Shown: piece after piece, positions 1 to 28,804 of the stretch
Layout of the letters: each line of letters starts with the position of its first letter
Numbering within the stretch: position 1 is the first letter of the stretch
IMG/VR virus record: IMGVR_UViG_3300008266_000344
Coordinates: 1-28,804 of that record
Length of the DNA stretch: 28,804 nucleotides
Reading direction: 5' to 3' (one strand)
Source: a virus
Translations under genes and position numbers: made by a program
Notes under the pieces: generated by a model
The model's database searches: none
What the model was told of the DNA's origin: nothing
What the model saw: only the letters and a program-made list of their open reading frames with translations

Positions 1-92
1 TTAACCCAAGCAGCACCAGGACGATCTTCAGTTACGGTAGTTGAGGTAGTTTTATTACCCTTAGTAACCGTTGTTGTTTTACTCGTAGCCAT
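1..92 (-). CDS. Partial virion-operon gene, unknown function (5' end only)
   Basis: The start codon ATG lies at 92-90 on the minus strand, and the reading frame stays open to the left edge, so only about 30 residues are visible. They begin MATSKTTTVTKGNKTTST and are rich in Thr, Lys and Ser. The start lies 1 base beyond the end of the 417-residue gene upstream, so it belongs to the same leftward operon. A Thr/Lys-rich flexible N-terminus is common in virion proteins, but no family can be recognised from this fragment. Confidence 0.6.
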   Translation of the reverse strand, partial: MATSKTTTVTKGNKTTSTTVTEDRPGAAWV

Positions 93-93
93 T

Positions 94-1347
94 TTAACCT
101 AATTGAATTGGAGCTTTTAAAGCATCACGGAAATAGTTAATGAATGTAGTTGCTTTGTTATAGTTCTCTGCTTGAGGATCAGCCAGTGCTTGCTCTCGCA
201 TTGCAAGTGCTTGATCTCCAGCAGTAACTCCACCAGTTATAGTGGTAACAGAGTTGTCACCACTACGGCGAATCTCTGTAGTCTGTGGAGCCATAGCATT
301 TAACTTGTCAGCAATTAATTTAGCAGTCTCAGTATCTGCTCCCTGACCAGTGTATTTTTGGAACATCTGATCTAGTGCAATTTCAATATCACCAGTATCA
401 AAGTTATTAACGCTTACGTTCTTTTCATAGCGTGGTGATTGGTAACCGCCACCATCCTTAGTGCCGTCAACGTTAAATTGACCCTTGTAACTTTTAACAA
501 AATCTTCAAAGGTAGAAAATACACGCTTGCCATATGTTTGAGCATTAGCAATATTAGCATTTAATTCTGTAGTGCGATAAACCGCACTTGCAATAATATC
601 TCTTGTAAAAGAATCAGCATAGTTAGGACTAGCTTGTTTCATTGCTTCAAGATATTTAATATCTTCTGGACGAGTAACAAATTTATTAGCAATAAATAAA
701 CTACGCAATTCATTTAACTTGCCAGAGTTTTGATATTCAATTGCAATTCTAGCTACTGCAGAATTAAAACTTTCTGGTCTAAGATCTTTTGATTGATAAA
801 TATTACCTGATTTATTTGCAATAAAAGATACTGGTACTTCAGAGTTAGGATCACTGGCTCCAAGTTTTGGATCTTTATAAACAATAAGTTCACCATCAGC
901 AGATGGAATAAAAGCATTCTTCCATCTACGCTGACTTAATGCATCATCTGGTGTAGCAACAGGAGAGTTGGTAAGATAATCAAGTTTAGCTTGTTCATCT
1001 GCACTGTCAGCTTGATAAGGACTTTGAGTTTTTGTTCCACCTATAGGTGCAAGTTCTTTTGCTGTTGCAGCAGCTTCTGCAGCTTCTGCATCAGTTTTAG
1101 CATTGCGGATTGCTTCAAGAGCATCTTGATATTTTTTTGCTTTAACTGCATCAGCACCCATTTGACCTTTTGTTGGGGGAGCTGGTCTGTTTTTCTTTTC
1201 TTCTTTTTTTATTTTTGTTTCTTCAGTTATAGCAGCCCACTGTTCTGGAGTTAACTGAGTAAATCCAGGACCATAAGGCTTTGAAGGGTTTTTTAATCTG
1301 GCAATACGCTCTTCTTCTGCCTTCTTAATATCGTCATTAACAGACAT
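94..1347 (-). CDS. Hypothetical virion-operon protein, 417 aa
   Basis: I do not recognise a family. The N-terminal ~100 residues are highly charged and Ala/Lys/Glu-rich, probably helical or coiled coil (segment around KAKKYQDALEAIRNAKTDAE). The rest is mixed helical with a Gly-rich stretch near residues 295-305. It starts with ATG 2 bases after the stop of the 1725-residue gene, with an AGGA-type ribosome site inside that gene's end. Position downstream of terminase, portal and the giant protein argues for a virion or virion-assembly role (inference). A soluble, lysine-rich protein here could be a scaffold or an internal protein. No signal peptide or membrane segment is seen. Confidence 0.75.
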   Translation of the reverse strand: MSVNDDIKKAEEERIARLKNPSKPYGPGFTQLTPEQWAAITEETKIKKEEKKNRPAPPTKGQMGADAVKAKKYQDALEAIRNAKTDAEAAEAAATAKELAPIGGTKTQSPYQADSADEQAKLDYLTNSPVATPDDALSQRRWKNAFIPSADGELIVYKDPKLGASDPNSEVPVSFIANKSGNIYQSKDLRPESFNSAVARIAIEYQNSGKLNELRSLFIANKFVTRPEDIKYLEAMKQASPNYADSFTRDIIASAVYRTTELNANIANAQTYGKRVFSTFEDFVKSYKGQFNVDGTKDGGGYQSPRYEKNVSVNNFDTGDIEIALDQMFQKYTGQGADTETAKLIADKLNAMAPQTTEIRRSGDNSVTTITGGVTAGDQALAMREQALADPQAENYNKATTFINYFRDALKAPIQLG

Positions 1348-1349
1348 TG

Positions 1350-4300
1350 TTACCCATTCCTATTAATTCCAGCACGACCATCTCGTGATTTAGCATTCAT
1401 TAGTTTTGATAGTCCGTAGTTGTAATACTGTTCAATAGTTTTAGTATTATCAGAACGGATTAGTTCTTTAATTGCAGCTTCTGCTGCTGCTTTTTCTTCG
1501 CGCTTTAAGTCAGATCCATTGGCTGCTTCAAGTGAATCAATATACGCAGCTTGCTTCATAAACCTTGAGTAGATGTCATAGGCTTGAATAATTTTAAGCT
1601 TAAGATCTTTAGGTACATCAGCATTAGGGGACATTGCATAGTTGTAAGCATTGTTAGCAAATTCATAGGCACTAGTATTATCTAAACCACTAGCCATATG
1701 TTGCTCAAGACCAGGAACTTGCATCTTAATTAATGCACGTTGCTGCTTATACTTATCTACAACTGCTCTACGCTCTGCAACAAAGCTAAATGGTAGTGGT
1801 TTAAGTTCATTAGCTTCTTTATCATTTAAATCGTAGTACGCATTAACATGTTCTTGCATAATGATTCTATTAAAGTATGCATCTATGTCCACATTCTGCG
1901 CTATACCTGCAGCAGTAGCCCATTGCCATACACCAGGACTAAACTCACCATTGCTAGGAGCAAACAGTAATGCACCCGCTCCATACTGATCAACATCTGA
2001 CTGGTTTTTAATAGTCCAATTTTGCATTTCTGAACTAAATTTAAGAATAGGTTGAATCTCTTTAGACTTTTTAGATACAAGGTATGCAATCTTGCCTGGG
2101 TTATCACCCATCCATGTTGCTAATGCCATCTCATATGGGTCACTAGCATCTGGATACTTTTGCTTTACCTGATCTAGCACTTCATAGAATGTTTCCTGCA
2201 TAGATACTACGCCTGAATCAAGCATGTACTCAGGCAAGTCTTTATTACCCTTAAGTTGTACAGACATAGGAAGAACCATTCCCAATAGTGCACGTGTAAC
2301 AATAATGTTGTGTGCACTAATGCGTGTATTCTTTAGGTATTCCATTTTATCTGCTTCAAACAAAGCAGTGTCTATACTGCCATCTGGCAAGATGTACTTA
2401 GGATCCTTTGGATTAACACCATAACCATTGGCTTGATTGTAACTAATAGCTTGTGTAAGAGCTGAGATTTCCTGTGTTGACTTCTCATCAGGACTTAACA
2501 TGCTCCAGATGTTACGTGCAAACTTAGGAGTAACTGCATTATAAAGCGTTACGTTATCACCAAGGCTACCCATTAAAGTATTATCTAGGTCTTCAGCAAG
2601 GTTCTTTGTTGGATCAAACTTACCAAGCAAAGCTTTACCTGTAAGGATTGACAATGAAGCCATTGGACCCGAAAGGTAAGGCATACCAGCATCAGTCTGG
2701 AACGAAGGATTACCAGCAGTTAAGTTAAACGTAATGTTGCTGAATAAAGGTTGCTTCATACTTTCAGTATTGCCAGTTAATGTACGAATAGTGCTATCAA
2801 CTGCACTGTAGATAACATCATCCATAGGCAAGATTACATAAGGCTGACCATCTGGATCCGTATGTACTTCACCTACAGCATCAAAGCCTTGATTAATTAA
2901 TCTTAGACGATAGATGGTTTGAAGCGGGTAGTCTTTAGTGAGACGATACATACGACGATGAAAGTCTTCAACTGCACGGTAGAAACGACCTACTGTTCGC
3001 ATGTTGTAAGCAAATACAGTCTGCATGGCAGGGTTATCAGAGAACTTAAGTACATGTTGAGTAGCATCATTTATAGCTTTGTTGCCAAATACTTTAGCTG
3101 CTTGTTCTTTTGCATTGCGATCAATTGTATCCAATGCTTTATCGCTAAGAACTCTACCTTCATCTTCAAGTTGTTTAACACGACTGTTGTAAAGATCGTT
3201 AGCCATCTTCAATTCGCCAGCTTGGTACTGTTCACGGAAGGCAAGGTAGTGCATAGTTACTACTGGTTGGCGCATAATGTTGTCAGTCTGACGAGCCATC
3301 AAATCAAAAGCTTTATCTTGACCGTGCTCACGAATCCAAGTTGCAAGATCAGTAGTAACACCATCAAAGTCAAGGTCAGTCATTACTCTGCCTTCAACTC
3401 TTTTACCTTTAATTAATCCTCGGTAATCATCAAAGGTTAATGTACGTAAAATTTTACGATGATCAGTAATTCCGTTAGCCATTGCTTCTTCAAAGTATTT
3501 AATTAACTTTGGATTGTATTGTAATGGTCCACCGTGAAAAGCATTGTACGTATCTTTAAGACCAGCGGTAACAAACTCAAGCATCTTATCAGCATCATCT
3601 GCAAGATCTTTATAACTATCAAAAAATCTAGTGCTATCTATAAATGCTTTGATGTTATCTGCTTCATCAACTGCTGGTATCCAACGACCTTCAGCATTTT
3701 TAATAAAACCAAGGTTACGCATTAACTCAGAAGAAGCTCTTGCAAAATCATCAGCATCAAAAATACCGTTATTGCGTAAAAATGTAGCACCAAAACTAAA
3801 TGTGCGATCTTCACCATTTTTAGTTTTAAACGTAAAGCCACGATCATTAAAGATACGAGTCATATTATCAAACATAGTGATGTCAATATCAGAGTCTGAC
3901 ATGTCTCTAGTATCAACTGCACGTATAGAACCCTTAGGTGCAACACCAAGAGCATCCATTGAGATGTCTACTTGACCTCTATCTAAAAGTACTGGTGTAA
4001 CCATGCTATCTGAACGACCAAGTGCAGCAGCATTTACGTTACGGCTAGATACATCACGCAAAACATTTGGATTATCAATAATAAGTTCGCGCATCCACTG
4101 TTGCTTAACTGGATCTAGTCTTCCAGCACGGCGAGCAATAGCACGATCAACTAATTCAGCACGAACAAGTTCATCAATTTCCCATTGAGACTTTTTCTTA
4201 TTAGCCTTTTCAATTCCCTTACGTATATCAATACGTGTTTCTTGGCTGATATCTCTTACTGCACCAAATTCACGACCAAGTACTTTACCTATAGCAACTT

Positions 4301-6527
4301 GAATACCATTCTTAATTGGACCAACAGCAGATAAATCGCCAGTTGCTGAAGCTTGGATTTTATTAAACTTACGAGCAGCACCATAGTTTTTAATTAACGC
4401 ACCGTTAGCGTACATCAAGAACATAAAGCCTTCGTCAATTGCAGTACGAATACCCAACTGAGGAACAAGTGTAAGAGTTGTCCATAGGTCTGTAGCAATA
4501 CCAGTAACTCTGTGGTTATATGCTCCACCAATTACTTGTGGAATATATTCAATTAACTTTTTGTCACCTTTATTAAGTGATCTACTAGCAGCAAATTCAG
4601 AAATTGCTCTCCAGTCTGGTGCAGTTACGTAATTCTGAAATTGACTAGCATGTAAAGGACCAGTTGCAGCGATTGATCTGCCCTGAGCCAAACCAAATCT
4701 TTCAGGCATTGGTGCATTATCTAATACTTCCCAAGTTGTTTTATTACCAAAGTGAGCATCAAGAGATTTTTTAATAAACTCTTCTCCACCATCCATGCCA
4801 TGAATACCAGCACGACGCATATTTAATTCAAAGATGGAGCGATGCATTGCAAATCGATCAGCTTGACTAGATCTTAAGAAATCCATAGTAGCAACTTCAG
4901 CTAGATCGCGACGACCAAATGCAAGGAATGCTTGCTTGCGAAATATGTCAGCAGTCTTAGCTACGTTTGCATCGTCATGGTAAACAATAGAACGACCAGG
5001 ATGCAACTGAACTTGTTGTTGAATAAATTTTTGTAAAAAGTTTTGTTGTTTTTGCGCTTTAATTTCAACGCCACTTACATTGTCACTTAAAAGTTGTGGA
5101 CGAAGATCTGCATATTGAATTGGAGTTTCATCGTAATCTACTTTACCAGTAAAAAATTCACGAGTACGTTCTTTTGCTTTCATTACAAATTCGCGAGAAC
5201 TTTTTACGTGATCTGCTCCATTAATTGCATAAGTTTTATCTACTGTGCGACCACGAACAAATTTAGTAAATGCTCCAGTTTCATCATTATCAAACTGACG
5301 AACAAGACTTGGAAGATCTGTTACGCCTAAACCTGACCAGAATTCAATCTCTTCAATTGTGCCATGAGCAGGAGATGCTTTTTGAATTCTAGCAACAGCT
5401 TCATTCATTGCAGCTGGATCATCAAGTTCTTTAGCTTTTGTATAGTCACCAATTCCACGAGTGTAACTATCAAATACTGGAGCAACATCAGCACGAGCAA
5501 GATAGGTGGGAACATCGTCACCAGTTTTAATTGCAGCAGCAAGTTTTTCAGCTTTGCCCGCTGCTTTAGCAGCAACAGAACCACCAAGTGTTAAATAAGT
5601 TAATGGATCTGCAAAGATTTGATAAGCTAAATCAATAGTGCCACTAGTTAATGAAAATAATTTTTTATTATCTTCAACGCTAACGCCTAAAGAATTAGCT
5701 ACAAACCTGCCAATGTTACGACCTGGAGATAGTTGTGCTCTAGAAAATTCACCAACCATAATGCCAAAAGCTTCTGGTTCATTAAACATAGAATTAATGG
5801 CAGTTAAAATAGCAGGGTCGTTAGGACCCCAAGCATCAATAATTTCTCCTGGAGTATCACCAGCAAGAACATGCATAGCTACAAAGCTTTCAGCTCCGCC
5901 ATACTTATTAACTAATTCATCTGATATTGATTCATCGTAAAGATACTTGCCCTCAAAAGATTTATCAAAATTAGCACGAGTCCAAAATGATTCACGATTA
6001 ATAATTGAATTTTGAAGCATGTTGCCAGCAGTGTTTATTGCTTTACCGTATTGTGCTCCAGCTGCCATGAGAAAACGAAACGGACTTTTAATTACGTCAC
6101 CAACAGATAGACCGTCATCAAGACCTAAAACTTTTCTAAATGTTTCATTCTGAATAATTGCGCCGTTGTCTGGTTTATTTTGATAATCAATGTTGTAGTA
6201 AGTCTTTAATACTTCTTGCATACCAGGTTCAAGCTTTTTAAATTCTTCTCCTGCTTGACCGCCACGCATACGCATAAGTTTTTCATGCGTAGTTTTAATA
6301 CCTGACCAGTTTTCAATTAAGTTTTTTTCTTCACGAGTTAAAGCAGTACGTGCACCCGCAGCATAAAGAGCAGGACTAACATTTGCAACATTTGCATCTA
6401 GTTTGCGAATGGCAGCACTAGATGGATCATTTGGAGTATTTCCAAAAGTAGATACAGTTGGAGTTAATTCTGGAGTAAATGCTGCAAAGCTTGGCGACGC
6501 CCCATCAAATTCTGGTTGCACTGTCAC
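1350..6527 (-). CDS. Giant virion-associated protein, 1725 aa (possible internal/ejection protein)
   Basis: This is the largest gene in the window, taking about 18% of it. It starts with GTG at 6527, and that G is also the last base of the upstream TAG stop. The protein is predicted largely helical by eye. It has Ala-rich segments and a few moderately hydrophobic stretches, for example around FADPLTYLTLGGSVAAKAAG, LWTTLTLVPQLGIRTAIDEG and IIVTRALLGMVLPM. I see no convincing catalytic motif. It follows terminase, portal and two small genes, a place where short-tailed phages often encode large internal-core or ejected proteins. That role is inferred from position and size only. A fused head/minor-capsid polyprotein is an alternative. 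There are no frameshifts or internal stops. Confidence 0.85.
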   Translation of the reverse strand: MTVQPEFDGASPSFAAFTPELTPTVSTFGNTPNDPSSAAIRKLDANVANVSPALYAAGARTALTREEKNLIENWSGIKTTHEKLMRMRGGQAGEEFKKLEPGMQEVLKTYYNIDYQNKPDNGAIIQNETFRKVLGLDDGLSVGDVIKSPFRFLMAAGAQYGKAINTAGNMLQNSIINRESFWTRANFDKSFEGKYLYDESISDELVNKYGGAESFVAMHVLAGDTPGEIIDAWGPNDPAILTAINSMFNEPEAFGIMVGEFSRAQLSPGRNIGRFVANSLGVSVEDNKKLFSLTSGTIDLAYQIFADPLTYLTLGGSVAAKAAGKAEKLAAAIKTGDDVPTYLARADVAPVFDSYTRGIGDYTKAKELDDPAAMNEAVARIQKASPAHGTIEEIEFWSGLGVTDLPSLVRQFDNDETGAFTKFVRGRTVDKTYAINGADHVKSSREFVMKAKERTREFFTGKVDYDETPIQYADLRPQLLSDNVSGVEIKAQKQQNFLQKFIQQQVQLHPGRSIVYHDDANVAKTADIFRKQAFLAFGRRDLAEVATMDFLRSSQADRFAMHRSIFELNMRRAGIHGMDGGEEFIKKSLDAHFGNKTTWEVLDNAPMPERFGLAQGRSIAATGPLHASQFQNYVTAPDWRAISEFAASRSLNKGDKKLIEYIPQVIGGAYNHRVTGIATDLWTTLTLVPQLGIRTAIDEGFMFLMYANGALIKNYGAARKFNKIQASATGDLSAVGPIKNGIQVAIGKVLGREFGAVRDISQETRIDIRKGIEKANKKKSQWEIDELVRAELVDRAIARRAGRLDPVKQQWMRELIIDNPNVLRDVSSRNVNAAALGRSDSMVTPVLLDRGQVDISMDALGVAPKGSIRAVDTRDMSDSDIDITMFDNMTRIFNDRGFTFKTKNGEDRTFSFGATFLRNNGIFDADDFARASSELMRNLGFIKNAEGRWIPAVDEADNIKAFIDSTRFFDSYKDLADDADKMLEFVTAGLKDTYNAFHGGPLQYNPKLIKYFEEAMANGITDHRKILRTLTFDDYRGLIKGKRVEGRVMTDLDFDGVTTDLATWIREHGQDKAFDLMARQTDNIMRQPVVTMHYLAFREQYQAGELKMANDLYNSRVKQLEDEGRVLSDKALDTIDRNAKEQAAKVFGNKAINDATQHVLKFSDNPAMQTVFAYNMRTVGRFYRAVEDFHRRMYRLTKDYPLQTIYRLRLINQGFDAVGEVHTDPDGQPYVILPMDDVIYSAVDSTIRTLTGNTESMKQPLFSNITFNLTAGNPSFQTDAGMPYLSGPMASLSILTGKALLGKFDPTKNLAEDLDNTLMGSLGDNVTLYNAVTPKFARNIWSMLSPDEKSTQEISALTQAISYNQANGYGVNPKDPKYILPDGSIDTALFEADKMEYLKNTRISAHNIIVTRALLGMVLPMSVQLKGNKDLPEYMLDSGVVSMQETFYEVLDQVKQKYPDASDPYEMALATWMGDNPGKIAYLVSKKSKEIQPILKFSSEMQNWTIKNQSDVDQYGAGALLFAPSNGEFSPGVWQWATAAGIAQNVDIDAYFNRIIMQEHVNAYYDLNDKEANELKPLPFSFVAERRAVVDKYKQQRALIKMQVPGLEQHMASGLDNTSAYEFANNAYNYAMSPNADVPKDLKLKIIQAYDIYSRFMKQAAYIDSLEAANGSDLKREEKAAAEAAIKELIRSDNTKTIEQYYNYGLSKLMNAKSRDGRAGINRNG

Positions 6528-6928
6528 TAGAAAATGCCTTTACTTTGCATTTCTCGTAATATCATTTCTACTTCGCCTGATGGATCGCTTTGAGATAAAC
6601 GAGTAAGAATTTGTGAAGGATTAAATGTACGTGCAGGTAAGTTAAGAATTTCTGGACCAGCACCTTCACCCATTGGGTTACCAGTAGTAACTGGTTCATT
6701 TGGATTTTGAGTGGGATCAAATAATCCAACAACAGGAGGTAGAGTTGGAACTGGTTGTGCTTTAGCCATTGGAGCACCAGACATTATTTCTTGAGTAGCC
6801 TTGCGATCTCCATAAACATTTGGATCACTATTAACCATATCAGTACGCTGTGACAAAGCACCTGGACCAGATACTGGTTTGGCTTGAGTATTAGTACGTT
6901 GTGTACGTGGTCCACCTTGCTGTGCCAT
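6527..6928 (-). CDS. Hypothetical Pro/Gly-rich virion-operon protein, 133 aa
   Basis: ATG at 6928, 2 bases after the stop of the 83-residue gene. The N-terminal half is low-complexity and polar (Gln, Pro, Gly, Thr), and a Pro/Asn/Gly-rich middle includes LFDPTQNPNEPVTTGNPMG. The C-terminal ~35 residues look helical (ILTRLSQSDPSGEVEMILREM). No family is recognised. The mostly disordered sequence and a position directly after the portal gene are compatible with a scaffold or a small head-completion protein, but this is inference only. Confidence 0.75.
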   Translation of the reverse strand: MAQQGGPRTQRTNTQAKPVSGPGALSQRTDMVNSDPNVYGDRKATQEIMSGAPMAKAQPVPTLPPVVGLFDPTQNPNEPVTTGNPMGEGAGPEILNLPARTFNPSQILTRLSQSDPSGEVEMILREMQSKGIF

Positions 6929-6930
6929 AA

Positions 6931-7182
6931 CTAATCCTCTTCTTCTTCCTCGTAATTAAAATCATTCTCTAATGCATGTTGAATTAATCCAGTTACATGC
7001 CATACTGGTGACTTATCATCGTAGATAGTACTTGCCCACCATTGACCATCACCATCAAAAAATTCTGCGGTAACAAAATATGTAGTACAAAATGCACCGT
7101 CTTTATGAAATGTGTGTCCGTACTCGTCAAGTAAATCTTTTAATTTAGTTCTAAATAAAGCTAATCGTTCTTCTTCTGTCAT
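6931..7182 (-). CDS. Hypothetical small acidic protein, 83 aa
   Basis: Start ATG at 7182 overlaps the portal stop codon in an ATGA junction, indicating translational coupling. The protein has an N-terminal helix (EEERLALFRTKLKDLLDEYG), a Trp/aromatic-rich central part (GDGQWWASTIYDD) and an all-acidic tail of Glu and Asp. No family is recognised. Its place between portal and virion genes suggests an assembly accessory role (inference). Confidence 0.75.
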   Translation of the reverse strand: MTEEERLALFRTKLKDLLDEYGHTFHKDGAFCTTYFVTAEFFDGDGQWWASTIYDDKSPVWHVTGLIQHALENDFNYEEEEED

Positions 7183-8924
7183 GCCCCGCCACCCAGACGA
7201 GCTAGAATACTAGCAACATCTGGTGGTGGTCCCGCTGGTTGACCTGCTTGTTGTGGTGGTGCAGGTGGAGCACCCTGTTGCATTCCTTCAGGAGCTTCAG
7301 GTTGTTCAGGCATTCCTGGAGCTTCTTCTGTTTCGCCTTCTTCTTTCTTAAAAATTTCCATAACAGCATCTTCAATAGAAGTGCCCTTCTTTTTCATATC
7401 AATTACATTAGCAATCTTTTCAATAATTTCTGAAGGATCTGCTCCTTGAGCAGCCATCTGTGGAATTGCTTGAGTTAATGCTCCAATAGATCCAGAAAGG
7501 GCATCTCGCATTCGCTCGATATCAATGCGGTCTTTTTCAAGACCAACATTCATACTCCAAGGTAGTTCGCTCATTACAAACTCACGAGATAGCAAGCCAG
7601 CTTGCAAAGCCTGTAGTGAGAAAATAAGTGCGCGAGATGGATCAAGTCCAGCCATAACTCCATAGCGAACCTGAATACTGTAGTCGCTTTTAATATCTTT
7701 AGAAGGCTTGTAGCTAATTTCGTATGGTGCACCTTGGTAAATGCCAGCCATTCTTTTATCTTCGTCAAATAAAGTCTGATCAATGTGGAAACAAAGTTCC
7801 ATAACCTTCTGGAATGTTTCAGCAAGAATTTGCTGTCCAGCCTTTATCTGCGAATCAAAGCCGCCAAGAAGTGCTTGAACTCCAGAACCTGTAATAATAG
7901 ACGCATCAATGTTACCTGATCTTCCCTCTGGGTAACGAGCACCCATTCTCATTTCTTGCTCAAGTAGTTGCTGTTCGGTAAACGCACCAGTAGGCAACTC
8001 AAGGGCTACACGACGTACGCCAGCAGGATTGTTTGTGCGGATAACAGAGTCAGGACCAAAAGCAAATTCAGATACGTCATTAGGTAGAACCAATGGAGCT
8101 TGTACAGATTTTTCTGCAGCTTCCATAGCCAACATGCTAAAGCGAGCACGAGCAATCTGCGCCCAAAGTACGTCATCAAACTGACCGCGGGGGTCATCTA
8201 AGTCAAGTCCTGGACGACGAGCAACTACAACTGAAAGCATTCCAATTGGATTTTTAGCCTTACGAAGAACCAAGTTACCGCGTTGAGGTAAGAACAAAAC
8301 TACCTGATCAGCATCTTCATAACGCATTAGTTCCATATTGGTGTCGTAGTCAGTCATGTCACGACCAAGACTTCCAATAATTACGCTTTCGTATTCAGGA
8401 AAGTCAACAACTAATTCACGAATAGTCTTAATGTACTTCTTGGTAAATGACACACAACGACCAAAGCGATCAAACTCTGGGTAAGAACCCATTGGATTCT
8501 CAATACGAATGTGTGGCATCTTTGCGTCAAAATTTGCATCAACAAAGATTGGCAAGAAACCATAGGTTAAGTACCAGTCAGCACCTGTATACATCTGAGT
8601 CTGAAGACTAGAGAATTCAACATAGTTGTTGGCAATGATAGTTCGCTTGTCAGAAAACTTCTTTGCTTTATCGGAGTTAATACTTGGAGTTGAGCAGTTA
8701 AACGAAGGAAGTGGAGCAAGAACTTCAGCAATGTCACGGGCAGCAACGTCAACAAAGTTAGCAATCATTGGACGAGACATGCCCTCTGGGAACATATCTG
8801 GGTAGACGGACTCCATGTTGCCACGGCGAACAGCAGTAATATCTGCCATGCGATAGTCACGTTCACTATATCGACGTGTAAGAGCTAATACCTTATTGGT
8901 TACTTGCTCGGTTGATAATGCCAT
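7179..8924 (-). CDS. Portal protein, 581 aa
   Basis: The portal forms the dodecameric ring at the capsid vertex through which DNA is packaged. The call rests on length (usual range about 450-600 residues), position directly after the large terminase, and overall character. The N-terminal part has helical segments around RRYSERDYRMADI, followed by an extended central region with FVDANFDAKMPHIRIENP, as in SPP1 gp6-like portals. Next come long helices around residues 270-450 and a low-complexity Pro/Gln/Gly C-terminus (PPAPPQQAGQPAGPPPD), typical of a flexible portal tail. An AGGAAA ribosome site precedes the ATG by 5 bases. The sequence is divergent, so the family call is by context plus character and is not motif-proof. 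Confidence 0.8.
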   Translation of the reverse strand: MALSTEQVTNKVLALTRRYSERDYRMADITAVRRGNMESVYPDMFPEGMSRPMIANFVDVAARDIAEVLAPLPSFNCSTPSINSDKAKKFSDKRTIIANNYVEFSSLQTQMYTGADWYLTYGFLPIFVDANFDAKMPHIRIENPMGSYPEFDRFGRCVSFTKKYIKTIRELVVDFPEYESVIIGSLGRDMTDYDTNMELMRYEDADQVVLFLPQRGNLVLRKAKNPIGMLSVVVARRPGLDLDDPRGQFDDVLWAQIARARFSMLAMEAAEKSVQAPLVLPNDVSEFAFGPDSVIRTNNPAGVRRVALELPTGAFTEQQLLEQEMRMGARYPEGRSGNIDASIITGSGVQALLGGFDSQIKAGQQILAETFQKVMELCFHIDQTLFDEDKRMAGIYQGAPYEISYKPSKDIKSDYSIQVRYGVMAGLDPSRALIFSLQALQAGLLSREFVMSELPWSMNVGLEKDRIDIERMRDALSGSIGALTQAIPQMAAQGADPSEIIEKIANVIDMKKKGTSIEDAVMEIFKKEEGETEEAPGMPEQPEAPEGMQQGAPPAPPQQAGQPAGPPPDVASILARLGGGA

Positions 8925-8932
8925 TTAATTTC

Positions 8933-10825
8933 CTAGTATAGACCTGACAATGTTTCCATTGCCATCTCATCAAGGTTTACAATACCCTGCATAGCAACGT
9001 TTCTTCTTGTTGCCCACTTGTTATTTGCATGAGCCGTTCTGAAATTACTTTGTTGAATTAATTCTTTTGCTCTAATCTCACAGAACCATAGTGCCATGAC
9101 ACAGTCAGTTGGTCCTTTAGTATCAGCCTTCCAGGTAATTAACTGGTTAACCAAAGCCTTAACGTGTTCATTAGAGTTATCAGGAAGCTCAATAAGGTTA
9201 TCCCGATTGTACTTTCCATCACGCATACTACCAAACAAGGATGACATGGCAGCTACACCGAAGTTAACATCCCACTTGTTCTTGCTGGTAAAGTGCTCCC
9301 GTAGTGCCGTACCACGGCTGGCAAGCCACATTCGCAGCTGATCATCAAGCGAGAAGGCTTTCTGATAAGCGTTGATTTCAATGCGTAGCTCTTGGGGTTT
9401 GTATTCTTCTACCCATTCCTTGATTAAGCTATCAATTTTTTGTGGCGTAGATTCAGCCATATTGTGCACGTCAAGGACATACCGTTTGTTGGTCTCTCGG
9501 TTAACTGCATAGACAACCATGGCGGTTTTACCAGACATGGCAGGATCGAGTCCCATGATAACAAACCAAGAACCCTCTGGTTTAGGGTGACCAGGAGCAT
9601 TAAAGTTTAATCTGCCCACTTTACGCATACGGTTGATTGAACCATTAACAACGGGAAGGGGGAAGATAGCATCTTCTTCGACATCTTGCTGTTGATAAAC
9701 AAGTGCCCACGTGGAGGGGCTAACCTCGCTACGACGGTCAAACAGTCGCCTACCGTCCCACTTTACAAAGTGCCCGTTTTCATCGGGTGTAAGCAATTCT
9801 GGATCATCAAACTCGTCAGCCCCATCCAGCGGTCTATCAGACCTAGCCCAGAGTGTCTTCCACTTCTCAGGCTTATCGTCAAACTCAAGTACAGCTGGCA
9901 TGGCTAGGTAAGTGAAAGGTGACTTACCGCCAGTCCAGTGCTCTGGATTTCTAATTTCTTTATATAGATCTATGGAGGAAACTCTAGTCCCTGCAATCAG
10001 CAGCGTCCCAGTCGAACCCACACGGGTAACTACCATCTTCTGCAACCAGTTGAGCTGCTTCTCCCATTCGTGCGCGTTTGTCGTTGAGACAATATCGTCC
10101 ATGATAATTAGATCCGCACGAGTACCGTAGATCTGTTGTCCAATACCAAGAGCTTGAACCGTCGGGTCCTTCTCTCCTGATTCGCGTTCGAGATAAATTC
10201 TGTCTGCAGTCCATTGGTCTGCCGTCTCCTTGTAGCCCCCTGGGGGTCCATACACCTGTTGCATCTTAAGCCATGGCTCTTCAGTCATGCGCTGCTTCAG
10301 GGAGTATAAGAACTCTTTGGCGCGGGTCTGGGTCTGAGAAATGATAACAATGCGGATATTTGGGTTAAGCGCAATTTTGTACATGGCGTAGTTAACCGTC
10401 ATTGTGGTTGATTTGGCGTGTTCAGGTGGCACGTTAATCAGGAGCCTACGGCGGTTACCTGGCTCATAGGTCATGGAAGGGTGTTGCCACGTCGGGTCGT
10501 GACCCTCAAGAACGTCAATCCAGTTTTGCTGATGAGGGAATACCTCGGTGTTCAAGAACTCTCTGGAGAACGTGGCAAAATCTATATTATGTTTATTCTC
10601 GCCTAATGAGGCGGCAATGGCATCTGACCCAAAGTTAGAAGCTTCCTCGACCTGCGCCGCGAATTCCCCATCTAGGAGCCAAGTTCTTAGGCTGGTCTTC
10701 TTCTTCCCCACAGCAGCAAGGGCGGAATCCATATCGATGCCCTGCTTGAGAAATGAAATAAACTTTCTCTGATCTTCAATTTGCCGAAGTCTGGTATGGT
10801 GTTGATCTCCAGCTTTAGCAGCCAT
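8933..10825 (-). CDS. terL: Terminase large subunit, 630 aa
   Basis: This is the ATP-driven DNA-packaging motor with headful or site-specific nuclease activity. Visible motifs are an adenine/Walker A region at residues 128-140 (LLINVPPEHAKST, a PPEHAKST-type P loop), Walker B DLIIMDD at 238-244, a C-motif-like strand TLLIAGT at 274-280, and the RNase H-like nuclease core with D427 (IMGLDPAMSG) and E483 (LRIEINAYQKAF). An N-terminal extension (about residues 10-62) looks like a helix-turn-helix resembling small-terminase DNA-binding domains. No separate small-terminase gene is visible upstream. It is the first gene of the leftward operon, with its ATG at 10825 and only a weak AGG ribosome site. 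Confidence 0.95.
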   Translation of the reverse strand: MAAKAGDQHHTRLRQIEDQRKFISFLKQGIDMDSALAAVGKKKTSLRTWLLDGEFAAQVEEASNFGSDAIAASLGENKHNIDFATFSREFLNTEVFPHQQNWIDVLEGHDPTWQHPSMTYEPGNRRRLLINVPPEHAKSTTMTVNYAMYKIALNPNIRIVIISQTQTRAKEFLYSLKQRMTEEPWLKMQQVYGPPGGYKETADQWTADRIYLERESGEKDPTVQALGIGQQIYGTRADLIIMDDIVSTTNAHEWEKQLNWLQKMVVTRVGSTGTLLIAGTRVSSIDLYKEIRNPEHWTGGKSPFTYLAMPAVLEFDDKPEKWKTLWARSDRPLDGADEFDDPELLTPDENGHFVKWDGRRLFDRRSEVSPSTWALVYQQQDVEEDAIFPLPVVNGSINRMRKVGRLNFNAPGHPKPEGSWFVIMGLDPAMSGKTAMVVYAVNRETNKRYVLDVHNMAESTPQKIDSLIKEWVEEYKPQELRIEINAYQKAFSLDDQLRMWLASRGTALREHFTSKNKWDVNFGVAAMSSLFGSMRDGKYNRDNLIELPDNSNEHVKALVNQLITWKADTKGPTDCVMALWFCEIRAKELIQQSNFRTAHANNKWATRRNVAMQGIVNLDEMAMETLSGLY

Positions 10826-10860
10826 AATAAACCTAATTATTCTCTAGTTATAATATAATA

Positions 10861-10932
10861 CTATAAAGACTATAGCGAGACCTCGTAGAAGGTCTCGTAG
10901 TTAATAGGCAAGCCATAAGGCAGGCTTGCTTA
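10861..10932. repeat. Three consecutive inverted repeats near the terminase promoter region
   Basis: Seen directly: CTATA-5-TATAG at 10861-10875; CGAGACCT-6-AGGTCTCG at 10876-10897, an 8-bp perfect stem; and GCAAGCC-8-GGCTTGC at 10908-10929, which extends outward by a few A/T and G-T pairs. They lie 36-100 bases upstream of the terminase start. Possible roles are operators for a dyad-binding repressor, hairpins that stop rightward or leftward readthrough, or origin structure. No T run follows on either strand, so a simple intrinsic terminator is not favoured. Confidence 0.7.
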
Positions 10933-10960
10933 ATATTATAACCTCTACTAATACTAACCC

Positions 10961-11002
10961 TGTTACAGAAGACTTGTAACGCTCTGTTACCAAATTGTTA
11001 CC
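10961..11002. repeat. Iterated TGTTAC motifs (operator or iteron candidate)
   Basis: TGTTAC occurs at 10961, 10985 and 10996 on the plus strand, and the first copy is paired with an inverted TGTAAC at 10975-10980 (GTTACA-7-TGTAAC dyad). The two TGTTACC copies at 10985 and 10996 are 11 bases apart, about one helical turn. A looser relative, TTGTTATAA, follows at 11016. Regular phased short repeats in a control region suggest binding sites for a regulator or an initiator protein (inference). Confidence 0.55.
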
Positions 11003-11015
11003 TAAATCACATAGA

Positions 11016-11042
11016 TTGTTATAAACAAAACAAATAGATAAT
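11016..11042 (+). promoter_or_regulatory. Possible rightward promoter (weak)
   Basis: TTGTTA at 11016-11021 and GATAAT at 11037-11042 are spaced by 15 bases, somewhat short of the usual 16-18. The box is followed by ACTAGGGGCA, which recurs in nearly the same form next to the downstream promoter candidate at 11326-11353. There is no mapped start, and the assignment is by resemblance only. Confidence 0.3.
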
Positions 11043-11142
11043 ACTAGGGGCAAACAACTAACAATAAATTATATTAGACTCTACAGTATTACTTCCGCTG
11101 TCGCTTAATAACCGTGGGTCAAGTTGGTTCGTTCTTTTCTCG

Positions 11143-11186
11143 CTACATTTCGTTCAGAAGCATAGCTTCTTCACTACATTCCGCTC
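11143..11186. repeat. Short hairpin flanked by imperfect direct repeats
   Basis: CTACATTTCGTTC at 11143-11155 and CTACATTCCGCTC at 11174-11186 differ at two positions and lie 31 bases apart. Between them is a tight palindrome, AGAAGC-ATA-GCTTCT (11156-11170), with a 6-bp stem and 3-base loop. This arrangement is not explained by any gene. It could be a protein-binding site or part of an untranslated RNA. Confidence 0.5.
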
Positions 11187-11279
11187 GCGTTAGACCCCCC
11201 CTACGGGTGGTACAGACTACGGAATCTAGTACTAGATAACTATAGTTTAGTTTAATACAGGTCTGACTAAAGCCAGACT

Positions 11280-11300
11280 AGCTGACAGACAAGCTGACAG
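11280..11300. repeat. Paired AGCTGACAG direct repeats
   Basis: AGCTGACAG is repeated exactly at 11280-11288 and 11292-11300, a 12-base period. Immediately upstream is a small dyad, GTCTG-8-CAGAC, at 11261-11278, and GACTGT occurs twice just downstream (11312, 11328). The cluster sits just upstream of the best early promoter candidate, a location suited to an activator or repressor site (inference). Confidence 0.5.
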
Positions 11301-11325
11301 CCAAAGACCTCGACTGTTTGTGTAG

Positions 11326-11353
11326 TTGACTGTCTAATCTCATCAAATACTAG
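11326..11353 (+). promoter_or_regulatory. Candidate early promoter for the rightward operon
   Basis: TTGACT (11326-11331), a 16-base spacer and TACTAG (11348-11353) resemble a housekeeping sigma promoter with a good -35 and a weaker -10. The first early gene starts at 11414, about 50 bases downstream of the expected start site. The sequence following the -10, AGGGCA, matches that of the weaker candidate near 11042. Confidence 0.45.
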
Positions 11354-11362
11354 GGCACAGTT

Positions 11363-11401
11363 ATGTTTCAGAAAAGATGTAATTTTTATTTAGTCTTTTG
11401 A
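11363..11401 (+). other. Possible 12-aa leader peptide upstream of the first early gene
   Basis: ATG at 11363 opens MFQKRCNFYLVF and stops at TGA 11399-11401, right at the ribosome site of the first early gene. AGGG lies 7 bases upstream. The position would allow coupling or leader-type regulation, but the frame is so short that it may be chance; the presumed promoter -10 also lies very close. Confidence 0.2.
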
Positions 11402-11413
11402 AAGGAGACTATC

Positions 11414-11710
11414 GTGTTACAAACTATCAATGGTTTCGACCTTCTTCTAGTCCTTGTCATCATCGGTCTTGTCTTCAAGGCAATGCGCCTTAATGACGAA
11501 TGCAACTCATACGTGCGCCAGATCGTGGAAGTATCTCAGCAGAACGTCCTGCTCACACGAGAAATAGTTCAATGGGAAGCCAAGTATGAATACGACTTAG
11601 ATCTAGCAGAACCAGCCTTCACGCCTGCATTCCTACCAGATCCTTGTGACTTCTGCACAGACAGCAAACCACGAGAAATCTACCCAGCGTGTACCTGTAC
11701 ACCATTCTAG
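11414..11710 (+). CDS. Small membrane protein with C-terminal Cys cluster, 98 aa
   Basis: The start is GTG at 11414, preceded by a strong AAAGGAG ribosome site. Residues about 9-23 (DLLLVLVIIGLVFKA) form one hydrophobic segment, probably a membrane anchor with the bulk inside the cell. A helical, polar middle (NSYVRQIVEVSQQNVLLTREI) and a C-terminal Cys group (CDFC, then CTC near the end) follow, possibly metal-binding. It is the first gene of the early operon, so it is probably made immediately after infection. No family is recognised. A membrane-located early protein could affect the host envelope or superinfection (speculative). Confidence 0.8.
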   Translation: MLQTINGFDLLLVLVIIGLVFKAMRLNDECNSYVRQIVEVSQQNVLLTREIVQWEAKYEYDLDLAEPAFTPAFLPDPCDFCTDSKPREIYPACTCTPF

Positions 11711-11714
11711 TCTC

Positions 11715-11755
11715 TAGTGACGACCACCCCGCCCTGCGTGGTGTGGTCGTTGCTA
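11715..11755 (+). terminator. Intergenic stem-loop after the first early gene
   Basis: Bases 11715-11727 pair with 11743-11755 to give a stem of about 13 bp with two G-T pairs, whose core is ACGACCAC/GTGGTCGT. The loop region is GC-rich. No T run follows, so it may be an attenuator or mRNA-stabilising structure and not a full terminator. Confidence 0.5.
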
Positions 11756-11797
11756 TGGATTCAAATGGGTCCTCAGTCACAGAACAAGGAGTATACA

Positions 11798-12397
11798 ATG
11801 ACTGATTTACGTACGTACGGAGATGATGAGAAACTCTCAAGCATCCTCGATGTTATGAAGCAAGCGGGTCTATTTGACCGTGTTATCGCAGTCAAGTCGC
11901 TAGTAGATGACGATGACTTAGACACAGAAGACGAGGACTGGGTAGATGTACAGTCCAAGTATGGACACGACACCACGGACTATGTCTTTGGTGACCGCTC
12001 AGAAACCAGAGCAGGCACTATCTCAATCGAGACAGAGCCTGTATCAGGACACGACTGGGCATCTCCAGTTCAACACACAGGTCGCAAGATTTACGTTATC
12101 TCTGGCACAAAGGCTATGTGTGGACTCAAAGAAGCAGACTGCTTCGACCCTACCTGCCGTCACGTTCCAGTACTAGAGGAACAAGAGGAGGAACGCTATG
12201 AATTCAAGCAAGATTGGAACTCAATGGCAGACAGACCAACAGAGAACTTCTTTATGGGGTTGCCTGGTCTGCGCTACATAGAGAGTGACCAGCAATACTT
12301 CACTCGTCTCAACAGTGTATGCAGTGAGTGCAACCTATACACACCATCAAGATTAGAACTATGTCAGAACTGCGACAAAGTTTTAGTATCCAAATAA
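11798..12397 (+). CDS. Acidic zinc-ribbon protein, 199 aa
   Basis: The frame is open from 11717, but the ATG at 11798 is chosen because AAGGAG lies 6 bases upstream and the 11715-11755 hairpin falls in the otherwise extended region. The N-terminal half is very acidic (VDDDDLDTEDEDWVD). Two Cys groups are visible: CGLKEADCFDPTCRH mid-protein and a C-terminal CSEC-x10-CQNC zinc ribbon. No enzymatic motif is seen. An early nucleic-acid-binding or protein-interaction role is plausible, and the acidic segment could mimic DNA (speculation). No family is recognised. Confidence 0.8.
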   Translation: MTDLRTYGDDEKLSSILDVMKQAGLFDRVIAVKSLVDDDDLDTEDEDWVDVQSKYGHDTTDYVFGDRSETRAGTISIETEPVSGHDWASPVQHTGRKIYVISGTKAMCGLKEADCFDPTCRHVPVLEEQEEERYEFKQDWNSMADRPTENFFMGLPGLRYIESDQQYFTRLNSVCSECNLYTPSRLELCQNCDKVLVSK

Positions 12398-12402
12398 GAA
12401 TA

Positions 12403-12436
12403 GGCTTACGCCCCCACTTTGTGGGGGGCGTAAGCC
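12403..12436 (+). terminator. Very stable hairpin between early genes
   Basis: GGCTTACGCCCCCAC (12403-12417) pairs with GTGGGGGGCGTAAGCC (12421-12436) around a TTT loop, with one unpaired G. The stem is about 15 bp and GC-rich. It is followed by ACTCAACAG without a T run. It may partly stop transcription or protect the 3' end of the upstream message; the next gene's ribosome site lies just downstream. Confidence 0.6.
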
Positions 12437-12459
12437 ACTCAACAGAAAAAGGAGCAAGG

Positions 12460-12786
12460 ATGAACAACGAACTAACAGTGACAGGTAAGTTAAAGAACAT
12501 CAAGGAGTTCGACCAGTACGGCTTGATGATTGTGGGTCAGTTGACCCAAAAGGTTGGAAACGAACGAGCAAAGTTCACTATTCCAGTAGCCTGCTTCGAT
12601 GAAAGCGTAGCAAGCACACTGCGAGGACTGCGTGAGATGCAAGACGGACAAGGCTTTACACCAGTAGTGAATATCGTAGGTGAATTAGACACCAAGTTCG
12701 ATACTCGCCAAGGCGTTGAGTTAAGTGATCGTCGCGCACCACTCACCCGTGTACTTATCAAGTCCGTAGAACTAGCAGAAGTCTAG
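12460..12786 (+). CDS. SSB-like OB-fold protein (putative single-stranded DNA-binding), 108 aa
   Basis: The ATG at 12460 is chosen because GGAG lies just upstream; the frame is open further back but overlaps the previous gene and the hairpin. The pattern NELTVTGKLKNIKEFDQYG, then FTIPVACFDESVASTL, then VVNIVGELDTKF and a final VLIKSVELAEV strand reads like a single OB fold with the spacing of short SSB-like proteins. It lacks the Gly-rich acidic tail of classical bacterial SSB. It is flanked on both sides by strong hairpins and so may be expressed as its own transcript unit. SSB function is inferred from fold-like pattern and early-operon location. Confidence 0.6.
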   Translation: MNNELTVTGKLKNIKEFDQYGLMIVGQLTQKVGNERAKFTIPVACFDESVASTLRGLREMQDGQGFTPVVNIVGELDTKFDTRQGVELSDRRAPLTRVLIKSVELAEV

Positions 12787-12793
12787 TTCAACC

Positions 12794-12829
12794 GAGAGGG
12801 GACTGGGGCATTAGCCCTGGTCCTCTCTC
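12794..12829 (+). terminator. Terminator-like hairpin after the SSB-like gene
   Basis: GAGAGGGGACTGGGGC (12794-12809) pairs through all 16 positions, with a few G-T pairs, with GCCCTGGTCCTCTCTC (12814-12829) around an ATTA loop. A pyrimidine-rich TCTCTTTCT follows. This is the most terminator-like element inside the early operon. Confidence 0.65.
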
Positions 12830-12854
12830 TCTTTCTAAAGGAGTAGATTCCAAA

Positions 12855-13046
12855 GTGTTTACTAAGTTTGTAGACAACAATGCTACTACTAAGTGCAGTC
12901 ATATCTATAGCCCTGAATGTAGTAGCTGTGGAGAAGACAACACATACAGATGGATAGTTTGTTCAAGATATAAAACTGACTGTCCTGAATTTATCTGCAC
13001 ACAATGTGGAGAAATAGAAACAATAACCGAAAGGAACAACAAGTGA
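12855..13046 (+). CDS. Small zinc-ribbon protein, 63 aa
   Basis: Start GTG at 12855, with AAAGGAG about 11 bases upstream. Cys/His pattern: C14-H16 and CSSC near the N-terminus, then C-x(7)-C and CTQC near the C-terminus, enough for one or two zinc sites. The stop overlaps the next gene's GTG start (GTGA), so the pair is probably translationally coupled. No family is recognised. It is probably a small nucleic-acid- or protein-binding zinc finger (inference). Confidence 0.7.
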   Translation: MFTKFVDNNATTKCSHIYSPECSSCGEDNTYRWIVCSRYKTDCPEFICTQCGEIETITERNNK

Positions 13047-13594
13047 GTACAACAAAAGAGATAGATCTAGGCGCACTAACTAAAGAACATCTAAACATTG
13101 TTCAAGATGTATACAAGATCATGGCATTCCTATTAGATGCTAATGCTAAACACGACGAGCTTACAACAGAAACACTTGAGCTAATCGACCTTGCTACTAA
13201 TCATATCAAGGTACGTGATGGTGTACTAAAGTACTTTGCTGATGCACCATTTAATGTCCGTGTAGATATTATGAAATCATTTACAACTATTAGCCAAGCA
13301 ATGGTTGATAGTGAAGATGATAATGCAGAAGCAATTGGTTACACATCAATGATGTTAGCTGCGTTCTTGCTATGTCATGCAGGTATGTTGGCAGACTTTG
13401 ATGAAGACCGTGATGTTGATCATGAACTTCAGTTAGTTGACAATCTATTACGAGAAGCAGATACATTGGGCTGCACTGCCAGCCTACTAGGACTGTTAAA
13501 GATGGCACGTAATTATGACATCCCACCAGCAGTTTTCTATGCATCAATAGAAGCTAACTCATTCCATGTAACAACAGATCCGAATGCACTGTAA
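13043..13594 (+). CDS. Hypothetical helical protein, 183 aa (weak DUF4192-like resemblance)
   Basis: Start GTG at 13043, preceded by AAAGGAAC and overlapping the upstream stop; the frame is open from 13004 but that region codes for the upstream protein. The protein is predicted helical. The C-terminal half (AAFLLCHAGMLADF through LLREADTLGCTASLLGLLKMARNYDIPP) recalls the C-terminal helical repeat region of DUF4192 proteins found in Actinobacteria and their phages. The resemblance is from memory and weak, and the function is unknown. Confidence 0.7.
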   Translation: MSTTKEIDLGALTKEHLNIVQDVYKIMAFLLDANAKHDELTTETLELIDLATNHIKVRDGVLKYFADAPFNVRVDIMKSFTTISQAMVDSEDDNAEAIGYTSMMLAAFLLCHAGMLADFDEDRDVDHELQLVDNLLREADTLGCTASLLGLLKMARNYDIPPAVFYASIEANSFHVTTDPNAL

Positions 13595-13738
13595 ATGATT
13601 AAGGCTGAAGCTGTATGCAATAGGTGCAACACACCTGTTGAGTTTCAACATGTGACACCAGGTTACTTTGCTTGGTGTCCACATCACGATGAAGATCTAT
13701 TTAAATTCGAGTGCAAGTTGGAGGTATGGAATGATTAA
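13595..13738 (+). CDS. Small zinc-finger-like protein, 47 aa
   Basis: ATG at 13595 follows the upstream stop directly, and the frame ends at TAA 13736-13738. The 47 residues begin MIKAEAVCNRCNTPVEF and contain CNRC, then CPHH and a later single Cys, a compact zinc-knuckle pattern. The end overlaps the next gene's start by 8 bases, and that gene's GGAGG ribosome site lies inside this reading frame, supporting a coupled pair. The function is unknown. Confidence 0.6.
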   Translation: MIKAEAVCNRCNTPVEFQHVTPGYFAWCPHHDEDLFKFECKLEVWND

Positions 13739-14132
13739 GACAAGCAGCGGTACTGTGTACTACACACAGAAAGAAATGACTGACAAGATCAATGAAGTCA
13801 TGGAAGATGGCTACAAAATTACCAATGCTATCTATGAAAAAGCAAAAGAGATGGATTGGTGTAGCGAGTATGATGACTGGGCTTATGAAGTAAATAAAGA
13901 TCTTAAGTTCTTTGAAATACCAGTTATGCGTAGAGAATATGCAGTTACATATACATTGACACGCTATCAAGAAGTAGAAGTAACAGTGCAAGTAACTGCA
14001 CGTGATGAAGATGATGCAGAAGATCAAGCCGATGAAGCATACTGCTTAAGCGAATTGATTGAAAAAGCAGATGAAGATGAATGGATAACAAAGAACGAAG
14101 AGATTGAAAAAGTAGAAGCACAGGAGATTTAA
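13731..14132 (+). CDS. Hypothetical acidic protein, 133 aa
   Basis: The ATG at 13731 is chosen for a strong GGAGG 6 bases upstream. The N-terminal half is helical and charged (KEMTDKINEVMEDGYKITNAIYEKAKEMDW). The middle is an alternating beta-like stretch, REYAVTYTLTRYQEVEVTVQV, reminiscent of small phage proteins with a beta-alpha repeat. The C-terminus is strongly acidic. The stop shares the ATGA junction with the next gene. No family is recognised. Confidence 0.75.
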   Translation: MIKTSSGTVYYTQKEMTDKINEVMEDGYKITNAIYEKAKEMDWCSEYDDWAYEVNKDLKFFEIPVMRREYAVTYTLTRYQEVEVTVQVTARDEDDAEDQADEAYCLSELIEKADEDEWITKNEEIEKVEAQEI

Positions 14133-14449
14133 TGAACATCAAAGACGAGCCGTGGTTTAGCGACCCGTTTGGTTGGTACGAAAAAGAAAATTACCCAGAG
14201 ATTGTAGGCATACAATTAACTGACAAGATTGCCCTTGATTTTCTTCAAGGTTTATACCAAATCTATCAGTTACTTAAACGCAATCAACGTACAGAAGCAA
14301 TTAAAGATGCAGAAACACTAGCAGTACTACTACTAGCTAGTGCTTATGACTATGGACAAGAAGCCATGGATGAATTAGTTGAGCAAGAGTTTGCAGACAT
14401 TGACATTGATGCTGCATTCGCAGAGATGATAGAGGAACAGAATGACTAG
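14132..14449 (+). CDS. Hypothetical helical acidic protein, 105 aa
   Basis: The start shares the ATGA junction with the upstream gene. The central region is helical (LTDKIALDFLQGLYQIYQLLKR and AETLAVLLLASAYDYGQEAMDEL) and the C-terminus acidic. It overlaps the start of the DUF932 gene by 8 bases. No family or catalytic motif is recognised. A protein-protein interaction role is the most that can be suggested. Confidence 0.75.
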   Translation: MNIKDEPWFSDPFGWYEKENYPEIVGIQLTDKIALDFLQGLYQIYQLLKRNQRTEAIKDAETLAVLLLASAYDYGQEAMDELVEQEFADIDIDAAFAEMIEEQND

Positions 14450-15407
14450 ACGTAATCCATACACAGTAATCGGTACGCACTGTGAGTATGAAGTTAATAC
14501 AGCACATGACCTAATGGTACAAGCTGGACTTGACTGGAAAGTTACATTAGAAAATGTATTTATTAATGCAACAGATCCACTTGAAGTACCAGATAGGTAC
14601 GCAACAGTTAAGTGGACTAATGCAGGAGTTGAACCACTAGCAATAGTAGGTTCACGATACAAAGTATTACAGAATGATGAGATCTTCTCATGCCTTGACG
14701 ACATCGTTCAGAATAGTGATGCACGTTATGGTGCAGCAGGTGAACTCAAAGGTGGCAACGTAGTATGGGCAACCATTGAACTACCAGCTAACGTAACAGT
14801 TGGTGATGATCCACACAATGCATATGTAATTGCACGTACATCACACGATGGTAGTATGCCATTCCAAATGACACCAGTTGTCAATCGTCTAAGCTGCACT
14901 AATCAAATCAATGCAGCCATGATGAGTGGTAAAGCTAAAGGTATTTACTATCGTGTTAAGCATAGCCCTAACAGTAGCATCAACCCAGATGATATCAGAA
15001 AAGCATTTAAGATTATGAACGAAGACGTTCAGAAGTATGCAACAGTATCATCATACCTACGTTCAATTGAATTCAGTAACGAAGAGTTCAAGAACTTTAT
15101 CAAGCGAGTGTACCCACTACCTAGTAAGATTGAGTTCTCACCATATGAGATGCTTAGTGCAGGTGAACGTACATCTAAGACAAGAACAGAACGAAGCAGA
15201 GCTAGTGCATTAAATGTATGGCTAGGTGAGACAGACACGCAGCATAACATTAAGAACACTAAGTTCGGTGCGTTCCAAGCTATCGTAGAAGCTACTGATC
15301 ACTTCAGTAAAGACTACAGTAAGCAGGCTGGCAAGATGATTCTTGGCACAGACATAGCAGTTAAGTCACGTGCATTACAATTACTAGGAGTTAGCAATGG
15401 ATCTTGA
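14442..15407 (+). CDS. DUF932 (phage/plasmid-like, TIGR03299-type) protein, 321 aa
   Basis: The protein matches the DUF932 pattern: an N-terminal strand pair with VGSRYKVLQNDEIF (69-82), a beta-rich middle (VVWATIELPANV) and the family hallmark NRLSCTNQINAAM at 148-160, where most members have a VCxN or SCTN motif. A helical C-terminus with GTDIAVKSRALQLLGVSNG follows. Family members are common in actinophages and plasmids. Their function is not well established; a link to replication or recombination has been suggested by neighbourhood. Length agrees with the family. Start ATG at 14442 overlaps the preceding gene by 8 bases. Confidence 0.85.
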   Translation: MTRRNPYTVIGTHCEYEVNTAHDLMVQAGLDWKVTLENVFINATDPLEVPDRYATVKWTNAGVEPLAIVGSRYKVLQNDEIFSCLDDIVQNSDARYGAAGELKGGNVVWATIELPANVTVGDDPHNAYVIARTSHDGSMPFQMTPVVNRLSCTNQINAAMMSGKAKGIYYRVKHSPNSSINPDDIRKAFKIMNEDVQKYATVSSYLRSIEFSNEEFKNFIKRVYPLPSKIEFSPYEMLSAGERTSKTRTERSRASALNVWLGETDTQHNIKNTKFGAFQAIVEATDHFSKDYSKQAGKMILGTDIAVKSRALQLLGVSNGS

Positions 15408-15639
15408 TGATAATGTAATTGAAATTGTAGGATACAGAACAGAAGAACTAGAAGCAGATCACTTTGCTATCATGGGATACAAAGCTGAAGTGTTACTAAG
15501 TCCAGATACATTAGAGTATTTACAAAAGATTAATGAAGTTGTTATGGAAGGTGAAGCTATGTGGTTCAAAAGTTTAACTACATGTAAGTATGATCCATAC
15601 ACAGGGGATGTGTTTGATGTTTCAAGTGAATCAGAATGA
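15397..15639 (+). CDS. Hypothetical protein, 80 aa
   Basis: ATG at 15397, 11 bases inside the end of the DUF932 gene. Acidic; no family recognised. A repeated-like pair (VIEIVGYRTEELEADHF and FAIMGYKAEVLLSPD) suggests beta-alpha elements, and the C-terminus ends in acidic Ser/Glu residues. It overlaps the WhiB start by 23 bases, so the two are probably co-translated. Confidence 0.65.
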   Translation: MDLDDNVIEIVGYRTEELEADHFAIMGYKAEVLLSPDTLEYLQKINEVVMEGEAMWFKSLTTCKYDPYTGDVFDVSSESE

Positions 15640-15913
15640 ACTACCAGCATGTGAAGGTATGGATGTTAACTTCTTCTACCCAGTAGGAGAGAACAACGAA
15701 GACAATGCATGGGCAAAAGATAATGTTTATCCACAGCTGAGGAAAGTCTGTGGAAGTTGTGATGTTCTTGATAAGTGTAGAGACTGGGGTATTAGACACG
15801 AAGAGTGGGGTTTCTGGGGTGGTATGTCCGTCTATGAACGCCGTCAATGGAGAAGAAAGTACAACATTAAATTAGAACAAGCATGGACCTCAGGGTTCTT
15901 GAAAGGAATTTAA
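15617..15913 (+). CDS. WhiB-family Fe-S transcriptional regulator, 98 aa
   Basis: WhiB proteins bind a [4Fe-4S] cluster, partner with the host's principal sigma factor and alter transcription; they are found only in Actinobacteria and their phages. All hallmarks are visible: C12, then C45-x2-C48-x5-C54 (CGSCDVLDKC), the turn GFWGG at 65-69, and the basic segment ERRQWRRKY after it for DNA contact. The ATG at 15617 (MFQVNQNELPACEG) is chosen because GGGG lies about 9 bases upstream; an earlier ATG at 15608 is too close to that site. The N-terminus is short, as in other phage WhiBs. It may repress host WhiB regulons or direct phage transcription (inference). Confidence 0.93.
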   Translation: MFQVNQNELPACEGMDVNFFYPVGENNEDNAWAKDNVYPQLRKVCGSCDVLDKCRDWGIRHEEWGFWGGMSVYERRQWRRKYNIKLEQAWTSGFLKGI

Positions 15914-16075
15914 ATGGAATGCTGTGAGTTAGACATAGAAGAACTATACAAGCAAGAAGATGAAGATGTCTGCGAGTCATGCTATGATCGTATCGAAGCG
16001 CACATTGAAGACATGATGCTCAGTAGAGCTAAAGAAGATTTCTATGACAGGAATAAAAAGTATGATAGTTATTAA
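15914..16075 (+). CDS. Small Cys-containing acidic protein, 53 aa
   Basis: ATG at 15914 follows the WhiB stop directly, with AAAGGA just upstream inside the WhiB end. The reading frame ends at TAA 16073-16075. It contains CC near the N-terminus and CESC at 20-23, a possible zinc knuckle of four Cys, and is otherwise acidic and helical. It overlaps the start of the nuclease N-part gene. No family is recognised. Confidence 0.55.
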   Translation: MECCELDIEELYKQEDEDVCESCYDRIEAHIEDMMLSRAKEDFYDRNKKYDSY

Positions 16076-16265
16076 CGGACATGAACTACCAGCACACGTA
16101 TCTTATTCATCACTAACAACTTACCTTGACTGTGGTTGGAAGTACTATCTAACCCGTGTAGAAAAAGTAATAGAGCAACCAACGTGGTATCTTGCAGGTG
16201 GTAGTGCAGTACATACAGCAACAGAGATGTATGATAAAGAACTATTTCAAGCAGAAGGTAAGTAA
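16062..16265 (+). CDS. RecB/Cas4-like nuclease, N-terminal part, 67 aa
   Basis: This ORF holds the N-terminal part of a PD-(D/E)XK exonuclease of the RecB/Cas4 type: SYSSLTTYLDCGWKYYL with C24, and GGSAVHTATEMYD with H51 and E55, matching the family's motif I. ATG 16062 is favoured because AGGA lies 9 bases upstream; an in-frame ATG at 16044 is possible. The ORF ends with TAATG, so the next ORF, with the remaining catalytic motifs, starts in another frame with a one-base overlap. Either the enzyme is truly two-subunit through translational coupling or a single gene has suffered a frameshift. No slippery heptamer is seen at the junction. Confidence 0.75.
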   Translation: MIVINGHELPAHVSYSSLTTYLDCGWKYYLTRVEKVIEQPTWYLAGGSAVHTATEMYDKELFQAEGK

Positions 16266-16882
16266 TGAATAAGTATTGGGACGCAGCATGGGCTGCACAA
16301 CAACAAGAACAACTGACAAAAACAGGTGTTGATCAAGCACAATGGCGAGCATCAGGTCGTGCAACTAAAGCTAATCCAAATAAAGAAGATGGAGATTGGT
16401 GGAACGTTAATGGTGCGGCAATGGTTGACTCTTGGATTACATGGCGTAACGGCACACATCCACTAGTATTATGGGAACCACAACCTGGAGTACCAGCTAT
16501 TGAACTAGGACTTACACCCATTTGGAATGACATACCAGTACAGATGCACATTGATAGAGTAATGATCAATGAAGATGGCGAACTAATTGTAGTAGACATT
16601 AAGACTGGTGCAAGAACACCATCGTCTGACTTACAGTTAGCTTTCTATGCTGCAGGTATGGAAGAAATGTTTGGCATTAGACCACGGTATGGTGCATACT
16701 GGATGGGTAGAACTGGACAGACAGATGAGTTGATTGACCTTGATTACATTAGCAAAGAAGATATCATAGAGATAGTTACTAAGTTTGACACTGCACGTAG
16801 GGCAGAATTGTTTATGCCCAACCTTAATCATTGTGTAATGTGTAATGTTAAAGATGAATGCAAGTACAAGAGAAAAGGATAG
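16265..16882 (+). CDS. RecB/Cas4-like nuclease, C-terminal catalytic part, 205 aa
   Basis: This part carries the PD-(D/E)XK catalytic core: D97 in MHIDRVM, D111 and K113 in VVDIKTG, and the following QLAFY motif (124-128) that defines RecB-type nucleases. It ends with C190, C193 and C199 (CVMCNVKDEC), which with C24 of the upstream ORF would supply the four cysteines of a Cas4/AddB-like [4Fe-4S] cluster. The N-terminal ~60 residues (WRASGRATKANPNKEDGDWW) are also typical of actinophage Cas4-family exonucleases. It is expected to process DNA ends for recombination or replication. No CRISPR array or Cas1/Cas2 is near, so no CRISPR role is implied. Confidence 0.85.
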   Translation: MNKYWDAAWAAQQQEQLTKTGVDQAQWRASGRATKANPNKEDGDWWNVNGAAMVDSWITWRNGTHPLVLWEPQPGVPAIELGLTPIWNDIPVQMHIDRVMINEDGELIVVDIKTGARTPSSDLQLAFYAAGMEEMFGIRPRYGAYWMGRTGQTDELIDLDYISKEDIIEIVTKFDTARRAELFMPNLNHCVMCNVKDECKYKRKG

Positions 16883-16885
16883 CAA

Positions 16886-17083
16886 GTGTTCGTTCGCAAA
16901 AGTAAGTTTGACTTTATTCAAAATGAATTAGATGAAGCATTAGCAGAGTTAGATGTTATGCAATTATTAATTCATCAAGCAACAAAAGAATTAACAGAAG
17001 CGCGTAAAGCAAAAGCAAAAGAAAGACACCCATCTTCACCAAAGAAAACAACAACAAAGAAAGTAGATAAGAATGGAAAGTAG
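16886..17083 (+). CDS. Small lysine-rich coiled-coil protein, 65 aa
   Basis: Start GTG at 16886, with AAAGGA 6 bases upstream. Residues about 10-45 form a clear heptad-like helix (IQNELDEALAELDVMQLLIHQATKELTEARK), followed by a disordered, basic Ser/Pro/Lys/Thr tail. The basic tail could bind nucleic acid. It overlaps the next gene by 11 bases. No family is recognised. Confidence 0.65.
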   Translation: MFVRKSKFDFIQNELDEALAELDVMQLLIHQATKELTEARKAKAKERHPSSPKKTTTKKVDKNGK

Positions 17084-17543
17084 TTACGTAGTAAACGTAA
17101 AGACCAAGGTAGGTACTATCATTACCGTTCGTGGTAACGATGCTACTGAGTTTGAAGCTAACATCAATGCACTAATTGGTAATGGAATTAACAACAGTAT
17201 TGCTGCAATGGAAGAGTTGTTTCTTGGAATGCAACCCAGTCAACCCAGTAACACAGGAGTCAATACAGTGGTTGCTGCGCTAGGTGGCACAGTAATTAGT
17301 GAGACACCTATCTCAGTACAGCCAGCACCAGCAGTGTTCGCACCTGTAGCACCACCAGTAGCAACAGTAGCTGGTGTAGGTACAGCAACTAAGTCTTGTA
17401 TCCATGGTGTAATGACTAAGCGTGAAGGTGAAGGACCTTATGGACACTACAAAGCCTTCATGTGTCCAACACCACAGGGTACACCAGATCAATGCAAGGC
17501 AATCTATCTAAAGAAGAACACGCCTGAGTACGCTACGTTCTAG
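17073..17543 (+). CDS. Hypothetical protein with C-terminal zinc-binding motif, 156 aa
   Basis: ATG at 17073. The N-terminal ~50 residues are a small beta-alpha domain (VVNVKTKVGTIITVRG). Then a long Pro/Ala/Val-rich linker (about 52-105) leads to a compact C-terminal module with C109-I-H111-G, C131-P and C141, in the order CIHGVMTKREG, KAFMCPTP, DQCKAIYL. This CxHG...C...C arrangement recurs at the C-terminus of several actinophage early proteins in my recollection and is probably a zinc site. It is adjacent to the nuclease genes and just before the helicase. A terminator-like hairpin follows. The function is unknown. Confidence 0.75.
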   Translation: MESSYVVNVKTKVGTIITVRGNDATEFEANINALIGNGINNSIAAMEELFLGMQPSQPSNTGVNTVVAALGGTVISETPISVQPAPAVFAPVAPPVATVAGVGTATKSCIHGVMTKREGEGPYGHYKAFMCPTPQGTPDQCKAIYLKKNTPEYATF

Positions 17544-17555
17544 TAGCACCTAAGT

Positions 17556-17597
17556 TTGAGAGGGTAGTGTAGTGGGGAAGGCTACCTACCCTCTCAA
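17556..17597 (+). terminator. Terminator-like hairpin before the helicase gene
   Basis: TTGAGAGGGTAG (17556-17567) pairs perfectly with CTACCCTCTCAA (17586-17597), a 12-bp stem; inner GTAG/CTAC bases can extend it. TTATTATT follows. This divides the early operon in two blocks. Its base GAGAGGG motif resembles that of the 12794 hairpin. Confidence 0.65.
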
Positions 17598-17613
17598 TTA
17601 TTATTGGAGATAA

Positions 17614-18399
17614 ATGAAAACATTAAGCAGAGCAGTAGGTCGTCCTGACATTGGTGGTGAGCCAATGCCTACAGTATTCAGGACATTTGATACAAATCAA
17701 ATTGTATTAAGACGAGCAGAAGTAAGTATGATTGCTGGCACACCAGGTGCTGGTAAGTCTACGCTTGCTTTGGCTTTAGCATTACGTATGCAAGCACCAA
17801 CTCTATACCTATCAGCGGATACTAATGCACACACTATGGCTATGCGTTTGTATTCTATGATCACGGGAGTATCACAAAGTGAAGCAGAAAAAATCATATC
17901 GGAAGACACAGACAATTCTAGGAATAACCTTGCTCTTGCCAGTCATATTTATTGGAGCTTTGATTCTGCCCCTAGTCTTAGTGATATCGACGATGAGGTT
18001 ACCGCGATTGAGGAGTTACTTGGAGAAGCACCTGCCTTAATTGTTATTGATAACCTCATGGATATTAGTATGGACGGCGGAGAAGAATTCAGTAACATGA
18101 GATCAGCACTTAAAGAACTTAAGTACTTAGCAAGAGATACTAACGCCGCTATTCTAGTGTTACATCACACACAAGAAGGTTATGTCGGAGACCCTTGCCA
18201 ACCAAGATCATCCTTGCAAGGCAAGGTAGCACAGTTACCTGCGCTTATCCTTACCGTTGGACAGAATGGTGGTGGGTTACTAGGTGTGGCTGCAGTTAAG
18301 AACAGGTACGGTAAAGCAGATCAGTCTGGTAAATCACCAGTATGGTTACAGTTTAATCCAGAGTATATGTTTATAGCAGACATGGAAGAAGCAAGATGA
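17614..18399 (+). CDS. DnaB/RecA-like ATPase, putative replicative helicase, 261 aa
   Basis: This is a RecA-fold ATPase: Walker A at 41-50 (AGTPGAGKST), Walker B at 142-147 (LIVIDN), then a HH pair at 184-185 in LVLHHTQEGY, and a later VKNRYGKAD segment (about 228-236) in the position where DnaB-family proteins have an arginine finger. The family reading is the C-terminal helicase domain of DnaB without the N-terminal domain. Length is short for full DnaB (about 450) but usual for such actinophage helicases. It neighbours a primase in two ORFs and a resolvase, so a replisome role is likely. The start ATG at 17614 has GGAG 6-9 bases upstream and begins a new block after the 17556 hairpin. Confidence 0.85.
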   Translation: MKTLSRAVGRPDIGGEPMPTVFRTFDTNQIVLRRAEVSMIAGTPGAGKSTLALALALRMQAPTLYLSADTNAHTMAMRLYSMITGVSQSEAEKIISEDTDNSRNNLALASHIYWSFDSAPSLSDIDDEVTAIEELLGEAPALIVIDNLMDISMDGGEEFSNMRSALKELKYLARDTNAAILVLHHTQEGYVGDPCQPRSSLQGKVAQLPALILTVGQNGGGLLGVAAVKNRYGKADQSGKSPVWLQFNPEYMFIADMEEAR

Positions 18400-18608
18400 A
18401 AGGTGTAAACGGAGCTTATGTCCGTGACAATCCTAATCCCAAAGAAGAACTAACACTAGAAGAACTATATCAAAAAGCATTAGATGATATAGATTTTTTA
18501 CGAGCAGCTAATCGTGGATTAAAAGAAGAACTAACAATATCAAATGACATCAGATACAAACAACATCTAAAGATAGTAGAACTAGGAGTACCAAGTGGAG
18601 CGTATTAA
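18396..18608 (+). CDS. Hypothetical helical protein, 70 aa
   Basis: The start overlaps the helicase stop in an ATGA junction. Residues about 17-62 form a polar helical or coiled-coil stretch (LEELYQKALDDIDFLRAANRGLKEELTI). No family is recognised. Translational coupling with the helicase suggests a replication-associated partner (inference). Confidence 0.65.
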   Translation: MKGVNGAYVRDNPNPKEELTLEELYQKALDDIDFLRAANRGLKEELTISNDIRYKQHLKIVELGVPSGAY

Positions 18609-18654
18609 TTGGGATACCAATAACACACCAGACTACGACGACGACGATGAGTAA
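18595..18654 (+). CDS. Tiny acidic ORF, 19 aa (tentative)
   Basis: GTG at 18595, with AGGAG at 18584-18588 and a 6-base spacing, opens a 19-residue frame MERINWDTNNTPDYDDDDE that ends inside the next small gene's start with an 8-base overlap. The ribosome site is the best in this neighbourhood, but the product is too short for any statistical support. The frame may simply serve to couple translation of the following ORF. Confidence 0.3.
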   Translation: MERINWDTNNTPDYDDDDE

Positions 18655-18775
18655 ATTCGGTTGGTGTCTTGGTCACGATACAGAGCAGCAGCACAGTAAA
18701 TGTCCTAAAGAATTTACTAACAACATACAAAACTATACATTGAAATGTGATTGTGAATGCCATGAGCAAAAGTAA
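18647..18775 (+). CDS. Small Cys/His-rich protein, 42 aa
   Basis: ATG at 18647; the frame ends at TAA 18773-18775, overlapping the resolvase start by 14 bases. It carries a Cys/His pattern: C7, H10, H16, C19-P, then CDCECH near the C-terminus, enough for two metal sites. The start has only a weak ribosome site and is probably coupled to the upstream frame. The tail CDCECH is a pattern I associate with small actinophage proteins, function unknown. Confidence 0.5.
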   Translation: MSKFGWCLGHDTEQQHSKCPKEFTNNIQNYTLKCDCECHEQK

Positions 18776-19097
18776 ACAAAAAGGTACGGCTGCTGAAACA
18801 GCAGTGGTTAACTGGTTAGTAAGTAAAGGACGTAAGCATGTCGAACGACGATCTCTTAACGGAGTCAATGATCGAGGTGACATTGCAGGTGTGCCTGGAG
18901 TTGTACTTGAAGTAAAGAACTGTGTCAAGATGGAACTATCAGCGTGGTTAAAAGAACTAGAAGTAGAAATGATTAACGACAAAGCTGATACAGGTGTAGT
19001 GATTCATAAGAAAAAAGGAACACAAGATGTTGGACTATGGTATGCAACCATGCCAGTAAACATCTGGTTTAAACTAATAGAAGAAGCAGGATACTAA
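18762..19097 (+). CDS. Holliday junction resolvase-like PD-(D/E)XK nuclease, 111 aa
   Basis: Start ATG at 18762; an upstream in-frame ATG at 18747 would add MIVNA, but the family begins at SKSKQKGTAAE. Catalytic residues are E12 (GTAAET), D40 (RGDIAGVPG) and E50-x-K52 (VLEVKN), the Hjc/RecU-like type. Length of ~110 residues suits a phage resolvase-like endonuclease. It would cleave branched DNA during recombination or clear replication intermediates before packaging. It ends in a TAATG junction with the primase gene. Confidence 0.82.
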   Translation: MSKSKQKGTAAETAVVNWLVSKGRKHVERRSLNGVNDRGDIAGVPGVVLEVKNCVKMELSAWLKELEVEMINDKADTGVVIHKKKGTQDVGLWYATMPVNIWFKLIEEAGY

Positions 19098-19456
19098 TGG
19101 ATGTACCACCTATTGCTGCAATCATAGAGCATTATGGTGGCAGACTAAGAAGAGACTACGGTAGTTGGCAAAAGATTAAATGCCCTTTCCATAGTGATAG
19201 TCACGCATCAGCAGGTGTATCAGTAACAGACAACATCTTTGTATGTCACGGCTGTGGAATTAAAGGCAATGCATTTAACGTAATCAAACTACATGAAGGA
19301 GTAAAATACAATGAAGCTATCAAGATCGCAGAAGGTATTACTGGAGAAAGCTACAAATCATTACGAGCAACACCTACCATTGGCAGAAGAATATCTAGCA
19401 CAACGAGGAATAAGTCTAGAGATAGCGGAAAAGATTCGATTAGGAGTCGTCGCTGA
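19097..19456 (+). CDS. DNA primase, zinc-finger ORF (N-terminal part), 119 aa
   Basis: The N-terminal ~85 residues are a CHC2 zinc-binding primase domain with C29, H32, C50 and C53 (CPFH...CHGC), followed by the GNAFNVIKLHEGVKYNEAIKIAEGI helix pair seen in primases. After about residue 85 the frame runs into a Ser/Arg/Lys-rich tail (RRISSTTRNKSRDSGKD) unlike primases, where the overlapping downstream ORF takes over with the TOPRIM part. The zinc domain binds template DNA. The two ORFs together would form one full primase; they differ by one frame. Confidence 0.85.
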   Translation: MDVPPIAAIIEHYGGRLRRDYGSWQKIKCPFHSDSHASAGVSVTDNIFVCHGCGIKGNAFNVIKLHEGVKYNEAIKIAEGITGESYKSLRATPTIGRRISSTTRNKSRDSGKDSIRSRR

Positions 19457-19928
19457 TCCACTGCCTGGACAAGAACAATTTATAAATAGATTAGCTATCC
19501 CTTACATTACGCCAACAGGCGTAGTTGATATAAGGTTTAGATCAATGGGACCAGAAGAACCTAAGTACATGGGTATGGCAGGAACTTCAACCAGACTATA
19601 CAATGTAAATGCCTTGCATGTAGCAGGTAATTTTATTGCAGTATGTGAAGGAGAAATAGATGCTATCACTCTTAGTTATTCTTGCGGTATTCCTGCTGTG
19701 GGTGTGCCTGGAGCTAATGCTTGGAAACGGCACTACGGACGCTTACTGGCAGACTTTGAGACTATCTATGTGTTTGCTGATGGTGATCAGCCTGGCTCTG
19801 ATTTTGCAAAGAGTTTAAGTAAAGAGTTTAATAGTGTTATCATTATGCAGATGCCAGATGGTGAGGATGTTAACTCAATGTACTTACGCAATGGATCTGG
19901 TTACTTCACAGAAAAGATTGCAGCATGA
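19311..19928 (+). CDS. DNA primase, TOPRIM ORF (C-terminal part), 205 aa
   Basis: This frame holds the catalytic half of the primase: a helical linker with AEEYLAQRGISLEIAEKIRLGVV, a beta-rich LAIPYITPTGVVDIRFRS region, and the TOPRIM core with E113 (FIAVCEGEIDAIT) and D157-x-D159 (VFADGDQPGSD). It starts at ATG 19311 and overlaps the upstream ORF by 146 bases. A strong AAGGAG lies at 19296-19301, with 9 bases of spacing, inside the upstream coding sequence, supporting independent initiation. A frameshift product is an alternative. It ends in an ATGA junction with the DUF1599 gene. Confidence 0.85.
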   Translation: MKLSRSQKVLLEKATNHYEQHLPLAEEYLAQRGISLEIAEKIRLGVVADPLPGQEQFINRLAIPYITPTGVVDIRFRSMGPEEPKYMGMAGTSTRLYNVNALHVAGNFIAVCEGEIDAITLSYSCGIPAVGVPGANAWKRHYGRLLADFETIYVFADGDQPGSDFAKSLSKEFNSVIIMQMPDGEDVNSMYLRNGSGYFTEKIAA

Positions 19929-20401
19929 GTACTAAGCAAGACTTAAAAGAATTAGAAGAACATGAATTAAAACTAAAGGAGTACAACGATGCAAGAGTTC
20001 AGCGAGCAAGAGATCAATCACATCTTCCAAGCCCTGATAAACATGGGACTGGAAGTAACGAACGTGAAGTACTCGAACGGATTGACGCTTACGTTAAAGC
20101 GACCAGTGCTAAAGTGAAACCACCATTAGAGTTTGAAGCTGCAGTTATAGCCCGCAAAGCTATTGATCTGTTAATTAAAAAGCATGAAGACTATGGACCA
20201 ACTAACATCTCTGATGCTCCAGGTGGACCATTGAACGGACTAAGTGTAAGACTGCACGACAAGGTAGCAAGACTAAATCATTTACTATCTAATGATAAAG
20301 AACCAAAGAACGAAGCTATTGAAGATACATTCATTGACATCCTTAACTATGCCTTAATTGCTTTACTAGTAATTGAAGGCAAGTGGGATAATACTAAGTA
20401 G
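19925..20401 (+). CDS. DUF1599/Nmad1-like protein, 158 aa
   Basis: Residues about 73-152 match the DUF1599 (nucleotide modification associated domain 1) pattern: LLIKKHEDYGPTNIS (83-97), then the KVARLNHLL segment and EAIEDTFIDILNYALIALLVIEGKW. The family is all-helical, typically occurs in phages near nucleotide- or DNA-modification genes, and is of uncertain activity. The N-terminal ~65 residues are charged and variable. Start ATG at 19925 shares an ATGA junction with the primase ORF. No companion hypermodification enzyme is visible in this window. Confidence 0.75.
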   Translation: MSTKQDLKELEEHELKLKEYNDARVQRARDQSHLPSPDKHGTGSNEREVLERIDAYVKATSAKVKPPLEFEAAVIARKAIDLLIKKHEDYGPTNISDAPGGPLNGLSVRLHDKVARLNHLLSNDKEPKNEAIEDTFIDILNYALIALLVIEGKWDNTK

Positions 20402-20407
20402 GTACAT

Positions 20408-21166
20408 ATGAAAACAGTTGTAGTGATTCCAGATATGCAAGTTCCTTACCATGATCCACGATCAGTACGTGCAGTACAAAACTTTGTAAGTGACTACCAA
20501 CCAGATGAACTCTTCTGTGTTGGTGATGAAGCAGATAGTCCTGAACCATCACGATGGAACAAAGGATTAGCTGGTGAGTATGAAGGTACATTGCAAGCAG
20601 GTCTAGATCGTACTGCTGCTATTATGAAAGAGTTTAAAAACAAACTAGGCGATAAGCCTTTCCACACAATGAGGAGTAACCACGGTGACAGAGTCGAACA
20701 TTATGTTAAAAGATACGCTCCCGCCCTTGCAAGTCTGCGGGAATTGGAATACTCCAAGCTTTTACATTACAGCGAAAACGAAATTACCTATCACGATAAA
20801 CTATGGGAGTTTACGCCAGGATGGGTACTGGCACATGGAGATGAAGGCAACATCTCAAGGCAAGCTGGCGGCACGGCTCTGGCTTTGGCTCGCAAGATTG
20901 GGTCTTCAGTTGTCTGTGGGCATACGCATCGAGCGGGAATTCAACATGAGCACCAAGGTTACAACGGCAAGATTCACAGTCGTCTCTACGGAGTTGAAGT
21001 CGGACACCTTATGGATCTTAGCCAAGCGTCATATCTAAATACTGGTAGTGCTAACTGGCAACAGGCATTTACTATTCTCTACATACGTAGAGGTAACGTA
21101 ACTCCTGTTGTTGTTCCTATCAATGGACGATCTTTTGTAGTCGAGGGTAAGACGTATGAGTTCTAA
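20408..21166 (+). CDS. Calcineurin-like metallophosphoesterase, 252 aa
   Basis: The two-metal phosphoesterase signature is present: D9-x-Q11-x3-H15 (PDMQVPYHD), GDEAD with D40, SNHGDR with N91-H92, AHGDE with H143, and GHTHR with H172 and H174. Q11 replaces the usual His in motif I, as in some phage homologues. The substrate is unknown; DNA/RNA phosphodiester or nucleotide hydrolysis is plausible given the neighbours (primase, DUF1599). Start ATG at 20408 has a weak AGG ribosome site. The end overlaps the next gene by 11 bases. Confidence 0.88.
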   Translation: MKTVVVIPDMQVPYHDPRSVRAVQNFVSDYQPDELFCVGDEADSPEPSRWNKGLAGEYEGTLQAGLDRTAAIMKEFKNKLGDKPFHTMRSNHGDRVEHYVKRYAPALASLRELEYSKLLHYSENEITYHDKLWEFTPGWVLAHGDEGNISRQAGGTALALARKIGSSVVCGHTHRAGIQHEHQGYNGKIHSRLYGVEVGHLMDLSQASYLNTGSANWQQAFTILYIRRGNVTPVVVPINGRSFVVEGKTYEF

Positions 21167-21797
21167 TGGAATTGTTTATGAGATGTACCATGCCATGGTC
21201 AAGCAGATTGGTTCAGAGTTTAAACGTAAATACGCAATGGTTGAACGTGAAGACATTGAACAAGAACTGTGGCTATGGTTTGCTGAACATCCAAACAAAA
21301 TAGAAGAATGGTTAGCTCTACCTAATCAGAAAGATAGAGATAAACTATTCGCTAGATCACTACGTAATTCAGCATTAGACTATTGCATCAAAGAAAAAGC
21401 ACATAAGTCTGGTTACAATGCAGAAGATAACTTCTGGTACAACAAGCAGTTCATTAAGCTTATGATTCCTGCTGTACTTAGTGATGACTGGACTAAGTTT
21501 AATAACACACTAAGTAACATGGGTCGTACCAGTAAAGCACTAGCAGAGTCAGGTGACTTTATGGCATTTAGTTCTGATGTCAAAGTTGCTTTCGATAAAC
21601 TAAATGACAGAGAGAAATCATTAGTTCATTTATTTTATGGTGAGCAAGTAGACGGTGCTGAACTACAAGAACGAGTAGATGCTGACAAGTCACAAAAAGC
21701 AGTGATGATGGAAGCTAACAGAGCAGTCAACAAAATGGTCAAGATACTTGGTGGTAATCCACCAGTAAAAGATGAAGACTACCTAAGTAATACATAA
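21156..21797 (+). CDS. Sigma-factor-like protein, 213 aa
   Basis: The N-terminal part has a sigma region 2-like helical segment: EREDIEQELWLWFAEHP at 30-46 and ARSLRNSALDYCIKEKA at 66-82. The C-terminal part is region 4-like: FDKLNDREKSLVHLFYGEQVDGAEL at 146-170, then a second helix pair. The middle (about 85-140) is a variable linker. The motifs are looser than in classical sigma-70 proteins, so the match is moderate. It is the last early gene, directly before the terminator. Such a position suits a switch to late transcription (inference). It could also act with the WhiB protein. Confidence 0.65.
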   Translation: MSSNGIVYEMYHAMVKQIGSEFKRKYAMVEREDIEQELWLWFAEHPNKIEEWLALPNQKDRDKLFARSLRNSALDYCIKEKAHKSGYNAEDNFWYNKQFIKLMIPAVLSDDWTKFNNTLSNMGRTSKALAESGDFMAFSSDVKVAFDKLNDREKSLVHLFYGEQVDGAELQERVDADKSQKAVMMEANRAVNKMVKILGGNPPVKDEDYLSNT

Positions 21798-21805
21798 AAA
21801 AATAA

Positions 21806-21856
21806 CCCCTCTTAGGGTGGTAGGTACTAAGTTCATACTCTACTACCCCAGAGGGG
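21806..21856. terminator. Bidirectional hairpin terminator between convergent operons
   Basis: CCCCTCT (21806-21812) and GGGTGGTAG (21815-21823) pair with CTACTACCC (21840-21848) and AGAGGGG (21850-21856), with a small internal bulge, around a 16-base loop. On the plus strand AT-rich TTATAATTTATTA follows; on the minus strand the stem is followed by TTATTTTTTTATG, a clear T run for leftward transcripts. It lies between the stop of the sigma-like gene and the stop of the last lysis-region gene, so it serves both directions. Confidence 0.85.
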
Positions 21857-21874
21857 ATTATAATTTATTATCTA

Positions 21875-22267
21875 TTAAATTTTCTTAGCTTTAATCTGAC
21901 GACCATCAAGTACTATAGGTGCAGCACCGTTATGCCACACCCAAAAACCAATAGGCATCTTAGGGTTACAGTCAATAGTATGTGACCAGTGAGAATGGTA
22001 AGTAGAACCAGCCCAACCATATGTGTTCTTGTCATCGTGACCAGTCTCATCTAACTGATCTGTACCTGGGTAACGACATAGACGACCACGTAGTACATCT
22101 CCAGCACCAGCGGGATACTCAACACGCAGTACTACAGTCCATTCCCATACACCAGTTTCAGGAACTACAAATTTATCTTTACCTTGAAACTTTACATAAG
22201 TCCAAGTCTTAGGTGGAATAGATTGCTTTGCTTTACCTGATTCATCTTTAAATAAAATACCACTCAT
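21875..22267 (-). CDS. Hypothetical beta-rich protein after the endolysin, 130 aa
   Basis: Start ATG at 22267 overlaps the endolysin stop in an ATGA junction. The protein is rich in Trp and beta-like segments (TWTYVKFQGKDKFVV, GVWEWTVVLRVEYPAGAG, GFWVWHNGAAPIVL), with several His/Gly near the middle. The pattern suggests a beta-sandwich such as a carbohydrate- or tail-surface-binding module. It is the terminal gene of the leftward operon. It could be a cell-wall-binding partner of the M23 endolysin, which lacks a binding domain, or a minor virion protein; both are inferences. Confidence 0.7.
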   Translation of the reverse strand: MSGILFKDESGKAKQSIPPKTWTYVKFQGKDKFVVPETGVWEWTVVLRVEYPAGAGDVLRGRLCRYPGTDQLDETGHDDKNTYGWAGSTYHSHWSHTIDCNPKMPIGFWVWHNGAAPIVLDGRQIKAKKI

Positions 22268-22656
22268 AGTGCTAATACTCCCTTTGGGTCTAAGTCTTTG
22301 CTTGTGCTCCAGCGAGGTCCATTTCTGAGCTCTACGTGAAGATGGGGACCTGATGAGTTACCTGTATTACCAGATTTTCCGATGACCTGATTTTTGGAAA
22401 CCTTATCGCCTGGCTTGACCAGCGACTTGCTTAAGTGAGCATAGATAAAGAATGTTCCATCAGGCAAGGCTTCTACAATTTGTACGCCATATGATTTTCC
22501 CCAGTTAGCATTAGCAACTACGCCATCAGCAACTGCAAGAACTTCTGTACCTACTGGCACTGCAAAGTCACAGCCCGTGTGGTAACCTTTTGACCACATC
22601 TTCCCACGGCGTTTATATTCGCATGTGATCTTTCCATCTTTGATTGGCAAAGCCAT
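22264..22656 (-). CDS. M23-family peptidase, putative endolysin, 130 aa
   Basis: M23 metallopeptidases cut cross-bridges or stem peptides in peptidoglycan. The zinc ligands and catalytic residues are visible: H26 and D30 (GYHTGCDFAVPVG), H74 (YAHLS), and H105-x-H107 (GPHLHVEL). The remaining lysostaphin-like segments VADGVVANANW and PGDKVSKNQVIGKSGNTGNSSG are in order. The protein is just the catalytic domain: no signal peptide and no cell-wall-binding domain. It overlaps the upstream membrane gene by 1 base (TAATG) and sits in a lysis-like block, so endolysin is favoured over a virion hydrolase. Confidence 0.9.
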   Translation of the reverse strand: MALPIKDGKITCEYKRRGKMWSKGYHTGCDFAVPVGTEVLAVADGVVANANWGKSYGVQIVEALPDGTFFIYAHLSKSLVKPGDKVSKNQVIGKSGNTGNSSGPHLHVELRNGPRWSTSKDLDPKGVLAL

Positions 22657-22838
22657 TAGTCTTCATCCTCTTCTCTTAATGGTATAGTTACTAGCCACAG
22701 AATAAAACCAACCATGATTAAAACTCCTGTAACTTTCTTTGCACTGCCATCTAATGTAAAGTAAGCAATACCGAGTCCGACCAAGGTGTATGTCTCAGCC
22801 GTAATTTCTTTAAAGTACTTCTTGATCTTGTTAAACAA
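22656..22838 (-). CDS. Small membrane protein, holin candidate, 60 aa
   Basis: The start is TTG at 22838, supported by AGGAG with 10 bases of spacing inside the end of the upstream gene. Two hydrophobic segments (TYTLVGLGIAYFTL at about 16-29 and VTGVLIMVGFILWLVTI at about 37-53) and a charged acidic end (REEDED) are typical of small class II holins. It is directly next to the M23 endolysin. The other membrane protein at 23691-23939 is a second holin candidate; one may act as an antiholin (inference). Confidence 0.65.
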   Translation of the reverse strand: MFNKIKKYFKEITAETYTLVGLGIAYFTLDGSAKKVTGVLIMVGFILWLVTIPLREEDED

Positions 22839-23687
22839 TTACTTAAGTCTCCTGACTTGAGCTAGTTGACCTACGATTACTGCAGCCACTACGACACCTT
22901 GAGATTCTTCTCTTTCTTCTGGTGTCATGTCACTTCCGATAGCCATAATTGCCTCAGCAGCAGCTGCAATCTGTACAATTCCAGGTACATTTTCTAGGTA
23001 GGTTGGTAGTTGGATACTAACCTCTTCTAAAAACTGCTCTGTGTCGCTTACAGGGGCAGCAATCGCTATTGTAGGCTCTGGTTCTGGGGTTTCTTCAGGG
23101 ACTATTTCAGGGGTTGGAGCTTCTATAGGAGTAGGGGAAGGGTCAGGCTCAACTTCTACAACTTCTTCCACAGATTCTGATGGAATAGGAGTTGGCTCTG
23201 GTTCAGGTGTAACACTAGGGGTTACTACTGGGACTGGTTCTATGATAGGCTCAGGGGATGGTGATTCACTTTGAGTAGGTTCAGGTATTGGCGTTGGCTC
23301 TGGGTCCAAACTTGGTACAACACTTGGGACTGGCTCAGGTTCTACAGTCTCCGTAGGTTCTGGCGTAGGTTCAATAACGACAGGAGTGGGTGACGGAGCA
23401 ATACCGTTGTAGTATCTGAGTGGACTATCTACTGGTAGTTCATCACTAACGTACGTTGTGTATGGTCCAGCATATCCACCCTCACACCATAGCCTTGGTA
23501 TTTCACCACGACCATTAAAGAATTGATTACTGTTATCCCATCCAACTTGATACGTACGCTCTTCACCCTGCTCGTTAGCACAGATGATTGTAGTCATTGC
23601 TGATTCAGCGAAGGCACCAGTTGGACTGAACACCATTAACGAACCTACAATAAAAGAAACAATCCCTAACTGGATTTTTCTTTTCAA
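22839..23687 (-). CDS. Secreted Pro/Glu-rich protein with C-terminal hydrophobic segment, 282 aa
   Basis: TTG at 23687 starts a clear signal peptide: a basic KRK, then a hydrophobic LGIVSFIVGSLMVF and AFA before a predicted cut after residue 27. A small N-terminal domain with two Cys (C36, C68; possible disulphide) follows, then a long Pro/Glu/Thr/Ser-rich linker (about 97-207) that could span cell wall. The C-terminal part has a helical segment and a hydrophobic stretch GVVVAAVIVGQLAQV ending in RRLK. The layout (exported, wall-spanning, possibly anchored at both ends) is unusual in a phage lysis block. Possible roles are envelope disruption or surface alteration of infected cells. No family is recognised. 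Confidence 0.75.
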   Translation of the reverse strand: MKRKIQLGIVSFIVGSLMVFSPTGAFAESAMTTIICANEQGEERTYQVGWDNSNQFFNGRGEIPRLWCEGGYAGPYTTYVSDELPVDSPLRYYNGIAPSPTPVVIEPTPEPTETVEPEPVPSVVPSLDPEPTPIPEPTQSESPSPEPIIEPVPVVTPSVTPEPEPTPIPSESVEEVVEVEPDPSPTPIEAPTPEIVPEETPEPEPTIAIAAPVSDTEQFLEEVSIQLPTYLENVPGIVQIAAAAEAIMAIGSDMTPEEREESQGVVVAAVIVGQLAQVRRLK

Positions 23688-23690
23688 TTG

Positions 23691-23939
23691 TTACTTAGAC
23701 TTCTTCTCGTTAGCTTTAGCAAATGAGTCATTGATTTCTTTATCATCAAGTCTACCATCACCAAGATAGCCACGAGCTAAAGATTCAGATACAACTGCAA
23801 CACCCATGATTGCTGCTAGTGCAGCAGACTTCCAAGTATCAATACCCAGTAGTGCACCAGCACCAAGGGTACCCATAACGGATGCAATAACTACAGCTAC
23901 CATGCGACCTGAGATGTCTTTGATTTGCTTCTTACTCAT
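23691..23939 (-). CDS. Holin-like membrane protein, 82 aa
   Basis: ATG at 23939 follows the stop of the tail gene directly, with AGGA about 10 bases upstream. Two membrane helices are evident: MVAVVIASVMGTLGAGALLGI (13-33) and SAALAAIMGVAVVSESL (38-54). The C-terminus is charged, with DGRLDDKEINDSFAKAN, a segment resembling the tail of actinophage holins. This is the better of the two holin candidates. It lies upstream of the endolysin by two genes. Confidence 0.7.
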   Translation of the reverse strand: MSKKQIKDISGRMVAVVIASVMGTLGAGALLGIDTWKSAALAAIMGVAVVSESLARGYLGDGRLDDKEINDSFAKANEKKSK

Positions 23940-25946
23940 TTATAGTTTCCTAACTGTTACTAGTAATGTGCCACCAAAGCCACTACTATTTTTATCTGGA
24001 GAAGATTCATTACTAAATCTAACTTCTTCAATTACGCCATTATATTTTTCACCAGTACGGTAGTCAGTTACATTAACAAACTTACCTGTCTCTTCAATAG
24101 CTTCAATGCGCTGGATATATTCCATAGCACGACCATCGTAGCCAAAGATAGAGTTGTATCTATCCATCTCATTGTCATAACAAGATAGTGGATACTGATA
24201 CAAACGTTGACGACGTGTAGCTGGCACTGCCTTAATCTGGTAAGCCTCAAGTACTGGTAGTTCTTGGTCATCTGTTACGTTGTTAAATACAAACTTAAGG
24301 GATATGTATTCTTGCTTGTTTTCAAGAGTACTAGTCATAAGTACATCTTGATTACTTAGACCCTCGGACAAGATAGCCAGTGAACTTGTAGTTCCATTCT
24401 TGTCAATGGTGTACACGGTAACGTTGTCACCTTGACCAGTTGTGCACTGTACGTTTAGGTAACGGAAGAACTTAGGTTCAACCGTACCGTAACGAATCTT
24501 ACCTGTTTGTAACCAACCACTTGAACGCTTAAGTGAACTATGTTCAACTTGAAGTTCACCAGTTCCATCTTCCTGAACAACCATAACTAAACGATTGTTT
24601 AAGTTATATACTTCAGTTGCTTCTGAACTTGATGGTTGTAAGTTTGTCTGATACTCAAGATCGTATGCGTATGCAAAAGTTCCATCATTAAATGATTGAG
24701 TTAAGTCAATACGAATTAGTATGGCATTTGTGTAAGCACCAGCATCTGCTTTAGTCGCAGCGTAAATGTATGTACCACGTTCAGTAAATCCATTAACTGG
24801 ATAAGAAGTTTCAACTAACAAAGGACCAAGAATTAAATCACCATCAGTACCAATTGAACAAATTCTTACTCCCCTATTGGTTCCAACAACTAAGTATCCT
24901 AAGTAGAAGTGAATTGCTTTAACTAACTCACCATCAGGAAGGGTAACACTTACAGTTGAACTAGATACGTCTGGAAGTAACGTTCCATTATTTGTGGATG
25001 TTGGCGTACCATCAAAAGGTATCTTCCAAATCTCACCGCTATTACCAGCATTTCCTGAAGCGTAAATGTGTGTTTGTCCACCAGCAATGTCATTCCAAAC
25101 AAAGGTAGAATCAAGGTGAGTTCTGGAGTCATATTGTTTGCCAACAGGTAGTGCCCCACTGTGTGCGTTAGTGTTTCCTTGACTGTCATCCAAAAGATTT
25201 AGTACATGATTTTCACCAAAGAAAATAAATCCTTTAGCATACTTAACAAATGCATTTGTAGTAGCACTATGTCTAGCAAATACCACATCAGAATCTAATG
25301 TACCAACAGTTCCTCTATGTATAGCACCAGTGCAAGTAGCGTAGTATTTTCCACCAGATGTTGTTACTGAGGTAAATGGGAAATCAGAACCACTATGTCC
25401 CTGTGGGTATGAAGTTGCTGTGTGGACATAGTTTGCAGTTGTAGCGGCAGAGTTATCATTAAGGGTAATTCTTTTTAGTACACCATTAGCATCACCAGAT
25501 ACAAGTACATCAGTACCAGCATTGTTGCCAGTAGCAGCATTGATTCCAGCAGCACCTGTGTACGCATGAAATACATCTGGAAGTAATGTAGCTTCTCCAA
25601 TAGTCCATACATCTATACCGCGACTATCAGCAAACCTATGCGTTACATGCTCCAAGTCTGTGCCTGGTTCATAGAATGAAATACCGCTACCATTATGCCA
25701 AGATGTTTGTGAACGTAGCCACCAACCAGTAAGCGATTGCTCGCCAGGTTCTGGACTGTTATCAAACTGATCCTTCTTGTATGGAGCAGTCTCACGACGA
25801 TATGGATTCTGATTATTAACAGCAACAATAAATGGTAGATCATCAATAACAATATCGTAAGCTATATCAGTTAAATTAAATGTTGCTTCTGTTGATGTAA
25901 CAGCAAGGTCAATCGGGACATCTTCTGTAATGTCATAAGTAGGCAC
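23940..25946 (-). CDS. Tail protein, probably beta-propeller-like minor tail protein, 668 aa
   Basis: GTG at 25946 is preceded by AAGGAG with 5-6 bases of spacing. The protein is beta-rich, with repeating blade-like motifs of strand-turn-strand in the middle (TDVLVSGDANGVLKRITL; AIHRGTVGTLDSDVVFA; KGFIFFGENHVLNLLDD; THIYASGNAGNSGEIWKIPF; KAIHFYLGYLVVGTNRGVRI), suggestive of a beta-propeller. The C-terminal ~120 residues look like a second beta domain (NVTVYTIDKNGTTSSLAILSE). It neighbours the collar fibre and the lysis genes, so a distal tail or host-recognition role is likely (inference). Confidence 0.78.
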   Translation of the reverse strand: MPTYDITEDVPIDLAVTSTEATFNLTDIAYDIVIDDLPFIVAVNNQNPYRRETAPYKKDQFDNSPEPGEQSLTGWWLRSQTSWHNGSGISFYEPGTDLEHVTHRFADSRGIDVWTIGEATLLPDVFHAYTGAAGINAATGNNAGTDVLVSGDANGVLKRITLNDNSAATTANYVHTATSYPQGHSGSDFPFTSVTTSGGKYYATCTGAIHRGTVGTLDSDVVFARHSATTNAFVKYAKGFIFFGENHVLNLLDDSQGNTNAHSGALPVGKQYDSRTHLDSTFVWNDIAGGQTHIYASGNAGNSGEIWKIPFDGTPTSTNNGTLLPDVSSSTVSVTLPDGELVKAIHFYLGYLVVGTNRGVRICSIGTDGDLILGPLLVETSYPVNGFTERGTYIYAATKADAGAYTNAILIRIDLTQSFNDGTFAYAYDLEYQTNLQPSSSEATEVYNLNNRLVMVVQEDGTGELQVEHSSLKRSSGWLQTGKIRYGTVEPKFFRYLNVQCTTGQGDNVTVYTIDKNGTTSSLAILSEGLSNQDVLMTSTLENKQEYISLKFVFNNVTDDQELPVLEAYQIKAVPATRRQRLYQYPLSCYDNEMDRYNSIFGYDGRAMEYIQRIEAIEETGKFVNVTDYRTGEKYNGVIEEVRFSNESSPDKNSSGFGGTLLVTVRKL

Positions 25947-25955
25947 TTATGCTCC

Positions 25956-27137
25956 TTAGAATTTAATAATGTAATTGACTACGATGTATGGTTGCAAGTT
26001 ATTGTGCGCCAATCCGCCACCAGTTGTACCAACCGATGGTTGAGAATCACCAATACCATTGGCTGTAACACCACTACTTCCACTGCCATAATCATTGCCT
26101 GAATCAAATACAATTTGACCACTATGATTATGAGCTGGTATTTGTGTTACGTCAAGAGTTACTTCTTTTACTCCACCAGTTTCAGCAAGTGCATCAAACT
26201 CTACTTGAGTTGAGTCAAGTCCAACAGGAACTTTACCCTTTAGGTTAGGAACATTAAATGTAGTTGTAGTGTCACCTGCACCATAAGTTGTACCAATTAC
26301 ACCAAATAGCGTTGCATACGTAGTACGTGATATTGTTTGCCCATCACATAAAAAGTAACCAGCAGGTATATTGTTACTAGCACCAGCATAAGAAGCAATT
26401 ACACCAGCAGGTACTGCAACAGTAATAGCAGCACTTAACGCATTTAATTGAGTTTGAATAGAAGAAGTAACACCATCTACATAGCTAAGTTCAGTAGATG
26501 TTATAGTTCCTACTGAAGTTGTTGATGGTAGTACTACTGTTCCAGTAAATGTAGGACTAACACTAGGTGCTTTAGCATCTATTTGTGTTTGAATGCTAGA
26601 TGTAACTCCATCAACATAATTAAGTTCAGCAGTAGATGCAAGTACACCATCCATAATATTAAGTTCTGCTGTGCTTGCAGTAATACCATCAAGTACATTT
26701 AACTCTGTTGATGTAGCAGTAAGAGTAACATTCTCATTAATTTTTGGTGTAGTTAATGTTTTGTTAGTAAGAGTTTGTGTGTTTGTTGTACCAACTACAG
26801 CTCCTGTAGCACCATGAACAGCAGTAGCATCAATGTGGTTCTGTGCATCTTGCAAGTCACGACCAGTAATCATGTGCTTTACTATCTGCCCAGCAGTGTG
26901 TGTCTGTGCAGTAGTGCCATCCTGAGCACGAGTAACCTTTAAAGTTGGTGCAGATACACCAGACTGGTCTGCATCAACAGTAATAATTTCTTCAATTGCC
27001 GTGTCTGGGTTAAGTACCAAAGTATACGGTGGACTAGGAAGATTAGTTATGTTGTCAAGAGTAATCTGAGTAGCAATGTTAGATACGTTACCTGCTAATG
27101 CTTTCTCAGATGCAATGGAAGAGTAATTGCGTGCCAT
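25956..27137 (-). CDS. Tail fibre with phage tail-collar domain, 393 aa
   Basis: The N-terminal ~100 residues form a virion-attachment-like domain (LPSPPYTLVLNPDTAIEEIITVD; TVRAQDG-type segment). Residues 140-225 carry repeated S-T-(A)-E-L-N-x-x-D-G motifs at about 143, 155, 168 and 214 that form a fibre shaft. Residues about 243-308 match the tail-collar domain: AGVIASYAGASNNIPAGYFL with C264DGQ, then LFGVIGTTYGAGDTTTTFNVP and NLKGKVPVGLD. The C-terminal His/Gly-rich segment (IPAHNHSGQIV, NNLQPYIVVNYIIKF) is the typical ending. It is the probable host-receptor-binding fibre, and the host range determinant. Confidence 0.92.
   Translation of the reverse strand: MARNYSSIASEKALAGNVSNIATQITLDNITNLPSPPYTLVLNPDTAIEEIITVDADQSGVSAPTLKVTRAQDGTTAQTHTAGQIVKHMITGRDLQDAQNHIDATAVHGATGAVVGTTNTQTLTNKTLTTPKINENVTLTATSTELNVLDGITASTAELNIMDGVLASTAELNYVDGVTSSIQTQIDAKAPSVSPTFTGTVVLPSTTSVGTITSTELSYVDGVTSSIQTQLNALSAAITVAVPAGVIASYAGASNNIPAGYFLCDGQTISRTTYATLFGVIGTTYGAGDTTTTFNVPNLKGKVPVGLDSTQVEFDALAETGGVKEVTLDVTQIPAHNHSGQIVFDSGNDYGSGSSGVTANGIGDSQPSVGTTGGGLAHNNLQPYIVVNYIIKF
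26447..26711 (-). repeat. Repeated T(A)ELNxxDG coding units in the tail fibre
   Basis: Within the fibre gene, four copies of a short S-T-(A)-E-L-x-x-x-D-G unit are encoded. Two longer units with YVDGVTSSIQTQ are near-identical in protein sequence. At DNA level the two long units around 26440-26500 and 26577-26635 are similar but not identical, so they have diverged. Such units are a common source of length changes in fibres. Confidence 0.7.
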
Positions 27138-27144
27138 GATTTAC

Positions 27145-28044
27145 CTATCTTGTAAAGTGGATTCTAGTTGGGTTACGATCAGTTAACTTTCGACTTTCTT
27201 CAGCAAGTCTCTTGTCATATAATGCAAGTAGATACTTAGCAGTGTTAGTACCAGCACCATAAGAACGACCAGCAATTTGTGACTGTTGATCAGACTCAGC
27301 AGAACCAAAGGTCAAACGACCTGGATCTACGAATGAAGCTAGCCGCGCTGAAGCACCAAGAACAATTACATCCTTACAAGATTGCGGTAAGCCAGTAACA
27401 ATTTCAAAATCATCATCATTATTATCCATTACAACTGGAGCAGAAGTGTAAAATATTTGTACAGTTCTTCCAGGTTCTATGCCAGAGTATAAGCTAATAC
27501 TATTTTTAGAATTAAAAGCACTAGTGTTAGCCATAGGATCAACACGCCAACCACGAACAGGAAGCCATTCTTTAGATGGACCAGTAGTTTGAAAAGATAC
27601 TCCAAGTACAGTTTCTACTTCATCTGGTAAAGCATACGTTGATCTAGCTGTTGAGTAAGAAAACGTATGAGTATCAGTAGCATATAGATCTGGAAACACA
27701 GCTTGAATAGTATCGTTAATAGCTTCTTTAATATCAACAGATGGGAAGGTAGGAGATACAATTACACGTGTACCAACTGCATGACTAGAAGCAGTTGTAC
27801 CATTGTAACCACGACCATAAGGAGGAATACTAAGTACACCAGTATTGCGGTCATATGAATCTACATAAATAAGTTCGTCATCAATTTGAATAATACCAGT
27901 TGAGATATTAGTAGCAGAAGCAACAGTAATACTAGTAGCCGTTGTATTAACGGCAGCAGTAAGGTGTGTCTGACGATCTTGACGCAGTGTAAAACCTGCT
28001 AACTTACGCGATACTTCATCAGTCATTTGACCAAATGTAGCCAT
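27145..28044 (-). CDS. Putative head-tail adaptor or tail tube protein, 299 aa
   Basis: The start ATG at 28044 overlaps the upstream stop (TAATG). A beta-rich N-terminal part (TATSITVASATNISTGIIQIDDELIYVDSYD) resembles phage virion attachment or hub domains. It is followed by DIKEAINDTIQAVFPDLY and a region typical of tail-adaptor proteins (SCKDVIVLGASARLASF; QQSQIAGRSYGAGTNTAKYLLALYDKRL). It lies directly upstream of the fibre gene. The adaptor label is from sequence character and position, not from a diagnostic motif. It could equally be a virion baseplate-like component. Confidence 0.65.
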   Translation of the reverse strand: MATFGQMTDEVSRKLAGFTLRQDRQTHLTAAVNTTATSITVASATNISTGIIQIDDELIYVDSYDRNTGVLSIPPYGRGYNGTTASSHAVGTRVIVSPTFPSVDIKEAINDTIQAVFPDLYATDTHTFSYSTARSTYALPDEVETVLGVSFQTTGPSKEWLPVRGWRVDPMANTSAFNSKNSISLYSGIEPGRTVQIFYTSAPVVMDNNDDDFEIVTGLPQSCKDVIVLGASARLASFVDPGRLTFGSAESDQQSQIAGRSYGAGTNTAKYLLALYDKRLAEESRKLTDRNPTRIHFTR

Positions 28045-28804
28045 TAGTTACCCTTCATTAGTTCATCACGAATTTTCATAAGAAGCTTTCCAAGTTTGTT
28101 TTGTCCCTTGCCATTTACTTGACCCCAGAAAGTATCTCCCCAAGTGTTACCTTCAATTAAATCTGCAAAACCAGTATCAACTAACTTCTGTTTTAATTCT
28201 GGATTTTGTTGGAACTTTGCACGAAGTCCAGCTTCCATTACTTCTTCACGTATTTTATTCCAATTACTTCTAAGAGTTACTGTTCTACCAATTTTCTTTG
28301 CTTCTCCTGCTGTCTTAGCAGCAAGAATTTTTGCACGTTCAGTTGTATTAGTAGTCTTCATTGCTTGGAAAAAATGCTCAACAGTTGGATAAGTTTCATC
28401 GCCAAATTTAAAAGAAGATTCACTCATATTAGAAAGAAAAGAACTTTCTCCTCTAAAAGAATTAATTGGTTTTAAATCACCGCTATTATAAATATCTTTT
28501 AATTCAGAAAAATCTGATTCATGTGCTTGTTCAAAACTAGTTTCTTTAAGTAATTGATTATGTTTTGTCCAGTCATTATTATTTAATGCATCTAATTCAG
28601 ATTCATAAAGTTCATCAACATTATCTTCAGTTAATCTAACAGTAGATGTACTTTTAGATGTTGATTTAGAAGAAAGTGGTTTTATATTATTTACATTCCA
28701 TGGATCAAACTGTTGCATGTATTCTTGAATAGCACTTCGACCAGATTCTTTAAGCTCACTTGCCGTACCTATGCCAGCAAAGTTTTTAAATTTAGGTGGA
28801 ATAC
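28044..28804 (-). CDS. NADAR/YbiA-domain protein, C-terminal part of a probably larger ORF
   Basis: An internal ATG at 28718 gives 224 residues, but the frame is open to the right edge (upstream codons read IPPKFKNFAGIGTASELKES, with no stop) and the ATG has no ribosome site, so this is likely the end of a larger protein. From that ATG, residues 83-220 are a NADAR (YbiA/DUF1768) domain: FRGESSFLSN (88-97), PTVEHFFQAMK with E114-H115, W153, the conserved M161 and K168, E189, TFWGQ (196-200) and GQNKLGKLLM (205-214). NADAR enzymes cleave N-glycosidic bonds in ADP-ribose-type or riboflavin-pathway compounds. The preceding ~80 residues are polar and disordered. It lies directly upstream of tail genes. 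Confidence 0.85.
   Translation of the reverse strand, partial: IPPKFKNFAGIGTASELKESGRSAIQEYMQQFDPWNVNNIKPLSSKSTSKSTSTVRLTEDNVDELYESELDALNNNDWTKHNQLLKETSFEQAHESDFSELKDIYNSGDLKPINSFRGESSFLSNMSESSFKFGDETYPTVEHFFQAMKTTNTTERAKILAAKTAGEAKKIGRTVTLRSNWNKIREEVMEAGLRAKFQQNPELKQKLVDTGFADLIEGNTWGDTFWGQVNGKGQNKLGKLLMKIRDELMKGN

Follow-up and report, generated by a model that had tools for sequence, protein, structure and literature searches.

The DNA analyzed here, referred to as the window, is a stretch of 28,804 nucleotides covering positions 1 to 28,804 of the IMG/VR record IMGVR_UViG_3300008266_000344, and the record itself ends at the window's right edge. The right end holds the 3' part of a large gene, called the carrier gene below, followed by a head-tail adaptor gene and a block of tail genes. 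The following features were recognized:

1350..6527, minus strand: 1725-aa giant protein near the portal and terminase genes (BLASTP match to a 1952-aa protein of the related record L111, E 2e-103)
7179-8924, minus strand: portal (phrog_104, E 2e-24)
8933-10825, minus strand: large terminase (Terminase_6C, E 3.5e-7)
15590..15913, plus strand: WhiB-type regulator (Pfam PF02467, E 4.4e-12)
23940..27137, minus strand: tail genes, encoding a collar-domain protein and a 668-aa phrog_11667 protein (Pfam and PHROG matches)
27145..28044, minus strand: head-tail adaptor, SU10-adaptor-like (phrog_7578, E 2.5e-106; Pfam SU10_adaptor, E 1.6e-5, just under the cut-off)
28042..28058, minus strand: conserved 3' junction ATGAAGGGTAACTAATG (identical in L002-L006, L085 and L088, near-identical in L092)
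28044..28802, minus strand: 3' part of the carrier gene, encoding the C-terminal 252 residues and the stop of an 838-aa protein (open frame in the window; ORFs in L002 and L003)
28050..28469, minus strand: NADAR domain of the YbiA type (Pfam, PDB sequence search, pocket mapping, Foldseek and hmmsearch)
28470..28697, minus strand: linker between the SLOG and NADAR domains (absent from the SLOG-only L085; partly of low to middling pLDDT)
28698..28802, minus strand: C-terminal 35 residues of a SLOG domain that looks circularly permuted, FAGIGT...GRSAIQEYMQQF (hmmsearch E 2.5e-14, frame residues 1-35)

The original prediction had placed a NADAR domain in a frame running to the right edge of the window, and both observations hold. 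The frame (28044-28802, minus strand) is free of stops over 252 codons up to the edge. NADAR (PF08719) matches its residues 119-248 with E 4.4e-30 (105.5 bits, cut-off 35.1), hmmsearch places the domain at residues 112-251, and a search of PDB sequences finds Escherichia coli YbiA (2b3w) with E 1.4e-22. We considered and rejected the internal ATG at 28718 as the beginning of a gene: as had been noted before, this ATG has no ribosome-binding site (upstream sequence gtgctattcaagaatac), and the frame runs 614 codons further upstream in two relatives. One of these, L003, shares 99.7-99.8% identity with the window across approximately 8.8 kb; the other, L002, encodes a NADAR protein with 100% amino acid identity to that of the window. 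In both (L002 6159-8672 and L003 4398-6911) there is no stop or gene start just beyond position 28804, and the frame extends to an ATG directly after the stop of the preceding gene, forming a single uninterrupted 838-aa ORF between the major capsid and adaptor genes. The suspected fusion to a larger protein of the virion block is thus supported. The tail of the SLOG domain at the start of the frame is a detail that the original prediction had missed.

In full contigs, the genes for the capsid scaffold and the major capsid protein are followed by small genes and one that resembles a glycosyltransferase gene; then come the carrier, the adaptor, collar and tail genes, and an M23 lysin. Several of these names were assigned by eye from sequence. 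The adaptor gene directly follows the carrier gene in the carrier loci tested. The adaptor protein is 38-40% identical to those of Streptomyces phages of the Beephvirinae, its closest named cultured relatives, and the order of the adaptor, capsid and tail genes appears similar to theirs by eye. Abafar, from the Beephvirinae group sharing the adaptor, is a podovirus as seen by TEM (PMC11536984). The WhiB gene indicates an actinobacterial host, and the window phage, a small one from freshwater, is probably an actinobacterial podovirus. Genome scans for the host that used the N-terminus of the carrier or the terminase yielded no match.

The ADP-ribose pocket of the window NADAR is intact. In the structure 8bau, ADP-ribose is held by E43, K50, R79, W89, R93, E125, D130 and W133 (PMC11543638), and the corresponding residues of the 252-aa frame are E142, K149, R173, W181, R185, E217, D223 and W226. 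The last six are the equivalents of 8bau R79, W89, R93, E125, D130 and W133 and are identical in the printed alignment, which is one residue out of register at E43 and K50; this was resolved by the alignment with YbiA, in which E142 and K149 pair with E48 and K55 of YbiA, which correspond to E43 and K50, and by the equal spacing from Glu to Lys. In L002, a Lys occupies the position of R79. The position of E125, in the last strand, is Asp in antitoxins linked to DarT1 and His in phage gp30.3 proteins (PMC11543638, PMC11125620). Residue 217 of the frame is Glu, which puts the window NADAR in the YbiA subfamily and outside the DarT1-associated group; the Pfam family Phage_30_3 gives a weak match, the typical His being replaced by this Glu. 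The comparison with YbiA and DarT-linked NADARs that had been proposed earlier therefore returns a complete pocket with a YbiA-type Glu.

The predicted structure agrees with this assignment. AlphaFold2 gives pLDDT above 90 over the NADAR residues 700-838 of the 838-aa protein, and Foldseek retrieves YbiA (2b3w, E 5e-9, TM 0.77) and the ADP-ribose-bound 8bau (E 4e-6, TM 0.64; both TM values target-normalized). The NCBIfam riboflavin N-glycosidase domain TIGR02464 is matched above its cut-off (82 against 73.7 bits), and dN/dS between the NADAR domains of carriers is about 0.2-0.3, demonstrating constraint. Judged by its sequence, the window NADAR is a predicted hydrolase of ribosyl N-glycosidic bonds.

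The 838-aa protein begins with a conserved module of some 90 residues at the N-terminus, followed by a variable middle, the SLOG domain (420-621), the linker and NADAR (698-837). The middle is predicted to form long helices (coiled-coil) and disordered segments, and the N-terminal module has no relative in Pfam, PHROGs or PDB. Weak Pfam matches, among them Kelch_6, IPPT, IL2 and DUF4407, lie below the cut-offs and were taken as chance.

The SLOG assignment derives from sequence profiles: phrog_768 (DprA-like/SLOG) matches with E 5e-11 in L004 and 4e-5 in L002, and the Pfam family YAcAr matches in L105 at E 0.0036, below its curated cut-off. AlphaFold2 predicts an alpha/beta domain with pLDDT above 90 for most of its length; a whole-chain Foldseek search gave no significant SLOG match, and neither did a search of PDB sequences with the SLOG profile. 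The GSR-type motif stands at the C-terminal end in the carrier domain versus first in the SLOG domain of L014, and because of this shift the carrier SLOG looks circularly permuted.

To describe the variation of the carrier C-terminus, we took a census of the slot in front of the adaptor gene from scans with the N-terminal module, the SLOG domain and the adaptor. The C-terminal domains, called payload here, differ as follows:

No payload: L086, L093, L094, L095/L096, L097, L099
SLOG: L085, L087, L088/L089, L216
NADAR: L005, L006
SLOG and NADAR: the window group, L004
SLOG and DUF4326: L092, L105
SLOG, DUF4326 and NADAR: L103
Macrodomain, DUF4326 and SLOG: L107
DUF4326 and macrodomain: L215
DUF3626: L163, 5923-8640 (C-terminal match with E 1e-9; gap of about 175 bases before the adaptor)

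Three pairs show the exchange at the level of single domains. L004 and L006 differ by the clean presence or absence of 560 bp encoding SLOG, with flanks 95-97% identical; NADAR is cleanly absent from L085 and present in L002, the DNA alignment being uninterrupted in L085 at 2412/2413, where L002 has about 650 bp extra; and SLOG is cleanly absent from L086 and present in L085. Payload variants terminate at the shared junction ATGAAGGGTAACTAATG; here the last codons of the carrier probably contain the ribosome-binding site and extend over the start of the adaptor gene. A tree of the adaptor with 21 rows requires no fewer than 13 payload changes, a count that recombination of the adaptor could inflate. 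The C-terminus of the carrier is thus modular. The N-terminal module and the long arm are kept even in carriers devoid of payload, which show that the carrier has another role besides its payload.

Every recognized payload except DUF3626 is of a type that handles ADP-ribose, known or predicted. The macrodomain, which begins with VFGSNxxGxHGxGAA, has no sequence match in PDB, and it took a structure prediction and Foldseek to identify its fold: the AlphaFold2 model is confident (pLDDT 92), and its best PDB matches are TARG1, ADP-ribose hydrolases of the DarG type and viral macrodomains. The same family is common in phages (L240-L317), mostly as standalone proteins of about 140 aa; its member in L107 has no Pfam match. 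In a tree with 25 standalone phage NADARs, the five carrier NADARs form one clade (support 95/93), and on this basis a separate capture of each was rejected. By this phylogeny, the NADAR pattern reflects shuffling and loss of one lineage, not repeated capture from the sampled phages.

The whole gene may also be missing. In L188 and L202, the sequence preceding the adaptor matches that preceding the carrier of L099 at 88% over 600 bp, up to the start codon, and 12 relatives of 36-41 kb with an empty slot have no carrier, SLOG or NADAR anywhere in the record. The carrier gene is an accessory, dispensable cassette. A small basic protein (KDPRLARAGVSGYNKPKRTP...AAYWADKVKW; L176 5735-5998, L178 5714-5998) abuts the adaptor in phages with an empty slot, and the same protein directly precedes the carrier in several phages with a filled one.

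SLOG domains of this kind also occur in other large proteins. Compared with the 1725-aa giant protein of the window, its homolog in L111 has approximately 182 extra residues at residues 930-940 of the window protein; these are an inserted SLOG domain, apparently of the same permuted type. Across the 1950-aa homologs in L111, L112, L113, L115, L117 and L118, the inserted SLOG lies at about 990-1170, with boundaries that look clean. A related SLOG is found within the annotated N4-like virion RNA polymerase of Klebsiella phage Pylas (L080), and N4-type virion RNA polymerases are textbook cases of proteins that are packaged and ejected (PMC5512222); the giant protein of the window may be ejected too. 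The same SLOG type was also seen inside a 17.4-kb crAss-like gene (L318, cr130_1). SLOG relatives further occur in many proteins mostly of 3000-3900 aa (L114, L122-L128, L134-L136, L143), some with DUF4326 and macrodomain-like parts, which are probably polyvalent proteins. An independent 1063-aa protein (L014 / L017 7200-10388) combines an N-terminal part similar to Mu Gam and Pam3 gp33, NADAR, an unpermuted SLOG and a long C-terminus.

Taken with the position of the gene, these observations make an association of the carrier with the virion fairly likely. Packaging, ejection and the substrate of the payload are what we infer beyond this: the N-terminal part would fix the carrier to the interior of the virion, and the carrier would enter the cell together with the phage DNA. 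There, the payload would bind or hydrolyze immune signals or toxic products derived from NAD, such as cyclic or linear ADP-ribose derivatives and possibly ADP-ribosylated guanine, and would act at once, ahead of phage gene expression. The statement as a whole, that of a virion-associated, ejected carrier with exchangeable enzymes directed against host immune signals derived from NAD or ADP-ribose, is the reading that we prefer and hold to be somewhat probable. Small ADP-ribose derivatives have about even chances of being the main target, with ADP-ribosylated guanine ranked second. In the literature consulted we found no activity of NADAR, SLOG or DUF4326 on free immune signals, and none of NADAR or SLOG on those of Thoeris. 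A more far-reaching version, put forward tentatively, is that small phages of the podovirus type use a dispensable virion carrier, whose hot-swapped payloads (permuted SLOG, NADAR, macrodomain and DUF4326) may destroy NAD-derived signals at DNA entry, composite payloads splitting one signal at several bonds.

The carrier could instead be made late with the structural proteins and stay in the infected cell, where SLOG and NADAR would protect the ongoing infection from, for instance, signals of abortive infection. Since the carrier is dispensable, a late-expressed, unpackaged protein would give the same picture, and the clean empty slots in 12 near-full-length relatives indicate that it is not an essential part of the virion. 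However, the retention of the N-terminal module and the long arm in the absence of payload speaks against this explanation, as do the related SLOG domains in the giant protein on the portal side and in an annotated virion RNA polymerase; moreover, many NAD-based defences act earlier than late gene expression. We regard a purely intracellular carrier as unlikely, with some real chance of being correct.

The target could also be phage DNA, NADAR reversing the ADP-ribosylation of guanine by a host toxin of the DarT1 type. Every pocket residue that holds ADP-ribose is present, and guanosine-ADP-ribose was cut in vitro by every NADAR tested, YbiA and phage gp30.3 among them (PMC11125620), so that guanine-ADP-ribose in DNA stays a possible substrate. 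In cells, however, protection from DarT1 was conferred only by DarT1-linked NADARs (PMC11125620), and the window NADAR carries Glu, as in YbiA, rather than the Asp associated with DarT1. A DarT partner (PF14487) was found neither in the window nor in six related records, the control being positive. Finally, NADAR stands beside, or alternates in its slot with, SLOG, macrodomain and DUF4326, which points to small ADP-ribose derivatives at least as much. Hence, of the earlier suggestion of a role against ADP-ribosylation-based defence, the general idea persists, while a DNA target of the DarT type is not favored and appears improbable.

The match to TIGR02464 would fit a metabolic gene similar to YbiA that helps the infected host by clearing reactive riboflavin intermediates, but the fusion of NADAR to a carrier from the capsid and tail region and its exchange with SLOG, macrodomain and DUF4326 argue against such a function, as does the finding that no riboflavin gene was recognized among the window proteins examined; this explanation is very improbable. 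A structural role alone, in which the folds at the C-terminus have decayed and persist as bulk or binding modules, would account for carriers devoid of payload, but given the complete pocket, the dN/dS ratios of NADAR and the way in which unrelated domains converge on a common biochemical theme, there is scarcely any chance of it.

Comparison with known systems places the preferred reading, that of an ejected carrier with exchangeable payload, in context. The window NADAR shares the fold, the ADP-ribose pocket and the YbiA-type Glu with the YbiA subfamily (2b3w; the Phytophthora nicotianae NADAR 8bau), but YbiA proteins are known as free enzymes or as toxin-antitoxin partners, whereas here NADAR is the C-terminal part of a large carrier encoded in the virion block. 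Polyvalent and ejected effectors such as P1 DdrB, T4 Alt, the N4 virion RNA polymerase and MuF-effector fusions resemble the carrier in being large, in joining unrelated enzyme folds, in being encoded among structural genes and in probably being carried into the cell. Carriers likewise join several enzyme domains in a phage with portal and terminase: SLOG and NADAR; SLOG, DUF4326 and NADAR; or macrodomain, DUF4326 and SLOG (in the window group, L103 and L107, respectively). In contrast to polyvalent proteins, no metallopeptidase or ArdC-type domain was found in them, their payload is almost wholly of the ADP-ribose type, and they reside in podovirus-like genomes of 40 kb; the 2017 paper on polyvalent proteins (PMC5512222) does not mention NADAR, SLOG or DUF4326.

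The closest precedent is the viral NAD/ADP-ribose network of Iyer, Burroughs and Aravind (PMC9503650, PMC7824862), in which the same SLOG, Macro, NADAR and DUF4326 domains are fused in phages and packaging in virions was proposed, so that a virion-packaged NADAR and NADAR-SLOG-Macro-DUF4326 combinations had already been predicted in 2021-2022. In that network, however, the phage versions are described as typically standalone and as coming mainly from larger or contractile-tailed phages, whereas here, in small phages, a single carrier has the domains hot-swapped at its C-terminus, and close relatives differ in whether the site is empty or filled. The anti-Thoeris sponges Tad1 and Tad2 and the hydrolase RyDEP, which a 2026 preprint presents as the founding member of the phage enzymes that hydrolyze such signals (PMC13232231), are phage proteins as well, and the carrier may also remove signals derived from ADP-ribose. 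Its domains are of different folds, signal removal by NADAR and SLOG is a prediction, and delivery with the virion would mean earlier action.

What is new is the carrier family itself, its small podovirus-like setting, the natural series of empty and filled slots and of payload swaps, and the giant protein as a second place of insertion. Particle-borne enzymes that process ADP-ribose, such as NADAR, have so far been proposed mainly on genomic grounds, and the empty, payload-free and differently loaded relatives offer natural comparisons for asking whether the carrier is present in virions and which payload overcomes which NAD-based defence. Clues to the functions of DUF4326, of the GSNxxGxHGxGAA macrodomain family and of the putatively permuted SLOG also come from the domains with which they are exchanged.

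On the far side of the tail genes, near the M23 peptidase, the window encodes a 282-aa protein (22839-23687, minus strand) with a TTG start, an N-terminus resembling a signal peptide and long repeats rich in Pro and Glu.
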